DNA from: Longimicrobiales bacterium
GTDB taxonomy: Bacteria; Gemmatimonadota; Gemmatimonadetes; Longimicrobiales; Gaopeijiaceae
Reading direction: 5' to 3'
NCBI GenBank assembly: GCA_029245345.1
Contig: JAQWPM010000015.1
Span: 62,001 to 126,000 of the forward strand
DNA length: 64,000 nucleotides
The notes beneath the pieces were generated by a model. It was not told where the DNA came from and searched no databases. It saw nothing but the letters and a program-made list of their open reading frames with translations. This document shows, piece after piece, positions 1-64,000 of this stretch (its first letter is position 1; each line of letters opens with the position of its first letter). Position numbers and translations under genes: made by a program.

Positions 1-373
1 CGATCGTGACAGCAGGTGCCGAAAGCAGCGACTCGTCCCCACGGAGAAACAGAACGGGCGGAGGGTCGGCGAGGTGATGGAAGGCTTCAGGATACCTAGG
101 GTGCCGCCACGAACGGACGGTCATCCCAAAACGCGCCGCCTCTTGCAGTCCGGCATCGACACGATCCGCGAGGGCTGGATCCCATCGTCCTCCGGAGAGC
201 CTTCGTCCACAGACCTGGTCGAAGACACTCGCCGGTGCAGACAGGGCACGGCGGCCGGACCCGAACTCTTCTACAAGCCGAAGGATCGTGCGTAGGCCCA
301 GGTCGGGCATCGCGTCCAAACGAAGAAGGGCGCGCACCTCTTGCAGATCGCCGGCCCGGCTCAGGGGGTCCAC
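1..373 (-). CDS. dprA: DNA processing protein DprA, N-terminal part (runs off the left edge)
   Basis: Reading the minus strand from a GTG at 371-373 gives an open frame of about 124 codons that continues past base 1. It contains YPEAFHHLADPPPVLFLRG near its end, which matches the start of the DprA Rossmann-like domain (YP..L..I.DPP..L..RG). The preceding 80 or so residues fit the helical N-terminal region. DprA binds incoming single-stranded DNA and loads RecA during natural transformation. The start overlaps the obgE stop by 13 bases; a second in-frame GTG at 374-376 is equally possible, and a GAGGAG stretch lies just upstream. The catalytic-like core and C-terminus are outside the window, so integrity cannot be judged. 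Confidence 0.82.
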   Translation of the reverse strand, partial: MDPLSRAGDLQEVRALLRLDAMPDLGLRTILRLVEEFGSGRRALSAPASVFDQVCGRRLSGGRWDPALADRVDAGLQEAARFGMTVRSWRHPRYPEAFHHLADPPPVLFLRGDESLLSAPAVTI

Positions 374-1386
374 CACTCCTCGTCGTCGTCGACACGGTCG
401 GCCGCCTCGGCAAGCCGACTCTGGGTCCAAAGAGCATCGAGAAGTTCGTCGAGTCCTCGTCGCGCTACGGAAGAGACACTCAAGACCGCCCAAGCGTCTC
501 CGACGTCGATCTCTGGCAACTCATCGTCCGGACCGAGCAGGTCGGTCTTGGTCAAGATCAGACAGAACGGTGTGCGTGCGAGTTCGGCGGAATAAGCCTC
601 GAGTTCCGAGCGTAGCGCATCGAACTCGGCCTGTACGTCCTCTGAGTCCAGCGGGACCATCAAAGCGAGCGTCCGCGTCCGTTCGATGTGGCGAAGGAAC
701 TGATGCCCAAGACCCTTTCCTTCGTGAGCACCCTCGATGATCCCGGGAATGTCCGCAATCACAAACGATCGGAAGCCACTGAGTTGCACGACCCCGAGAT
801 TTGGCGCCAAGGTCGTGAACGGATAATCGGCGACCTTGGGCCGAGCCGCCGTCACAGCGGCCAGAAAGGTCGACTTACCGGCGTTCGGCTCTCCGACGAG
901 TCCGACGTCTGCGATGAGCTTGAGTTCCAGGCGAAGTCGGCGCTCCTCACCCTCCTCCCCTGCCTCCCATCTGCGCGGGGTCTGTTGGGTCGCTGTCTTG
1001 AAGTGGGTGTTCCCTCGACCGCCTCGCCCCCCTTTGGCTACCACGACCTGTGCGCTCGGTTCGAGCAGTTCACCGATGTACTCGTCGGTATCAGCGTCGT
1101 AAACGAGTGTCCCGGGAGGTACTCGCAGCACCAAGTCTTCGCCGGACCTTCCGGTCTTGCTCTTCCCCTCGCCGTGCATGCCACGATCCGCTTTGTAGTG
1201 TCGTCGGTACGAGTAGTCGAGAAGAGTCGTGAGTTGGTCGTCCACTAGCAGGATGACGTCGCCGCCCTTCCCGCCGTCACCACCCGCTGGGCCGCCACGT
1301 GGCACTCCGCGTTCACGGCGCATGGCCTCCGAACCCGAACCTCCGGTCCCGGCCTTGATCTCAATTACGGAACGGTCGACGAACAC
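361..1386 (-). CDS. obgE: Obg family GTPase ObgE/CgtA
   Basis: Large ribosomal subunit assembly GTPase, cytoplasmic. The 341 residues show the glycine-rich Obg fold (residues 1-158, with GGPAGGDGGKGGDV near 31-44) and a G domain with G1 GEPNAGKS at 165-172, G3 DIPG at 212-215 and G4 TKTD at 279-282. The usual NKxD is TKTD here, a common variant. The start is GTG. The C-terminal acidic tail ends in two tryptophans and there is no large extra C-terminal domain, so this is a short Obg form. It sits one base after the upstream carboxymuconolactone-decarboxylase-family gene and overlaps dprA, so it is probably co-transcribed with both. Function is secure from the family. Confidence 0.97.
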   Translation of the reverse strand: MFVDRSVIEIKAGTGGSGSEAMRRERGVPRGGPAGGDGGKGGDVILLVDDQLTTLLDYSYRRHYKADRGMHGEGKSKTGRSGEDLVLRVPPGTLVYDADTDEYIGELLEPSAQVVVAKGGRGGRGNTHFKTATQQTPRRWEAGEEGEERRLRLELKLIADVGLVGEPNAGKSTFLAAVTAARPKVADYPFTTLAPNLGVVQLSGFRSFVIADIPGIIEGAHEGKGLGHQFLRHIERTRTLALMVPLDSEDVQAEFDALRSELEAYSAELARTPFCLILTKTDLLGPDDELPEIDVGDAWAVLSVSSVARRGLDELLDALWTQSRLAEAADRVDDDEEWWTP

Positions 1387-1387
1387 G

Positions 1388-2002
1388 TCAATTTCCTCTG
1401 GAGCGGGCGCGCACAGCTTCCCACGTCTCTACAGCGATCCGACGATTCTCGTCGGAGGCGAAGTTGGCCGACAAGTCTAATGCCTCGGACACCAGCGCGG
1501 GCGCCGCACCTGCGTTCAGAGCACCTCGCAAATGCGAGTAGAGTTGTCGCGGAACACCCAACACCACCAACAGTGCGACAATGTTCAACTCTCTGTCTAC
1601 CAAGGAGAAGCCCGGCCGTCCCAACACCTTTCCGTACCCCTCCTCGATCATCCAACGCTCCAGGTCGGGATGCAGCGCACGAACGTTGTTCTTCAGCCCC
1701 TCGTACTGACCGCCGTATACGGTCGAACACACGTCATGTCCGCGTTCCGCCCAGACGTCCTGATCCGTTGCAGCCTGGGTTGGGGCAGGCGCGCCACTTA
1801 CTGAGCGCCAAAGCGCAATCGCGTTCAACGCCAAGGGATAACCCAGGAAGAGGTAACTCTGCAGGAGAACCTCTTCAATCACTGCAGGGGCGACGAACTT
1901 TGCCACGCCCATCGCCTCTCTGATAGAGCCTTCGTTCCGGGAAGCGACGGCTGCGCTGAGGCGTACCGTGGCTGCCTGGTCCGACGTCAAAGACGAAATC
2001 AT
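1388..2002 (-). CDS. carboxymuconolactone decarboxylase (AhpD-like) family protein
   Basis: A 204-residue protein resembling the carboxymuconolactone decarboxylase/AhpD superfamily: the segment WMIEEGYGKVLGRPGFSL followed by an ELNIVALLVVLGVPRQL helix and a LRGALNAGAAPALVSEAL helix is typical of the alpha-helical CMD repeat. AhpD-type peroxidases use a CxxC pair. Here I see only one cysteine (CSTVYGG, around residue 90) and no CxxC, so peroxidase activity by the AhpD mechanism is not supported. The start ATG overlaps the asparaginase stop by four bases (ATGA) and the gene ends one base before obgE, showing tight operon packing. Actual substrate unknown. Confidence 0.75.
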   Translation of the reverse strand: MISSLTSDQAATVRLSAAVASRNEGSIREAMGVAKFVAPAVIEEVLLQSYLFLGYPLALNAIALWRSVSGAPAPTQAATDQDVWAERGHDVCSTVYGGQYEGLKNNVRALHPDLERWMIEEGYGKVLGRPGFSLVDRELNIVALLVVLGVPRQLYSHLRGALNAGAAPALVSEALDLSANFASDENRRIAVETWEAVRARSRGN

Positions 2003-2994
2003 ATCCCGCCCACCCGGAGCGAAAACGCAGAACGCACCTCACCGACCACCTCGTCGCACGTGTTCGAGACATCCGGATTCCCATGCTGCGCGAGTGCTGC
2101 CACATCGTCACCGGAGAGCACATCCAGATCCGCGAGCGTTTGGATCAGAGCAACCTCGACCGCACGCCGGCCGCCGTCCTGCACTTTGATCGCAAAGCCG
2201 AGTCCCTGGGCGGGAATCCCCCCCACGTACACGCCCTCTGCTCCGAGCTTCACAAAAGCTCGGCCATCCGCTTGGGCCATCACGTCTGTACAGGTCCGGC
2301 CTGTTCCCCCGACCATGAAGGGGTGTTCAGTCATTGCCGACACGATACGCGCCGCGGGCTCACCCTGCCGGGCAGCGTCGGAGAAGCGCGCCATCGACTC
2401 TGCCATCTTGTTCAGCGGGACTGCGAAACAAAGGATGCCGCACCCGTCGATACCCGATGGGATCTGAGAGGCGTCCAGGCCGGTCCACCGTTCCACCTCT
2501 GTCAGCATTCGTGCTTGCACGGGGTGCGCCGCTTCGTGGTAGTCCACGGGGTCCCACCCCATCCCGACCGCGAGCGCGAGCATGCCGGCGTGTTTCCCCG
2601 AGCAGTTGTTATGAATTCTCTCAGCGGCTTCACCGGACTCGATCACGGCGCGTGAGGCAGCAGGCGAAAACGGCAGGTGCGGTCCGCAGCGGAGCAGGTC
2701 CTCACTCACCCCCGCTTTTTCCAAGATCGAACGTGCCCCAGCCACGTGCGCTGGCTCACCTTCGTGTGATGCGCAGCACAGGGCCAACTCCTCAGTCGAC
2801 AGGCCGAACCGGTCCGCGATGCCCTCTTCCACCAGTGGGAGCGCCTGGATGGGTTTGGCCGCTGACCGGTAGTACGTCAACCCGGTGGGATCTCCCACGC
2901 TCGCTACGACGGCGCCCTGGGAATCCGAAACAACGACATGCACGTTGTGCCGTGATTCGACCGCGGCGCCGCGTACGACTTCGACTACGCCCAT
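1999..2994 (-). CDS. L-asparaginase of the asparaginase II (thermolabile, rhizobial-type) family
   Basis: 331 residues, the usual length for this family, which hydrolyses asparagine to aspartate and ammonia and is unrelated to E. coli AnsA/AnsB. Conserved blocks are visible in order: YYRSAAKPIQALPLVEEG (about 41-58) with the Ser-Lys pair, CCASHEGEP (about 73-81), NNCSGKHAGMLALA (about 128-141), and the DGCGILCFAVPL region. No signal peptide is visible, so it is probably cytoplasmic. The start ATG lies 105 bases from the ctpA stop, so a promoter could lie in that gap, although no clear one was found. It overlaps the following gene by four bases. Confidence 0.88.
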   Translation of the reverse strand: MGVVEVVRGAAVESRHNVHVVVSDSQGAVVASVGDPTGLTYYRSAAKPIQALPLVEEGIADRFGLSTEELALCCASHEGEPAHVAGARSILEKAGVSEDLLRCGPHLPFSPAASRAVIESGEAAERIHNNCSGKHAGMLALAVGMGWDPVDYHEAAHPVQARMLTEVERWTGLDASQIPSGIDGCGILCFAVPLNKMAESMARFSDAARQGEPAARIVSAMTEHPFMVGGTGRTCTDVMAQADGRAFVKLGAEGVYVGGIPAQGLGFAIKVQDGGRRAVEVALIQTLADLDVLSGDDVAALAQHGNPDVSNTCDEVVGEVRSAFSLRVGGI

Positions 2995-3099
2995 CCGGGC
3001 CTCATTCGTCCAGGTGACATCCCTGAAGCTTGGGACTCAACCTTGGGCTGATCCATGCCACAATGGGACGCATATCCGCGCGACCCGCGGGCATGGGTG

Positions 3100-4728
3100 T
3101 CATTGGTCCTGATTTTGCCGAATCTCAGCAGCGGACACTGCGGTGAGGAGTTCCTCGGTCGTCGACACCCCACGAAGCATCTCGACGGCTGTCGTGATCT
3201 GACGATCGCCTCTCCATGAGTGATCGAACTGCCCCTCCGTGCCCCATGCCTGCAGCGCGATCTCGCGTTCGAGATGGTAGCGCATGAACCTCGCCGCCCC
3301 GGCAAAGTCATCTCGGTCGATTTCCGCACCCCCTTCCGGAAGCGTCGAATAGAACGCGTCCAAGTCAGCATCTGTCACGGAAAATCCCCGCTCGAGCTCG
3401 GGATGGTCGGCGACATACGTGACTGAGTAGTTGAACAGTGCAACCGTGACGGCACCCCAGCGCCTGAACATCCTGAAAGCCGCGGTGGTCTCCGCGGGCG
3501 AAAGTGTTTCCGGAGCTACGAAAAGGTCCGGTGTGATGCCACCCCCGCCGTAGACCGCTCGGCCACCTGTGGACTCGAATTCTGGACGCTCATAGAGATT
3601 CGTCGGAGTAATCATCTGTCCTGAGATCGATACCAGGCGTTCGAGCGAATCTGGCCCTTCGGAGGGCTCACGTGTGATGGAGCGTCCCACTGGCGTGTAC
3701 CAGCGAGCGGTCGTCAGGCGCAGGACGTCGCCACCCGTCAGCCGATAGAGGGTCTGCACAGAACCTTTGCCGTAACTCGTCTCACCGATCACAGCTCCCC
3801 GATCATGATCTTGGATCGCTCCAGCAATAATCTCGGAAGCGGACGCGCTGGTGCCGTCCACGAGAACAACGATGGGGACGCCCTCGTAGCGATCGGGGCC
3901 CGAAGCTGCATAGGTGTCATTTTGACGCTCCTCCCGGCCTCGCGTCTCCACGATCGACAGTCCGCGGTCCAGGAAGAGATCCGACACCGCGATCCCTTCG
4001 TCGAGCAGACCCCCAGGGTTACCACGGAGATCGAGCACGAGCTTCTCTAGGCCTTCAGCCTGAAGTGAGTCTACCGCGGCTCGGACCTCGCGGGACGAAG
4101 TCTCGCGCACTGTTTGAAGCGGCACGTAACCGATGCCGTCCTCGAGCATGAAAGCGTAAGGAACCGCCCTCAGCGTAATTGTCGCTCGTTCAACCGTGAA
4201 CTCGATCGGCTCCTCGACTCCAGGCCGGATCATCTTGACCGTGACGGACTGTCCAGGACGCCCACGCAGGAGCTCGACGGCTTGGTCGGTGACCATCGTG
4301 TCCGCAAGAATCCCGTCGATTTCGTGGAATTGGTCACCCGCACGAATCCCGGCCCGTTCACCGGGCGTGCTGGGGATCGGGCTGACGACGGTTACACGGT
4401 CATTTCGATCGATGACTTCGAGGCCGACGCCACCGTACTCTCCTTCAGTGCGAATGCGGAGATTCTCGTAGCCGTCTGCGGGCAAGAACGACGAGTGGGG
4501 ATCTCCCAGATCCCGGATGAGGCCGTCGATGGCGGAATCGTAGAGGCCGGTGGCGTCCACCTCATCCACGAAGCTGGACTCAACCCGGTCGACGACCTCT
4601 TGGAGCACGCGCACACGCACGTAGACGTTCTCGGCTCGGTCGACCCCTTCTTGCAGCAACCACCCGCCGGCCATGATGGCAAACGCGACAACGGCTACCG
4701 GTGCAAAGATCCCTCGCCTCACAGCCAT
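3100..4728 (-). CDS. ctpA: S41 family C-terminal processing peptidase (CtpA/Prc-like) with PDZ domain
   Basis: A 542-residue periplasmic or membrane-anchored serine protease. One N-terminal hydrophobic segment (residues 8-24) acts as anchor or signal. A PDZ domain covers roughly residues 95-180 (EYGGVGLEV, GIRAGDQFHEIDG). The S41 catalytic dyad is visible: Ser296 in GTSASASEI and Lys321 in SYGKGSVQ, with the same 25-residue spacing as in E. coli Prc. A C-terminal extension of about 140 residues after the protease core (from around 400) is helical and not recognised. Such proteases trim exported proteins and peptidoglycan-enzyme regulators. It is 29 bases downstream of tmk. Confidence 0.93.
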   Translation of the reverse strand: MAVRRGIFAPVAVVAFAIMAGGWLLQEGVDRAENVYVRVRVLQEVVDRVESSFVDEVDATGLYDSAIDGLIRDLGDPHSSFLPADGYENLRIRTEGEYGGVGLEVIDRNDRVTVVSPIPSTPGERAGIRAGDQFHEIDGILADTMVTDQAVELLRGRPGQSVTVKMIRPGVEEPIEFTVERATITLRAVPYAFMLEDGIGYVPLQTVRETSSREVRAAVDSLQAEGLEKLVLDLRGNPGGLLDEGIAVSDLFLDRGLSIVETRGREERQNDTYAASGPDRYEGVPIVVLVDGTSASASEIIAGAIQDHDRGAVIGETSYGKGSVQTLYRLTGGDVLRLTTARWYTPVGRSITREPSEGPDSLERLVSISGQMITPTNLYERPEFESTGGRAVYGGGGITPDLFVAPETLSPAETTAAFRMFRRWGAVTVALFNYSVTYVADHPELERGFSVTDADLDAFYSTLPEGGAEIDRDDFAGAARFMRYHLEREIALQAWGTEGQFDHSWRGDRQITTAVEMLRGVSTTEELLTAVSAAEIRQNQDQ

Positions 4729-4757
4729 CTCCTCACAATGGGTCCAACCTCACTCAC

Positions 4758-5405
4758 TTATACCACGTCCTCGCCGAAGGTTTCGGGGAAGGTCCTGGCC
4801 AGGACCTCCCGAATACGCATGTGCACCTCTTCTGGTTTCCCTCGGGCACTAACGGTGCGCACCGTCACCTCGGACTCCGCCAGCTCAAGATATCCTTCCC
4901 TGACACGGCCCAGAAAGGCATCTCCCGCCTGCTCGATTCGATCCGGTTGCATGCCATCCCGTTGCTGCCGGGCGGTGCCCTCTCTGGCAGGCAGGTCGAG
5001 TACGACGTACAGATCTGCGTCGAGGCCGCCGGTGGCGATACGAATAGCCTCCCGGACGTCGTCCAAGTCCAAACCACGTCCGTACCCCTGATAGGCCAGA
5101 GTCGACAGAGAAAAACGGTCGGCCAAGACGACCTTCCCTTCCGCTAAGGCAGGTCGAACCACATCGCGCACAAACGTCGCACGCGCCGCGAGCATCAGGA
5201 GCAGCTCGGTTTCTGCCGGCATATCGAAGTCGGCGCGACCGAGCAGAAGCTCCCGAATTGCCTCTCCCACGGGCGTCCCTCCGGGCTCCCGCGTAAGCAC
5301 GTGCGGGATGCCTCGCGCATCCATGAAGGACGAAAGGAGGGCGGCTTGGGTGCTTTTACCAACACCGTCACCGCCCTCCAATACGATGAAACGTCCTGCC
5401 CTCAT
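4758..5405 (-). CDS. tmk: thymidylate kinase
   Basis: Phosphorylates dTMP to dTDP for DNA synthesis. The 215 residues start with the P-loop GGDGVGKST at 11-19, carry a TREPGGTPVGEAIR motif, the DR(F/Y) switch DRFSLSTLAYQGYGRGLD and a LID-like region with RQQRDGMQPDRIE. Length is normal. It lies 11 bases after the inositol-phosphate synthase stop and 29 bases before ctpA, so it is one cistron of the long minus-strand transcript. Confidence 0.97.
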   Translation of the reverse strand: MRAGRFIVLEGGDGVGKSTQAALLSSFMDARGIPHVLTREPGGTPVGEAIRELLLGRADFDMPAETELLLMLAARATFVRDVVRPALAEGKVVLADRFSLSTLAYQGYGRGLDLDDVREAIRIATGGLDADLYVVLDLPAREGTARQQRDGMQPDRIEQAGDAFLGRVREGYLELAESEVTVRTVSARGKPEEVHMRIREVLARTFPETFGEDVV

Positions 5406-5416
5406 CGGCTCATCTC

Positions 5417-6730
5417 TTAGTCGTAGTACTCGACGCCGAGGTGGGTCACCATCTCTTCCTTCATCATCCAGCGAAGCGTGTTCTTGAGCTTCCAGTGCTG
5501 GATGAAGATGTCGTGCTCAGGGTACAGACCCGGTGCGGTCTGCGGCGCCTTGAAGTAGAACGACAGCCACTCTTGGATGCCGCCGAACCCGGCACGGCTC
5601 GCTAGGTCCATGAATAGCGCCAGGTCGAGGACGATCGGGGCCGCGAGAATCGAGTCGCGGCACAGGAAGTCGACCTTGATCTGCATGCCGTACCCCATCC
5701 ATCCGAAGATGTCGATGTTGTCCCAGCCTTCCTTGTTGTCCCCACGCGGCGGGTAGTAGTTGATCCGCACCTTGTGGTACATCTCGTCGTACAGCTCGGG
5801 ATAGAGCTCCGGCTGGAGGATGTGCTCGAGTGCTCCGAGCTTGGATTCCTCCTTCGTCTTGAACGACTCGGGATCGTCTAAGACCTCACCATCTCGGTTT
5901 CCGAGAATGTTCGTGCTGAACCAGCCGGACACACCGAGCATGCGAGTCTTGAAGCCAGGGGCGAGGATGGTCTTCATGAGGGTCTGACCCGTCTTGAAGT
6001 CCTTACCACCGATCGGCACACCCTTCTCTTTGGCCAGGTCCTCGAGCGCCGGGACATCCGCCGACAAATTCGGGGCACCGTTCGCGTACGGGATCCCTTC
6101 CATGATCGCCGCATACGCATAGAGCATGCTCGGGGCAATGGTCGGGTCGTCGGCCTTCATGGCAGCCTCGAACGACTCTAAGGTCTCATGCGTCGGTCCC
6201 GGGCGGAGGAAGATTTCCGTGGACGCACACCAGACCATCACCGCACGCTCGCAGTCGTTTTCTTCCATGAAGCGACGAATGTCGCCACGGATCTCTTCGG
6301 CCTGCTCGAACTTGCTTCCAGTCTTCTTGTTCGGACCGTCGAGCTTCTTCACATAGTCCGGGCTGAACGCGGCCTTCATCGGCTTGATCGAGGACAAGAA
6401 GTCCTTGATCGGGTCGAGGTGGTTCTCCTTGTGGAGCACCCCAGCGTTGAGCGCGCTCTCGTACCCGTTGTCGGCGATCGGATCCCAGCACCCGAAAACG
6501 AGATCCTCGAGCCCAGCGAGCGGCACGAATTCCTTGATGAGCGGGTTTCTTTCGTCCGTACGCTTGCCCAGACGAATCCTGTTCATCTGGGTCAGACTGC
6601 CGATGGGAGACGCAATGCCCCTACGGACACCCTCCACACCCGCGACGAGCGTTGTGGCTACGGCGCCGAAGCCGGGGAGAAGAATACCGAGTTTGCCAGT
6701 GGCCGGTCGAATCTCAGAAGGCTGATTCAC
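5417..6730 (-). CDS. ino1: inositol-3-phosphate synthase (myo-inositol-1-phosphate synthase)
   Basis: Converts glucose 6-phosphate to 1D-myo-inositol 3-phosphate with catalytic NAD. The protein has the N-terminal nucleotide-binding motif GILLPGFGAVATTLVAGV, the central KTGQTLMKTILAPGF segment with the conserved lysines, and the C-terminal RDSILAAPIVLDL block typical of bacterial and archaeal-type synthases. I place the start at a GTG at 6728-6730, giving 437 residues. A longer frame reaching 6829 would overlap the upstream YlbF-family gene by 59 bases and adds a non-conserved tail. In diderms the product may feed phosphatidylinositol or compatible-solute synthesis; no partner gene for either is in the window. 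Confidence 0.93.
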   Translation of the reverse strand: MNQPSEIRPATGKLGILLPGFGAVATTLVAGVEGVRRGIASPIGSLTQMNRIRLGKRTDERNPLIKEFVPLAGLEDLVFGCWDPIADNGYESALNAGVLHKENHLDPIKDFLSSIKPMKAAFSPDYVKKLDGPNKKTGSKFEQAEEIRGDIRRFMEENDCERAVMVWCASTEIFLRPGPTHETLESFEAAMKADDPTIAPSMLYAYAAIMEGIPYANGAPNLSADVPALEDLAKEKGVPIGGKDFKTGQTLMKTILAPGFKTRMLGVSGWFSTNILGNRDGEVLDDPESFKTKEESKLGALEHILQPELYPELYDEMYHKVRINYYPPRGDNKEGWDNIDIFGWMGYGMQIKVDFLCRDSILAAPIVLDLALFMDLASRAGFGGIQEWLSFYFKAPQTAPGLYPEHDIFIQHWKLKNTLRWMMKEEMVTHLGVEYYD

Positions 6731-6770
6731 GGATGGGTCTCGTGTTGAGGTTGGTTTTCGTATGTGGTCA

Positions 6771-7127
6771 TCAAGGCATGATGATGCGGCTGGTGGCACC
6801 TTCTTCGATGCCCTTCGCCACAGTCTCATTCACCTTCATCATGATCTTCTCAAAGTTGGACTGCGCAGCGATCAAACGCTGGAATCCATCCTTCGACTGC
6901 AGTTCTTCAGCAGCTCCAGCGTACGCCTGCTTCACATCATCCTCGAGCTCTTGGCCCGTACGCATCGCTGCTTCAATACGTTCTTCGAGCGCCTGGATAC
7001 GGTTACGGAGTTCAACCAATTCACGGTCTTCGTCCGCGGCGTCCATCGCCCGCTTGAGTGCCTGATACTCGTCGGTCCGCGCCAGTGCGTTCCCGAGTTC
7101 CAGCGCCTTTTCGTAGATACTCGCCAT
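6771..7127 (-). CDS. YlbF/YmcA family protein
   Basis: 118 residues, almost entirely helical with heptad-like spacing (ELVELRNRIQALEERIEAAM and the following QELEDDVKQAYAGAAEEL). The N-terminal pattern IYEKALELGNALARTDEYQ and the C-terminal ...NFEKIMMKVNETVAKGIEE match the YlbF/YmcA (Com_YlbF) fold. In Bacillus these proteins form a complex affecting RNase Y and competence. Their job in diderms is not established, and no RNase Y gene is nearby. It lies between prmC and the inositol-phosphate synthase, 29 bases after the prmC stop. Confidence 0.72.
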   Translation of the reverse strand: MASIYEKALELGNALARTDEYQALKRAMDAADEDRELVELRNRIQALEERIEAAMRTGQELEDDVKQAYAGAAEELQSKDGFQRLIAAQSNFEKIMMKVNETVAKGIEEGATSRIIMP

Positions 7128-7156
7128 CTTTCGCTCCCAAAAGCTATGTCAATTCA

Positions 7157-8038
7157 TTAGTTCGTCAGGGCCACGTGAGCAAGAACTACTCGCTCGCGAT
7201 CCGTCAGGTCACGCCGCACCCTTACGTCCGTGTATTCTTCAGTGTCCTCCAGCAGGCCCAATACAAGCCCTGCCTGACCCGATCCAACCTCGAGGGCCAA
7301 CATCCCGCCCGGCCTCAAATACCCTCTCGCTTGCGCAGTGATGGTACGCAGGGCGTCCAATCCGTCAGGTCCCGAAAACAGCGCTTCACCCGGCTCCCAG
7401 TCCCGTACTTCCGGCTGAAGCGTCGCCGCTTCGGCCTCTGCCACGTAGGGCGGGTTCGATACGACAAGGTCGAACACCTCCCCTTCTCCGACCGGATCGA
7501 AATACGGCCCGGCGCGAAACTCGACAGCCTCTGCCAGCCCATTGGCTTCGGCATTCTTCTTGGCCATGGCCAGCGCCGTGTCCGATACATCTGTGGCCAC
7601 CACACGCGTAAACGGTCCCTCGTGCAGCAACGACAACGCGATCGCTCCTGATCCGGTGCCGAGATCCAGCGCAGCCATCTCAGTCGACTCCTCGCCTCGA
7701 GCCCACTCGAACACTTCGTCCAAGAGGATCTCGGTTTCCGGGCGCGGAATCAGCACACCTTCACCTACCTCAAGTTCCAACTCCCGGAAAGCGGCCCGGC
7801 CCAAAATGTACTGAAGTGGCTCTCTTTGCGCGCGTCGTTTCAGAAGCGGACGATACCGATCCAGCTCTGCCGGCTGAAGCGGCCGATCGAACTGCAGATA
7901 CAACTGGAGTCGCTCGAGGCCGAGCACGTCCGCCAATAGGTGCTCGGCATCCAGTCGACCTCGCTCGACTCCCTTCCCTTCTAGGTACCCTCCGCTCCAT
8001 TCCATCATGCGGAGAACGGTCCAATTCTCTTCGCTCAC
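7157..8038 (-). CDS. prmC: peptide chain release factor N5-glutamine methyltransferase
   Basis: Methylates the glutamine of the GGQ motif in release factors using S-adenosylmethionine. The 293 residues show the helical N-terminal substrate domain and a Rossmann methyltransferase domain with DLGTGSGAIALSL and the catalytic NPPYV around residue 194. The GTG start overlaps the prfA stop by four bases (GTGA). The prfA-prmC pairing is the classic arrangement and supports the assignment. Confidence 0.96.
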   Translation of the reverse strand: MSEENWTVLRMMEWSGGYLEGKGVERGRLDAEHLLADVLGLERLQLYLQFDRPLQPAELDRYRPLLKRRAQREPLQYILGRAAFRELELEVGEGVLIPRPETEILLDEVFEWARGEESTEMAALDLGTGSGAIALSLLHEGPFTRVVATDVSDTALAMAKKNAEANGLAEAVEFRAGPYFDPVGEGEVFDLVVSNPPYVAEAEAATLQPEVRDWEPGEALFSGPDGLDALRTITAQARGYLRPGGMLALEVGSGQAGLVLGLLEDTEEYTDVRVRRDLTDRERVVLAHVALTN

Positions 8039-9132
8039 GCCTCGGCTGCCTCGAGACGTTCCTGCTCCTCTGCGAGCCGAAGTGCGGCAATGATCTCATC
8101 CAACTCACCGTCGAGGACGGCGCTGAGACTATGAAGCGTCAGCCCGATGCGGTGATCCGTCACGCGGCTCTGCGGAAAATTGTACGTCCGAATCTTAGCC
8201 GAGCGATCACCGGTGCCGATCTGAGAATTCCGCTCGCGGGAGCGTTCTGCTTCGCGCTCCGCGATGATGCTATCCAGGATCCGACTCCGGAGGACCTTCA
8301 TCGCCTTGACCTTGTTCTTTAGCTGCGATTTCTCGTCCTGACAGGTGGCTACGGTACCGGTCGGGAGGTGCGTGATCCGCACCGCCGAATCCGTCGTATT
8401 CACCGACTGGCCACCTGGCCCGGAAGACCTGAAGACGTCAATCCTGAGGTCGCTGGGGTCGATCTTCAAATCGACCTCCTCCGCCTCAGGCAAAACGGCG
8501 ACCGAGGCAGCCGAGGTATGAATGCGTCCCTGGCTCTCCGTGGACGGTACACGCTGGACTCGATGCACTCCGGACTCGTAGCGCAGCCTGCCGTACACTC
8601 CGCGCCCATTCAGGGTGAAGATCACCTCTTTGATGGAGCCCGGGATTCCTTCGGATAGACTCAAGAGTTCGAGCTTCCAGCCGACTCGCTCCGCGAGCCG
8701 CCGGTACATTCGCATGAGATCAGCAACGAACAGGCCTGCTTCGTCCCCCCCGGCGCCAGCCCGGATCTCGACCACCGCCGCGCGATCTGCGAGAGGGTCG
8801 GGTGGGATCAGGAGCTCGCGCACCCGAAGAATGAGCATCTCGATGCGCCCTTCGAGGTCGGCGATTTCCTCTTCGGCCATCGCCTTCATCTCAGGATCGT
8901 CCGTCTCGCCGAGGAGTTCTCCGGCACCCTGGTGCTCTTCAATGGCTGTCGAGAGTTCTCGACTGGCCGTGACCAACTGGTCGAGATGCGCCCGTTCCCG
9001 ACCTAATTCCCTGAGACGATCGGGACTGGCGAGTGCCTCGGGGCTCGCGAGCTCGGAGTCGACCTCCCCGAAGCGGCGTTCCGCGTGACGGAGCCGATCT
9101 TCAAGACGGGGGTCGAGGGTCAGAGACTTCAT
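8035..9132 (-). CDS. prfA: peptide chain release factor 1
   Basis: Terminates translation at UAA and UAG. 365 residues with the GGQ tripeptide at 240-242 (GPGGQSVNTTDSAV) and the decoding motif region RVPSTESQGRIHTSA (PST at 196-198, the RF1 PxT signature). Length is normal for RF1, and the absence of a programmed frameshift also fits RF1 rather than RF2. It follows rpmE by 78 bases and overlaps prmC. Confidence 0.97.
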   Translation of the reverse strand: MKSLTLDPRLEDRLRHAERRFGEVDSELASPEALASPDRLRELGRERAHLDQLVTASRELSTAIEEHQGAGELLGETDDPEMKAMAEEEIADLEGRIEMLILRVRELLIPPDPLADRAAVVEIRAGAGGDEAGLFVADLMRMYRRLAERVGWKLELLSLSEGIPGSIKEVIFTLNGRGVYGRLRYESGVHRVQRVPSTESQGRIHTSAASVAVLPEAEEVDLKIDPSDLRIDVFRSSGPGGQSVNTTDSAVRITHLPTGTVATCQDEKSQLKNKVKAMKVLRSRILDSIIAEREAERSRERNSQIGTGDRSAKIRTYNFPQSRVTDHRIGLTLHSLSAVLDGELDEIIAALRLAEEQERLEAAEA

Positions 9133-9210
9133 AATGTGAGCCTCAACTCAAAGAGTCGGGCAGAAAATCGCCGTGGGCGATGGGCCGAGCCGTACACCCG
9201 GCCCGACACC

Positions 9211-9420
9211 TCACTTCTTGGCGACCTCTCCGTACCTCTTTTTGAACCGGTCCACGCGACCCGCCGTATCGACAAGACGCTGCTTGCCGGTGTAGAACGG
9301 GTGGCACACCGAACAGATATCGAGGTGGATGTCTTCCACGCTGCCTTTGGTCTCGAACTTATGACCACAGGCGCACACGACCGTCGTCGCATCATAGTTG
9401 GGATGAATGCCCTGCTTCAT
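9211..9420 (-). CDS. rpmE: 50S ribosomal protein L31, zinc-binding type
   Basis: 69 residues starting [10 protein letters not shown], with the four zinc ligands Cys16, Cys18, Cys36 and Cys39 (CxC and CxxC). This is the C+ form that normally dominates under zinc sufficiency. The rpmE-prfA-prmC order is common in bacteria. The 100-odd bases upstream (9421-9540) hold an imperfect hairpin around 9448-9475 but no clear promoter. Confidence 0.97.
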
Positions 9421-9540
9421 TGTCCTGCTCCAGGTACAGATGGGAACGGGCCTGAGGCACTTTCTCGCCTCGGCCCAGTTGGCTGGGAAGGCGGCCCCGA
9501 TTAGGGATCCTTCCTGTACAGCCCAGAAAAGCTAAAAGCC

Positions 9541-11109
9541 TTATGCAGACGGGTCCAGAGTCGATCTCGACCGGGTCATCCCAAGTGACGCACCGACGAG
9601 GAGGAGCGCCGCAAACGCCGCCCCATTCCCAACCAGGTCTCCGAATCGCGTGAAGTACGTGATCTCGTCTGTGGTCCGTACCACATCGATCCTCACATCG
9701 GCCTCAAACAGCTCAGAGGTGTTGTATACCCGCCCCAACGGGTCGACGAACATCGAGATACCGGTATTCGCCGCCCTCGCGACGCCCACGCGGTTCTCGA
9801 TCGCACGCATGATCATATGCGCCGGATGCTGCCAAAGCGCCGTCGTCCGCGAATACAGCGGTTCTCGGCCGTACCAAGCGTCGTTCGTGATGTTCAGGAG
9901 CACATCGGCTCCGGCGAGCCGGAAGCGTCGGGAGCCTTCGGGGTAACTCGATTCGTAGCAGATCAGGACGCCGTACAGGACATCGTCCACTTCAGCCAAC
10001 GGCCAGCCCTCGCCTACCCCGTAGGCACCAAAGTGGCGGGCGCCGCTTCTCCAACTCGGTGGCAGGAAAGGAATCCGTTCGACCATCGGCACCAAGTAGC
10101 GCTTGTGATACTGGAAGTCCGTCAGGCCCTGGGGCTCCATCAGGAAGGCCGAGTTGTATGGCACCGATTCTCCGTCCTCACCCATACGAACTCCGAGGCC
10201 ACCAAAAAGAATCGGAGAACCCACCTCTCGGCTGAGGGCCTGAATCCGAAGCATGTCTTCGAATGCACCCCCGGTCATCGGATACGTGGGCAGCACGGCC
10301 TCAGGCAGCACGACCGCGCTGACCGAACCCGGTGCGATACGCGCTACCAGCCGGTTCAAGGAGGCATACGTACTGTCGTAGACCGCCTCCCGGTCAAGCT
10401 TGATGTGCTCTGGGATGTTCGGCTGGACCACAGCGACGGTCGCGACATCCCGCATCTCCAGCGTGCTGGCGCGCCACACTCCCCAGGCCATGGGTAGCAG
10501 GACTACCCCGCTGATGATCGCCGCTCGGGGCATCCAGGGCCTCCGGTCGCGCAACGCCAGCACGAGGCCTGCCACGAGTCCGTTGACCAGGGCGATCCAA
10601 AACGTAAGCCCTCTGGCCCCCACCAGCTCCGCGGCCCCAATCAGCTCCGGGAATGCAGTGAGCGATGTTCCAAGACCAAGCCATGGGAAGGCGAGCGAGC
10701 CGGGCAGGTGCGCTCGGAACCACTCTGCCGCTGTCCAGGCTACCGGCACGGCGAGCCACATCGGGACTCTCACCGCATGCATCATGCGGTGGAGCATCCA
10801 GCCGAACAAAATGGCCACACCGATTAGAATCGACATGACTCCCGCCCACGCGAGGATGGCCAACTTGGAGAACCAGGCGAGGGCCACGAAGACCCAGTAG
10901 AGAAGGATCCCGAAATAGGTCGCGCCAAAAACCGCAGATCCACGGACAGCGGCCTGACGGCCGGCTGAGGAGGCAGGCAGCCCATCCAGCCAGAGCACAA
11001 ACGGTACAAGTCCCACGAACGGGAGAATGAGTGGGTGAAGCGGCGGGAAGGAAAGTGCCAACACCACTCCGGACACAGCGGGCAAGAGTCGCTCACCAGG
11101 GCGTGGCAT
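9541..11109 (-). CDS. lnt: apolipoprotein N-acyltransferase
   Basis: Adds the third acyl chain to the N-terminal cysteine of lipoproteins in the inner membrane. About 522 residues: several N-terminal membrane helices (roughly residues 5-215), then a nitrilase-type domain. The catalytic triad is visible as Glu in VVLPEAVLPTYP, Lys in YHKRYLVPMVERIPF and Cys in GVLICYESSYPEG. I prefer the ATG at 11107-11109; an in-frame TTG at 11122-11124 would add five residues. Its presence fits the many lipoproteins in this window (Pal, CpoB, BamD, the Fn3 protein and the giant DUF11 protein). Confidence 0.94.
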   Translation of the reverse strand: MPRPGERLLPAVSGVVLALSFPPLHPLILPFVGLVPFVLWLDGLPASSAGRQAAVRGSAVFGATYFGILLYWVFVALAWFSKLAILAWAGVMSILIGVAILFGWMLHRMMHAVRVPMWLAVPVAWTAAEWFRAHLPGSLAFPWLGLGTSLTAFPELIGAAELVGARGLTFWIALVNGLVAGLVLALRDRRPWMPRAAIISGVVLLPMAWGVWRASTLEMRDVATVAVVQPNIPEHIKLDREAVYDSTYASLNRLVARIAPGSVSAVVLPEAVLPTYPMTGGAFEDMLRIQALSREVGSPILFGGLGVRMGEDGESVPYNSAFLMEPQGLTDFQYHKRYLVPMVERIPFLPPSWRSGARHFGAYGVGEGWPLAEVDDVLYGVLICYESSYPEGSRRFRLAGADVLLNITNDAWYGREPLYSRTTALWQHPAHMIMRAIENRVGVARAANTGISMFVDPLGRVYNTSELFEADVRIDVVRTTDEITYFTRFGDLVGNGAAFAALLLVGASLGMTRSRSTLDPSA

Positions 11110-11159
11110 CAGTAGCGCTTTCAACCCCTGAATACGTCCCCCAGCATCCCGAACCGACG

Positions 11160-11543
11160 TTATAGCGAGACCTCTTTCCCGGATTCGGCCAAGGCATACG
11201 CGGCCTTGATGAGCCGCATCAGAGCGACCTGGCCCACCGGCTTTTCCGCGTCACACCGGCCACCCAACTGCTTGTCGATCTCCAACGGAGGAAGCGACCC
11301 CGAGCCGTCCCGTGGCCTGACCCGTGCGTAGTATCGGTCCTCGCGGTCCACAGCCTCTTCCGGATCGATCACTTCCTAAATTCCAAATCGGCGAGCAATC
11401 GTCTCGACCTTGGGGACATCTGTATCCACCAGAGCGACGAAGTCGACATCTTCGCGGTCTGCGAAGATGGGTACGTGGACAATCTGACTGATCGCGCCCG
11501 TGCCAATTACGGCCAAGCGAATGGGAGCGGCCCCTTCCGTCAT
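11160..11543 (-). pseudogene. decayed Gfo/Idh/MocA family oxidoreductase
   Basis: From an ATG at 11541-11543 the frame reads a typical Rossmann start (IRLAVIGTGAISQ, then VALVDTD) for 55 residues and stops at a TAG (11376-11378). The same frame then continues for about 70 residues that look like the C-terminal end of this family (EKPVGQVALMRLIKAAYAL). Full-length members are about 330 residues, so roughly 200 central residues, including the EKP catalytic segment, are missing in addition to the nonsense codon. Both pieces being in one frame argues for a large in-frame deletion plus a point mutation. Its start overlaps the upstream gene by four bases, a remnant of operon packing. Confidence 0.75.
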
Positions 11544-12223
11544 CCCCCGCGTTCCTCCCCTGGTGCGTTATCGCCAATCATAAACTGTGCTCCAACTCTC
11601 ACCTGAAAATACTGGAGATCACCCAAGACCTCATAGCGTCCCTGGCTCGTCAGCCGAAACCAGTCCGTCACCGGGTATTCGAGTCCCGCGTGCAAATTGA
11701 AGCCGGCTGCTACTGAATCAAGCAGGTCTTCTATGAAGGTTCCGTTGATCGCGGCACCGTCGCCATTGAGCGAGTGCACCCCGATCCCGAGGCCCGCAAA
11801 CGTCAAAATGTCGAGCGGGACCTTCCAAACCACTTGGGCGTCGAGGGCGAACGCGATGTCGGTCCATTCGATACTCCCGAGATCGACACTCGGAACGGGA
11901 ACTCCCGCTTCCCTCGCGACGAGGCTCGCGACACGGGTCTCGAGTTCGGTGACTTCAGCCGCCTTAAAGGGAGCGTTCCAGTAGCTGAAACTCGGGACGA
12001 TTCTGAGCCCCGGCCCAAGGTAGCCGAGATCAAAACGGACGCTGTAGCTCTCTACCTCATCGACTCGGCTCGGGTAGATATGCCCGTACTCGAAACCGAA
12101 GCCACGGAACGACAGATTCTCGTAGTCGAAGTCCGCGAGGTCCTGCGCCTGAAGGGCGCCCGGCCCCGCCAGGCACGCCGCGAGTGCGCTCACCCGCACC
12201 AGTGTCTTGAGTCCCATCCTCAT
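11540..12223 (-). CDS. exported outer-membrane beta-barrel-like protein of unknown function
   Basis: 227 residues. A Sec signal peptide covers about residues 1-26 (LVRVSALAACLAGPGALQAQ, cleavage after AQA or close by). The mature part has alternating hydrophobic/polar strands with aromatic residues (FRGFGFEYGHIY, YSVRFDLGYLGPGLRIVPSF, FRLTSQGRYEVLGDL) and ends near FQVRVGAQFMIG, consistent with a small eight-strand-type barrel. A strong ribosome binding site (GGGGGGAGA) precedes the ATG. I do not recognise a specific family, and the function is open. Confidence 0.7.
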   Translation of the reverse strand: MRMGLKTLVRVSALAACLAGPGALQAQDLADFDYENLSFRGFGFEYGHIYPSRVDEVESYSVRFDLGYLGPGLRIVPSFSYWNAPFKAAEVTELETRVASLVAREAGVPVPSVDLGSIEWTDIAFALDAQVVWKVPLDILTFAGLGIGVHSLNGDGAAINGTFIEDLLDSVAAGFNLHAGLEYPVTDWFRLTSQGRYEVLGDLQYFQVRVGAQFMIGDNAPGEERGG

Positions 12224-12277
12224 TCTCCCCCCTGGGGTTCAACCACGTCTTCAGCCTCACCGCGACCATGGACCGAC

Positions 12278-13732
12278 CTATTTCAGTTCGGCCACGAGGT
12301 CGTAATCCAGCGCGTCTACGATTTCGACATCAATGAGCGAACCCACCGCGAGCGCGTCAGCCTTCCGGATGTTGGTCACACCATCCACATCGAGCGCCTG
12401 CCCGACGGTGCGGGCGACCGCTCCGAATTCCGGATCGTCATGAATGACCCGGTCCACCAATGCAGTCATGGTCTGTCCAATGAGCGCTGCATTCTTGTCG
12501 AAGCTGATGCCTCGTTGGAGCTCCATGAGTTCCTCGAGGCGCTCGTTCATCACCTGTTGATCGATTTGGCCGTCCATGTCGGCCGCGCGGGTCCCTTCCT
12601 CCACCGAGTAGGTGAAGGCACCGACGCGCTCGAATTGAATCTCGTCGAGCAACTCGAGCATCTCCCGGAAGTCTGCGTCCGTTTCGCCTGGAAAGCCCAC
12701 GATCACAGTCGTGCGCAATGTGAGGTCCGGGATCGCTTCCCGGAGCCAACCCACACGTTCACGAATCGTCGCTTGGCGCTCCGGTCTTCGCATGAGCCCG
12801 AGCACCCGATCGCTGCCGTGCTGAATCGGCATATCGAGGTATGGCAGGATCCGTGCCTCAGATGCCATGAAGTCCACCATCTCCCGCGTGATTCCGGACG
12901 GGTACATGTAGAACAGCCTGTACCACGGGACATCGGTCCCCTCTATGAGGCCCTGCAGAAGTTCGCGAAGCAGCGGCGCACTTTGGTCCTTCCGCTTCAG
13001 ATCGCGCCCGAACCAGGTGGTGTCCTGGGAGATGATGTTGATTTCCTTCACGCCCATTTCACCGAGCCCGGCCGCTTCGCGGACGAGGAGATCAACCGGC
13101 TGAGAGCGATGCAACCCGCGCATGAGCGGAATCGCACAGAACGCACATGTGTGATCGCACCCCTCGCTGATCTTCAGGTAGGAGGTGTGTGAAGTCGCCG
13201 TGGACAGCACCCGGAGGGGCCGCTCCATGGTCGGGATAACCTCTTCGTCGGGCAGTAGCCCACGCTGGCGCAACTCGGGGACGAGTCCCTGGAGTTCTGT
13301 CAGCCCCATGAAGAGATCGACCTCGGGGATTTCCTCTACTAAGTCGTCTTTGTAACGCTGGACCAGGCAGCCAACCGCGACCACTGCCTTGAGACCACCG
13401 TCGGCCTTCAAATCACACGCTTCGAGAATGGTCTCGATGGATTGCTCTTTGGCTTCTTGGATGAAGCCGCACGTATTCACGATCACCACGTCGGCTCCGT
13501 CGACTTCGGACGATACGTGGGCTCCGTGGCCTACGAGCGCGGCCATCATGCGCTCGGAGTCGACGGTGTTCTTGTCACACCCCAGGGTAATGAGCGCGAT
13601 GCGCGGCCCGTCTTCGGCACCCGTCGCCTCAATCTGGTGATGGACGGGGGCCGCATCACGGGAGGCGTCGCCACGCACAGGGTCCGGCGTCAGCGGGAAA
13701 ACCGGAAGATCGCGCGTGCGAGCTTGGCTCAT
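12278..13732 (-). CDS. rimO: ribosomal protein S12 methylthiotransferase RimO
   Basis: Radical-SAM enzyme adding a methylthio group to an aspartate of ribosomal protein S12. Domains in order: N-terminal methylthiotransferase domain (from LITLGCDKNTVDSE, with cysteines for the auxiliary cluster), radical SAM CxxxCxxC in EGCDHTCAFCAIP, and a C-terminal TRAM domain. The phrase LDMPIQHGSDRVL distinguishes RimO from MiaB. At 484 residues it is about 45 longer than usual because of a non-conserved N-terminal tail (residues 1-45), so an internal start is possible. It overlaps lolA by four bases. Confidence 0.95.
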   Translation of the reverse strand: MSQARTRDLPVFPLTPDPVRGDASRDAAPVHHQIEATGAEDGPRIALITLGCDKNTVDSERMMAALVGHGAHVSSEVDGADVVIVNTCGFIQEAKEQSIETILEACDLKADGGLKAVVAVGCLVQRYKDDLVEEIPEVDLFMGLTELQGLVPELRQRGLLPDEEVIPTMERPLRVLSTATSHTSYLKISEGCDHTCAFCAIPLMRGLHRSQPVDLLVREAAGLGEMGVKEINIISQDTTWFGRDLKRKDQSAPLLRELLQGLIEGTDVPWYRLFYMYPSGITREMVDFMASEARILPYLDMPIQHGSDRVLGLMRRPERQATIRERVGWLREAIPDLTLRTTVIVGFPGETDADFREMLELLDEIQFERVGAFTYSVEEGTRAADMDGQIDQQVMNERLEELMELQRGISFDKNAALIGQTMTALVDRVIHDDPEFGAVARTVGQALDVDGVTNIRKADALAVGSLIDVEIVDALDYDLVAELK

Positions 13733-14400
13733 CTGGAGATCACATCCGCACCGGGTGGCACGGTAAAGGTGAAGAACGCCGGGTCTAGATCGGCGGGACC
13801 GAGCTGGACGTCCGACAACGTGATGGTCCTCACCGTTCCGTCCTCATGAATCCGGATTCGACGGAGGACCGGAGTTCCTGCATCGATCCAAAGAACAACC
13901 GAGACATACGAGGAGCGCTGTTTCGGCGTGAGACGAAGTCGCTGGGTTTCGTGGCCATCGATCACTTCTTCGGCCTCGTATTCGACCGTGTATTTTTCCG
14001 CCGGGCGATCCAAGAACTCGCGGTGAAGATCATATCCTCCGGGGGGCCCGGTCACACGAATCCGAATGACGACTGCTTCGTCGTTGCTCGGGTAGTACAG
14101 CCAAATCGACTCACCATCGATGACGACCGCATCTCCCGCCGGTTCGGAAAACCTCATGGCGAACCGATCGGGTTGAGTCTGGCACATTTGTCCCGACCCC
14201 GTGCGCTCAAGGGAGATCATCTCCACCTCGAGATGTTGCACGAAGTCAGCGCACAGCGAGGTGACCCCTGCATACCGTGCGGCGACGCGTTCCAAAACTC
14301 CGAGACCGTCCGGTTGCTGGGCCGTCACCGCCGAAGGCACTGCCGCAGGCGCTACCGCAATCATCAGAACAGCGGCTAGGAGAAGGCCGCGGACCCGCAT
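13729..14400 (-). CDS. lolA: outer-membrane lipoprotein carrier protein LolA
   Basis: Periplasmic chaperone moving lipoproteins from LolCDE to the outer membrane. The start ATG at 14398-14400 overlaps the ftsK stop (TGATG) and is followed by a clear signal peptide (GLLLAAVLMIAVAPAAV...). The mature protein (about 195 of 223 residues) shows the LolA pattern: SLCADFVQHLEVEMI, GSGQMCQTQPDRFAMRF, VVIDGESIWLYYP and a C-terminal PPGADVI. The longer frame to 14751 lies inside ftsK and is not used. An ftsK-lolA pair is common in diderms. Confidence 0.92.
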   Translation of the reverse strand: MRVRGLLLAAVLMIAVAPAAVPSAVTAQQPDGLGVLERVAARYAGVTSLCADFVQHLEVEMISLERTGSGQMCQTQPDRFAMRFSEPAGDAVVIDGESIWLYYPSNDEAVVIRIRVTGPPGGYDLHREFLDRPAEKYTVEYEAEEVIDGHETQRLRLTPKQRSSYVSVVLWIDAGTPVLRRIRIHEDGTVRTITLSDVQLGPADLDPAFFTFTVPPGADVISR

Positions 14401-16760
14401 CACGGGAACATCGCGTCGAGTTCGTCCATGTTCATCATCACTTCCCGACCCTTGGACCCGATCGACTCTCCGATGACTCCAGCATCCTGCAGCTGATCGA
14501 CGATCCTGGCCGCACGGCCGTACCCGATACTCAGCTTGCGCTGAAGAAGCGAAGTCGAGCCCGTTCCGTTTGAGATGCAGACATCGGCGGCCGCCTTGAA
14601 AAGGTCGTCCCAGTCTCCCACGATGTCCTCCGCGGTGATCGCCGCGTCCTCCAGCTCCTGCCCACGCAACTCCTCGAGAATGTCCGTCTCCAGTCCGGCA
14701 ACGACCGGGTCCGGGATTTCTCCGCGTTTCTCCAGCAGTTCGACATACCAACCCATGAGCCGTTCCGTGTCCTCGGTCGGGAGATACGCACCCTGTACCC
14801 GCTCGGGCTCGCTCTGCCCCGGTGGCAAGAACAGCATGTCGCCGTTTCCAAGAAGGGCGTCCGCTCCGTTCATATCCAGAATGGTGCGCGAGTCGGTCTT
14901 CGAGGCGACCCGGAACGCGATGCGCGTCGGAAAATTCGCCTTAATGAGGCCCGTGATCACGTTCACCGAGGGACGCTGCGTAGCCACGATGAGGTGGATC
15001 CCGATCGCACGCGCCTTCTGAGCAAGCTGTGTGAGCGGCCTCTCCACCTCGCTCTGCACGGTCATCATCAGATCGGCGAGCTCGTCGACGACGACGACGA
15101 TGTAGGGCACGATCCCGTCATCGTAGATCCATCGATCTTCATCCCCCTCCGGCCCCTTCGCTTCTGCGCGCTTCAGTACCACGTCATCACGGACTTTCTT
15201 GTTGAACTCCGCCAGAGAACGCACGTAGTTCGCCTTGAGTAACGCGTAGCGGCGTTCCATCTCCATCACAGCCCACTTGAGTACACCGGCAGCGTCTCGG
15301 GGGTCGGTGACAACGTTGTGGCGCAGATGGGGGAGCTTCGAGTAGACCGATAGCTCGACCATCTTCGGATCGATCATGAGGAGTCGGAGCGTCTCTGGTG
15401 TGTGTCGGTAGACCAGACTCGTGACGATCGTGTTCAGACACACTGACTTACCCGCGCCCGTCGCACCCGCGATGAGCACGTGGGGCATCTTGGTGAGGTT
15501 CGCGACGTAGGGTTTACCGTCCAGGGACTTTCCAAGCGCCAACGGCAGATCACCCTTGGCGGTCTTGAACTCCTTGGACTCCAAGATCTCGCGCAGGTTC
15601 ACGATCTCGGGAGTCGGATTCGGGATCTCGACGCCAACCGCGCCTTTCCCCGGAATCGGAGCGACGATGCGGATGCTCTTGGCCTTCATCGCCAAGGCGA
15701 GGTCGGCGTCGAGGTTAGCAATTCGGTTCACTTTTACGCCTGGTGCCGGGACGACCTCGAACCGAGTCACCACCGGGCCGATCGTTCGCCCACTCAACTC
15801 ACAGCTGACGTTGAAGGTCCCGAGCTTCTCCACGAGCACATGGCCGAGTTCGTCGAGTTGCCGTTCCATGCTCGCCCGGTCGCGGACCGCGGCCTCGGAG
15901 AGCAGGTCCATAGGCGGGACTTCGTGCTCGACCTCATCACCCTCGTTCGGGTCCTCGAGGTGTCCCTCGTCCGAGCCTATGTCGTGGGCAGGCTCTTCAG
16001 ATTCCTCACCGTCCGCCGAGGTAGAGTCATCCACGTCTGGCTCGACTGCGGGCTCAGCCTCGGCTTCGGGCTCGGATTCTGGTTCTTCCGGCTCAGGCTC
16101 AGGCTCAGCCTCGCCGGTCATCCAGTCGGGCTCCATGCCTTCCATAGCGCCCGCCGCCTCGAGTTCGGCAGCTCGTTCTGCTTTGGCCACCGCCCGAGCT
16201 TCAGCCAGTTCTTTGCCCTTCTCCGCCAGCGCTTTGGCCGTGCGGCCCGCGGCATCTCCACCCGCCAGGACTCCCCGGCCCATGGAACGCAGCGGATTCC
16301 AACCCAGCGTGCCGACTGAGAGTGCGACGACGGCGACCCCCGTGATGAGCAGGGCTCCCAACCACCCTACCAAACTGACCAGCGGATCTCCGACGTTAGT
16401 ACCGAGCCAGCCCGCGGCCGTGGGCTCGGTGGTGAGCACCCATACGAGAACCGGTACCAAGAGTACCAATCCGCCGGTGAAGATCGTCAGGCGAGGGGTC
16501 CAATAGTCAGACAGCCAACCACCAAAGCGGAGCCCGGAAAACGTCAGGAGCCCCGGGACGATGAACGCAGAACCGCCTAGAAAGGCCGTGAGCAGGCCAC
16601 GGACCGCACCACCCACAGGGCCCACCATGTTGCCCGACGGGAACCACTCGATGCCTCGCTCTCCAGGGACCGTCACTGGAAGCAGAGACAGGAGAACGAA
16701 GAGTGCGAGGGCCAGCAGGCCCACAGCGAACATCTCCCGTTGCTGCTCAGCGCTCAGCAA
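14400..16760 (-). CDS. ftsK: DNA translocase FtsK/SpoIIIE
   Basis: Septum-located double-stranded DNA pump that clears chromosomes and activates dimer resolution. 786 residues: four N-terminal membrane helices (about 10-170), an acidic linker rich in Glu, Pro and Ala (about 200-280), alpha and beta motor domains with Walker A GATGAGKSV (about 427-435) and Walker B IVVVVDELADLM, and a C-terminal winged-helix gamma domain (NGTGSTSLLQRKLSIGYGRAA) for KOPS recognition. The first codon is TTG with an alternative ATG nine codons in. It overlaps comB by 14 bases and lolA by one. Confidence 0.96.
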   Translation of the reverse strand: MLSAEQQREMFAVGLLALALFVLLSLLPVTVPGERGIEWFPSGNMVGPVGGAVRGLLTAFLGGSAFIVPGLLTFSGLRFGGWLSDYWTPRLTIFTGGLVLLVPVLVWVLTTEPTAAGWLGTNVGDPLVSLVGWLGALLITGVAVVALSVGTLGWNPLRSMGRGVLAGGDAAGRTAKALAEKGKELAEARAVAKAERAAELEAAGAMEGMEPDWMTGEAEPEPEPEEPESEPEAEAEPAVEPDVDDSTSADGEESEEPAHDIGSDEGHLEDPNEGDEVEHEVPPMDLLSEAAVRDRASMERQLDELGHVLVEKLGTFNVSCELSGRTIGPVVTRFEVVPAPGVKVNRIANLDADLALAMKAKSIRIVAPIPGKGAVGVEIPNPTPEIVNLREILESKEFKTAKGDLPLALGKSLDGKPYVANLTKMPHVLIAGATGAGKSVCLNTIVTSLVYRHTPETLRLLMIDPKMVELSVYSKLPHLRHNVVTDPRDAAGVLKWAVMEMERRYALLKANYVRSLAEFNKKVRDDVVLKRAEAKGPEGDEDRWIYDDGIVPYIVVVVDELADLMMTVQSEVERPLTQLAQKARAIGIHLIVATQRPSVNVITGLIKANFPTRIAFRVASKTDSRTILDMNGADALLGNGDMLFLPPGQSEPERVQGAYLPTEDTERLMGWYVELLEKRGEIPDPVVAGLETDILEELRGQELEDAAITAEDIVGDWDDLFKAAADVCISNGTGSTSLLQRKLSIGYGRAARIVDQLQDAGVIGESIGSKGREVMMNMDELDAMFP

Positions 16761-17489
16761 GTGGTCTCCAGTCTCCCAGCAAAGTGATGGTGTTGTCGTT
16801 CATTACCGGAACGATGTCATGACGATCCACGTCACCGCAAACATCAAGATCGCTTGCGAGTCCGATGTCGGAAATCGCCTGGCCCGCCTTGGTCACCTTA
16901 AAGAAAGCCTGGGAGGGCTTCCGGGACTTCGCAAGAACCACCGCCGCCCGCGCAGCATCGTTCATCTCCAGCGGCGAAGCCGCACCGTCCGCGATGCGGC
17001 AGATGAGGTGTCCCGCACACAACGCATCCTCGATCGCAAAGGCCCCATCGCGGCCTGCACAGACGATCACGATTGCGTCGTCATCGGCTGATGCACCAGC
17101 GACGGCCCCGAGGTTTGTGAACGCGCCAACCAGCAGGCGGCTCGCCTCAGACACTGCGCTGAGGGCCCGAGTCCCGTTCGTGGTGCTCATCACGAGCTTC
17201 TTGCCGCCCACGGCCTCGGCCGTGAATTCGGAGGGAGAGTTGCCCAGATCGAAGCCTTCGATCTTCACCCCCTTCCGTTCACCGACCAGGAGCGTGTCTT
17301 CCCGACCGAGCGATTGGGCCAGACGAACGGCCTCTGCAGTGGACTCCGTTGGATAGATGCCACCGGCGCCGTTCGCCAACGCCTCGACGATGGACGTAGT
17401 GGCACGGACGACGTCGATGACCACCACAGTCGATTCCGACAGGACAGCAGGATCGATCTCCGGCAGCGTGAAATACGTGTCGATCCGCA

Positions 17490-17490
<1 letters not shown>
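16747..17490 (-). CDS. comB: 2-phosphosulfolactate phosphatase family protein (ComB)
   Basis: 247 residues with the ComB signatures VVVIDVVRATTSIVEAL near the N-terminus, LGNSPSEFT, STTNGTRAL and the late CAGRDG...DALCAGHL block. In archaea ComB removes phosphate from 2-phosphosulfolactate on the coenzyme M pathway. Many bacteria carry it without the partner ComA, and no ComA is in this window, so the true substrate here is uncertain. The start ATG abuts the accC stop, overlapping by one base. Confidence 0.88.
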
Positions 17491-18851
<1,361 letters not shown>

Positions 18852-18870
18852 AGGAGTCTCTTCGGCCTGA

Positions 18871-19347
18871 CTAGGCCGGATCCACGCGAAAAAGGACTTG
18901 CCCGTATTCGACCGGCTGCGCGTTTTCGACGCAGAGCTCGACCACCGTGCCTTCTATTTCGCACTTGAACTCATTCATGAGCTTCATGGCTTCGATGATG
19001 CACAGCGTGTCGCCGTTCTTCACACGTGTACCCACCTCCACATAGGCAGGAGCGTCCGGGGCCGGGGCTAGGTAGAACGTCCCGACCATCGGGGAGGTCA
19101 CTTCGAGCAGATTCGGATTCGATGGCCCTGGTGCCGCGTCACCACTCGCCGGCTGTGCCGCTTCAGGTGCCGGCAACGCCGCAGCGACCGGGGCGTGCAT
19201 CATGGCTGGAGCTGCCATGGGTACGGCAGCATGCAGAGGCGTCTTCGACAAGTGAACGCGCGTTCCACCACGTTCGATCTCAAGCGAGTCGACGCTGCTG
19301 TCGTCCAACGCCTTGATCAGGCGATCTAAAAAATCGAGATCAATCAT
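18871..19347 (-). CDS. accB: acetyl-CoA carboxylase biotin carboxyl carrier protein
   Basis: 158 residues. An N-terminal dimerisation segment ([21 protein letters not shown]) is followed by an Ala/Pro-rich flexible linker (about 35-80) and a biotinyl domain with the biotin-accepting lysine in [11 protein letters not shown]. The N-terminal half and linker identify it as AccB rather than a generic biotinyl protein. It starts four bases after the efp stop, and efp-accB-accC is a very common order. Confidence 0.97.
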
Positions 19348-19350
19348 TCG

Positions 19351-19911
19351 TTAAACCCTGGACATGTATTTGTCGTCACGCCGATCGATTTTTAGCACGT
19401 CGCCCTCTTCCACAAAAAGAGGCACCTGGATCTCGGCGCCGGTCTCGAGCGTGGCAGGCTTGGTGGCGCCCTGTGCTGTGTCACCCTTGAAGCCGGGATC
19501 GGTCCTAGTGACCAAGAGCTCCACGAAGTTCGGCAGCTCTACACTGATGATCTTCTCGTCGTGGACGAGCCCCTCGCACGCCATGTTTTCCTTTAGGTAC
19601 TTGAGCTGATCGTCCCCAAGGAGATCACCGGCAATGGGGATCATGTCGTACGTGTTGGCGTCCATGAAGTAGTACAGGTCGCCATCCATGTAGCTGTAGT
19701 TCACCGGGCGCCGTTCAAGCCGAACGTCATTCACCTTCTCACCAGCGCGGTACGTCTTCTCGACGACTGCACCCGTCAGGACGTTCTTGAGCTTGGTACG
19801 CACAAATGCGCCGCCCTTGCCGGGCTTCACATGCTGGAAATAGGTAATGGCCCAGAGACTACCATCAATCTCTATGACCAATCCGTTGCGGAAATCCGCG
19901 GTGCTCGCCAT
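19351..19911 (-). CDS. efp: elongation factor P
   Basis: Relieves ribosome stalling at polyproline. 186 residues with three OB-like domains. The tip loop reads VKPGKGGAFVRTKLKN with Lys32 at the position that is modified in many bacteria. No EpmA, EpmB or EarP modification gene is in the window. The start ATG fits the conserved N-terminus, and the gene is 40 bases after aroQ. Confidence 0.97.
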   Translation of the reverse strand: MASTADFRNGLVIEIDGSLWAITYFQHVKPGKGGAFVRTKLKNVLTGAVVEKTYRAGEKVNDVRLERRPVNYSYMDGDLYYFMDANTYDMIPIAGDLLGDDQLKYLKENMACEGLVHDEKIISVELPNFVELLVTRTDPGFKGDTAQGATKPATLETGAEIQVPLFVEEGDVLKIDRRDDKYMSRV

Positions 19912-19951
19912 GCGGTCTCGCGTGTTTTAGGGGTCTTAGGTATTGGCTGCG

Positions 19952-20386
19952 TTACGCGCGCAAACGGGCCACCAGGCCCTGAAGCCCTAGAAGGTAGCCC
20001 TCCACCCCGAAGCCATAAACCACACCCGAGGCAACTGGGGAAAGGTAAGAGTGCCGCCGGAAGCGTTCGCGGCCCGCGGTATTGGAGAGATGAACCTCGA
20101 CGAACGGCGTCTCCACACCCACGAGCGCATCACGCAGGGCGATCGAAGTGTGGGTGTACGCACCAGGGTTGATGACGAATCCGTCTACCCGGGCGGAGGC
20201 CTCCTCCACGTGGTCGAGCAACTCCCCTTCGTGATTCGACTGGAAGGTCTCGACCTCGACGCCGAGTTCAGCCCCGAGCGACGTCAGCTTCGTATTCACA
20301 TCGTCTAGGGTCTCGGACCCGTATACCTCAGGCTCTCGTCTTCCCAGCAGCCGGAGGTTGGGTCCGTGGATGATTCCGATCCTCAT
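19952..20386 (-). CDS. aroQ: 3-dehydroquinate dehydratase, type II
   Basis: Third step of the shikimate pathway. 144 residues with the family motifs GPNLRLLGRREPEVYG (catalytic tyrosine and flexible lid), INPGAYTHTSIALRDAL, and EVHLSNTAGRERFRRHSYLSP. Type II enzymes of this length form dodecamers. The ATG overlaps the upstream TPR gene stop by four bases. Confidence 0.97.
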   Translation of the reverse strand: MRIGIIHGPNLRLLGRREPEVYGSETLDDVNTKLTSLGAELGVEVETFQSNHEGELLDHVEEASARVDGFVINPGAYTHTSIALRDALVGVETPFVEVHLSNTAGRERFRRHSYLSPVASGVVYGFGVEGYLLGLQGLVARLRA

Positions 20387-21744
20387 GTGTCGTCCTCGTC
20401 GTTCGAAGTCAGCATCCGGCCGAAGAAATCACCCATCGTAGGCCCTTTGTTCACGTCGACGTCCTCGCCTGCCTCTTGCTCCGCCCAGGCGAACGGTGTG
20501 TCCACGTCGTGTTCATGGTCTCCGGCCTCGGCAAGATCCCGAGCCAGGGCTTCAACCTCGTCGGCGGGCTCACGTTCCGAGGTTGAGGGCACCGGGTCGA
20601 TCGGCGCTTGTTGTAGTTCTTCGGGGCCGGCGGCGGCCGCTTCTTTCTGGAGTCTGACCACTTCGTCCAATCGCATCTGGAGGGCATCCTTGTCCGGACT
20701 GGCGTCGACGAGGTTCTGGTATACCTCAACCGCCCGACTCCACAGTCCCTGGGTGACGTACAACTCCGCCATCGTTCGGGTATTAATGGGATCGGCCAGG
20801 GCGTGCTCCGCCGGAGCATCAGCCATGGCTTCTTCCTCTGCAGTCGCTGCCCCTTCGTCGTCAACATCCGTGTCATTGGGAGCGTTGGCCGCCAACTCCT
20901 CCATAAGCTCGACTTCGTCGGGTGCCAAAGCGGCAAAGTCTTGAACGTCGAACTCCGACGCTTCCGGCGCCAAGGCCGCGAAGTCCTGAACCTCCTCGGC
21001 GAGCATTCCAGGCTCGAACGGATCGAGGTCGACCATCTCCGTCTCGATGTCCTCCGGTGCCAATGCATCGACCCCAAGGACTTCTTCCTCGGCAGCGGGC
21101 TCTTCAACACCGGTGGACAGGTCTTCAGGAGAGAGCGCCACAAAGTCGTGGACGACTTCGTCCTCACTGCCGCTCACAGCCTCAGAGTCGACCGCAGCAG
21201 GCTCGGGCTCCTCGATCGGTGGCTCGTCCGGGGCCAGAGACCCGAAGTCGGTTACGTCATCATCGGAGAGAGATGCGTCAGCTTCAGCGACGGCGTCCCC
21301 TGGTTCGTCCGGCGCGAGTGCAGCGAAGTCAGCGACCTCTTCTTCAGCCACAGACGCGGGCTCGTCTCCCGGCTCTGGATCCAGAACGGACAAATGATTG
21401 TGTAGGCCTCTCGCCTCGTCCACCTCACCTCGTTCCTCTAGCGCGACAATGAGCGTACCCATCGCGTCGACGTTCTCCGGGTCTAACTCCAGTGCGCTTC
21501 GGGCCGCGATCTCCGCCTCAGCAAAGAGCCCTTGCTCACCATACAAACGAGCGGCAACCACATGTCCTGGACTGAAATCCGGATGCCGACCGAGGCCATC
21601 GTTTAGTAATTCATGCGCCTGCTTCAGGTCACCCGCGCGCCTATAGGCGTCTGCGAGAGGCACGAAGCCCCGGCCTTCCGGGTCGCGGTCGGACCAGAAA
21701 AGAGACCGTAGGGTGCGAATTTCCCCTTCGAGGGATTCGATCAC
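20383..21744 (-). CDS. TPR protein with an acidic linker of repeated DFAALAPDE-type motifs
   Basis: Unknown function. With a GTG start at 21742-21744 the protein has about 453 residues. The start is chosen because a GGAG lies five bases upstream and because the best promoter -10 box covers the longer start at 21804. The N-terminal 120 residues form about three TPR units (ADAYRRAGDLKQAHELL, ARLYGEQGLFAEAEIAARSALELDPEN). Then comes a long Glu/Asp/Ala/Pro linker carrying six copies of a short motif (VxDFAALAPDE-like, near residues 138, 165, 199, 225, 253 and 268). A further TPR unit follows (TMAELYVTQGLWSRAVEVYQ, about 323-352). No signal peptide is visible, so it is probably cytoplasmic. It heads the 21 kb minus-strand run. 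Confidence 0.8.
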   Translation of the reverse strand: MIESLEGEIRTLRSLFWSDRDPEGRGFVPLADAYRRAGDLKQAHELLNDGLGRHPDFSPGHVVAARLYGEQGLFAEAEIAARSALELDPENVDAMGTLIVALEERGEVDEARGLHNHLSVLDPEPGDEPASVAEEEVADFAALAPDEPGDAVAEADASLSDDDVTDFGSLAPDEPPIEEPEPAAVDSEAVSGSEDEVVHDFVALSPEDLSTGVEEPAAEEEVLGVDALAPEDIETEMVDLDPFEPGMLAEEVQDFAALAPEASEFDVQDFAALAPDEVELMEELAANAPNDTDVDDEGAATAEEEAMADAPAEHALADPINTRTMAELYVTQGLWSRAVEVYQNLVDASPDKDALQMRLDEVVRLQKEAAAAGPEELQQAPIDPVPSTSEREPADEVEALARDLAEAGDHEHDVDTPFAWAEQEAGEDVDVNKGPTMGDFFGRMLTSNDEDDT

Positions 21745-21799
21745 GAGGGCTCCGGAACAGACAGGATAGGGGGTATCAGTTAACGCATCGTCAGGGCGC

Positions 21800-21829
21800 A
21801 ACATACGGAAGTCCGCGAAATAGTGTCAA
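21800..21829 (-). promoter_or_regulatory. sigma-70-type promoter for the 21.8 kb minus-strand gene run
   Basis: On the minus strand a perfect -35 TTGACA (21824-21829) and a -10 TATGTT (21800-21805) are separated by 18 bases. Transcription would start near 21793, leaving about 50 bases of leader before the GTG at 21744 with its GGAG. The promoter lies back to back with that of the ppiD-like gene. Confidence 0.6.
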
Positions 21830-21897
21830 CGAAACGGGAACCACCTGCCCTGACCGACGTATCCGAAGGTATCGCAGAATCAACCTGCTCCCGTCCG

Positions 21898-21926
21898 TTG
21901 AGAGCAGATCAGGTAGCAGTTATCCT
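21898..21926 (+). promoter_or_regulatory. sigma-70-type promoter for the PpiD-like gene
   Basis: -35 TTGAGA (21898-21903), a 17-base spacer and -10 TATCCT (21921-21926). Transcription would start near 21933, giving a leader of about 55 bases before the ATG at 21989. Confidence 0.5.
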
Positions 21927-21988
21927 TCCCCGTCTGTCCAGCAACGTTTTTTCCGCCCGTACCAGGGTCGTAGGGAGACGCCGTTCTT

Positions 21989-23821
21989 ATGATGCGTCAA
22001 ATGAGAGAGGCAACGAAGCCGATCATGCTGCTTGCAGCACTCGCTTTCGTCTGTCTCATGATTTTCGAGTGGGGGATGGACATCAGCGGTCAAAGTTCCG
22101 GTGGTCTGGGCGAAATCGGCTCGGTCAACCGCGAGTCCGTGACGTACGACGCTTATATGGCGACGTACCGCAACCTCTACGACCAGGTGCAACGTGGTCA
22201 GGAACTCCCGATCACGTCGCAGCAAATCAAAGAGATCGAGGATGCTGCGTTCGACGAGGTCGTCAACGCGCTCCTGATCCGTCAAGAATTGCGTAAGCGC
22301 GGCATCTCCGTGACCAACGCAGAGATCAGTCAGGCTGCTCAGCTCAGTCCGCCGGCCGACCTCCGACCGCAATTCACGAGCGCGGCCGGACAGTTCGACG
22401 CAGTCGGGTATCAGATGTTCCTGGCGACGCTTCCCCCGGATCAATTGGTTCTGCTCGAGGCGTACTACCGAGACGTGATTCCGAGGGGCAAGCTCCTCCG
22501 GCAGATCGCGAGCGGGATCTTCATGTCCGATGGCGACCTGTGGCGGCAGTTCCGCGACGAGAACGACCAGGTCGAGATTCGGTTTGCGCCCCTGGATCCT
22601 TCGTCACGATACGACGACGCTGACTTCCCGGTGGCCGCAGACGATGTGGCGGACTACTACGATGCGAACCAGGACGAGTTCGCCACTCCCGCGCTTGCCC
22701 GCGTCGTCGTCACCGTGCTCGACAAGACACCCACGGCCGCAGACACGGTCTCCATGGGAGACAAAGCCACCACCCTGCGCCAGGAGATCCTGGACGGCGG
22801 CGACTTCGCCGAGGTAGCGACTCGCGAATCGTCGGATGCGGGCAGTGCACAGATCGGCGGTGACTTGGGAGTCTTCCCCAAGGACCGCATGGTCAACGAG
22901 TTCGACAGCGTCGCCTTCTCGATCGGGCTCAACACCTTGAGTGAGCCGATTCGCACATCCTTCGGGTATCACCTTCTCGAGGTCACGGATCGTTGGGGTC
23001 AGGACAGCGCCCAGGCGCGTCACATCCTGATTCCGTTCGAGCGGACCGACGACAGCGAGTTCGCGCTCCTCATGCTGGCGGACTCGCTCGAAGACATGGC
23101 CGAAACGATGTCACTTGCTGAGGCCGCAACCAATGCGGGGCTTACCAGCGCCACGATCGAGCTTGCTGAAAATTTCCCCTTCGTACAGGGTGCGGGGCAG
23201 GTCTCCGAGGGCGCGGACTGGGCATTCCAAGACGCCGAGCCCGGCGACGTGAGTCCGGTATTCGAGACGCAGCAGGCGTTCTATGCGCTGGAGTTGATCA
23301 GTGCGGAGGAGGAGGGATTCCTTCCGCTCGGAGACGCGACAGTAGCCATCGAAGCCACGCTGCGCTTCGCGATGAAGATGGAGCGGGCAACCTCTGACGG
23401 CCAACAAATCGTTGACCGTATCGCCGCTGGCGAGACGTTCGACGCCGTGGTCTCAGAGATGGGACTCGAGATCACCGAGACCGAGTTCTTCAGCCGAAAC
23501 GACTTTGTTCCTGGCATGGGCCGTCAGAACGGCGCCATCGGTGCAGCGTTCGGGCTACGCCCGGGTGAAATCAGTGGTGTCGTCACCACACCAGCCAACG
23601 CGTTCATCATCCAGCAAATGAACTACGCAGTCGCGGACTCGGCGGCGTGGCTCTCACAGACGCTCCAGCAGCGTCAGACGCAGGTCGCGGTGGTCGAACA
23701 GACGCGACTCGCAGAGTGGATCGAAGCGCTCAGAGCATCGGCCCGGATTATCGACCGTCGGGCTGAAGTACTCGCTCCGGTGGACGAAGATGCACCGCTT
23801 CAAATGCCGAGGGGTTTCTAG
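21989..23821 (+). CDS. ppiD: SurA/PpiD-type peptidyl-prolyl isomerase, membrane-anchored periplasmic chaperone
   Basis: 610 residues. A single N-terminal membrane helix (about 12-28, IMLLAALAFVCLMIFEW) anchors it in the inner membrane with the rest in the periplasm, as in PpiD. A SurA-N-like helical region follows (about 45-175, with DEVVNALLIRQELRKRGISVTN split over two helices). A parvulin-like domain lies at about 230-335 (GGDFAEVATRESSD, GGDLGVFPKDRMV, SFGYHLLEVTDR). A second, degenerate parvulin-like segment follows ARHILIPFE. PpiD aids folding of proteins leaving the Sec translocon. Two adjacent ATGs (21989 and 21992) could start it. It is transcribed alone and ends at a strong terminator. 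Confidence 0.87.
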   Translation: MMRQMREATKPIMLLAALAFVCLMIFEWGMDISGQSSGGLGEIGSVNRESVTYDAYMATYRNLYDQVQRGQELPITSQQIKEIEDAAFDEVVNALLIRQELRKRGISVTNAEISQAAQLSPPADLRPQFTSAAGQFDAVGYQMFLATLPPDQLVLLEAYYRDVIPRGKLLRQIASGIFMSDGDLWRQFRDENDQVEIRFAPLDPSSRYDDADFPVAADDVADYYDANQDEFATPALARVVVTVLDKTPTAADTVSMGDKATTLRQEILDGGDFAEVATRESSDAGSAQIGGDLGVFPKDRMVNEFDSVAFSIGLNTLSEPIRTSFGYHLLEVTDRWGQDSAQARHILIPFERTDDSEFALLMLADSLEDMAETMSLAEAATNAGLTSATIELAENFPFVQGAGQVSEGADWAFQDAEPGDVSPVFETQQAFYALELISAEEEGFLPLGDATVAIEATLRFAMKMERATSDGQQIVDRIAAGETFDAVVSEMGLEITETEFFSRNDFVPGMGRQNGAIGAAFGLRPGEISGVVTTPANAFIIQQMNYAVADSAAWLSQTLQQRQTQVAVVEQTRLAEWIEALRASARIIDRRAEVLAPVDEDAPLQMPRGF

Positions 23822-23840
23822 ACCGCTTCCGGCAGAAACG

Positions 23841-23877
23841 AAGAGGGCCGGGGCGCTATGCGCCCCGGCCCTCTTTT
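23841..23877. terminator. strong bidirectional intrinsic terminator between ppiD and tatA
   Basis: A perfect 16-bp stem (AAGAGGGCCGGGGCGC paired with its complement) closes a three-base TAT loop. It is followed by TTTT on the plus strand and, with the A-rich base of the stem, by T residues on the minus strand. It ends both the plus-strand ppiD transcript and the minus-strand tatA transcript. Confidence 0.92.
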
Positions 23878-23902
23878 ATTGCCCAATGGTTTCCGTCGCA
23901 GC

Positions 23903-24181
23903 TCAGTCGGTATTGAGGCTCCGCGGCTCACCGTCATCGTCATCACCATCTTCTGGCGCACCGGCAGTCGCATCCGCACTCTGCGGAGGCGGCGACGACT
24001 GGTGAATTTGACGATCCGGCGCCTTGAGTTCGTGTTCGATTTCACTCACCGAACTCTTGAATTCCCGGATGCCCTTACCCAGGGACGAGCCGATCTCCGG
24101 AAGGCGTTTCGCACCGAAGAGCAGCAGAACAATCATGAAGATGAAGATCATCTCCGCCATGCCGAGTCCACCAAAACCCAT
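23903..24181 (-). CDS. tatA: twin-arginine translocase subunit TatA
   Basis: 92 residues: an N-terminal membrane helix (about 9-22), the hinge FGAKRLPEIG and an amphipathic helix (SSLGKGIREFKSSVSE), followed by a disordered acidic tail. The FG-x-x-xLPE pattern and short length favour TatA over TatB. TatC is encoded about 9 kb away at 32743-33585, so the Tat genes are split. Last gene of its operon, ending at the shared terminator. Confidence 0.93.
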   Translation of the reverse strand: MGFGGLGMAEMIFIFMIVLLLFGAKRLPEIGSSLGKGIREFKSSVSEIEHELKAPDRQIHQSSPPPQSADATAGAPEDGDDDDGEPRSLNTD

Positions 24182-24241
24182 TTCTCAAATCCTCCAGCGG
24201 GGGAACACCCCAATTTCTTGTCGGCTCAGGTCGAGCTCTCT

Positions 24242-24520
24242 TTAGATCCAGGAGCGCACGATCATCGCTGTGATCGCGACCCCGACCAGACTCAGTACGT
24301 TCAGCGTAAAGGTTATCGGTCCGAGTGTGAAGGCCATAGCGACGAGGTCTATGGAAAGCCCCCCGATCTCCGCGTCTACAGACATGGTCAGAAAGTCGCG
24401 GGCAACACTGTCGGGCATGAAGATCTCAGAGAGCTTCGTGAATAGTCCGCCCAGGAACAGCCCGAGGGCCAAGGTCGACATGAGACGGATCGTGCTCCGC
24501 CTTCTCGTATCAACGAGCAT
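24242..24520 (-). CDS. DUF4321 family small membrane protein
   Basis: 92 residues with two predicted membrane segments (about 15-30, STLALGLFLGGLFTKL, and about 70-90, FTLNVLSLVGVAITAMIV). The central part (GGLSIDLVAMAFTLGPITF) matches my recollection of DUF4321, a family of unknown function. It lies between the polyprenyl synthase (9 bases upstream) and tatA (60 bases downstream), suggesting a membrane role, but nothing more specific can be said. Confidence 0.62.
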   Translation of the reverse strand: MLVDTRRRSTIRLMSTLALGLFLGGLFTKLSEIFMPDSVARDFLTMSVDAEIGGLSIDLVAMAFTLGPITFTLNVLSLVGVAITAMIVRSWI

Positions 24521-24529
24521 ACGGCTCCT

Positions 24530-25558
24530 TCATCGGCGGCGATCCACGGCGTAGGACACGGCGTCGCGGAGGGCGTCGAAGGACTCACCTTCAGGAAGAC
24601 CCTCGAGCGCCTCGAGCGCCATGCCCGCGTAAGCGTCTGCCCGCTCCCGCGCGTACTCCAGCCCACCGCGCGCTGAGACAATGGAGATGATGTGGTCGAT
24701 CTCCTCGTCCGTCGGGTCGACACGGGTGAAGAACGTACGAATCTCTTGTTCTTCAGCCTCGGTGGCGTGCGCCAGCGCGCCCACCAAAGGAAGCGTAACC
24801 TTCCGTTCACGAAGGTCGTGCCCAGTCGGTTTTCCGGTGGCGGCTTCCGTCCCCGTGTAGTCCAGCAGATCGTCCGCAATCTGGAAGGCCATCCCCAGAT
24901 TGTGGCCGTACTGGGCTAGCTGAGTGCGGTATTCACCGGTACCGGCAAGAGCACCCATCTCACACGAGGCAGACATCAGCGATGCCGTCTTCGCCGCAAT
25001 GAGGCGGTAGTAATCGTCTTCAGTAAAGTCGAGCGCGTCGTACGAGGTCAACTGACGCATCTCACCGACGGACATCTCATTCGCCGCACGCGCCAGAACC
25101 GTCAACGCGTCCAAGTGGCCGCGCTGGGCCAGTTCTGTGACGCCGCGGGAGTACAGATAGTCCCCCATGATGATCGCCACCTGGTGCGTCCAAAGCGCAT
25201 TCACCGTCGGGAGCCCTCGTCGTAACACCGAGTGGTCTACCGCATCGTCATGCACGAGCGTAGCGAGGTGGACCAGTTCCACGACCGCTGCCAGCGTGAG
25301 TGCGTCTTCTTCAGGCTTTCCGCCGACTCGGCTCGACAGCAGGAGCAGCGTGGGGCGGAAGAGTTTGCCTTGCAAGAAGAGGAGATGCTCGTTGACGTCC
25401 TTGATCATGGAAAAATCGGAAACCACAATCCGGCGCAACTCATCCCCAACTCGGCTCAGATCCTCGCGAACCGGGGCCTGGATCGACTCCAGGTCGAGGC
25501 CGCGTCCGGCGACGGACGGTCCGGGGTCGATTTGGGTGGAGGGCTGTATCAAGGCCAT
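24530..25558 (-). CDS. long-chain trans-polyprenyl diphosphate synthase
   Basis: Elongates farnesyl diphosphate with isopentenyl diphosphate to the side chain of quinones. 342 residues with the first aspartate-rich motif HDDAVDHSVLRRG, a GDYLYSRG segment, and the second motif QIADDLLDYTG. Length and motifs match the IspB/HepT type; chain length (heptaprenyl or octaprenyl) cannot be read from sequence alone. The start overlaps the upstream TPR gene stop by one base (TAATG). Confidence 0.93.
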   Translation of the reverse strand: MALIQPSTQIDPGPSVAGRGLDLESIQAPVREDLSRVGDELRRIVVSDFSMIKDVNEHLLFLQGKLFRPTLLLLSSRVGGKPEEDALTLAAVVELVHLATLVHDDAVDHSVLRRGLPTVNALWTHQVAIIMGDYLYSRGVTELAQRGHLDALTVLARAANEMSVGEMRQLTSYDALDFTEDDYYRLIAAKTASLMSASCEMGALAGTGEYRTQLAQYGHNLGMAFQIADDLLDYTGTEAATGKPTGHDLRERKVTLPLVGALAHATEAEEQEIRTFFTRVDPTDEEIDHIISIVSARGGLEYARERADAYAGMALEALEGLPEGESFDALRDAVSYAVDRRR

Positions 25559-27489
25559 TAACGCAGCTTCCGCAGTCGTTCCGTCACGTCCGCGAAGTTG
25601 ATGTCCAAGGCAAAGACCTTGTGGAAGAACTCGACGGCCGACTCGTTGTTGCCCACCTGCTCTTGGGCGAGGCCGAGGTAGTAGTAGATGCCAATCAGCT
25701 CGTCCTCGATGCCGTGCCCAACCCCTAGTGCACGCGTGAGCGAGTTCACCGCAGCTTCCGGCTGACCGACTTCCATGAAGGTCTGGCCGAGCATTTCATA
25801 CGTCGGAAGGTGATCTGGAGACGCTCGCAGCGCAGATTGGAACTCACTGATGGCTTCGTCGAGCAAGCCCATCTCTTTGTACGCGGTGCCCAAGTCATGA
25901 TGCGCGCGAACATCACCGGCATCGAGGTTCTCGGAGACTTTCTCCTTGAACTGCGCCAGCATGTTCGCGAAATCGGCTTCTTCATCACCTGACGGTTCTT
26001 CGTACGCAACCGTGAAGCGGGTCGTCTTCTCGGGCTCGTCACCCAAGATCATCGCGCCTAAGTCGACGTAGTCCTCGTTCGCCGCAACCTCACGCACCGG
26101 CTGGGCCGTCGGTGCCGACCCTAGCACCGCTAACGCTACCTCGTTGTTCGGATCCGCCTGAAGAACCTGCTGATACGCCCCCTGGGCGCTGGCACTTTCG
26201 CCCGCCCCGTCCAGCGCCTGCGCCAAACCAATGAAGGCTTCGGCGAGAACAGCGTCATCGGCCACACCATATGCGAGCTCGACCATTCGTTGGCGAAGCC
26301 CCACATCGGAAGGGCTCGAGGCAATCTGTACTCGGATGGCGTGAAGGGTGAGCGCTTCCTCCTCGGCCGGGGCAGCTTCCTCGGCGACTTCCTCGGCGAC
26401 TTCCTCGATCGCGGCCTCGACGAGTTCATCCGCTTCGGCTGGCTCGGCATCGACGTCGACGACGAACGTGGGCAGTTCAGCGCCGGCCTTTTCTTCGGCA
26501 TCGTCGCCCATGTCGAACATCGGCAACTCAGCGCCGACCTCTTCTTCGGCATCGTCGCCCATGTCGAACATCGGCAACTCAGCGCCGGCCTCTTCTTCGG
26601 CATCGTCGCCCATGTCGAAGGTCGGCAACTCAGCGCCGGCCTCTTCTTCGGCATCGTCGCCCAGGTCGAAGGTCGGCAACTCGACCGCGTCTTCGTCGGC
26701 GGCGTCTTCAGCACCGATGTCGATGTCAAAGCCGCCTAGATCGACGTCGGCCACAGCGACGCCGGCCTCGGCCTCGGCAGTATCGTCGTCCCCGCCACCG
26801 ACATCAGCGAACTGACCCATCAGATCGTCCGCATTGGAGATGTCGCCCGAAGGCGGAGCCATCGCGGCCGCTGGTGCGCCAAGATCTGCGCTTGGATCGA
26901 GCTCCCGGATCTTGCCTTCTACCACGCTCGCTCCTGGGTCACCCTTCGCCATCAGGTGTCCGTACGCGATCGAGAGCTGCTCAACGGCGTCCGAGACCTG
27001 GTCATGCGAAGCCATCTGCTCAGCCACCACGACCCGCATGTCGGTCTCGTCCGGGGCGAGGTCGCAGAATTCCACCAAGGCCCGGAAGGACTCTTCCATC
27101 TCACCCGCCTGCTGCATACGCTCGGCGTAGGTCAGGAAGTTGGTGCGCGCGTCAGGCAGGAACCCTTGCTCGGCACGGATCTGGCCCATGCGCAGATATG
27201 CCTGATGCCGCTCCGGCACATTCCGGATGATCTTCTTGCAGACTGCGATGGCGTTGTTCGGTAAGAAGGCCTCCATGTAAAGGTCTGCGGCCTGCCCATA
27301 TGCCTCTACAGCTGCGTCGAGATTGCCGACTCGTACGCAGAGGTCGCCTACACGATTGTATAGTCCGGAATCCGGCTGGTCGTCTTGGACGAGCTGCGCA
27401 ATGGCTTGCGAATATTGATCAAGCGCTTTCTGCCACTCTTCCTTCTGCTCGTGGCGTCGGGCTTGTCCTTTGAGCGATTCTATGCTCAT
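25558..27489 (-). CDS. TPR protein with a 17-residue acidic tandem repeat
   Basis: Unknown function. 643 residues without signal peptide. Residues 1-180 form about four TPR units (YNRVGDLCVRVGNLDAAVEAYGQAADLY and neighbours). Residues about 205-370 are an acidic, Ala-rich linker holding four near-identical 17-residue units of the type ELPTFDMGDDAEEEAGA (about 273-340). The rest, from about 385, returns to TPR units (YKEMGLLDEAISEFQSALRA, YYLGLAQEQVGNNESAVEFF). The architecture (TPR, acidic repeat linker, TPR) mirrors the 20383-21744 protein although the motifs differ, so the two may be functional analogues. It is co-transcribed with the formiminotransferase (4-base overlap) and the polyprenyl synthase. 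Confidence 0.82.
   Translation of the reverse strand: MSIESLKGQARRHEQKEEWQKALDQYSQAIAQLVQDDQPDSGLYNRVGDLCVRVGNLDAAVEAYGQAADLYMEAFLPNNAIAVCKKIIRNVPERHQAYLRMGQIRAEQGFLPDARTNFLTYAERMQQAGEMEESFRALVEFCDLAPDETDMRVVVAEQMASHDQVSDAVEQLSIAYGHLMAKGDPGASVVEGKIRELDPSADLGAPAAAMAPPSGDISNADDLMGQFADVGGGDDDTAEAEAGVAVADVDLGGFDIDIGAEDAADEDAVELPTFDLGDDAEEEAGAELPTFDMGDDAEEEAGAELPMFDMGDDAEEEVGAELPMFDMGDDAEEKAGAELPTFVVDVDAEPAEADELVEAAIEEVAEEVAEEAAPAEEEALTLHAIRVQIASSPSDVGLRQRMVELAYGVADDAVLAEAFIGLAQALDGAGESASAQGAYQQVLQADPNNEVALAVLGSAPTAQPVREVAANEDYVDLGAMILGDEPEKTTRFTVAYEEPSGDEEADFANMLAQFKEKVSENLDAGDVRAHHDLGTAYKEMGLLDEAISEFQSALRASPDHLPTYEMLGQTFMEVGQPEAAVNSLTRALGVGHGIEDELIGIYYYLGLAQEQVGNNESAVEFFHKVFALDINFADVTERLRKLR
26470..26673 (-). 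repeat. four tandem 51-bp units inside the TPR gene
   Basis: Units at 26470-26520, 26521-26571, 26572-26622 and 26623-26673 differ by only a few bases, with a degenerate fifth starting at 26674. The 51-bp period keeps the reading frame, so copy number could change by slippage or unequal recombination without disrupting the protein. Confidence 0.95.
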
Positions 27490-28430
27490 GAGTCGTCCGG
27501 AGTCTGCGTTTTCGTGCCCTGACGGTCTTGTACGTGCTGGTCGAGACGGAGGGACAAAACGCGGGCTGGTTCTAGGTCAGGAAGGTGTAATTTGCCCGCC
27601 ATGGCCGGAAGCACAAGGGCGTCAAGGATCATCCCAATCACTTGAGTTTCGAGGACTCTGCCCCCCAATGACTCGACTTCGCGCACAATGGCCTCATAGA
27701 CCGCGATAGGCGGCGTAACTACTGGATCTTCGAGGTTCATAGAGATCTGTACACGATTCTGGCCTTGAAGGTGCAATCCGAGAGCTCTTAGGCCCGGAAA
27801 ACCCCCGTTTTGCTCACGAATCGACCCAGCAATACTCTTGGCGTCGCGGACTTCGATTCCCTCAACAAAGACGTTCCAGGCCAGGAGCACTTCTCGGGCT
27901 CCCACGCATGTCACACCGGCACTCTCATGGGGACGTTGGGTGCCTACAGGCAGATCAGGCTCCTGGCCTTCAGGGAAGCCCTCTGCGAGCGACTCGAAGC
28001 CCCCACGTCGGAGATCGCCAAGCCCACGTCCGGGCGGATCGGCCGCCGCGCGGTAGTAGATGACCGGAACCCCGAGATCCGCGATCCCCTGCCCGACCCT
28101 ATGCGCGACGGTGACGGCCTCCGCCATGTCCATGGCATGGAGCGGCACGAACGGCATCACATCCAGCGCGCCTACCCGGGGATGCACCCCTGTGTGCCCA
28201 CGCAGATCGATGTGGTCTCGGGCGAATCGCGCCGCATCAACCGACGCCTTCGCGACAGCACCCGGATCCCCCACGTATGTGACCACACATCTGTGGTGAT
28301 CGGGGTCGGCGGACCAATCCAGGACCTCAACACCCGCTCGCGCGATCGTGTCGACCAGGGCCTGAATCTTCGAAAGATCCTTCCCCTCGGAGAAATTCGG
28401 AACTGCCTCGAGGACTTTCACCATGTGCAT
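27486..28430 (-). CDS. glutamate formimidoyltransferase (FtcD N-terminal type)
   Basis: Transfers a formimino group between formiminoglutamate and tetrahydrofolate. 314 residues with the N-terminal motif LEAVPNFSEGKD, the conserved DLRGHTGVHPRVGALDV block with its histidine, and QISMNLEDP. Only the transferase domain is present; no cyclodeaminase domain is fused. No histidine-degradation (hut) genes are nearby, so the pathway context is not visible. The ATG at 28422-28424 is an alternative start; a TAGAAT -10-like box lies at 28431-28436, and no ribosome binding site is visible. Confidence 0.86.
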   Translation of the reverse strand: MHMVKVLEAVPNFSEGKDLSKIQALVDTIARAGVEVLDWSADPDHHRCVVTYVGDPGAVAKASVDAARFARDHIDLRGHTGVHPRVGALDVMPFVPLHAMDMAEAVTVAHRVGQGIADLGVPVIYYRAAADPPGRGLGDLRRGGFESLAEGFPEGQEPDLPVGTQRPHESAGVTCVGAREVLLAWNVFVEGIEVRDAKSIAGSIREQNGGFPGLRALGLHLQGQNRVQISMNLEDPVVTPPIAVYEAIVREVESLGGRVLETQVIGMILDALVLPAMAGKLHLPDLEPARVLSLRLDQHVQDRQGTKTQTPDDS

Positions 28431-28456
28431 ATTCTAGCTTGGCACGCCTGAAGGCA

Positions 28457-28486
28457 GAAAACCCGGACGCCTTTTGGCGCCCGGGT
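28457..28486 (-). terminator. intrinsic terminator after the Fn3 lipoprotein gene
   Basis: On the minus strand an 11-bp stem (ACCCGGGCGCC with GGCGTCCGGGT, one G-U pair) closes an AAAA loop and runs into TTTT. The G-U pair forms only in minus-strand RNA; the plus strand has an A-C mismatch, which supports the orientation. Confidence 0.85.
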
Positions 28487-28520
28487 CATCTAGGCCCTGG
28501 AAGTCTTCTGCCCTACCCCA

Positions 28521-29651
28521 TCAACCACCCATCCCACTCACCAGGTCTGGATTTCCTGCTTGGATCTGATACGCCCAGTCGAAGATCATGAGCGCTGAGT
28601 CGTTCTGATCGTACCCCAGTAGCTCGACCCGCAGCACACCGTAGTGCGTGGCACCGTCGTCCCCGATGACGCGCAGCACATAACTCATCTGCGTTTCCAG
28701 GAACTGATCTGAACTCACGTAGCCCGAGCCCGGAGCGCTAGTTACATCGGAGCAACCCGCGTCCGCCGCGACCTGGCACTTGAGCGCCGTCGTCTCGAAT
28801 CCGGTCGGGTAGACTCCGGTCCCGGGACCCGGTACGAGCCACCACCCGGCCTGGTCGACTTCGAGTCGAAAATGCCGATCCGACGATGTCCCGCTCATGA
28901 CCGGATTTGTGTCCTCGCTCTCTTGGAACCGGAAGCCTGAAGACGCTGGCTCCCCGAAGAAGTCGAACACCCACTCGCCGTGGTAGTCCGGGCGAGGCGT
29001 GCCCTGAGCGACAAGACTCTCGAGTCCTTCATGGCCGTCCGAGTCCACGGCACGCACGAAGTACCACGACGTTTCGCCGTTCACGGCGAGCAAGTCCAGG
29101 AATCCTTCAGAATCGGTCTCACCGAGCAGAAAATCTGTCTCGTTCCCGGCGTCCTGGTAGACTCGGTAGAACGCGAAGTCACTCGACGAACGGGACATCT
29201 GGTCCCAGCTCAGGTAGATGGCGTTGTCGAGTGCAATCACACTGACAACACCGGGTGGGGGCGGCCCCTCAGCGACGGGCACGGATACGTCAACCGAATA
29301 GTCGGTCGCCGTCTCGATGTCGTTGTAGTAGTCGTACGCTGACACGTAATACTCGTAGGTCTCCCCTCCGAGCACGTTCGCGTCCTCATATGTACAAGAG
29401 CCCCCAGTACAGCTGGTGATCTCGGCAATCAAGAAATAGTCGGAGTCCGTGACACGCCGGGAATAGACTCGGAAGGACTCACCGTCCCACCCCGATCCGA
29501 GTTCCCACCCCACCGTAACCACACCCCCGTAGTAGCTCGCCACGAGGTCGCGAGGGGCCGCAGGCCCTTCGTCGATCAGCACGAAATAGTCGTCTTCGCA
29601 GGCGGCTAGCGCCAAAACCATCAGTAGAGATCCCATCACCGCGCGTCTCAT
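28521..29651 (-). CDS. fibronectin type III domain lipoprotein
   Basis: About 376 residues from the ATG at 29649-29651, chosen because GGAGGAAGGG lies just upstream; an ATG five codons earlier overlaps that site. A lipoprotein signal peptide ends in LALAAC, placing the protein in an outer or inner membrane leaflet. Two Fn3-like domains follow (from about 30, PAAPRDLVASYYGGVVTVGW; from about 135, PPPGVVSVIALDNAIYLSW). The C-terminal 150 residues are strand-rich with two cysteines (LKCQVAADAGCSDV) and are not recognised. It is transcribed as a single gene, with its own terminator downstream. Confidence 0.8.
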   Translation of the reverse strand: MRRAVMGSLLMVLALAACEDDYFVLIDEGPAAPRDLVASYYGGVVTVGWELGSGWDGESFRVYSRRVTDSDYFLIAEITSCTGGSCTYEDANVLGGETYEYYVSAYDYYNDIETATDYSVDVSVPVAEGPPPPGVVSVIALDNAIYLSWDQMSRSSSDFAFYRVYQDAGNETDFLLGETDSEGFLDLLAVNGETSWYFVRAVDSDGHEGLESLVAQGTPRPDYHGEWVFDFFGEPASSGFRFQESEDTNPVMSGTSSDRHFRLEVDQAGWWLVPGPGTGVYPTGFETTALKCQVAADAGCSDVTSAPGSGYVSSDQFLETQMSYVLRVIGDDGATHYGVLRVELLGYDQNDSALMIFDWAYQIQAGNPDLVSGMGG

Positions 29652-29858
29652 CGTCCCTTCCTCCATCGACCCTGGGGGCGGCTCCGCCCCGTTCTCGTGT
29701 CGACCAGAACATATGCACAGGGCATACCAAACTGTAAGTTGTTGTGATCCAACAGCTTAAGTAAGATTCAAGTAGGAAAAGTGTCACCCAGAGAGGACGC
29801 ATCGAGACAACGTGTGAAGACACTTCGAGCGAACGGGGTCCGCTTCAAAAGAGCGTCC
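29652..29858 (-). promoter_or_regulatory. intergenic leader with hairpin and weak promoter upstream of the Fn3 lipoprotein
   Basis: A short perfect hairpin (GGGGCGG, two-base loop, CCGCCCC) at 29675-29690 would lie in the mRNA leader just ahead of the ribosome binding site. Further up, TTACAG and TATGTT separated by 18 bases form a possible but weak promoter. No terminator was seen for lptD. Confidence 0.4.
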
Positions 29859-32768
29859 TTACCGGCGCCTGCTGGACGGGAGTCCAACATCGAGATTGCG
29901 CTGCTGGTAGTCGAACTTGAGGTCCGAATTGTCGATCAGGCTCACTTCGAACCGGAACGACCAGTTCCCTGTCGCGGTCTGCAGGAAATCGAAGTTGGCC
30001 TGCCAACGGTGCAGGTCTCGGGTGAGGCGAATCGTATGGTCATTGAACGCATTCCGTTCCAGGTCATACGCGGTCCGCCAGCTCACGTCCCACATCTCCG
30101 TGGGTCGAAGCGTGACGGTGCCCGTCAGCATCTGATTTACGAGAGCCCCTTCCCCACGCGGGCGTTGCAGCGCGTATGAGAAATTGGCGTTCCACCCTCC
30201 GCCCGACCCTTGAGCGCGAGGCGCGCGTGGCTCTCGCCGCCCCCCGGGCACGATCGAGGACTCATCGGTCGGGCCCATGGCCTCGAACGGGTCCACATCC
30301 TGGAGTTCCTCGTCGTCCTGTTGGTCGGCGGGGCTTTCCTCTTCGTCGGTCCCCAGGAATCCGAGCCAGCGGAAGATCTGTGAGTTGGAACTGAGCGCGA
30401 ACGAGAAATTTACCTGCGCCAGATGAGGGGCAAAAACCCTCGGCGCTTCGCCTTCGGCCGGTGTTTCATCAAAGAGTTCGTGGTCGACAGAAATCGAGAG
30501 TCCTCGGAGGTAGTCCGACGAGATCTGGTTGGAGAGACGGGTCGTCTCGAAGCCGGACAGGAAACTCCCAATAGAATCGGCTTGTACGAAGTCATATCGG
30601 ACGACGCTTGTGCGGAGGGCGAGGAGACTAATTGGCGGGGAGGTCACCAGCTGTGCAGGGCCGGACGCAGTGTCCGCCACCAGCGACGCTGAGTCGGCCT
30701 CAGCCCGTTCCACGGCAGCCGCCATAATGGAGTCCGCGACAGCGATCGTGTCTGCCGCCGCCACAGTGCTGTCTGGCTCCTCCGGCTTCCGTTTCGCCTC
30801 CCACGTCTGATTGATCGTCACAGCAACCGCGTTCTTCGGCTGGAGTGCGCGTACCCCGAACACGTCGCGTTGCAGTTGGGTGGGGGCGCTCTCCGGACTC
30901 CAGTCCCAAGTGATCGACGGTGAGATCTTGTGACGGATCGCCTCGAAGCCGAGCACGTTGTTCCGGATGCCGTACAGGTCACCCTTGAGCGTAGCCCCAA
31001 ACGACACGCGCATGGGAGCTGACACGAAGTCCCTCGCGAGTAACGAAGTATCGGCTCTCTCCATACTCCCGGAAATGGAGAGGCGCGGCGTGAACGTAGT
31101 CGACCCAATGATCTGTTTCTGGTAGTCGAGCGATGCGTTCCACGTCAGGTCGGCTTGAGCGATGTCGGTCGCCGGCGAGCCGATGATGAGGTCCATGGGG
31201 CTGGCCGAGTCACCCAGCATGAGGAGCGCGTCGGGCACACCCATTGTCGTGCGCTCCGTCAACTTCACCGACTGGGCGAACGAAAAACTACCGAGACTCA
31301 AACTGCTGCGAGCTGCGCTCGTCATGTTCGCTGTATTGGCCCCCGAGAAATCGAACTCGGTCGGCTGCACCTTGTCCACGGTGCGTCGGGTCAGGTTGGC
31401 GCTCCCCGACCACGTCATGTTGTTGTAGAACCGACCGCGAGTCGACGATGCTGGGAAGAGCGTGATCGTAGACAGCGATAGGTTCGCGGAAGGAAGCGTC
31501 CACTCCGTGCGGTCGTCTGACAGATACTGCTTGCGATTGGCGCCCAAAGAGAGTGACCCCCAATCGAAGCGACGGTTGATGCCACCCTCTGAATCGATGG
31601 ACTGGGTAACCTCGGCGGGGTTGAACGAATTCTCTCGTACGAAGTCGTTGCTCGACGCATATCGACCGGAGATCCGCAACTGAGTCCGCTCGTCGATGTC
31701 CCAATTGTGACGCGTGTCGAGCGCGAGTTCGCTCGAGCCGTCCTGCCGCCAATACCTGCGGAAGTTCAGGTCACCGTCCAGAAACTGCTTGTTGAATTTG
31801 TACCGCACAGAACTCGTCAAGCTGAGGAAGTTGTCACTGAACCAGTCCATGGCCACAAGAGCGTCCGAGTAATCGCCCATGGCCCAGTAGAATCCGATGT
31901 TGCTTACCCTGCGCCTGTAGCCGCCGGAAGTCCGCACGATATCGTTGACGCTGAAACGTGGCGTCAGGATCCCCGATGCGCGCCCTTGGGAGAGGCTCTG
32001 AGCAATGAAAGGGAGCCAGACCACTGGGACATCCGCGAAGTAGAGCCGGACCGGGCGCGCGACCAAAACACTCCCGCCGATGATCTTGATCTGGTCGGTT
32101 TCAAAGTGGTAGTGCGGCTCTTCGAGTTCGCACGACGTGAACCGGGCGTGCGACATGAACGAAGAGTCCGGAGCCGCATAGGGCATGTCGCCGGTCACGT
32201 TCCATCGCCCGCCGCCTTCACTGAACGACGTCGACGCGTCGAACGCGGATCCACGTTGTTCCTCGATGTCATAGATCAGGCTCACGGACTCCACGGGGTC
32301 CTGGTCCGGCGGCGTGAACGTGGTCATCCCGGTCGTGATGAGACGTCCGCTCGCATCATTGAAGGTGATCGTCGAATCGGCCTCCACGTTCATGCCTTCA
32401 CGGCTAACTCGGGCCCGACTGCCATCCGCCGCAGTGAGAACGAGGATCCGCTGGGCCGCATCGAAGTTCGCCGTCTCGGACTGATACTCAGTCAACGTAA
32501 AGCCTGGCATCCCGAAGAGGGCAGCCGTGATGGAATCGCCCCCTCCCCCACTCGGTCGTCTGCCTTGAAGCGCATCTTCGAGACGAACAGAGTCCTGCAC
32601 GAACAGGATGCTGTCATACCCGGGTGGACGGCCCAAGCGCTGAAGGCGCTCCATCACCTTGAGTCGCGCCGAGTCGACTTGTTCCTGAGCACCTAGAGGG
32701 CCTATTGCAGCCGCGAGCGCTAAGCCCGCGACAAGAAGAGCGTTACTCCTCATGCCTCGGCGGCTCAC
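29859..32768 (-). CDS. lptD: LPS-assembly protein LptD
   Basis: Outer-membrane barrel that inserts lipopolysaccharide. 969 residues: signal peptide (LLVAGLALAAAIGPLGAQ), an OstA/LptA-like N-terminal domain (about 85-235), then a large strand-rich barrel. The motifs ARFTSCELEEPHYHF and SQGRASGILTPRFS are conserved in LptD-like proteins. Two low-complexity inserts interrupt the barrel, an Ala/Asp/Ser-rich one at about 655-710 and an acidic one at about 795-850. The first codon is GTG at 32766-32768; an ATG at 32751-32753 is a good alternative. It overlaps the tatC end. Its partner LptE is not in the window. Confidence 0.85.
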   Translation of the reverse strand: MSRRGMRSNALLVAGLALAAAIGPLGAQEQVDSARLKVMERLQRLGRPPGYDSILFVQDSVRLEDALQGRRPSGGGGDSITAALFGMPGFTLTEYQSETANFDAAQRILVLTAADGSRARVSREGMNVEADSTITFNDASGRLITTGMTTFTPPDQDPVESVSLIYDIEEQRGSAFDASTSFSEGGGRWNVTGDMPYAAPDSSFMSHARFTSCELEEPHYHFETDQIKIIGGSVLVARPVRLYFADVPVVWLPFIAQSLSQGRASGILTPRFSVNDIVRTSGGYRRRVSNIGFYWAMGDYSDALVAMDWFSDNFLSLTSSVRYKFNKQFLDGDLNFRRYWRQDGSSELALDTRHNWDIDERTQLRISGRYASSNDFVRENSFNPAEVTQSIDSEGGINRRFDWGSLSLGANRKQYLSDDRTEWTLPSANLSLSTITLFPASSTRGRFYNNMTWSGSANLTRRTVDKVQPTEFDFSGANTANMTSAARSSLSLGSFSFAQSVKLTERTTMGVPDALLMLGDSASPMDLIIGSPATDIAQADLTWNASLDYQKQIIGSTTFTPRLSISGSMERADTSLLARDFVSAPMRVSFGATLKGDLYGIRNNVLGFEAIRHKISPSITWDWSPESAPTQLQRDVFGVRALQPKNAVAVTINQTWEAKRKPEEPDSTVAAADTIAVADSIMAAAVERAEADSASLVADTASGPAQLVTSPPISLLALRTSVVRYDFVQADSIGSFLSGFETTRLSNQISSDYLRGLSISVDHELFDETPAEGEAPRVFAPHLAQVNFSFALSSNSQIFRWLGFLGTDEEESPADQQDDEELQDVDPFEAMGPTDESSIVPGGRREPRAPRAQGSGGGWNANFSYALQRPRGEGALVNQMLTGTVTLRPTEMWDVSWRTAYDLERNAFNDHTIRLTRDLHRWQANFDFLQTATGNWSFRFEVSLIDNSDLKFDYQQRNLDVGLPSSRRR

Positions 32769-33585
32769 TGACCTCTACGGACCCCGTCGGCGGCGTCGGG
32801 TCAGGCTCGAGCTCCTTTTCAAGCTCCTCACGGCGCTTGTCCTTGGCGCGATAGATGATCACGGAAAGCCAGATGCCCAGCTCGTACAAGAAGACGAGAG
32901 GGATCATCATCATCACGGTGAGGACGAGTACGTCACCGGGCGTGATGACACTGGCCAAGATCGTGATTCCTACGATCGCGTGCCGGCGCTTGCTGCGCAG
33001 GAACTTCGGCGTCACAAGCCCGATGACGCTCAGGATCATGATGACGATAGGGAGCTCGAACACCGCTCCGAACGCCAAGAGCATCTTCACGATCCAACCC
33101 AATGTCTTGTTGATCTCGAGTTGCGCATTCAAGGATTCAGCTTGGAACGCCTTGAAGAACTCGAGCGTGACAGGCACCGCCGCGAAGTAGGCGAGGGCCA
33201 TGCCACCAACGAACAGGACCATTCCCAGATAAAGCGCCGGCACGATGGCTCGCTTCTCTCGCTTCTCCAGTGCGGGCGATAGGAACGACCACACGTGGTA
33301 GGCGAGGATGGGGAACGCCATGATGACGCCCGTATAGATCCCGAGCTTCAGCGTAACAAAGAACGCATCGCCTGGCGCGAGATACTGGAGCTTCAAATCG
33401 GGGTCATCGTAGACGACGCGAATTGGATCTACGAGGAGTTCCAAGACATTGAATCGCCACACGAGCCAGAATCCGAAAATGGCCGCGATGATGATCGAGA
33501 GCACAGACCAGAGAATGCGCCAACGAAGCTCCTCGAGGTGATCGAGGAACGGCATTTCTCCGCGGATTTGGCGTATAGGTGACAT
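32743..33585 (-). CDS. tatC: Sec-independent protein translocase TatC
   Basis: Receptor for twin-arginine signal peptides in the inner membrane. 280 residues starting with the typical MPFLDHLEELRWRI block (about 11-24), then six predicted membrane helices. The C-terminal cytoplasmic tail is longer than usual, about 45 residues rich in Lys, Glu and Pro. The gene follows nrdR by 16 bases and overlaps lptD by 26 or 11 bases depending on the lptD start. Confidence 0.95.
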   Translation of the reverse strand: MSPIRQIRGEMPFLDHLEELRWRILWSVLSIIIAAIFGFWLVWRFNVLELLVDPIRVVYDDPDLKLQYLAPGDAFFVTLKLGIYTGVIMAFPILAYHVWSFLSPALEKREKRAIVPALYLGMVLFVGGMALAYFAAVPVTLEFFKAFQAESLNAQLEINKTLGWIVKMLLAFGAVFELPIVIMILSVIGLVTPKFLRSKRRHAIVGITILASVITPGDVLVLTVMMMIPLVFLYELGIWLSVIIYRAKDKRREELEKELEPDPTPPTGSVEVSEPPRHEE

Positions 33586-33601
33586 CTATGGGGTCGGCAG
33601 A

Positions 33602-34099
33602 TCAGAACAGCAATTCGACCTGGTTCTTGCGGAGCTCTTCACGCTCCTGAGCCGCGGTCATCTCATCGACGAACTCTTGGAACTCACCGGCGTCTTGGAA
33701 GTTCCGGTACACGGACGCGAAGCGGACATACGCCACACGATCCATTGGACTGAGGAGTTCCATCACCAGAGCGCCCAACTGAACACTGGGCACTTCGAGC
33801 CCGGCCTGCCGGGAGAGTCCGTCCTCAATATCGTCCACGAGCGCTTCCATTTGTGAGGCCGACACCGGCCTCTTCGCACAAGCGATCTTCACACTACTGA
33901 GGAGTTTCGTGCGGTCGAAGTCCTCTACCGCACCCGAACGTTTGAGCACCTGAATGGGCCGCTCTTCAACGTATTCATAGGTCGTGAATCGGGCATCACA
34001 GACGGTGCACTCACGACGGCGGCGAACCGCACGTCCACCTCGGCTCGCCCGCGTGTCGACCACACGGTTCTCCGTGGCATCGCACTGCGGGCAACGCAT
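33602..34099 (-). CDS. nrdR: transcriptional repressor NrdR
   Basis: Represses ribonucleotide reductase genes in response to (d)ATP. 165 residues with a zinc ribbon (Cys3, Cys6, Cys31, Cys34) and an ATP-cone domain (VLKRSGAVEDFDRTKLLSSV and following). The C-terminus has a Glu-rich tail. No ribonucleotide reductase gene is in the window, so its targets lie elsewhere. Confidence 0.96.
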   Translation of the reverse strand: MRCPQCDATENRVVDTRASRGGRAVRRRRECTVCDARFTTYEYVEERPIQVLKRSGAVEDFDRTKLLSSVKIACAKRPVSASQMEALVDDIEDGLSRQAGLEVPSVQLGALVMELLSPMDRVAYVRFASVYRNFQDAGEFQEFVDEMTAAQEREELRKNQVELLF

Positions 34100-34143
34100 G
34101 CGTCAGCCTCCCTGTTTAGAGTACCCGGAATGCGTCCGATTCT

Positions 34144-34941
34144 TCATCGGATCTCGGCGAGCTTCTCCGCAGCGATTTCGGCGATCAAAGCATCCGGGTA
34201 CGTGTTGATGACACGCTCCAAGAGGTCGATCGCCTCATCGTCATCGTCCCGTTCGAGATGGATCAGCGCCATACGATAGAGTGCATCGGGCACTCTCTCA
34301 GCCGTCGGGTGGCGTGTCTGGACCTCGCCGAACGCTGCCAGCGCCTCGTCCAACTCCCCTTGTTCCTTGAGCACGTGCGCGAGGTTGAACTGAGCATCCG
34401 GCGCCAACTCGTGATTCGGGTGGCTTCGCAGGAACTCCTCGAACGCCATGCGCGCGGTTGTCATCGAGCCGCGATTCATTTGATCGCGTGCGGTCTCGTA
34501 TAACTGGTCGGCGTTTCCGCCACCAGGCGCAGTCCCACCGACCACCGCGGACGAGTCCGAAACAGGGCCGCGAGACACGGCCTGCGTCTGCGTCCGCATG
34601 TTCGAAACCTGATCGCGTATGCTACGAATACCACGCTGGTTCTCGCCAGCCAGAGCTTCTATCTGGTTGAGGCTCTCCCCGATCAAGCGCAGCTGGCGCG
34701 TGATGTCACCCCGAAAGTCGAAGATCTGATTCGACTGGGTGCGAAGCGTGTCCTGCGTGGAGATGGCCTGCATACGCAACTGATACAGCACGGAGTCTTG
34801 ACGCGCGGAAAGCGCGATGAGCTCTGTCTGGAGATTCCGAATGTCGCCCTTGGTGGCGCAGCCACCGAGCGCAACGAGGGCGGCCATCGCAAAGATTGCG
34901 CGAGCCGCCGGATACCTGACTCTGTCAGTCATCATATACAT
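34144..34941 (-). CDS. cpoB: CpoB/YbgF-like TPR lipoprotein of the Tol-Pal operon
   Basis: Links peptidoglycan synthesis to outer-membrane constriction through TolA. From the ATG at 34939-34941 the protein has about 265 residues: a lipoprotein signal ending in ALGGC, a coiled-coil region (about 30-115, TELIALSARQDSVLYQLRM and after) and three C-terminal TPR units (QLYETARDQMNRGSMTTARMAF and after). The canonical E. coli CpoB has a Sec signal, not a lipobox, so lipidation here is a difference. A longer frame to 34980 would translate through a GC-rich hairpin and is less likely. ATGs at 34935 and 34932 are alternatives. Confidence 0.87.
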   Translation of the reverse strand: MYMMTDRVRYPAARAIFAMAALVALGGCATKGDIRNLQTELIALSARQDSVLYQLRMQAISTQDTLRTQSNQIFDFRGDITRQLRLIGESLNQIEALAGENQRGIRSIRDQVSNMRTQTQAVSRGPVSDSSAVVGGTAPGGGNADQLYETARDQMNRGSMTTARMAFEEFLRSHPNHELAPDAQFNLAHVLKEQGELDEALAAFGEVQTRHPTAERVPDALYRMALIHLERDDDDEAIDLLERVINTYPDALIAEIAAEKLAEIR

Positions 34942-34975
34942 GGACCCCTCCCCGGTTGTCCCGGGGGAGGGGTCC
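34942..34975 (-). promoter_or_regulatory. GC-rich hairpin masking the cpoB ribosome binding site
   Basis: GGACCCCTCCCC(C)GG pairs with CCGGGGAGGGGTCC across a five-base loop, with one bulge. In minus-strand mRNA the 3' arm contains the GGGGAGGGG that serves as the cpoB Shine-Dalgarno, five bases before the ATG at 34941. No T-run follows, so it is not a standard terminator. It could make cpoB translation depend on ribosomes arriving from pal. Confidence 0.6.
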
Positions 34976-34991
34976 CGCAAGGGTCATGCCG

Positions 34992-35585
34992 CTAGTTGCC
35001 CGGGTTGATCGCGCTCGAGCCTGCGGTGATCTCGAACTCGGCCCGACGGTTCTGCGACCAAGCCATCTCACTCGAGGATCGGTTTGACGGGCGCTCTTCA
35101 CCGTACGAAACGATGGAGAACCTGCTGGCCGGCAGTCCGGAGTCGGTCAGGTAGTCCCGAATCGCCGCGGCCCGGCTGGTGCCAAGCGCGAGGTTGTATT
35201 CGGTCGATCCACGCTCATCCGCGTGACCAGCAATACGGATCTGGACCTGAGGACTGGCGCGCAGGATCGCGACTTTCTGACGCAGAAGGCTCTGCTGATC
35301 CATACGGATCGCCGACTCGTCATAGTCAAAGAGGACCCGCTCCATGAGCGTGGTGCGTGCGGCGGCCGCGGCTGCACGCTCGGCAGCTGCTGCTGCACGC
35401 TCGGCTGCTGCTGCTGCTGCAGCTTCACGCGCCATACGCTCGGCATTGGCTACGGAGTCACGGTACGCCTGAAGTGAGTCCTGATCAGCCGTAGGCGGCT
35501 CAGGCATCGGGGGTGGGTCACCCTTACAGGCTCCCACGGCTAGTGTGGCGGCCAAGACCGCTACGGCAAAACGACGGACGATCAT
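34992..35585 (-). CDS. pal: peptidoglycan-associated lipoprotein Pal
   Basis: Tethers the outer membrane to peptidoglycan within the Tol-Pal system. 197 residues: lipoprotein signal ending in AVGAC, a short linker, an extended Ala-rich helix (about 53-80, runs of five to seven alanines separated by Glu-Arg), and an OmpA-like domain with FDYDESAIRMD and the peptidoglycan-binding GHADERGSTEYNLALG. The alanine runs are encoded partly by GCT/GCA-type trinucleotide repeats. Pal is followed by cpoB and preceded by tolB. Confidence 0.95.
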   Translation of the reverse strand: MIVRRFAVAVLAATLAVGACKGDPPPMPEPPTADQDSLQAYRDSVANAERMAREAAAAAAAERAAAAAERAAAAAARTTLMERVLFDYDESAIRMDQQSLLRQKVAILRASPQVQIRIAGHADERGSTEYNLALGTSRAAAIRDYLTDSGLPASRFSIVSYGEERPSNRSSSEMAWSQNRRAEFEITAGSSAINPGN

Positions 35586-35604
35586 CCCTGCTCCCGGGTA
35601 GAAC

Positions 35605-35688
35605 GAACTTTAGTTCTCAATATGAGCGACGCCCACAGGCAAACTAGGACGTCGCAACGAAGGTAATGCGCTTTCCAACCTTGGAAAG
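35605..35688 (-). repeat. two inverted repeats in the tolB-pal spacer
   Basis: A palindrome GAACTttAGTTC (35605-35616 with its two-base centre) lies about 20 bases before the pal start. A perfect 8-bp inverted repeat CTTTCCAA-CC-TTGGAAAG lies at 35671-35688, close to the tolB end. The second may be a weak terminator or processing site; the first is placed like an operator or leader element. The rest of the 147-base gap shows nothing else clear. Confidence 0.5.
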
Positions 35689-35732
35689 GCCTTTAGGCAT
35701 ATAGGCCAAAACCCGAGCGAGCGCAACGCCGA

Positions 35733-37100
35733 TCAGTTGATCGTACCCACCGACGGGGACCAGTCTGGAACGCCGACCCGCCTGCCCGCCAAGAGAGGCC
35801 GGAGGCGGCCGGAGGCCACGTCCACCACGAAGAGGCCAAAGCCCCAGCGCCGCTCACCCACGAATACGATGTGACGCCCGTCCGGAGCCCAGCTGGGGTC
35901 TTCATTAGTGCCTTCCCATGTCAATTGGCGCAGGCGACGACCATCGTTGGCCATGTCTGCCACCAGAATGTGGTACGTCCCGCGGCGAATTCGGCCATGG
36001 AATGCCACAAAATCCCCCTCCGGCGACCAGTCCGGTGACGTGTAGTAGCCGCGCCCCCCGTATTCGAACGGTGACAGCGTCTCCGCCTCACCGCCTGCCG
36101 AGGGCATCAACATGATCTGGGGCACAGAGGAGCCGAAACGATTGGTCTGAAACGCCATCCAGTCGCCGTCTGGCGAATACGACGGTGACAGGTCGTAGTG
36201 GTTGCCACCGGTCAGGAACTCCAGGCAGCAGTCCCGCCCAACGTTGTATGTGAAGATTCCGCTGCGCGCGTTACCGGTCACCGAGAACGCCAGCGTCTGG
36301 CCGTCCGGGTGGTAGGCAGGCGTCATGTAATCGCCACCGCCTCTCACGTCCGGCAGCTGTGTCTCCGCGCCGGTGGCGAGGTCCAGCTGGTAGATCCGCC
36401 AGTCACCGGACTTCATGGAATTGAAGGCGATCTTCTTAGCGTCTGGCGACCAAACCGGTGACAACAAGAGATTTCTATAGTTCGTCACCTTGCGAAGGTT
36501 CTCACCGTCGGAGTCGATGACGTAGACATCTTTGTTGTAGTCGTTGTCCAACATCGTGAACGCGATGCGCGTCGCCGCCATGCCCGGGTCGCCCGTGGCC
36601 CAGCGTACGACTTCGTCCGAGATACGATGCACCGCCATGCGGAAATCGTCGTCCGAAGGATCCGGGAGCCGAAAGCGCCCTCTCTCCTTCGCCTGCCCGT
36701 AGATCACATCGTGGAGCTCCACGATGAGCACGTAGCCGTCACCTGCGCCTTCGACCTGGGCGGTCACGAGCCATACCGCACCAAGGCGATCCCAGAGCCT
36801 GTAGTCCACGACATCGCCCACGAGGCCGGCCGGTAGGGAGTCCATCACCTCGAAACGATCCGAGTTGCGCATGTCACGCCCGATGATGGCCTCTACTTCA
36901 GGGGCCAAGCCCCCACCGCCGAACCGTCCCGTGAACGGTTGGATGGCCAATGCCGGCTGCGGCTGGTTCTCGTAGACCAACCCCAAACTCACACCCGGAA
37001 TCGATTCTTCCTCCTGGGCTGAGACGAGAGCCGCCGTTGAGAGGAGACCCACGACCAACGCGGCTCCACCTCTCATTCCCTTCCACACGTTCATGCTCAT
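35733..37100 (-). CDS. tolB: Tol-Pal system beta-propeller protein TolB
   Basis: Periplasmic propeller that binds Pal. I start it at the ATG 37098-37100, which overlaps the upstream stop as ATGA; a longer frame adds 32 non-conserved residues. The 455 residues have a signal peptide (GAALVVGLLSTAALVSAQ), an N-terminal domain (IIGRDMRNSDRFEVMDS) and about six propeller repeats (LSPVWSPDAKKIAFNSMKSG, YDLSPSYSPDGDWMAFQTN, EDPSWAPDGRHIVFVGERR). Position in the tolQ-tolR-tolA-tolB-pal order confirms it. Confidence 0.95.
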   Translation of the reverse strand: MSMNVWKGMRGGAALVVGLLSTAALVSAQEEESIPGVSLGLVYENQPQPALAIQPFTGRFGGGGLAPEVEAIIGRDMRNSDRFEVMDSLPAGLVGDVVDYRLWDRLGAVWLVTAQVEGAGDGYVLIVELHDVIYGQAKERGRFRLPDPSDDDFRMAVHRISDEVVRWATGDPGMAATRIAFTMLDNDYNKDVYVIDSDGENLRKVTNYRNLLLSPVWSPDAKKIAFNSMKSGDWRIYQLDLATGAETQLPDVRGGGDYMTPAYHPDGQTLAFSVTGNARSGIFTYNVGRDCCLEFLTGGNHYDLSPSYSPDGDWMAFQTNRFGSSVPQIMLMPSAGGEAETLSPFEYGGRGYYTSPDWSPEGDFVAFHGRIRRGTYHILVADMANDGRRLRQLTWEGTNEDPSWAPDGRHIVFVGERRWGFGLFVVDVASGRLRPLLAGRRVGVPDWSPSVGTIN

Positions 37101-37813
37101 GATACTTCGCCTCGCGGCTCGAACTTGAATTGGATCGGGAGTCGCTCGTATGGCAGGTCGTCGGGGAGAGGTCCGAATCTCCCTCGACCGGCACATTCAA
37201 CGGCGCCCAAGGCACTGAAATCGAAATCTGAGTTTCCTGAACGACCGACAAAGTCCATGTCAGTCACGGAGCCGTCGCGTTCGATGTAGAAGAACACTGT
37301 CGTCATCAAATTGCGGCCCTGTGGAGGCCGGAAGCAGTTCTGGATCTGTCGGATGATGTTGCCGTAGTATGCCGGGTAGTCGCGGCGAACGCCTTCCATT
37401 CGGACGTTGATGTCCTCTCCGGACTCCGTCGCGTCTTCCACGGGCTCTTCGGTGGTTGTCGCCGGTGTCGGGTCGTCCGCCACTTCAGTAACCGGGTCCG
37501 TTTCTGGCTCGGGAGGGTCTTCGGGCGGGTCCTCCTGCTCGATCGTGACCTCCTCCTCAGGCTCTGGTGCCGGAAGCTCAGGCTTGGGCGGAGTCGGATC
37601 GGGCGTCTCGACGGTCATTTCCTCGACGGCCGGGGCGAATTCCTCAGCCTGCTGGGTCGGCGGCGGCGAAACCAACTCGATCTCGTACGTGATGAACTCC
37701 ATTTGCGGCGTGCTGCCCAACGAGGTCACCCAGGCCACCAACAGGAGCGTGACATGAAACGCCGCGGACGCAAGAGCGCTCTGGCGGTCGAAGGGATCGT
37801 GCCGTCGGGACAT
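37097..37813 (-). CDS. TolA/TonB-like energy-transducing protein
   Basis: 238 residues: one N-terminal membrane helix (about 15-33, SAAFHVTLLLVAWVTSL), a long Pro/Glu-rich periplasmic spanner (about 50-130), and a C-terminal TonB/TolA-like domain (about 145-235) with NCFRPPQG and VTDMDFVGRSGNSDFD. The Pro-Glu spanner resembles TonB, but the position between tolR and tolB says it does the TolA job. It may serve as the system's TolA. Five bases after tolR. Confidence 0.85.
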   Translation of the reverse strand: MSRRHDPFDRQSALASAAFHVTLLLVAWVTSLGSTPQMEFITYEIELVSPPPTQQAEEFAPAVEEMTVETPDPTPPKPELPAPEPEEEVTIEQEDPPEDPPEPETDPVTEVADDPTPATTTEEPVEDATESGEDINVRMEGVRRDYPAYYGNIIRQIQNCFRPPQGRNLMTTVFFYIERDGSVTDMDFVGRSGNSDFDFSALGAVECAGRGRFGPLPDDLPYERLPIQFKFEPRGEVS

Positions 37814-37818
37814 CTAAA

Positions 37819-38250
37819 TCAGTTCCCCGGGTACGGCACGGCGACGATCGACCAATTGATGCCACTGTTCTGCGCACTCGCCATCGCGCGCACGACGGGT
37901 CCGAACGGCGCGAGCGAGTCCCCGCGGATATACACACGCTCGATGGTGCCTGCTCCCAGGAGCTGGCCCAATCCGCTCTGCAACGCTTCAGCCGTCACGA
38001 CGGTCTCCTCCATGTAGATCGTCCCGTCCGCAGCCACCGTGATGAAGAACGGCTCGTCCTGCGAGGTGAGCGGCTGGACATCGGCCTCCGGGATCGACAC
38101 TTCGATCCCACCTTGCATGATCGGTGCCGTGATGATGAAAATGACGAGCAGCGTGAACGCGACGTCAACCAGGCTCGTGACGCTGATCTCCGCGTTGAGG
38201 GGGAGATCTGCGCGGCCACCGCGCATCCGGCGGCGGGTGCCGAGGGACAC
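37819..38250 (-). CDS. tolR: TolR/ExbD biopolymer transport protein
   Basis: 143 residues with one membrane helix (about 24-44, SLVDVAFTLLVIFIITAPIM) containing the conserved aspartate that takes part in proton flow, and a periplasmic domain with the usual strand pattern. GTG start overlapping the tolQ stop by one base. Works with TolQ to energise the TolA-like protein. Confidence 0.94.
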   Translation of the reverse strand: MSLGTRRRMRGGRADLPLNAEISVTSLVDVAFTLLVIFIITAPIMQGGIEVSIPEADVQPLTSQDEPFFITVAADGTIYMEETVVTAEALQSGLGQLLGAGTIERVYIRGDSLAPFGPVVRAMASAQNSGINWSIVAVPYPGN

Positions 38251-38969
38251 TAGACGCGGCTTTCCCTAGCGAGCGTCCCAATGAACTCGCTGGAGAAACC
38301 TTCCAGCTCACCGCTGACCAGATTCAGCTGGGACACGAAGTGGTTGTATGCGATCACCGCCGGAATGGCGACAAAGAGGCCCGCCACCGTCGTGATGAGC
38401 GCCTGACCCACACCCGGAGCCACGGCCATGATGTTGCTGCCGCCCGCGGACGTGATGTTGAGGAAGACGTTCATGATTCCGATCACCGTTCCCATCAACC
38501 CGAGAAGTGGCGACACAGAGCCGATGATGGCCAGCCATTGAACGCCTTGAGCCAACTCGTCCCGCTCCTCCGCCTCTGATTTCTCCAGCACCAGCCTCAG
38601 GGCCTCCAGCTGCATCAGGGACAGACCTGGAGCGTTCTGAGAACCTTCACGCAGTGCTCCAGGGCGAAGTTCGCTGAAGAAGTTCACTCCCTGACGAAAG
38701 ACCCGTCCGTACGGGGACTCCGGCAACGACAGGATCGCCTTGTATGCATCCTCGAGACGCTGCGCCCGCTCCATATGCTCCAAGAACTCATCACCTTGGA
38801 GGCGCACTTCTCGGAACTGCTTCCACTTCTGGTAGATGATGTAAGCAGACACGCACGAAGCCGACGCGAGAAGGAGCAGAATGAGCTTCGTGGAGATCGT
38901 TCCCCCGAAGATCATGCCCATCACGGATGTCGGCGCTCTAGTTTGGAGAAGCAGCACGGCAGGCGTCAT
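38250..38969 (-). CDS. tolQ: TolQ/ExbB/MotA family proton channel protein
   Basis: 239 residues with three membrane segments (about 25-45, 145-170 and 188-212), the last two carrying the ExbB family block SPLLGLMGTVIGIMNVF and ALITTVAGLFVAIPAVIAYN. With TolR it forms the stator driving the Tol machine. It overlaps the upstream epimerase gene by four bases, so the epimerase and the Tol genes share a transcript. Confidence 0.95.
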   Translation of the reverse strand: MTPAVLLLQTRAPTSVMGMIFGGTISTKLILLLLASASCVSAYIIYQKWKQFREVRLQGDEFLEHMERAQRLEDAYKAILSLPESPYGRVFRQGVNFFSELRPGALREGSQNAPGLSLMQLEALRLVLEKSEAEERDELAQGVQWLAIIGSVSPLLGLMGTVIGIMNVFLNITSAGGSNIMAVAPGVGQALITTVAGLFVAIPAVIAYNHFVSQLNLVSGELEGFSSEFIGTLARESRV

Positions 38970-39937
38970 TCAGAGGCTCCAGCAGCCTGATTTTTGATAT
39001 GTGTGTATGTAGCGTGCAAGCCTTGTTCCAAAGAATGGGCAGGAGCCCATCCATGAGACCGGAGCTTGGCCGTATTGAGCGTGCTGTGTCGCAACTCACC
39101 GGGGCGCTCGTCTTCATGTTTGCGGCCCGGTGACACACCGGCGACAGACTCGAGAGCGTCCGCGAGACCGACGACGCTCGTCCCGACGTTCGTGCCCACA
39201 TTGAAGGCGCGGTCGTCGAGCGCCTTAGACTCCGACAATTCCATCTCGGATACGAGCATGTTCGCTGCCACGACGTCACCCACGTACACGTAGTCTCGGG
39301 TTTGTTCGCCGTCGCCGAAAATGGTGAGGCCTCGGTTTTTTAGGAGCCGGGTCGAGAAGATCGCTACTACACCCGCCTCACCATGTGGATCCTGGCGCGG
39401 GCCATACACATTCGAGTAGCGCATGGCTGCGTAGTCGATTCCTCGAATATGCCGGTAATAGTCCAGGTAGAACTCGCCCGCCAGCTTCGTGACCCCATAA
39501 GGAGAAAGGGGTGACTTGGGGGCGGTTTCAGGCGTCGGGATCTCCTGTGGCTCGCCGTACACGACGCCCCCGCTGCTCACAAAAATAAAGCGTTGCGTCC
39601 CTATCTCAATCGCCGCTTCGGTCAGGTTCAAGAGCCCCATTACGTTGATTGATGCGTCTTTGGCAGGATCAGAGACCGAGATCCGAACATCGATCTGCGC
39701 GGCGTGGTGGTTCACGAGATCGAAGCGGAACTCCCGAAAGAGGTTGCGCACGCCTTCGGCGTCTCGGATGTCCAACTCCACGAACGATGCCCCGTCGGGG
39801 ACATTGTCCAGCTTGCCCGACGAGAGATTGTCGACAATCCAGACGTCATACCCCTTCGCCAGATACGCCTCGGAGATGTGGCTGCCAATAAAACCTGCCC
39901 CGCCGGTCACCAGCACCCGCTTCTTCATTTCGCTCAT
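38966..39937 (-). CDS. NAD-dependent sugar-nucleotide epimerase/dehydratase (GalE-like SDR)
   Basis: 323 residues of the extended SDR family, with the NAD motif VLVTGGAGFIGSHI at the N-terminus, the SSGGVVYGE segment holding the catalytic serine region, and YGVTKLAGE supplying Tyr and Lys. RYSNVYGPRQDPHGEAGVVAIF is typical for UDP-glucose 4-epimerase-like enzymes. The exact sugar cannot be decided from sequence. Its fusion to the tol operon by a four-base overlap is unusual and links envelope glycan supply with envelope constriction only by co-expression. Confidence 0.88.
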   Translation of the reverse strand: MSEMKKRVLVTGGAGFIGSHISEAYLAKGYDVWIVDNLSSGKLDNVPDGASFVELDIRDAEGVRNLFREFRFDLVNHHAAQIDVRISVSDPAKDASINVMGLLNLTEAAIEIGTQRFIFVSSGGVVYGEPQEIPTPETAPKSPLSPYGVTKLAGEFYLDYYRHIRGIDYAAMRYSNVYGPRQDPHGEAGVVAIFSTRLLKNRGLTIFGDGEQTRDYVYVGDVVAANMLVSEMELSESKALDDRAFNVGTNVGTSVVGLADALESVAGVSPGRKHEDERPGELRHSTLNTAKLRSHGWAPAHSLEQGLHATYTHIKNQAAGASE

Positions 39938-40037
39938 AAGCTCATCATCAACGAAAAGTCCCCACCGGACGAAGCCGGTAGAAACTCTGATTCTGCAGAG
40001 GAGATGCGAGGGGCGAAGAGCCTCGTCGCGTCAAACG

Positions 40038-41072
40038 TCATCGCATCTTCTTGGTGAGGCGCACCACAACGCCCTGTTCGAACACCGGGCTCGCGATATG
40101 CACAACCCGTGCAGCGGCCATGCCGGCCTGAGCACCCACCACCTGTAGGCGTCCTTGTGCAGCGTCCGTGTCGACTTGGTTGAACAACGTGAATTCATCA
40201 CCCAGCCCGACGTTGTCCTCACTACCAACATCGAGGAAAACGATGTGACCAAGATCTTGGAGAATGGCCCGGTTTGCAGTGCCGATCACCATGGCCAGCG
40301 CACCATTCGACACGGGCTGAGCGTACTCACCCGCTTCGAAGTCGTACTCCGGCAACGGAGCAATGAACTGACCTGGGACGATACGACCGTATTCCTTCAC
40401 GATCACACCGATGATCCCATCTTCGACGATCTCAGACACGTTGATCACACCCGTCGGGACGACGACTCGGCCGACGTCCTCGATGGTCCGGGTCACCGCG
40501 AAGACCTGAAGCTGGTCGCCCACCCGGGCCGCCGTCTCCATGGCCACATGAACACGAGCGTGTCCGCGAACGGTGGCGTCACGGGTCCGGCCACTAGCTT
40601 CGCCGGTCAGGGTTCCCGTATGCCAAGGATCCCCTTCGAATCCCGTCAGGCGGGGAGACGAATAGACCTGATCACGTGGCACAGCGATGTGATCGGACTC
40701 GACGCCGCGTATCACACCGGCACGAGCAACAGCTGTATCCTGGAAGAAGATCGTCCGGATATCTAAGCCGTCCCCAGTCGGTTGGGGCTCCGGCTCAGGC
40801 TCGGCCGGCGCTACATGCTCAGTCACCGGAGCCTCAGGCGCTCTCCCAGGTATGACCAGAACCTGACCCGGCTCGATGAGATTCGGATCGTCGATTTGTG
40901 CCTGATTTGCTTCCCAGATCCGACGCCAGTCGAATGGGTCCCCATAGTAGGTCGCCGACAGGTCCCAAAGTGTGTTGCCGTCCACGACGGTATGGGTCCC
41001 CTGCGCCTGCTGGGCGAGGGCAATTTCAGGCAGAATTAGAAATGCGAGAACTGCCGCTGCCGAGCGGGCCAT
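40038..41072 (-). CDS. LysM-domain exported protein
   Basis: 344 residues. Signal peptide (AAAVLAFLILPEIALAQ), then one LysM domain (about 26-75, HTVVDGNTLWDLSATYYGDP through IEPGQVLVIP) expected to bind peptidoglycan, then a Pro/Glu linker (about 78-97). The remaining 240 residues are strand-rich and repeat Val-rich segments (GHIVFLDVGSEDNVGLGDEF, GQFIAPLPEYDFEAGEY) seen in LysM proteins of unknown function. No catalytic motif of a hydrolase or L,D-transpeptidase is visible. It likely heads the operon with the epimerase and tol genes (100-base gap). Confidence 0.82.
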   Translation of the reverse strand: MARSAAAVLAFLILPEIALAQQAQGTHTVVDGNTLWDLSATYYGDPFDWRRIWEANQAQIDDPNLIEPGQVLVIPGRAPEAPVTEHVAPAEPEPEPQPTGDGLDIRTIFFQDTAVARAGVIRGVESDHIAVPRDQVYSSPRLTGFEGDPWHTGTLTGEASGRTRDATVRGHARVHVAMETAARVGDQLQVFAVTRTIEDVGRVVVPTGVINVSEIVEDGIIGVIVKEYGRIVPGQFIAPLPEYDFEAGEYAQPVSNGALAMVIGTANRAILQDLGHIVFLDVGSEDNVGLGDEFTLFNQVDTDAAQGRLQVVGAQAGMAAARVVHIASPVFEQGVVVRLTKKMR

Positions 41073-41110
41073 ATGCGCTCCTTCGGCAAGTAGTACGGGG
41101 CTTTTCGCCC

Positions 41111-41155
41111 GGTGAATACTTGCCCAAGATATTCACCATTACCGTCTGAGGTCAA
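41111..41155 (-). promoter_or_regulatory. LysM-gene promoter overlapped by a palindromic operator
   Basis: On the minus strand TTGACC (41150-41155) and TATCTT (41126-41131) are 18 bases apart, a good promoter. A near-perfect inverted repeat GGTGAATAcTTG-CC-CAAGATATTCACC (41111-41137, one-base bulge) covers the -10 box and the expected start site. A second small hairpin (GGGC-GAAAA-GCCC) lies immediately downstream in the leader, before a GAAGGAG ribosome binding site. Confidence 0.6.
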
Positions 41156-41384
41156 CGCGTTTTTTCAAGTTGACTTCAAATGTTTCCCTGACGCATCGAG
41201 TCGAAGAAGCCGGGACTAGGCCGGCGCGCAGGCGGAATCCTGAGTCCGGAAGGGGTTTCTGATACCGGATACAGGCACCCGGGCGGCGGCGAAGCGACTT
41301 GCGGAGGAGCCGTTGGAGGGGAAACTCTTGTTAGTATCATTAACCTCCTTTGTCGGCACCACTCACCCCGAACGCACCAGACCC
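41156..41384. other. intergenic stretch without recognised gene
   Basis: Between the LysM promoter and the giant DUF11 gene. It includes a T-rich tract (about 41160-41167) and several purine-rich stretches (GGAGGAG, TTGGAGGGG), but I found no convincing plus-strand promoter or structured RNA. A TTG at 41313 opens the frame of the following gene, but the lipoprotein signal begins later at 41385. Confidence 0.4.
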
Positions 41385-44300
41385 ATGCGCACTCGGCGCC
41401 TCATTTCCCTCGCCACCTTCGCGGTGATCGCACTCGTATCCTCGTGTGTGGACGCCGAGGTATCGCCGACGGCACAGACGCCAATTGGAACCGCCACCTT
41501 CGCGGTGGTGCCGACCTTTTCGGGCGCCGTCGCCTCTTCCGCGGCCCAAGCCGGTGACATCACCCGGATCCGGGTGACGGCAAGACTGCAGAGTACCGCG
41601 GAGGTCCTGGCAACGTTCACGCAGGACGTGGACCCTGCCGCCAACGAGTGGACGTTGACCGTTGAGATACAGGTCCCGGCCTCGGGTGGACAGGCCGTGC
41701 TCACGATCGAGCTCGTGAGCGTGGCCAGTGATGGTGGAGAGACCGTCGAGTTCAGCGGCCAGACGCAGCCGATCTCGTTGACGACCGGGGCCCCCACTCA
41801 AGCCAGAGAAGTTCCGGTCGGCCGCGGGACCATCGAGAACCTGGGCGTAACGGGCCTCACGATCGAACCGACGGGTGATACCCTCGTGATCGGCGGCTCC
41901 ACGAGTGTGAGTGCCGCGACCACGCCCGCCGACGCTTCTAATTCTCATAGGATCTTCTTCAGCTCTCTGGACCCGACCATCGCCACGGTTTCTGACAACG
42001 GAACCGTTACAGCTGTCCTCGACGGGAGTGCCCGGATCGTCGCCGCAGCAGGTCTACATGCGGACACGTCCGCCATCTTGGTGCTCAAAGGTTTCGCAGA
42101 CCTGAGCATCCTGAAGCGTCTCACCAACGAGGAGCAGTCGAGCTTCAACGAAGGCGACGCAATTTCCTACACCGTGGTGGTGGATAACTTCGGGCCGCTG
42201 ACAGCCTCCAACGTCCAAGTCCTAGATTCAGCCGATGCTGGGCTGACGCTCCTGTCCGGCCAGGTCACATCGGGGACCTTCGATGTCGTCTCGGGTGTCT
42301 GGGTGCTCGATTCGATAGTCAATGGAGCCACTGACACACTCGTTGTGTTGGCGCGTGTGGATGCTGGAACGGTGGAGCAGGCGCTCTGGAATCGTGCGCG
42401 GCACCTGGGCCTTCCACTCCAAGTGGATACGGCTGCCGGCAATGATGTCGACTCCGTGGAAATCCACGTCGTCGAGCCCGAAGCCGATGTGAACATCACA
42501 AAGCAGCTCGCGGACGACACTCGCAGCTACTTCGAGGGTGACACCGTTGAGTTCATGATTGCCGTTGAGAATTTCGGTCCCGGAGTGGCGACCGCTGTCC
42601 AGGCCCTCGATTCCTTAGACAAGGGCCTGACCTATAGCCATGTCGCAGACGCCGCTCCGTTCGATGTCACTTCCGGCGTGTGGACGGTGGGGGTTCTAGA
42701 GAACGGAGCTAGCGATACTCTCCGCCTTTTCGCCGTGATCGACTCCGGTACGGCCGGAGTGCAGTTATGGAATCGGGCACGGAGCCTGGGGCTCACGAAC
42801 CAGGTCGACCTGGATCCGACCAACGACGCCGACTCAGTCTCGGTCTCGGTCAGCCACACCAACGCTGACCTCAACGTCTCGAAAGCTCTGGTGGACAACA
42901 GCGCGACGTACTTCGAGGGCGACACCGTAGAGTTCAGGGTCATCGTGGACAACTTCGGTCCCGCGACCGCAACGCTCCTAGCGCTGCGCGACTCTCTCGG
43001 GTCGGGAATGTCTCTCGTGTCACTGAGCCCGCTGCGCGGCCTCGTCGACATCGGCACCGGCACGTGGGAGTTGGACTCAATCGTTGGGGGTATGAGCGAC
43101 ACGTTGGTCGTGGCCGCCCAGATCGATTCCGGCACCGTCGGACAGAGGCTCACGAACTACGCGTGGAGCGTCGGTCTCACGGAACAGCTCGATACAGTTA
43201 CGTCGAACGACGCGGCGTCGGCGTGGCTCTCCGTGGACGTGCAGTCGGCTGACATCAACGTGACGAAGACGGCCGACAACACACTGCCCTTCCCCGGCGA
43301 CACGACCACTTGGATGATCGTGATCGACAACTTCGGCCCGTACACGGCGAAGAATGTGACGGTCTTGGACCAGGGTGACTCGATCATGATCGAGTCCTTC
43401 TCGGTCACGTCCGGAACAGTCGACACCGTGAACGGGGTGTGGACGATCCCGTCCATCCCGGACGGCGGCTCGGACACCCTCTTGGTGCGATCGGTCGCGA
43501 AAGTGGGACAAGTCGGCGACACGCTCTGGAATCGGGTGCGCGTTCAACCGCTGACCACCGAGATCGACCCGGACTCGACGAACAACGCTGACTCGACCTT
43601 CATCTTCGTGCAGCAACGGTACGCGGACCTCAACATCACGAAGACCGTCAGCGACAACGAACCGTCCGAGGGCGACTCCATCGTCTACACAATCGTGGTC
43701 GAGAACTTCGGTCCTCACGATGCGAACAATGTCCGGTTGAAAGGCATATCCGACAGCATTCGAACAACCGGACCTTCCGTTGTAACCACCACCCAAGGTT
43801 CCACGACAGACTATGAGACATGGACAGTGGGGACGATTCCTTCCGGCGGAGCGGACACCCTTCAGCTGCGGATGCAATTGGATTCGCAGATGGCCGATTC
43901 GCAGATGGCCGGCGACCCGCTTTGGAACCGGGTCCTAGTCGATCACTTGGATGAGGTCGACTCCGCATCTTGGAACGACGCTGACTCCGCATTCATCGTG
44001 GTGGACCAGAAGGTGGCCAACGTCGCGCTAAACAAGTTCGTCGACAACACAATGCCGTACGAAGGTGACACGATCACCTACACCATCGAGCTACAGAACT
44101 TCGGGACCCACACGGCAGATTCAGTACAGATTTATGACTCGCTCCAAGCCTTCTTCGACGGTGATCTCACGGTCACAAGTAGGACCCTGACCAACGGGAC
44201 GTTCGATACGCTGACGAGCGTGTGGACCGTTGGACCGTTGGCACCCGGACAAACGGATTCTCTCCGGCTCTCGTTCCAGGTCGACTCGGGCACGGTCTCG

Positions 44301-46649
44301 GACACTATAGTCAACTACGCGTGGGTGTCCGCACTGTTCGGTGCTGCGGAGTTCGATACCACGAATGACTATGCGAGCGCATCCGCCGTGGTGGGCCAGA
44401 AGGTGGCCAACGTCGCGCTAAACAAGTTCGTCGACAACGCAATGCCGTACGAAGGTGACACGATCGCCTACACCATCGAGCTACAGAACTTCGGGACCCA
44501 CACGGCAGATTCAGTACAGATTTATGACTCGCTCCAAGCCTTCTTCGACGGTGACCTCACGGTCACAAGTAGGACCCTGACCAACGGGACGTTCGATACG
44601 CTGACGAGCGTGTGGACCGTTGGACCGTTGGCACCCGGACAAACGGATTCTCTCCGGCTCGCGTTCCGGATCGACTCAGGCACGGTCTCGGACACTATAG
44701 TCAACCACGCGCGTGTGTCCGCACTGTTCGGTGCTGCGGAGTCCGATACCACGAATGACTATGCGAGCGCATCCGCCGTGGTGGGCCAGAAGACTTCGGA
44801 CCTAGCCCTGTCCATGGGCGTAGGCAACACGATGCCGTTCGAGGGCGACACGGTCACGTTCTTCGTGGAGCTCCATAACTACGGGTCCTTCCCCGTCGTC
44901 GTAAAGGACGTGCAAATCAGCCAAACGCACGACAGCACGCTTAGCGAGCCCTACGCGAACGCGCCAACGACCGGCACGTGGAACGGCTCGGTATGGGCTA
45001 TCGACTCCATAGTGCCGGGCGGAACGGACACGCTCTTCATGGCGATGGAGCTCCAGGTCGGTATGTCCGTCCCCGGTGACACGCTGCGCAACAGCTTCTT
45101 TGTGGTGACTTCCCATGGCGCGTTCGACACCGATCCCACCAACGACACTGCTAGCGCGTTCGTAGTGCACCAACAAAGGGTGGCGGACCTCAGCGTCGTG
45201 AAGACCGTGGACAACACGAATCCCTCGGAAGGTGAGGACCACACCTACACGACCATCATGAGAAATGTCGGCACTCTGCCGGTTGGCGATGTCGTTCTGA
45301 ACGACCCGATTCCTGCCGGGTTGAGCTATGTGAGCAGAAGTTCGAGCCACGGTGCCTTTAACCACGTGACGGGTCTGTGGGACCTCGGCTCGATAGTCTT
45401 TAATCCCGGTGACACGGCCTGGCTGAGCGTGACGCTCGATCCCGATCCGGGCTCGATCGGTACAACGATCCAGAACACAGCGACCTTGGCGACCCCGCTG
45501 GACGCGAACTCCGTGAACGACACGTCGAGTGTCGCTGTCACGGTGCACAACGCGGACCTCTTCGAGATGTCGAAGACCGTAGACAACGCCACGCCGTCCG
45601 AGGGTGAAGACTTCACCTACACGGTCATCTTCCGGAACATCGGTGCGTCCGAGCTCGAGAACGTGGACGTCTACGACTCGATCCCGGCTGGTCTGAGCTA
45701 TGTGAGCAGAAGTTCGAGCCACGGTGACTGGAACCCCACGACGGGTCTGTGGGACCTCGGCTCGACGGTCTTTAATCCCGGTGACACGGCCTGGCTGAAC
45801 GTGACGATCGATCCCGATCCGGGCTCGATCGGAGACACCATTTGGAACCGGGCCTGGGGCTCACCGGACCAGACGGACGGGCAGACCGCGAACAACATGG
45901 ACTCGGTCGCTGTCACGGTGCACAACGCGGACCTCTTCGAGATGTCGAAGACCGTAGACAACGCCTACCCGGCCGTGGAAGAAGACTTCACCTACACGGT
46001 CATCTTCCGGAACATCGGGCCGTCCGAACTCGAGAACGTGGACGTCTACGACTCGATCCCGGCTGGTCTGATTTACGTCTCCAGGTCGACGAGTCACGGT
46101 GACTGGAACAACACGACGGGCCTCTGGGACCTCGGCTCGACGATCTTTAATCCCGGTGACACGGCCTGGCTGTACGTGACGCTCAGGCCAGCCATCGGAG
46201 CCAGCGGGACCACCATTTGGAACCGGGCGTGGGGCTCACCGGACCAGACGGACGCTCAGACCACCAACAACATGGACAGCGTGACGGTTAACCCCACCTA
46301 CGGGGGCTACGTCGACGTCACGATGTCCGTTACGAACGCTTCTCCTCAGGAAGGCGAGACGGTTCAGCATGAGATCACCGTCACAAACAACGGAGCGGGC
46401 ACCGCGACGAGCGTGAACCTGCTGGACTCACTGCCGACCACCGTGGGAGACAAGACCCTCGTGGGCGGATTTCCGACGCAGGGCAGTTGGGTCTCCGGCG
46501 CAAGCGACTGGAGCGTTGCCAACCTGCCGGCGGTCGACCCTAAGCACGATGGGTCGATCGCAGAGGGAGCCCGCGGCCACTTCGATGCCGAGCCGCCGTG
46601 GAGAGGACCTGACGCCGCGCTGCGACAACGGGGCATTACGGACGACTGA
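41385..46649 (+). CDS. giant lipoprotein with a Big2 domain and about twelve DUF11-like repeats
   Basis: About 1754 residues from the ATG at 41385, chosen because it gives a clean lipoprotein signal (LATFAVIALVSSC). An N-terminal 130-residue strand-rich domain is followed by a Big2 domain (about 155-245, IEPTGDTLVIGGSTSV, SLDPTIATVSDNGTVTAVLDG). Then come about eleven full repeats of 115-130 residues of the DUF11 type (ADLNVSKALVDN, GDTVEFRVIVDNFGP, SDTLVVAAQIDSG), and a twelfth that stops midway and ends in an unrelated tail. Such proteins are long surface stalks or adhesins. No sortase, T9SS or barrel-type anchor is seen. Neighbours give no functional clue. Ends at a terminator. Confidence 0.88.
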   Translation: MRTRRLISLATFAVIALVSSCVDAEVSPTAQTPIGTATFAVVPTFSGAVASSAAQAGDITRIRVTARLQSTAEVLATFTQDVDPAANEWTLTVEIQVPASGGQAVLTIELVSVASDGGETVEFSGQTQPISLTTGAPTQAREVPVGRGTIENLGVTGLTIEPTGDTLVIGGSTSVSAATTPADASNSHRIFFSSLDPTIATVSDNGTVTAVLDGSARIVAAAGLHADTSAILVLKGFADLSILKRLTNEEQSSFNEGDAISYTVVVDNFGPLTASNVQVLDSADAGLTLLSGQVTSGTFDVVSGVWVLDSIVNGATDTLVVLARVDAGTVEQALWNRARHLGLPLQVDTAAGNDVDSVEIHVVEPEADVNITKQLADDTRSYFEGDTVEFMIAVENFGPGVATAVQALDSLDKGLTYSHVADAAPFDVTSGVWTVGVLENGASDTLRLFAVIDSGTAGVQLWNRARSLGLTNQVDLDPTNDADSVSVSVSHTNADLNVSKALVDNSATYFEGDTVEFRVIVDNFGPATATLLALRDSLGSGMSLVSLSPLRGLVDIGTGTWELDSIVGGMSDTLVVAAQIDSGTVGQRLTNYAWSVGLTEQLDTVTSNDAASAWLSVDVQSADINVTKTADNTLPFPGDTTTWMIVIDNFGPYTAKNVTVLDQGDSIMIESFSVTSGTVDTVNGVWTIPSIPDGGSDTLLVRSVAKVGQVGDTLWNRVRVQPLTTEIDPDSTNNADSTFIFVQQRYADLNITKTVSDNEPSEGDSIVYTIVVENFGPHDANNVRLKGISDSIRTTGPSVVTTTQGSTTDYETWTVGTIPSGGADTLQLRMQLDSQMADSQMAGDPLWNRVLVDHLDEVDSASWNDADSAFIVVDQKVANVALNKFVDNTMPYEGDTITYTIELQNFGTHTADSVQIYDSLQAFFDGDLTVTSRTLTNGTFDTLTSVWTVGPLAPGQTDSLRLSFQVDSGTVSDTIVNYAWVSALFGAAEFDTTNDYASASAVVGQKVANVALNKFVDNAMPYEGDTIAYTIELQNFGTHTADSVQIYDSLQAFFDGDLTVTSRTLTNGTFDTLTSVWTVGPLAPGQTDSLRLAFRIDSGTVSDTIVNHARVSALFGAAESDTTNDYASASAVVGQKTSDLALSMGVGNTMPFEGDTVTFFVELHNYGSFPVVVKDVQISQTHDSTLSEPYANAPTTGTWNGSVWAIDSIVPGGTDTLFMAMELQVGMSVPGDTLRNSFFVVTSHGAFDTDPTNDTASAFVVHQQRVADLSVVKTVDNTNPSEGEDHTYTTIMRNVGTLPVGDVVLNDPIPAGLSYVSRSSSHGAFNHVTGLWDLGSIVFNPGDTAWLSVTLDPDPGSIGTTIQNTATLATPLDANSVNDTSSVAVTVHNADLFEMSKTVDNATPSEGEDFTYTVIFRNIGASELENVDVYDSIPAGLSYVSRSSSHGDWNPTTGLWDLGSTVFNPGDTAWLNVTIDPDPGSIGDTIWNRAWGSPDQTDGQTANNMDSVAVTVHNADLFEMSKTVDNAYPAVEEDFTYTVIFRNIGPSELENVDVYDSIPAGLIYVSRSTSHGDWNNTTGLWDLGSTIFNPGDTAWLYVTLRPAIGASGTTIWNRAWGSPDQTDAQTTNNMDSVTVNPTYGGYVDVTMSVTNASPQEGETVQHEITVTNNGAGTATSVNLLDSLPTTVGDKTLVGGFPTQGSWVSGASDWSVANLPAVDPKHDGSIAEGARGHFDAEPPWRGPDAALRQRGITDD
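44011..44790 (+). repeat. two nearly identical tandem 390-bp DUF11 units
   Basis: Bases 44011-44400 and 44401-44790 (130 codons each) differ at only a handful of positions, far fewer than any other pair of repeats in the gene. This points to recent duplication or gene conversion. Confidence 0.93.
45546..46295 (+). repeat. second tandem DUF11 pair with a 375-bp period
   Basis: Units beginning at 45546 and 45921 share long identical stretches (for example around CACAACGCGGACCTCTTCGA and the following ATGTCGAAGACC). Divergence is greater than in the 390-bp pair. The unit before 45546 is also clearly related. Confidence 0.85.
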
Positions 46650-46659
46650 CATAATCAAG

Positions 46660-46689
46660 AAGGCGCCGCGCTACCTCGTGGCGCCTTTT
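46660..46689. terminator. intrinsic terminator between the DUF11 gene and radC
   Basis: An 8-bp stem AAGGCGCC / GGCGCCTT with a 12-base loop and a short T-run on the plus strand. It overlaps the last codons of the convergent radC, so it may serve both transcripts, but the T-tract is short. Confidence 0.65.
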
Positions 46690-47348
46690 GGGTCCTCCAT
46701 TGCCGACGCCCACCTTCCCCGCCCCACCACTACGTGGTCCAGCACAGGAATCCCGAGGACCCGCCCGGCATCCGCAAGCTGCCTCGTAACAGCCCTGTCT
46801 TCCGCGGAGGGGGTCGGATCTCCCGAAGGATGGTTGTGAACCAGCACGAGCCCTGACGCACCTTCAGCGACCGCCGCTCGGAACACCTCCCTAGGGTGGA
46901 CCAGTGAAGCATCCAGTATTCCACGCGTGACCAATACCTCCCGAACGACCCGGTGACGCGTGTCTAGAAGGAGGGAGTGAAACTCCTCCTGAGACAAATC
47001 ACGCAGTCGGGGGCCCATTCTGCGAAACACGTCTGAGGGGCCTCTGATATGGTCGCTCGCGGAGTCGGGCTCAGCGGCCGCCCGTCGACCCAGTTCTAGC
47101 GCCGCCACAATCCGCGCTGACGTGGCTCGTCCCACGCCTGATATGGCCTCGAGTTCTGAGACATCGAGCGCCGCCAGCCGTCTCATCGATCCATCGGCTC
47201 GGTCCCAGAGAACCCTTCCCACCTCTTGAGCTGACATGCTCGAAGTGCCGGTCCCGATTACGGCGGCAAGCAGCTCTGCTACGGTCAGGCCGCGAGGGCC
47301 GAGAGAACGAATACGTTCACGGGGTCGATCAGGGTCTGAAGTAAGCAC
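46671..47348 (-). CDS. radC: RadC family JAB/MPN domain protein
   Basis: 225 residues: an N-terminal helix-hairpin-helix-like part (about 60-82, SELEAISGVGRATSARI) and a C-terminal MPN+ domain with the metal signature His171, His173, Ser181 and Asp184 (HNHPSGDPTPSAED). Despite its name RadC is not an established repair enzyme; its activity is unresolved. GTG start. It is the last gene of its minus-strand run. Confidence 0.94.
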   Translation of the reverse strand: MLTSDPDRPRERIRSLGPRGLTVAELLAAVIGTGTSSMSAQEVGRVLWDRADGSMRRLAALDVSELEAISGVGRATSARIVAALELGRRAAAEPDSASDHIRGPSDVFRRMGPRLRDLSQEEFHSLLLDTRHRVVREVLVTRGILDASLVHPREVFRAAVAEGASGLVLVHNHPSGDPTPSAEDRAVTRQLADAGRVLGIPVLDHVVVGRGRWASAMEDPKGATR

Positions 47349-47396
47349 CCACGACGATCACATAAGGCGACCGTCGCTGACATGGCGGAATGAGAC

Positions 47397-47870
47397 CTAC
47401 ACGACCATCCGCATCACAACAGCGTCTTCCTTCGGCGCTTCGTAGTACTTCTTCCGCACACCGACTTCACTGAAGCCGAAGGACCGGTACAGGTCCGCCG
47501 CCGCCGTGTTCGAGGCGCGCACCTCGAGGTAGACCGTCTCGACACCCTGGTCTTTCGCAAGCGCGAACATTTGATCCAGGAGTCGTCGGGCATATCCCTG
47601 GCGGGCAAATTCGGGGCGGACCGCGACGTTGGCCAATTCACCCTGATCCAGAATGCACCACATCACCCCGTAGGCGATGATTCCGGCGTCATCATGTTCC
47701 ACCACCCACAGCTCTGCGCCAGGGCGGTCCACGAGCCCCTCGAACGTGCGGGAACTCCACGGCACGGAGAATTGCTGGCCTTCGATGCCTAGGACACCGT
47801 CGATGTCCTCCCGGCGCATCGGCCGGATCGTGGCGTTGTGCGGCGCCCCGGAAGTCGCGGCATCTGCCAC
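47397..47870 (-). CDS. rimI: ribosomal protein S18-alanine N-acetyltransferase
   Basis: 157-residue GNAT acetyltransferase. Visible are the N-terminal IRPMRREDIDGVLGIE, the acetyl-CoA binding motif VRPEFARQGYARRLLDQ and LEVRASNTAAADLYRSFGF, the latter matching RimI closely. The pairing with tsaB one base upstream is a very common RimI context. GTG start. Confidence 0.92.
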   Translation of the reverse strand: MADAATSGAPHNATIRPMRREDIDGVLGIEGQQFSVPWSSRTFEGLVDRPGAELWVVEHDDAGIIAYGVMWCILDQGELANVAVRPEFARQGYARRLLDQMFALAKDQGVETVYLEVRASNTAAADLYRSFGFSEVGVRKKYYEAPKEDAVVMRMVV

Positions 47871-47871
47871 G

Positions 47872-48567
47872 TCAGCCCTTCCAGGCTTTGTCGGGCTGCC
47901 ATTCGCGGATGTACCTCGGCTCCCAATCCTTCACTGCCTCGACAGCTTGAGTGTCCGGGTGCAGGGCCAGATATCGGAGTAGCGCATCCGCCGTCGGGTG
48001 CGTCGCCGGTTCCGGGGCGACCTCGAATCCCGCGCCAACGATCGCCGCCCTATGGCGGTCCGCCCCGTCCCCGAGGAAAATCGAACCCGGGGGTACTTCA
48101 GCGTCGAGTACATCTCGAAGCGAACCGCCGTGAGGCGGCACGAGGGTCTCGACCCCTATGCGCCCGATTCCATAACAGGCGCCGTACACCCGGTCGCCCC
48201 TGGCATCGAACAAAACGTAGCGAACGCCCCCGCCATCCAAGGCCAGCGCAGTGGCGGCCAAGCTCGAGATGGCCCAGAGCGGGCACTTCCATCCGTAGAT
48301 CAACCCTTTCGCCGTCGCTGCGGCTACGCGTACGCCAGTGAATGAACCCGGCCCCTCACCAACCACGATGCCGGCAACTTCCTCGCGATCGAGTCCCGCT
48401 TCTTCGAGCACCTCGTCGATCGCCGGAATGAGTCGCGACGCGTGTGCTGCCCGTTCGGTGAGGACTATACGAGCCATCACCTCGCCACCTTGAGCCACGG
48501 CCACGGAGCCGATGGAGCCCGAGGTGTCGAACGCGAGATAGAACCGATCTAAATGAAAGGAGGTCAT
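47872..48567 (-). CDS. tsaB: tRNA threonylcarbamoyladenosine biosynthesis protein TsaB
   Basis: Inactive Kae1-like partner of TsaD in t6A synthesis. 231 residues with LAFDTSGSIGSVAVAQ at the N-terminus, the GEGPGSFTGVRVAAATAKGL block, and no metal-binding histidines as expected for TsaB. tsaE follows upstream with a four-base overlap; tsaC and tsaD are not in the window. Confidence 0.94.
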   Translation of the reverse strand: MTSFHLDRFYLAFDTSGSIGSVAVAQGGEVMARIVLTERAAHASRLIPAIDEVLEEAGLDREEVAGIVVGEGPGSFTGVRVAAATAKGLIYGWKCPLWAISSLAATALALDGGGVRYVLFDARGDRVYGACYGIGRIGVETLVPPHGGSLRDVLDAEVPPGSIFLGDGADRHRAAIVGAGFEVAPEPATHPTADALLRYLALHPDTQAVEAVKDWEPRYIREWQPDKAWKG

Positions 48568-49028
48568 GACCCAGATACCGACATCGGGAACGCCGCCAAA
48601 TCCGGAGGCGACCCGACACGATCGACTCCGACTTCTCGGACCTTGTAGTCGTCGTCAGGCACCGTCAGGTCGATGATCCAATAGTCCTTCGGCATCAGGT
48701 CTTCGGCACGGCCCGGCCACTCGACCAGCACGATCTCGTGATCGGCGCCGAGTTGCTGCCACCCGAGCTCCCAAAGCTCATCCGGCGACTCCAACCGATA
48801 AAGGTCTAGGTGTACGATCTCGAGGCCATCGTCCGCCGGGTATCGGAAGAGGAGGTTGTAGGACGGCGACGGCATCGCTTGGGAGACACCCGCACCTTCA
48901 CCGATCGCTCGGGCCAGGACCGACTTCCCCGCCCCGAGCTCACCGCGGAGCCCGATGACCATAGGCGTCACGCTCGTGGACCCAATACGGTGCCCCCAAC
49001 GCGCGAGGCTGGCTTCGTCGAGCCTCAT
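48564..49028 (-). CDS. tsaE: tRNA threonylcarbamoyladenosine biosynthesis ATPase TsaE
   Basis: Small P-loop protein driving the TsaBDE cycle. I start it at the ATG 49026-49028, giving 154 residues, because a longer frame overlaps the epimerase and adds a non-conserved stretch. Walker A is LGAGKS in GLRGELGAGKSVLARAI; SPSYNLLFRY and VHLDLYRLESPDELWELG are conserved family blocks. Confidence 0.93.
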   Translation of the reverse strand: MRLDEASLARWGHRIGSTSVTPMVIGLRGELGAGKSVLARAIGEGAGVSQAMPSPSYNLLFRYPADDGLEIVHLDLYRLESPDELWELGWQQLGADHEIVLVEWPGRAEDLMPKDYWIIDLTVPDDDYKVREVGVDRVGSPPDLAAFPMSVSGS

Positions 49029-49041
49029 CCCTGGAACTGCC

Positions 49042-50007
49042 TCATGCCTTGGCAGGAAACCCCTTGAGCCAATCGGCTGTGAGCCTGAGTCCCTCATGGA
49101 GCGGGACCTTCACCTGATATCCGAGCCGGTCCCGGATCTTGGTCAGATCCGCCAGCGAGTCGCGAACGTCCCCTGCCCGGCCAGGACCGTATTCGGCCTC
49201 ACCTTCAACACCGAGCGCTTCACGAATCGCTTCCCAGAGACCCGTCACGCTGATCCGGTCGCCGCATCCCACATTGAAGACTTCGCCGCTCACACCGTCA
49301 GCCGGGGCCGTCGCTGCGAGTAGATTCGCCTGAACGACGTTCTCGATGTAGGTGAAGTCACGGGTCTGGCCCCCATCCCCGTAGATCACGGGGGCACGGC
49401 CCTCGAGCGCCGCCGTGATGAAGAGCGGGATGACGGCGGAGTAGATCGACTTAGGATCCTGGCGGGGACCGAAGACGTTGAAGTAGCGGAGCACCACCGT
49501 CTCAAGCCCGAATAGCTTCGGGAAGACCTGTGCGTAGTGTTCTCCAGCGAGCTTCGCGACCGCATAAGGTGAGAGCGGCAGCGACGGCATCGTCTCGACC
49601 TTCGGCAGAGTCGGCGTGTTCCCGTATGCCGAGGACGATCCCGCGCCTACGAAACGCTTCACACCTGCAGCATGCGCCGCCGTGAGCATGTTGAGCGTGC
49701 CCGTGGCCGCCGCGTGGTGCGACAACAACGGGTCATCAACTGAGCGAGAGACAGAGCCGATGGCCGCCTGATGCAGCACATAATCCATGTCGGCACACGC
49801 CGCGTCACACGCGGCACGGTCCGTGATCGAAGCCTCGTGCAGGTCGATACGGTCCGCGAAGTCTGCCAAGTTCTCGCGCTTGCCGGTCGAGAAGTCGTCG
49901 ATGACTCGGACCCTCGCACCTGCATCGAGAAGTCGCTCAACGAGGTTCGATCCGATGAAACCGGCTCCGCCGGTCACCAGAAAGGACTTGTAGGAAAGCT
50001 TCGTCAT
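49042..50007 (-). CDS. NAD-dependent UDP-sugar 4-epimerase (extended SDR, WbpP/GalE-like)
   Basis: 321 residues with VTGGAGFIGSNLVERLLD, the catalytic GAGSSSAYGN and YAVAKLAGEHY, and the LRYFNVFGPRQDP block. The YFNVFGPRQDP and the AAxGSV(S/P)RSVDDP segment resemble UDP-N-acetylglucosamine(uronate) 4-epimerases. It would supply an acetylated hexose for the nearby polysaccharide genes, although housekeeping tsa and nad genes surround it. Confidence 0.87.
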   Translation of the reverse strand: MTKLSYKSFLVTGGAGFIGSNLVERLLDAGARVRVIDDFSTGKRENLADFADRIDLHEASITDRAACDAACADMDYVLHQAAIGSVSRSVDDPLLSHHAAATGTLNMLTAAHAAGVKRFVGAGSSSAYGNTPTLPKVETMPSLPLSPYAVAKLAGEHYAQVFPKLFGLETVVLRYFNVFGPRQDPKSIYSAVIPLFITAALEGRAPVIYGDGGQTRDFTYIENVVQANLLAATAPADGVSGEVFNVGCGDRISVTGLWEAIREALGVEGEAEYGPGRAGDVRDSLADLTKIRDRLGYQVKVPLHEGLRLTADWLKGFPAKA

Positions 50008-50062
50008 GGCTTTGGGTGTCGGTGGCGGCTGGGCAGAATCGCTCCGCGGAATCTAGCGGTTC

Positions 50063-50686
50063 TCATTTGCGATACAGCCCCTCGGCATCGATAAAGGCAG
50101 CAACCTCAGGCTGCAGGTCGGCGACAGCATGCCCCCCCTGAGCAATCGTATTTCGGATCTGCGTAGAGGAAACGTCCACGCGAGTGACCGGCACGAATTG
50201 GGCGCGTTCCGCTCCGGGCACATCAGGCACATGGTCCGGTGCAGCGACACCGTTCCGGTCCATCACCACGAGCGTCGCCATGCGTAAGATCTCTTCCGGC
50301 GCGCGCCAACTCTGGAACGACGCGAATTGATCTGCCCCGAGAATCAAGAAGAGCTCCGCCTCAGGGTACACCTCCCGAATCTCTCTCACCGTGTCGACCG
50401 TGTACGAAGGACCTTCCCTGCGGATCTCCGTTGCACTCACCGCGAAGCGGACGTCGTCCACAATCGCCTCGCGCACCATCTCGAGGCGGAGCGGTGCCGG
50501 AGTCAGATCCTGACGCGACTTATGGGGAGGATCGCCTGCCGGAATCCACAACACTCGATCCAAGGCCAGCACATCCGCCACGTCGCCCGCAACCGTGGCA
50601 TGGCCAATGTGGGGCGGATCGAAGGTGCCCCCAAAAAGACCGATCCGGAGGGGTACGGCAGCGGCGCTACTAGGAGCCGGAACCAC
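50063..50686 (-). CDS. nadD: nicotinate-nucleotide adenylyltransferase
   Basis: Forms nicotinate adenine dinucleotide in NAD synthesis. 207 residues with the nucleotidyltransferase motif GLFGGTFDPPHIGHATVA, LWIPAGDPPHK, and the C-terminal VDVSSTQIRNTI signature. GTG start, overlapping bamD by 17 bases. Confidence 0.96.
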   Translation of the reverse strand: MVPAPSSAAAVPLRIGLFGGTFDPPHIGHATVAGDVADVLALDRVLWIPAGDPPHKSRQDLTPAPLRLEMVREAIVDDVRFAVSATEIRREGPSYTVDTVREIREVYPEAELFLILGADQFASFQSWRAPEEILRMATLVVMDRNGVAAPDHVPDVPGAERAQFVPVTRVDVSSTQIRNTIAQGGHAVADLQPEVAAFIDAEGLYRK

Positions 50687-51419
50687 CGCTACTCTGGAGC
50701 AAGGTTGCTGCTGCGGAATCGGGATAGCGACTCAGGAGCAACTCCTTCGCCTCGTCCGCTAGATCCTGGTACCCAATGGCCACGTTCGAATGGTACACGC
50801 CTGCCAGCGCCATCGGCGCGAACTCAGTCTCGGTGTAGAGATTCGCAACAAACTCAAAGTATTTGATCGCGGAGTCGTAGAGTTTGCGCCGAAAGTAGAA
50901 ATCTCCGGTCATGTACTCTTTCTCGGCAAGCTTCACGCGCATCGAGTTCGATAGCTGAGCCGCTTCAGCAGACTGAGGCGTCCCCGCATAGTCGACCACC
51001 ACGTTCCTGCAGACGAGGATGGCGTCGTTCGTGAACGTCTGATCACGCGGCATAACAGGAGACAACGACGCGAGCGAGCGACAAACGCCAAGCGCTGCCA
51101 CAGGGGCGTCACCCTCACCTGCATAGCGGTCTAAATAACGGACGTACTCGGCGCGAGCCGTTAGGAAGTCCTGGGCACCGAAGTGTGCGTGGGCGAGCAT
51201 GAGTCGCGCCTCAGGCACACGGTCCCAATCTCCGAAGGACAGCAGCAGGCGGTCGAGGGCTTCAGCGGCGTTGAGGTACCCACCCTCCGAATACTCCTGG
51301 GTCGCCGTGGCATAAAGCGCCTCAGCGTCCATCCCCTGATAGGGAGACGCAGTGCTACCGCACGCGGCCAGCGCGAGGGCAAGGGCGAGAATTCCGAAAC
51401 GTCGGGTCATGTTTAGCAT
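50670..51419 (-). CDS. bamD: outer-membrane protein assembly factor BamD
   Basis: Lipoprotein component of the BAM complex that inserts outer-membrane barrels. From the ATG at 51417-51419 it has about 249 residues: lipobox ALAAC, then helical TPR-like repeats (ALYATATQEYSEGGYLNAAEAL, LAHAHFGAQDFLTARAEYVRYL, EYMTGDFYFRRKLYDSAIKYFE). The last phrase is close to the BamD consensus. An ATG at 51408-51410 is an alternative start. Confidence 0.9.
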   Translation of the reverse strand: MLNMTRRFGILALALALAACGSTASPYQGMDAEALYATATQEYSEGGYLNAAEALDRLLLSFGDWDRVPEARLMLAHAHFGAQDFLTARAEYVRYLDRYAGEGDAPVAALGVCRSLASLSPVMPRDQTFTNDAILVCRNVVVDYAGTPQSAEAAQLSNSMRVKLAEKEYMTGDFYFRRKLYDSAIKYFEFVANLYTETEFAPMALAGVYHSNVAIGYQDLADEAKELLLSRYPDSAAATLLQSSGGSGS

Positions 51420-51457
51420 CGGCGGTGGATACACTGCGCGTGTCTGTGGGTTTCCTA

Positions 51458-52399
51458 TTACCTGCACCGGCCATCACGAAGCCGTTCTAGGCCTCGGCCG
51501 AAGCGAATTTCATCGAAGCGAGCCTGTGCTCGGTCCACCAGCGAACCGGCCTGATCTGCATAACGCACCTGAGCGTACGCCTCCATGGACCGTTCGCACT
51601 CGCCCATCTCAGCGAGAATCTCGCCTTTCTCGAACCAGGCCTGACCTTGGATGTTACGGGGCTCCCCGACTTCGACGGCTCGCGTGATCAACAAGAGCGC
51701 TTCTTCGAGCTCTTCCGGCTCAAGAGAGGACCGACTGCGCAGGTCTCGGGCTCGCGTAAACGCACACGTCCCGATGTACCAATCGACCTCTCCTCGCTGC
51801 CACGGGCGAACCATCTCACGGAAACGTTCGAAGTAGATGAGTGCATGCTGACAATCACCGATCTCCTCGTATGCGTTCCCCACTTCGAAGACGATCTCAG
51901 GTGCCGAATCCGTTGCCTCGGCCATCGCCTTCTGATAAAAAGGCAGCGCCCGACCGTATTCGCCGTTCTCGAAATAGTGGCGGGCAAGCGGCAGTGACAT
52001 CGTGCCGACGCCGATTCCTGCCCGCAGGCGAAGGGCCGTCTCGACCGCCGTAGCCATCGCGAATCGATCGTCGGTGGACTGAGCGTCACGGGCCAAGTAC
52101 ATGAGGTCCGAGACGGCTTGGTCGACCAAGCCAGGGTCCTTCGACGCAGCTTCTTCGTAGAAGTCGCCTGCGTCGTCCACGCGGCCCATCGTCGCATACG
52201 TGTGCGCAACCCGTGCCACGACTAGGGGATCTTCCGCGCCCTGCCGCACAGCGAGGCGGTACTCAGCCAACGCCTCGTCGTAATTCCCCATGGCGAAAGC
52301 CTCGTCACCACGCCTTACGGCGGTTTCCTCCGTCCCACGTGTGGTGCACGCACCCACGGTGGCGGTGGCCAGAACAGCCATCAAGAGGAGTTTACGCAT
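51458..52399 (-). CDS. TPR lipoprotein of unknown function
   Basis: About 313 residues from the ATG at 52397-52399; a TTG four codons earlier is possible. The lipoprotein signal ends in ATVGAC, then TPR units run through the protein (GDEAFAMGNYDEALAEYRLA, AHTYATMGRVDDAGDFYEEA, GNAYEEIGDCQHALIYFERF, GEILAEMGECERSMEAYAQV). Two pairs of cysteines sit near helix ends. Position next to bamD suggests a periplasmic scaffold role, but no specific family is recognised. Confidence 0.82.
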   Translation of the reverse strand: MRKLLLMAVLATATVGACTTRGTEETAVRRGDEAFAMGNYDEALAEYRLAVRQGAEDPLVVARVAHTYATMGRVDDAGDFYEEAASKDPGLVDQAVSDLMYLARDAQSTDDRFAMATAVETALRLRAGIGVGTMSLPLARHYFENGEYGRALPFYQKAMAEATDSAPEIVFEVGNAYEEIGDCQHALIYFERFREMVRPWQRGEVDWYIGTCAFTRARDLRSRSSLEPEELEEALLLITRAVEVGEPRNIQGQAWFEKGEILAEMGECERSMEAYAQVRYADQAGSLVDRAQARFDEIRFGRGLERLRDGRCR

Positions 52400-52475
52400 G
52401 GTAGGCTTCAAACAATCGGGGGGAGATCAGCGGCCCGCAGGCCTAAGTTCAGAATAATAGTAGCAAGGATCGGGC

Positions 52476-52794
52476 CTACCCTGCCTCTTTGCTGGCCTCG
52501 GACTCGTGGACGCACGGAAAGCTGACCCCCGCAGATGCCAGGTAAGCGCGGGGGAGCACATCCTCGGGATCTTCCGCGGCACACTGCTTCCACGCTCGGA
52601 CCGCCCCCTGGGTAGAGGTCCCCTAAGTGCGCGTGTGTGATGGCGAGACGGCATTGTTGTGGACGTCAGCGAAGTACGGGTAGTCCGCTAAGACGCCCAG
52701 GAAGGCCTGGAGCGCACCTTCCCGAAGTCATCTCGCTCCCAGGCGCTTACACCGCGCCGGACGAGTTGGCGGGCTTCCTTCTTTGGTTGAAAGC
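52476..52794 (-). pseudogene. remnant of a small TPR protein gene, broken by frameshifts and a stop
   Basis: This gap has no intact gene. On the minus strand three consecutive pieces in different frames read like one TPR protein: KKEARQLVRRGVSAWERDDF near 52735-52785, then ALQAFLGVLADYPYFADVHN near 52650-52710 ending at a TAG, then GAVRAWKQCAAEDPEDVLPR and AYLASAG near 52530-52605 ending at a TAG at 52476-52478. The order and content (A..W..........L...P.FADVHN, then A...W....P.D...R.YLA) fit TPR helices. At least two frame changes are needed. A hypothetical short intact gene on either strand is less convincing. Confidence 0.55.
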
Positions 52795-53982
52795 CTAGGA
52801 CTCCGTCGCTTCCACCATCACGGCTTCGACGTGATCTGCGACGTATGCCATGTCATCCAAGTCGAGCGTGTGATCCACCTGGAACATCAAGCTCGTGCGT
52901 CCAAGCTCGGCGGCGACGGGAAGCGGATCCGGCAAGGACCACCCGCGCGCCGCAAAGGCAGGCTCGCGGTAGATCTCCGGACAACTCCCGCCGAAACAAG
53001 GTGCGTTCCTGTCTTTGACGCCCTGAAGGACCCGGTCGCGATCCCAGCCCGGCCTGAGCGCGCTTGGGTCTAGATAGACGTGCAGCTTGTACCACGCGGG
53101 CCCGACGTGCGCCGGCGGGTTCGGAACACGAAGCCCAGCTATTTGACGAAATCGGTCCATGAGGTAGTCGGCGTTTCGTGCCCGGACCGCCGCCCACGAG
53201 GGCAGCTTCTTCAACTGCCTACGCCCGATGGCACTTTGTACTTCGGTCATCCGTGCGTTGCTGCCAAAGTCCGCGTGGATCCACTTGTAGGCCGGAGACT
53301 CGGCCGCACCGGCCATGAGGACGGGGTCCGTCCCGTTATTCTTATACATGATCATCGACCGAGCGAGGTCATCGTCATTGGTCACGACGAGTCCCCCTTC
53401 CCCGGCCGTTGTCATGATCTTGTCCTGGCAAAACGAGAACGTAGAAATCCGCCCAAAGGTGCCGACCTGCCTGCCTCGATACGTCGCCCCGTGCGCCTGA
53501 GCGCAGTCCTCGACAAGGTGCGCGCCACGCTCGGCGCACACGGCCTGGAGATCATCCATCTCCGCAGGCCACCCCCCGAGGTGGACCACGGTCACGACCT
53601 TGGTGTTCGGCGTCCACGCGGCAGCCACGGTTTCCGCAGTAAGGTTGCCACTTTCTCGATCCACATCGGCCACGACCGGACGCGCGCCAACAGCCACTGC
53701 CGCAGCGGCCGTCGCAATAAAGGTGCGCGCGGGCACGATGACGTCGTCCCCGGGCCCCACACCGAGGGCCCTATAGGCCAACTCAAGCGCGACCGTCCCG
53801 TTCGAGAGGGCGACGGCGTGGCGACTCCCAAGGTAGGTTGCGCACTCGGCCTCGAAGGCACGGCCCTCTTCGCCGGTCAAATAGTTGACACGACCCGACT
53901 CGAGGACGCGCTGTGCGGCCATCAATTCGTCTTGCTCGAACCGAGGCCAACGCGTCCATCCGGGTTGAATGGCGCCCGACAC
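52795..53982 (-). CDS. DegT/DnrJ/EryC1/StrS aminotransferase (first copy)
   Basis: PLP-dependent sugar aminotransferase acting on a keto-sugar nucleotide. 395 residues with VALSNGTVALELAYRALGVG, DDVIVPARTFIATAAA, the DCAQAHGA motif and the PLP lysine in FSFCQDKIMTTAGEGG (about residue 188). The QDKIMTTAGEGG form resembles perosamine-synthase or WbpE-like subfamilies only loosely. GTG start, overlapping the sugar transferase by one base. It may add the amino group to the sugar loaded by that transferase. Confidence 0.92.
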   Translation of the reverse strand: MSGAIQPGWTRWPRFEQDELMAAQRVLESGRVNYLTGEEGRAFEAECATYLGSRHAVALSNGTVALELAYRALGVGPGDDVIVPARTFIATAAAAVAVGARPVVADVDRESGNLTAETVAAAWTPNTKVVTVVHLGGWPAEMDDLQAVCAERGAHLVEDCAQAHGATYRGRQVGTFGRISTFSFCQDKIMTTAGEGGLVVTNDDDLARSMIMYKNNGTDPVLMAGAAESPAYKWIHADFGSNARMTEVQSAIGRRQLKKLPSWAAVRARNADYLMDRFRQIAGLRVPNPPAHVGPAWYKLHVYLDPSALRPGWDRDRVLQGVKDRNAPCFGGSCPEIYREPAFAARGWSLPDPLPVAAELGRTSLMFQVDHTLDLDDMAYVADHVEAVMVEATES

Positions 53983-54632
53983 TAGTCCTCCACCCGCCCA
54001 CCACCGACGCCGGTGATGGTCATAATCAGATACTTGATGTCGCCTCTCACACGGTAGTTCAACACGTACTCGCGATTTAGTCGGACCTTGGCTGGGAACA
54101 GAACATCTTCGTTGTAACGGTCGGGATCTGGAACCCCTTGGAGCAAACGCTCTTCGTCGCGGAAACGAAGAGTGGCGGGGCCGGTCACACCCGGCCGTAC
54201 CGCCAAGATTATCCGGTCTTCCTCCGCCAGTCCTTCATAAAGCTCCGGCATGTCGGGTCGCGGGCCGACTAGACTCATGTCCCCGACGACTACGTTCCAC
54301 AACTGCGGGAGTTCATCGAGCTTGAATCGCCGCAGAAAACCGCCGAATCGAGTGACCCGGGGATCCCCCAAAACCGTGACGTGGGTCGCGGGACCGCCGG
54401 GTCGCATCGTGCGGATTTTGTGGAGTCGGAACCGCTGCCCGCCGCGGCCCATGCGCTCTTGGCTGAAGATGCCCGACGCGCCCGTCTCCCACCGGGCAAC
54501 CACTCCGAGTAGCACCAGCAGCGGTGCCGACAGAACCAATGCCGGCACACAAAGGCCAAGGTCCAGAAATCTCTTGAGGAATCGACTCGCCGGAGTCAAT
54601 GGATGGGAGGAACCATCACCGAGTCCAGGCAT
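53982..54632 (-). CDS. initiating sugar-phosphate transferase (bacterial sugar transferase family)
   Basis: Moves a sugar phosphate from a nucleotide sugar to undecaprenyl phosphate, the first step of glycan assembly. 216 residues: a single membrane segment (about 26-48, [20 protein letters not shown]), FRLHKIRTM, the [20 protein letters not shown] block and [14 protein letters not shown]. The short form without extra helices matches PglC/WcaJ-C-terminal type enzymes. It overlaps the sulfotransferase gene by 17 bases. Confidence 0.94.
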
Positions 54633-55539
54633 ACCCCGTCCTCTCCATGGTGGGCCGGATCAGATGTTCCAGTGCGCCCACCTCGTCGGCCGAGAGGCGC
54701 TCTGCCCACCGACTTACACTCCCATCGCGAATGAGCGCTGCCGCCGCATCCAAGTCGACCTCAGGCACCCGCGCGTCTAAGCGCCACGACGCTGCTGATG
54801 CGCCGTCAGTCAGCCACTCGGCCAGGCGCCCAAGCTCATGCCTCGGCTCAGCGACGAAGTCCTCGTACCGAATCCTGATCGAGTCAAAGGGGCCTAGTTC
54901 GCTCAATGCCTGTGAAGAGGCATCAACGCACTCGCTCCACTGCTTGCCACAGACACGCAGCACGGATCCGGACCGCACCCAAGCATCCATACCGTCAAAG
55001 CGGGGGCCCCAGCTGGAAAGGCTACGCTCGCCCGACACGAGCTGCTTGATTCTGCCGGCCACGAAACGTGCGCCATACCTGGGGAGGTCCGAGGCGGGCA
55101 CGAAACGGGCCTTTCGTGCGATGTAACTGAGAGACGTCCCCGATGTCCAACGCTCCCGGGCGGACACGACAGCATCTCGCCCGTCACGGACGATCTGGAT
55201 GAAACGAGCCTCGGGAAACACGGCCTTCACGAACGCGACCCGTAACGAGGTCGCACAGGTCTTCTCGACCAAGACACCATCCAGTCCGGTGCCCACGAAC
55301 CGCGCCTGCGCCCGTCGAAAGGCCCCCCGCAGGTACGCACTCACCTCAGGCGTCGCATGAGCGGCGGTCAGCTCATCGCTCGGATGGCCGGCGTTCCCAT
55401 GACGCCACAACGGGTTGATCTCATCACACGGCCATGTCCCGAATCCGGGAAGCGACACAAGAGCGTCGCGGAGGACGTTCGTTCCGGATCGAGCCGCCCC
55501 CACAATGATCAGTGGCCGCAGACTTTTCGCGTCCGTCAA
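54616..55539 (-). CDS. PAPS-dependent sulfotransferase
   Basis: Transfers sulfate from PAPS to a hydroxyl or amino group. 307 residues with the 5'-phosphosulfate loop [14 protein letters not shown] (about 14-27) and the 3'-phosphate motif [16 protein letters not shown] (about 138-153). Acceptor unknown; within this cluster a sugar of the polysaccharide is most likely. TTG start, overlapping the stop of the UDP-sulfoquinovose-synthase-like gene by four bases. No adenylylsulfate kinase is in the window. Confidence 0.85.
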
Positions 55540-56786
55540 ACGGGCTGCGCCAGCGACTCTCCCAATGCGGCGCTCGCCTCTTCAGCGGTCTCTTCAGACA
55601 AGAGCTTCGTCGCAGCCTCCTGATCCGACGTCCATACGGACGTACACGGGATGGCGCCACGGTCGCATCGATCCGCGTAGCGGACTGCGATCTGAGTCAC
55701 TTCGTCCATCAGGCCATCCGCGAGCTGCGTGGGCACGAGGCCCATGTCCAGGAAGACCTGGTTGGTTACGCGAAGCTCGTTCTCCGGTGCTTCCTTGCGC
55801 GGATTCGCGACGTAATGGATCGGGACGCCCGTGCGTGCGGCGATCATACGCGCCAAGTCCTTTACCCGATGGGTCTCGGTCATCTGGTTGAGCACCCGCA
55901 CCCGTTCACCGGCCACCGGTGGCTGCTCGATCGCGAGCTGCAGACACCGGGTGGTGTCCCGGATGTGGATGAACGCCCGGGTCTGACCGCCCGTGCCATG
56001 AACGGTCATCGGATACTCGACTGCGGCCTGCATCAAGAAACGGTTCAGCACCGTTCCGTAGTCACCGTCGTAGTCGAATCGGTTGATCAGTCGTTCATCG
56101 AGCAGCGTGTCCTGCGTGTTCGTGCCCCACACGATTCCCTGATGGAGGTCCGTCACGCGGAGCCCATCATTCGCGTTGTAGTACTGGAACAAGAGCTGGT
56201 CGAGCGTCTTGGTCATGTGGTACACACTGCCCGGGCTGACCGGATACAAGATCTCCTTGTCGATCAGGCCACCGTCATCGGTGGGCACCTTGACCGTCAG
56301 GTATCCCTCCGGGAGCGCGGTTCCCGCGGTCCCGTATCCGTAAACGCCCATCGTCCCCAGGTGCACGATATGGATGTCGAGCCCGGATTCGACGGTGGCG
56401 GCTAAAACGTTGTGCGTCGCGCGGATGTTGTTGTCCACCGTGTAGCGCTTGTGGACCGAAGACTTCATGGAGTATGGGGCGGCGCGCTGTTCGGCAAAAT
56501 GCACAAGCGCGTCAGGTTCAAAATCGTTCAAGACGGCCAGCAAGCGGTCGTACTCGAGCGCCACGTCCATCAGCTCGAACCCGATTTCCCGTCCCGTGCG
56601 TTCCTTCCACACGGCGAGTCGAGTTTCGATCGAGGCGATCGGTGTCAGCGACGATGCGCCCAACTCCTCATCGATCCGTCTACGAGACAGGTTGTCGATG
56701 ATCGTGACGTCGTGACCTTCGCGCGACAAATGCAGGGCGGTCGGCCACCCGCAAAAGCCGTCGCCCCCCAAAACCAGGATTTTCAT
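55536..56786 (-). CDS. sqdB: UDP-sulfoquinovose synthase-like SDR (SqdB/Agl3 family)
   Basis: Would convert UDP-glucose plus sulfite to UDP-sulfoquinovose. 416 residues from the ATG at 56784-56786 (a TTG one codon earlier is also open). Family blocks: GGDGFCGWPTALHLS (NAD binding), the DNLSRRRIDEELGASSLTPI segment, HFAEQRAAPYSM, LGTMGVYGYG with Thr145, and SPGSVYHMTKTLDQLLF with Tyr189 and Lys193. These match the SQD1/SqdB/Agl3 pattern very closely, which is unlike ordinary GalE. The neighbouring sulfotransferase and sugar transferase suggest the product enters a polysaccharide, not a sulfolipid; no SqdX or SqdD-type lipid glycosyltransferase is visible. Confidence 0.88.
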   Translation of the reverse strand: MKILVLGGDGFCGWPTALHLSREGHDVTIIDNLSRRRIDEELGASSLTPIASIETRLAVWKERTGREIGFELMDVALEYDRLLAVLNDFEPDALVHFAEQRAAPYSMKSSVHKRYTVDNNIRATHNVLAATVESGLDIHIVHLGTMGVYGYGTAGTALPEGYLTVKVPTDDGGLIDKEILYPVSPGSVYHMTKTLDQLLFQYYNANDGLRVTDLHQGIVWGTNTQDTLLDERLINRFDYDGDYGTVLNRFLMQAAVEYPMTVHGTGGQTRAFIHIRDTTRCLQLAIEQPPVAGERVRVLNQMTETHRVKDLARMIAARTGVPIHYVANPRKEAPENELRVTNQVFLDMGLVPTQLADGLMDEVTQIAVRYADRCDRGAIPCTSVWTSDQEAATKLLSEETAEEASAALGESLAQPV

Positions 56787-56892
56787 CAATTCTCGGTCGA
56801 ACCTGCGGCGAGATGATTGGGCAGGGGCTTCTCAGCCCTCAGACTAGGGAAATAAGGCTGTTTACTTAGCTGAAAACAACCTGCCGCGGGGT

Positions 56893-58002
56893 TTAGGAGG
56901 ACGGGGTCGCTCTGCACTCCAGAAGCTGCCCCACTACAAAATGGGCATCTTCCTCAGTCATGCCGTGATGCACCGGAATCGAAAGCAATGTCGCAGCCAG
57001 ATGCTCCGCGTGCGGCAGGGACTGAACCCCGTAGCGTTCCTGATACACCGGCTGTTGATGGACCGCCTTAGGGTAGTGAACGCCTGTCCCGATTCCGCGA
57101 TCCCGAAGTCTCGCGCCGAGGGCGTCGCGGTCACATCCGAACGCCTGCTCATCCACAACAACGCTGAACTGATGCCAACCATGGTCCGTCTCCGGCGTCA
57201 CCACTTGAGGCGTAACACCCTCCGTGTCCGCAAGACCTGCGGTAAGGACGGCTGCGTTGCGTCGACGGATGTCCATCATCGGCTCGATGCGCTTCAACTG
57301 TTCACGCCCTATGGATGCCTCGACGTCCGTCATTCGGAAGTTGTGACCGAACATCGTGTGATGATTCTTGGCGGTCTGACCATGAGTGCGCATGAAACGC
57401 ATCATGTTTTCGAGACCCTCGTCGTTGGTACAGATCATACCGCCCTCACCCACGAACATGTTTTTCGAAGGATAGAACGAGTAGCTGACGAAGTCGTTGA
57501 AGGCGCCCACCCCGCGCCCCTTATACCGAGCACCGTGTGCTTGGGCTGCGTCCCATACGACCCGGAGATCGTGTTTGTCCGCGAAGGCCTGCACCGAGTC
57601 CACGTCGACGACGTTGCCATGCAGGTGGACGGGGACGATGGCGCGGGTGCGCTCCGTGACCCTAGACGCAGCGTCATCGAGATCGATCAGAAATGATCCT
57701 GGATCCACGTCACAGAGGACCGGGATCCCGCCCGCGGCAACCACCATGTTCGCCGTCGCAACAAACGTCATTGACGGAACCAATACCTCGTCACCTGGCT
57801 CCAGGAAGGTCATGAAAGCGAGGTGCAGGGACGCAGATCCGTTGGAGCACGTCACCCCGAAGGCCGCATCGACGTAGTCTGCGAACTCGACCTCGAAGCC
57901 CTGACACTCCTTACCCTGTCTGAGGGCGCCGCTCTCCAAAACCCTGGTCGCTGCGGCGATTTCCGCCGGCGAGAGCGAAGCTTCCGCGATATTCACCTTC
58001 AT
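56893..58002 (-). CDS. DegT/DnrJ/EryC1/StrS aminotransferase (second copy)
   Basis: 369 residues, PLP lysine in YSFYPSKNMFVGEGGMI (about residue 182), with CSNGSASLHLAFM, DEVLVPSMTFVATAN and WDAAQAHGARYKG. The PSKN.GEGGM form and C-terminal GIGTGVHYPKAVHQQPVY match WbpE/DegT-type enzymes that transaminate 3-keto or 4-keto sugar nucleotides. It overlaps the Gfo/Idh dehydrogenase by four bases, the pair expected for 3-oxidation followed by 3-amination (WbpB then WbpE). A 103-base gap separates it from the sqdB-like gene. Confidence 0.93.
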   Translation of the reverse strand: MKVNIAEASLSPAEIAAATRVLESGALRQGKECQGFEVEFADYVDAAFGVTCSNGSASLHLAFMTFLEPGDEVLVPSMTFVATANMVVAAGGIPVLCDVDPGSFLIDLDDAASRVTERTRAIVPVHLHGNVVDVDSVQAFADKHDLRVVWDAAQAHGARYKGRGVGAFNDFVSYSFYPSKNMFVGEGGMICTNDEGLENMMRFMRTHGQTAKNHHTMFGHNFRMTDVEASIGREQLKRIEPMMDIRRRNAAVLTAGLADTEGVTPQVVTPETDHGWHQFSVVVDEQAFGCDRDALGARLRDRGIGTGVHYPKAVHQQPVYQERYGVQSLPHAEHLAATLLSIPVHHGMTEEDAHFVVGQLLECRATPSS

Positions 58003-59012
58003 GATCCGGGGCTCTCCGCGCGAATCTGCTCGAATGCATCGAGCAAGTTGACGGAGTCTTCAACCCCACACCCATCGGGTTGAACGCGGTCATGAAGCGC
58101 ATCGACAAACGTGGTCATCTGCGCCTGGAAGAAGTTCCGGTGACCGAAGTCGAAGTCCGTACGACCCTGATCGTATCCACCCGCGGCCTCCACACAGAAG
58201 AGGAAGGAGGGCATGTCCGGCTGAATCGAACCGAAGAAGGTCCCGTTCTCGCCTTGGATGTCGATGTAGTGCATAAACGACGGCGTGATGAGATCTGCCT
58301 GACAGAACGACTCGATGCCGCTCCGGCTGGTGAGCCTGACCAGAACGAAATCCTCAGCGTCGACCTTCTCGAGCTGGCCCGAAATAGGCCGTTCTGGTCT
58401 GAGAAGCTCTTCCACGAACGAATGTGCGTGCTCAATCGGCCCAAAGAACCAATTGGAAAGGTCGACGAGATGGATCAGCATCTCATTGATCGCACCGCCA
58501 CCCTCCGCCTTCTGATGCTTCCAGAGCTGATGACCACCCCGGCCCCCCACACGCAGCAATGCGCTCGTGATCTTTCCAAGGACTGGGCTTACGCCGGTCT
58601 CAGCGACCCCGCTCAACACCCTCTTGCACTCCGCCATCGCGGGCGCGAACCGGTAGTTGAAACCGACCATCCCGATCCGCCCCGAGCCCTCTAGTTGGGC
58701 TTGAATTTCCCTGGCTTCCGCACTCGTGGAACACAGCGGCTTCTCGCAGAAGAAGTCCTTTCCCGCGGCGAGTCCGGCCTCGATCAACTCGACGTGGCTC
58801 GTCACCGGGGTACAGATGTCGATGGCCACGACTCCAGGGTCGTCGAGGACCTCTTGCACGGTCTCTGCCCACTCTACGCCGGTCTCCTCGGCTAGGGCTT
58901 GAGCCAGAGCCGGATCAGCGTCCACGAGTACGACTTCGACCCCTCGTGAAGACCGCAGTCCTCCAATGTGTTTCGGCGCCTGCTTACCACAGCCGATAAT
59001 GGCGATTTTCAT
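57999..59012 (-). CDS. Gfo/Idh/MocA family sugar-nucleotide dehydrogenase
   Basis: 337 residues: Rossmann N-terminus AIIGCGKQAPKHIGGL, the EKPLCSTSAEAREI catalytic motif (about 95-108), and the beta-sheet C-terminal domain with GGGGAINEMLIHLVDLSNWFFG. In the O-antigen pathway of Pseudomonas, WbpB of this family oxidises C3 of a UDP-acetamido-uronate before WbpE adds an amino group. The tight link to a WbpE-like aminotransferase supports that role. The substrate itself is inferred, not proven. Confidence 0.88.
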   Translation of the reverse strand: MKIAIIGCGKQAPKHIGGLRSSRGVEVVLVDADPALAQALAEETGVEWAETVQEVLDDPGVVAIDICTPVTSHVELIEAGLAAGKDFFCEKPLCSTSAEAREIQAQLEGSGRIGMVGFNYRFAPAMAECKRVLSGVAETGVSPVLGKITSALLRVGGRGGHQLWKHQKAEGGGAINEMLIHLVDLSNWFFGPIEHAHSFVEELLRPERPISGQLEKVDAEDFVLVRLTSRSGIESFCQADLITPSFMHYIDIQGENGTFFGSIQPDMPSFLFCVEAAGGYDQGRTDFDFGHRNFFQAQMTTFVDALHDRVQPDGCGVEDSVNLLDAFEQIRAESPGS

Positions 59013-59223
59013 GGAAGAATCGGGGTCCCGACGATAGGAAAAAGAGGAGCGCTCGACGGCGTACGAGATTACCCAAGACCCTCGGTGGCTACAAGTCCTG
59101 AAGGGACGTCCATGAGGGGGCGATTCGCGTATAACTTGTCGCCCTCAGAGAGTTGAGGGAGATTGCCCTTCATGCGGGTAAGCTCATCCCGATTCAACGT
59201 ATGAACTCGCTCCCGGAGAGTGC
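59013..59223. promoter_or_regulatory. divergent intergenic region between the dehydrogenase and the hisH-like gene
   Basis: A TATAAC -10-like box lies on the plus strand at 59131-59136 with no convincing -35. A perfect hairpin CCCTCA-GAGAGT-TGAGGG at 59143-59160 would lie near the mRNA start or act as an operator. Toward the minus strand no clear promoter is seen. Confidence 0.4.
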
Positions 59224-59838
59224 GTGAAATCAGTCGCTGTGATCGACTACGGCATCGGAAACGTGAACTCTGTCAGGAACATGTTGAAGAAGGTCGGGAT
59301 TCGGGCTGCCGCATCCGGCGACCCCGCCGAACTCGACTCGGCTGACGCGCTCATTTTGCCCGGTGTGGGAGCCTTCGGGTCCGGCATGTCCGCTCTGCAC
59401 GAGCACGGGCTCGTCGACTTCGTCCGTGAGTACGCCGATAGCGGCCGCATGTTGGTCGGTATCTGCCTAGGAATGCAGCTCCTCGGCGGCCAGAGCGAAG
59501 AGGCTCCAATGGAAGGCCTCGGGCTCATCGATGCTCGATTCAAGAAATTCGATCGCCATGTGGAGGGTGCGTCCTTGAAAGTGCCTCACATGGGGTGGAA
59601 CGAAGTCCGTCCCGCGCAGGACAGCGGCCTCCTCTCCGACCTAGAAAGCGGGACCCGCTTCTATTTTGTCCACTCATATTTCGCAACAGATGTGCCGCCT
59701 GAGCAGGTATTACTCACGGCTCGATACGGGGATGACTTCGTTGCTGCGTATGCCCGAGACAACGTGATCGGCTTCCAATTCCACCCGGAAAAGAGCCACC
59801 GTTTCGGAATTCGCCTCTTCGAGTCGCTGTTCGTCTAG
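59224..59838 (+). CDS. hisH2: HisH-like glutamine amidotransferase subunit (HisH2 type, sugar amidation)
   Basis: 204 residues of class I glutamine amidotransferase with the nucleophile Cys81 in GICLGMQLLGG, and His187 and Glu189 in FQFHPEKSH. It starts VAVIDYGIGNVNSV like HisH. The context (HisF-like then WbpG-like with 1- and 4-base overlaps) and absence of other his genes indicate it serves the WbpG amidotransferase, as HisH2 does in Pseudomonas B-band O-antigen genes. GTG start with GGAGAG six bases upstream. Confidence 0.9.
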   Translation: MKSVAVIDYGIGNVNSVRNMLKKVGIRAAASGDPAELDSADALILPGVGAFGSGMSALHEHGLVDFVREYADSGRMLVGICLGMQLLGGQSEEAPMEGLGLIDARFKKFDRHVEGASLKVPHMGWNEVRPAQDSGLLSDLESGTRFYFVHSYFATDVPPEQVLLTARYGDDFVAAYARDNVIGFQFHPEKSHRFGIRLFESLFV

Positions 59839-60617
59839 TGCTCCGCGATCGCGTCATCCCGTGCCTACTCCTTCGCGGCAGCGGATTCGTGAAGACCCGT
59901 CGCTTCAAGAAGGCCCGCTACATCGGCGACGCCATCAACGCGCTGCGCATCTTCAACGACAAAGGCGCGGACGAGCTCATCGTTGTGGACATCGACGCGA
60001 GCTCATCGGGATATGCACCACGAATGGACATGATCCGCCAGCTCACCGACGAGCTGTTCATGCCGCTGACCTACGGGGGTGGGATCTCCACCCTGGAACA
60101 GGTCGACGAGATCATCAAAGCCGGCGTGGAAAAGGTCGCGATCAACACCCGGAACGCGAGTGGTTTCGACTTCGTCGAGTCGGCCTCCGAACGACTCGGC
60201 GCTCAGTCCGTGGTCGGCGTTGTGGATGTGGCAAAAGACCTTCTCGGCCGCCCTCGTGTGGTCTGTCGTAGTGGGGCCCAACGGTTGGAGGGCACACCGA
60301 GTGAGCACGCCAGGCGCTTGGTGGACGCCGGCGCCGGTGAGTTGCTCGTCCAAGCTGTGTACAAGGACGGGACACGCTCCGGTTATGATTTGGCCCTCGT
60401 GAAGGAGGTCGTGTCCGCCGTGGGCGTCCCCGTGGTGGCGCTGGGTGGAGCCCACACTGTGGACGATCTGGCAGAGGTCATCGTACACGGCGGGGCTGCA
60501 GCGGCCGCTGCAGGAAGTATGTTCGTCTTCCACGGAGATTTGGATGGGGTGCTCATCAACATGCCCAGCGAGGAAGCGGTGACGCAGGCGTTCCAAAAAG
60601 CGCGGACGACCGCATGA
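59838..60617 (+). CDS. hisF2: HisF-like ammonia-channelling subunit (HisF2 type)
   Basis: 259 residues, TIM-barrel like HisF, with YIGDAINALRIFNDKGADEL and LTYGGGISTLEQVDEII. The N-terminus reads VIPCLLLRGSGFVKT: the catalytic aspartate of true HisF (position 11 of IPCLD) is leucine here, while Asp130 (VVGVVDVAKD) is kept. This fits the sugar-amidation HisF2 subfamily, which uses the barrel as an ammonia conduit, not histidine cyclisation. GTG start overlaps the HisH2 stop by one base (TAGTG). Confidence 0.88.
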   Translation: MLRDRVIPCLLLRGSGFVKTRRFKKARYIGDAINALRIFNDKGADELIVVDIDASSSGYAPRMDMIRQLTDELFMPLTYGGGISTLEQVDEIIKAGVEKVAINTRNASGFDFVESASERLGAQSVVGVVDVAKDLLGRPRVVCRSGAQRLEGTPSEHARRLVDAGAGELLVQAVYKDGTRSGYDLALVKEVVSAVGVPVVALGGAHTVDDLAEVIVHGGAAAAAAGSMFVFHGDLDGVLINMPSEEAVTQAFQKARTTA

Positions 60618-61828
60618 CGTTCTTGTCAAAGGCCGACATCGAACGAAAGCGTGTGCACTACCGGAGCCATGCGCCGCAGGGGCGGGTCTGCACCGTGAGT
60701 GTCATGGACGACACGGACCCGGACATCGAGTTCGATGAGGACGGCGTGTGTAATCACGTGCACTACGCGCGCCGGCGTCTGGCCAAGGAACGACTCCGCG
60801 GCCCCGAGGCTGTGGCCAGGCTCGAGCAAGCGGTGGACCGCATCAAACGTGAGGGGAAGGGTAAAGCGTACGACTGCGTGCTCGGTGTGTCGGGCGGAGT
60901 CGACTCCACGTATGCCGCGTGGCGCGCAAAGGAGCTCGGACTACGCCCGCTTGCTGTGCACCTCGACAATGGCTGGAACAGCGATCTCGCGGTCAGCAAC
61001 ATCGAGCGAGTGCTCTCGGTCCTAGGAATCGACCTGTACACCTACGTGGTGGACTGGGAGGAGATCAAAGACCTCCAGAGGAGCGTCATCCTCTCTGGAA
61101 CCGCCAACCTGGAAGTGGTGACCGACCACGCGATCAATGCAACGATGGTGAGGCAGGCAGCTCGCCACGGCATCCGCACCATCGTGACTGGGGTGAACGT
61201 GGAGACCGAGTCCATGCACCTGGGCAAGTGGCATTACGACAACCGCGACGCCTACTTCATTCGCGGCCTGCACAAGCGCTTCGGGTCGGTAAAGCTCAAA
61301 ACGTATCCCACGATCTCGGCGTTTGACCTGGCATGGTACCTCTTCGTTAGACGCATCCGCACGCTCCCCGTGCTCAACTACGCCGAGTACAACAAAGAGA
61401 AGGTCTCTAAGCTGCTCCAAGACGAGCTCGGATGGCAGCCTTACGCCCACAAACACGGCGAGTCCATCTACACTCGGTTCTTTCAGGAACGCTACTTGCC
61501 ACAGAAATGGGGGTTCGACAAGCGGAAGCTGCACTTCTCGACGCTGATCGTATCTGGTCAAATGACTCGGGACGAGGCGTTAAAGAAGCTCGAGGAGCCA
61601 CTCTATGAGGCGAGAGAAGAGGAGGAAGAGTTGGAGTACGTCACCAAGAAGCTCGGATTCGACCCGACGGAGTGGAGTCGGGTCATGAGTGGTGAGCGGA
61701 AGTACTTCTTCGACTATCCAAACCGTGCTTGGATGTTCGACTACAACAACCCGCTCGTTCAATACGTACGTGCTGTCGGAAAGGGAGAGAGGCGCATCCT
61801 GGGTCTGTCTCCGAGGCATCAGAGCTAG
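60614..61828 (+). CDS. wbpG: N-acetyl sugar amidotransferase, WbpG-like
   Basis: 404 residues: PP-loop ATPase GVSGGVDSTYAAW (SGGVDST at 93-99) and a C-terminal region typical of WbpG and PseA-type enzymes that turn an acetamido group into an acetamidino group using ammonia from HisH2-HisF2. The N-terminus normally carries two CxxC pairs binding zinc. Here they read CTVS (Cys26, Ser29) and CNHV (Cys46, Val49), so each pair lost its second cysteine. The rest of the motif (VMDDTDPDIEFDEDGVCN) is conserved, so the protein is probably still expressed. Start ATG overlaps the HisF2 stop by four bases. Confidence 0.9.
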   Translation: MTFLSKADIERKRVHYRSHAPQGRVCTVSVMDDTDPDIEFDEDGVCNHVHYARRRLAKERLRGPEAVARLEQAVDRIKREGKGKAYDCVLGVSGGVDSTYAAWRAKELGLRPLAVHLDNGWNSDLAVSNIERVLSVLGIDLYTYVVDWEEIKDLQRSVILSGTANLEVVTDHAINATMVRQAARHGIRTIVTGVNVETESMHLGKWHYDNRDAYFIRGLHKRFGSVKLKTYPTISAFDLAWYLFVRRIRTLPVLNYAEYNKEKVSKLLQDELGWQPYAHKHGESIYTRFFQERYLPQKWGFDKRKLHFSTLIVSGQMTRDEALKKLEEPLYEAREEEEELEYVTKKLGFDPTEWSRVMSGERKYFFDYPNRAWMFDYNNPLVQYVRAVGKGERRILGLSPRHQS

Positions 61829-61832
61829 CCGA

Positions 61833-63323
61833 ATGCAGACATGGGAGCATTCGACACCTCGTCGGGCTGATCTGGGCTCCGTAGCGTTTCGCTCGATCCC
61901 CAGCCTCATCTTCGGGCTGACGCTGTTCCCCAACGTCGCGTTTTTCCCGTTCATCCCGACGAACAACCAGCCCGTAGCAGCCATCGCGATTATGGCTTTC
62001 TGGCTCGTCTTCAGACGAGCGAAAATCAGCCTAAATCGCTTCACGAGCCCCATCGTCATACTCATCGTACTGCTGACCATCTATGCGGTTCTGACGGCGG
62101 TCCTGCGTCCCGCGGGTGCCCCCCGAGGCGCGAGCGCACCCGGCTTCATCACTTATTTTGCGAGCTACCGCGAGGTCGGCCTCACGTATTTTTCGTACCT
62201 CATCGGTCCGACGATTTTCCTCTACCTGCTCTATAACTTCCGCAAGGTCAGTCCCCGGGTCGTAGAGGCTTTTCTCATCTTCCAAGGTGCGATCTGTCTG
62301 CTGCAGACGTTTGGAAATGGCGCGCTTCGTCAGCTGCTGGCTTCCGGAATCGGTTGGATGTTCATCGGCTTCTCCTCCGAGCCGTTCGCATTCGGACGCG
62401 GAGTCGCCGGCACCTTTCCGGAACCGTCCCACTTGGGGCGTTACCTGATTGTACTGGCGGCATTGCTGCTGTATTTCCGCTCCTCCGGGCAGATTTCCCG
62501 GCGCAGACTCGTACAGTTTATGTCGTTGATCGGCGCCCTGGTAATCATGAACCAGTCGCTCACCTTCCTCACGCTGCTGCTGGTGTGGCTCAGCCTCCAG
62601 GCCGTGTCCGCGGCCTTCACGGGCCGTTTCAAACAATCTGCGGCCATCGCGGTCGGGCTCTTACTCGCCGGACAGATCATGGTCTCGCTCCCGGCGACGA
62701 GCCGGCTGAGCACGCTCCCGGTCAAGATGACGGAGCTGTCCGGGCGCTCGACGGATTTCGAGGTGCTGGACCTTCAATTGCTTGGAGGGATTCGCCTCAT
62801 CCACATGCTCGTGGGATACCGAGCGGTGACGCTATTCCCCGCCGGCCAGGGGCTTGGGAGCTACCTCCACAACTTGCCGGAGACGGCCGGTCTTTTGGGA
62901 ATCAACATCTACGAAGCCCACTTCTATCGGCACGTGGTGTCCGAGGTGGGCCGGGATGGAGTGATCACCAAACCGAACGGGTACGCCGCGCAGCTGACGT
63001 ACGATATGGGCGTCTTCGGCCTGGCGGCTATCGCCCTACTGATCTTTGCGATCCTGTCGGAGGCCGCTCAAAGCTTCCGGTCCAGGGAGCACATTTGGTC
63101 TGTGCCCTTGCTTGGTGTGTTTCTCCTGATGTTTTATACGACGACCTCGTTCCCAGTTCCCTGGATTATGTTGGCCTTCGTCAATCTCTATCGGCTCCCT
63201 GCCCTTCCAGAATCCGGCCCCGCTGCAGGGGACGCTGAAGCCAAGAACCCATGGAGTGCGTCGACACTTCCGGAGTCGTGGTATCGTCCACCCACTCTGC
63301 CAGGCCAGGAGCAAGGATCGTGA
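61833..63323 (+). CDS. O-antigen-polymerase-like multi-spanning membrane protein
   Basis: About 496 residues from the ATG at 61833; the longer frame overlaps wbpG. Around ten to twelve hydrophobic segments, for example VAAIAIMAFWLVF, PIVILIVLLTIYAVL, RYLIVLAALLLYF, AAIAVGLLLAGQIMV and LGVFLLMFYTTTSFPV. The long hydrophilic loop (GQGLGSYLHNLPETAGLLG and EAHFYRHVVSEVG) resembles the large periplasmic loop of Wzy and ligase-like proteins. No strong sequence motif separates polymerase from ligase. It lies between sugar-modifying enzymes. Confidence 0.75.
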   Translation: MQTWEHSTPRRADLGSVAFRSIPSLIFGLTLFPNVAFFPFIPTNNQPVAAIAIMAFWLVFRRAKISLNRFTSPIVILIVLLTIYAVLTAVLRPAGAPRGASAPGFITYFASYREVGLTYFSYLIGPTIFLYLLYNFRKVSPRVVEAFLIFQGAICLLQTFGNGALRQLLASGIGWMFIGFSSEPFAFGRGVAGTFPEPSHLGRYLIVLAALLLYFRSSGQISRRRLVQFMSLIGALVIMNQSLTFLTLLLVWLSLQAVSAAFTGRFKQSAAIAVGLLLAGQIMVSLPATSRLSTLPVKMTELSGRSTDFEVLDLQLLGGIRLIHMLVGYRAVTLFPAGQGLGSYLHNLPETAGLLGINIYEAHFYRHVVSEVGRDGVITKPNGYAAQLTYDMGVFGLAAIALLIFAILSEAAQSFRSREHIWSVPLLGVFLLMFYTTTSFPVPWIMLAFVNLYRLPALPESGPAAGDAEAKNPWSASTLPESWYRPPTLPGQEQGS

Positions 63324-63958
63324 GCGCCAACTTCTCACATCGGTACGAAGGTGACGGCCGCGTCACGATCCAGCCGTTGGCCATCGTGGGGCTGGAGTAC
63401 ACGCCCGGCGCGGGTCCCGTGCGCTTCGCCGGAGACGCCACAGTCCGAAGCCATACTGTGATCTACGGTGACGTCGAGCTCGGTGACGCGTTCCAGGCCG
63501 GGCACTCTGCGCTGATTCGTGAACACACCACTGTCGGCAACCATGTCATGGTGGGCAGTCATGTAGTGATCGACGGGAACGTCCATATCGAGGATTTCGT
63601 CAAGATCCAGACCGGGTGCTACATCCCGACCCACACAACGCTGGGAAGCCGAGTGTTCCTCGGACCCCATGTCGTGCTCACCAACGATCGTTTTCCGCTC
63701 AGGCAGCGTGACCGTTACGCACCGGAGGGGCCGACCATCGAAGACGGTGTTACGCTCGGCGCCGGATGTATCGTCTTACCGGGAGTCACCGTCGGGGCGA
63801 ACAGCTTCGTCGCCGCGGGAGCCGTCGTCACCAGAGACGTCCCGGCCAATTCGCTGGTTGTTGGAACCCCTGGGAAGGTGTCTCCGCTCCCGGAGCACCT
63901 GCGCGATCCGAACCGAGCGCTCAACTGGCCCTCGGACGAGCCAGAGAGCGGCGACTGA
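63320..63958 (+). CDS. left-handed beta-helix acyltransferase (WbpD/hexapeptide family)
   Basis: 212 residues from the GTG at 63320-63322, which overlaps the upstream stop (GTGA); the track of isoleucine-rich hexapeptide repeats (HTVIYGDVELGD, HTTVGNHVMVGSHVVIDGNVHIED, TLGAGCIVLPGVTVG) folds into a beta-helix. The loop with THTTLGSRVFLGPHVVLTND fits acetyl-CoA dependent N-acetyltransferases of the WbpD type, which acetylate the 3-amino group formed by a WbpE-like enzyme. It would complete the diacetamido-sugar branch with the dehydrogenase and aminotransferase on the opposite strand. About 40 bases follow to the window end. Confidence 0.88.
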   Translation: MSANFSHRYEGDGRVTIQPLAIVGLEYTPGAGPVRFAGDATVRSHTVIYGDVELGDAFQAGHSALIREHTTVGNHVMVGSHVVIDGNVHIEDFVKIQTGCYIPTHTTLGSRVFLGPHVVLTNDRFPLRQRDRYAPEGPTIEDGVTLGAGCIVLPGVTVGANSFVAAGAVVTRDVPANSLVVGTPGKVSPLPEHLRDPNRALNWPSDEPESGD

Positions 63959-64000
63959 AGGGCCCGCGTTTGTTGGATGCGCTCGCCATCGTCGTGCGAG

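Follow-up and report, generated by a model that had tools for sequence, protein, structure and literature searches.

An acidic TPR protein conserved across Gemmatimonadota carries a lineage-specific repeated linker peptide and may act as a HubP/FimV-like hub

SgmX is a TPR protein of Myxococcus that activates type IV pili. In HubP, as described in PMC12918733, an unstructured acidic cytoplasmic arm carries imperfect repeats that vary in number between close species, and a TPR provides the client interface. The TPR of kinesin light chain binds short W- or Y-acidic peptides, in which hydrophobic residues have acidic neighbors (PMC6214655 and PMC13078783). Here we describe TPR1, an acidic protein with two TPR blocks encoded on the minus strand (20383–21744) of a 64,000-nucleotide stretch of DNA, hereafter the window; literature searches found no publication on its family. 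Like HubP/FimV, TPR1 has an acidic region predicted to be unstructured. It differs in having two TPR blocks around the arm, in its locus, and in its short h-x-x-LAP-D/E core (h, hydrophobic) in place of longer acidic repeats; a TPR lies on the C-terminal side of the arm but no FimV model matched, and no periplasmic LysM-like domain was detected by a Pfam scan (E up to 1). As for SgmX, TPR1 gave no match to its model (NF052243) and showed no Roadblock or PilM linkage. The comparison with kinesin light chain is an analogy only, as that protein is eukaryotic and its ligand has an aromatic core residue and lies on cargo adaptors.

As listed, the ORF has 473 aa (20383–21804, minus strand), and TPR1 orthologues begin at its V21, about 20 residues later. 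Based on these orthologue starts and on a GGAG upstream, judged by eye, the start is likely the GTG at 21744, which gives a protein of 453 aa with a pI of about 4.1. No hydrophobic or membrane segment was found (maximum 19-residue Kyte-Doolittle mean 0.8). All parts lie on the minus strand. The N-terminal TPR block (model residues 27–126, 21367–21666; Pfam TPR_16, 4.7e-12; pLDDT about 88–94) is followed by linker 1 (aa 127–318, 20791–21366), acidic in composition and, by AlphaFold, disordered, with 33% D/E and not a single K or R. Then come a second TPR block (model helices 319–376, starting INTRTMAELYVTQGL, 20617–20790; Pfam TPR_7 and AlphaFold), linker 2, and a short C-terminal helix, GPTMGDFFGRML (20410–20445), which corresponds to YFxxLLxW in relatives. 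The window protein has lost the FxxWLxxLK tail known from other families. The Pfam scan placed TPRs on both sides of the linker, at aa 50–138 and 345–372 in the numbering of the 473-aa ORF, in agreement with the first-pass annotation, which had described an acidic linker separating TPR blocks. The tandem 34-residue helix-turn-helix repeats of the TPR clan were recognized by Pfam, in the model and by the structure search, which returned generic TPRs. In the AlphaFold model, built on an alignment of two sequences, the TPR helices have block-mean pLDDT values of about 76–94 and the linker values mostly below 50.

Linker 1 contains six copies of a short peptide of the pattern VxDFxxLAPDE, spanning 20914–21336 on the minus strand. 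In the order of the protein these are VADFAALAPDE (21304–21336), VTDFGSLAPDE (21223–21255), VHDFVALSPED (21121–21153), VLGVDALAPED (21049–21081), VQDFAALAPEA (20959–20991), and VQDFAALAPDE (20914–20946). The first-pass annotation had already counted six repeats in the acidic linker, and six can be read directly; the interval it gave, 20883–21284, holds five of them and leaves the first just outside. We defined the core as [VILMF]xxL[AST]P[DE], which occurs six times in the window linker. Among 20,000 composition shuffles it was found 0 times in 19,484, once in 513, and twice in 3; since no shuffle exceeded two, the six copies are not a product of chance. Pairwise comparison of the copies gave a difference of 76% for synonymous sites (pS 0.76) and of 24% for nonsynonymous sites (pN 0.24). 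The 11 codons before and after them gave 75% and 72% for synonymous and 57% for nonsynonymous differences, and, the flanking codons not being truly homologous, this contrast should be read as approximate. Copies 5 and 6 are identical over nine consecutive residues (VQDFAALAP), yet 6 of the 9 codons differ; judged from these codons, recent slippage is excluded as the origin of the window copies.

A DFxxLAP-type pattern had six matches in the genome of the window, four of them within the TPR1 gene itself, and the idea that the motif is a tag common to many proteins was rejected. Over 20 genomes, a VPIxxLAPD-type pattern matched TPR1 and scattered sites, but, because a reversed-pattern control also matched, we treat the scattered matches as mostly chance; repeats arranged as arrays were seen in TPR1 only.

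TPR1 is widely distributed. Using the family (f) and genus (g) labels of the genome search, in which f1 is the family of the window, the gene was found in 72 of the 101 f1 genomes (30 of 35 genera) and, across the phylum, in 133 of 150 genomes (72 of 75 genera). Among close relatives it was found in 52 of 59, a figure that counts the genome of the window and may include matches to other TPR proteins; L002 is a named Gemmatimonadales record. The phylum-wide search for the architecture, which the first-pass annotation had proposed, returned a constant layout: a TPR block (EIRxLRxxFWSxRDPEGRAFAPLADAYRR in f1), linker 1, a TPR block with TxTMAELYxxQG, linker 2, and a YFxxLLxWxPG-like helix, to which most lineages add the tail FxxWLxxLK. 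With a loose pattern the tail was present in 19 of the 20 proteins of families f4, f5, f7, and f9. Considered as a shared tag, the tail was rejected, as its exact pattern, searched in 17 genomes, had nine matches and each of them fell at a TPR1 place.

The genomic location is also very conserved. Apart from TPR, the gene names used here (aroQ, efp, accB, accC, SurA/PpiD, LptD, TatC, CpoB, FTCD, and IspB) are putative and were given from sequence features. The stop codon of TPR1 overlaps by four bases (ATGA, 20383–20386) the start of what is presumably aroQ, encoding a type II 3-dehydroquinase (19952–20386, minus strand). In the other direction lies a divergent gene, 21989–23821 on the plus strand, which we take to encode a SurA/PpiD-type peptidyl-prolyl isomerase. 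Of the loci with room for it, 60 of 62 have aroQ directly downstream of TPR1, with the four-base overlap in 35, and the divergent SurA/PpiD-type gene is upstream in all 75 loci. The corresponding counts in the other families are 20 of 20 for aroQ and 19 of 20 for the PpiD-type gene, the remaining locus being near a contig end. Two loci, L019 and L073 (genomes G013 and G104), have a TPR1 with several motif copies and no aroQ match directly downstream; efp is there instead. Where the loci cover it, the order CpoB-TatC-LptD-FTCD-TPR2-IspB-PpiD-TPR1-AroQ-EfP-AccB-AccC is kept. TPR2, the second TPR protein, adjoins the polyprenyl synthetase gene, so that the linkage of both TPR genes to housekeeping genes noted at first pass is borne out.

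Two further observations concern related or repetitive proteins. In a paralogue at L107 (2053–4668, genome G053), the TPR half is followed in one protein by an HD domain (HD_5, 6e-39) and, at the C terminus, by DUF4388 (8e-15), with a receiver-like stretch between these two by eye; no aroQ or PpiD match was found beside it. Elsewhere in the window (41313–46649), an ORF of 1778 aa has many similar repeats (VxNFGPxxAxxVxxxD...) and, by eye, resembles a large surface protein.

The motif is far more restricted than the gene. Taking one protein per genus, the core was present in 22 of the 27 f1 genera covered (genera with only weak or partial matches, such as g9, g24, and g21, being left out), and its 81 copies compare with 1.05 in shuffled sequences. 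It was found in 1 of the 16 proteins of the two sister families f2 and f3, a set without the L107 paralogue, and in none of the 20 proteins of the four other families f4, f5, f7, and f9. By its absence from these 20 and from 15 of the 16, the motif is lineage-specific. An earlier statistic, with a stricter pattern that misses the V-x-DF type, gave 172 copies in 51 of 64 f1 proteins against 3.5 in shuffles, and 1 of 17 in f2/f3; this count includes near-duplicate species and cut contigs, leaves out L080 and L083, and places L107 with f2/f3. Homologues lacking the repeats, which the first-pass annotation had named in advance as evidence against its scaffold family, are therefore what the families outside f1 contain. 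Its proposal of a scaffold family with repeated motifs is plausible within f1, where many members have only one copy, and finds no support as a plan common to all families.

Within f1, the number and position of the copies change rapidly. The number per protein ranges from 1 to 18 (L087), and many members have a single VP[IV]ESLAPD directly after the C-terminal helix (YFxxLLxWxPG), with no repeat there. Arrays occur in linker 1 in the window, L008, L086, L087, and L093, and in linker 2 in L009, L016, L018, and L073. With a pattern slightly wider than the core and near-duplicate species included, the 53 uncut f1 proteins with a recognized second TPR divide into 31 with the motif in linker 2 alone, 13 with it in linker 1 alone, 2 with it in both linkers, and 7 without it in either; the tail was kept by none of the 15 proteins with linker-1 copies. 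Arrays are found in at least four places of the tree (G019/G104/G029/G095; G097; G004; the large clade of G000), and parsimony over five states required 11 changes overall. Some arrays are young tandem duplications, with mean nucleotide identities of 95% in L008 (five copies) and 92% in L065 and a regular spacing of 16 or 18 residues. A fixed peptide with free placement is the pattern that a linear docking motif would show. In f3 and f4 (L029, L030, L225, L226, L232), other linker-2 peptides were seen by eye, FSF[DE]xFF and, in f4, ISLDxVFG, perhaps a motif vocabulary of their own.

TPR2 (25558–27489, minus strand) lies, as seen from TPR1, beyond the PpiD-type and polyprenyl synthetase genes. 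Its linker contains the motif [E/D/P]LPhh[D/G]h in 14 of 16 orthologue pieces from f1, f2, and f3, with 34 copies against 1.16 in shuffles; as this pattern was picked after reading the sequences, the figures are descriptive and not a test. They agree with the earlier claim of a second TPR protein with a linker motif of its own. The C-terminal part folds mainly as TPR helices in AlphaFold (two-sequence alignment) and matches the SgmX model over aa 257–642 (2.9e-18), at 65.6 bits far below the family cut-off of 1800. Upstream of the C-terminal TPRs, TPR2 orthologues have a conserved [YF]VDLG[AS][LM]xLxD, a peptide similar to the TPR1 motif in its VDLGALAPDE form; we treat this likeness as a lead only.

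The two TPR genes tend to be absent together. A search of 28 genomes (E up to 1e-20) found TPR2 in 21. It is absent in G025, G068, G022, G026, and G014, from which TPR1 is also absent, and in G028 and G033, two small genomes that have kept TPR1. What remains of TPR2 in G028 (L199, 6208–6288) is a 27-residue C-terminal match, flanked by FTCD and the polyprenyl synthetase gene. Genera g25, g22, g26, and g14 lack TPR1. Within the 14–16.5 kb around the locus, G025, G084, G022, and G026 have each of the ten further genes that were tested, in order, with exactly TPR1 and TPR2 missing; in G014, FTCD is missing as well. The clean double absence was read at L195, L196, L197, L198, and L201, the two genes being gone from separate positions in a block that is otherwise conserved. 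A tree built from aroQ, efp, and ppiD sets the g25/g22/g26 group (support 1.0) apart from G014, which groups with G004 and G128 (0.992), so the joint absence, if it represents loss, would have arisen at least twice. That both genes are absent from the same two lineages, with the neighbors kept, suggests that TPR1 and TPR2 may work together, the weight of this being that of two events only, with both genes in one neighborhood.

Several other explanations for the repeats and the protein have to be considered. Under neutral low-complexity drift, the linker would be an acidic spacer, with repeats arising from slippage and composition. The young, regularly spaced arrays of the kind seen in L008 and L065, the strong differences in copy number among relatives, and the absence of the motif outside f1 would fit such a process, but the window copies are synonymously saturated with a conserved peptide, the excess over shuffles holds across genera, and the single-copy core after the YFxxLLxWxPG helix is kept in many members where nothing is repeated. 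Drift, already disfavored, is improbable on these grounds, and a selected, family-wide motif is supported instead. Alternatively, TPR1 could be a polar landmark of the HubP/FimV type, placing clients at the cell pole by its acidic arm and TPR. HubP also has imperfect acidic repeats in variable number, carried by an unstructured arm, and a TPR proposed to bind clients (PMC12918733); the weak SgmX match of TPR2 points the same way. We consider this landmark role unlikely, since TPR1 has no LysM, FimV match, or membrane segment, PilM is present where TPR1 is missing (g25, G022, G026; G014 has neither), G006, G033, and G028 have TPR1 but no strong PilM match, and most f1 genomes lack Roadblock domains. 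A link to the type IV pilus was rejected, PilM being distributed independently of TPR1, as was an MglA/MglB-type polarity system, because no more than 6 of 28 genomes carry Roadblock domains and 4 of these 6 lie outside f1.

Two further alternatives start from the neighbors. AroQ is a dodecamer, and the arrays could bind it or one of the block's other enzymes (EF-P, AccB/AccC), as the close and recurrent linkage to aroQ would lead one to expect; AroQ is, however, retained in 9 of 9 tested genomes without TPR1, G013 and G104 have TPR1 and its motifs with no aroQ at that place, and the L107 paralogue is located elsewhere, which makes a scaffold for operon partners quite improbable. The conserved CpoB-to-AccC order would also suit a role of TPR1 and TPR2 in envelope biogenesis, as adaptors serving the genes around them (SurA/PpiD-type, LptD-type, Tat, CpoB). 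Against such adaptors, to which we assign a low probability, are the lack of a membrane segment in TPR1 and the block remaining intact without both TPR genes in G025, G084, G022, and G026.

The reading we prefer, and to which we give about an even chance, is that TPR1 is a cytoplasmic, very acidic TPR hub with disordered linkers, which in f1 carry putative linear docking peptides. By analogy, it would most likely work in a HubP/FimV-like mode without being a member of that family. The peptide h-x-h-x-x-L-A-P-[D/E] would be a binding site, possibly a short helical turn bound by a folded partner; it could work from either linker, its position being irrelevant, and copy number would set the avidity. 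The receptor would be private to the TPR1/TPR2 system, the simplest candidate being the TPR groove of TPR1 or TPR2, and the role of the hub may be to gather partners at one place. A conserved short motif repeated in a predicted-disordered region, as expected of a multivalent linear-motif scaffold, is present in TPR1. In the AlphaFold model, with linker pLDDT mostly below 50, nothing indicates that the motif docks on the TPRs, which for a two-sequence alignment says little, and the 7 of 53 uncut f1 members without the motif count against docking. As f2/f3 and f4/f5/f7/f9 keep the gene and the locus without the motif, docking by this peptide is not, on the comparative evidence, the core function of TPR1, and a scaffold with multivalent docking sites is plausible for f1, not for the whole phylum. 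A more elaborate version, which we find rather unlikely, is a two-part Gemmatimonadota hub in which the private linker peptides (hxxLAP[DE] in TPR1 and [E/D/P]LPhh[D/G]h in TPR2) would be read either by the TPR grooves of the two proteins or by a single common receptor, with TPR1 arrays of up to 18 copies driving a membrane-less body and the pair being lost as a unit twice.

TPR1 is a nearly universal, unnamed, scaffold-like gene with a fixed genomic place, in an experimentally difficult phylum. Lineages in which both TPR genes are missing provide natural knock-outs with which its function could be sought, and the arrays, which shift fast in number and position around a constant peptide, offer a natural valence series, from 1 to 18, for relating multivalency to assembly.
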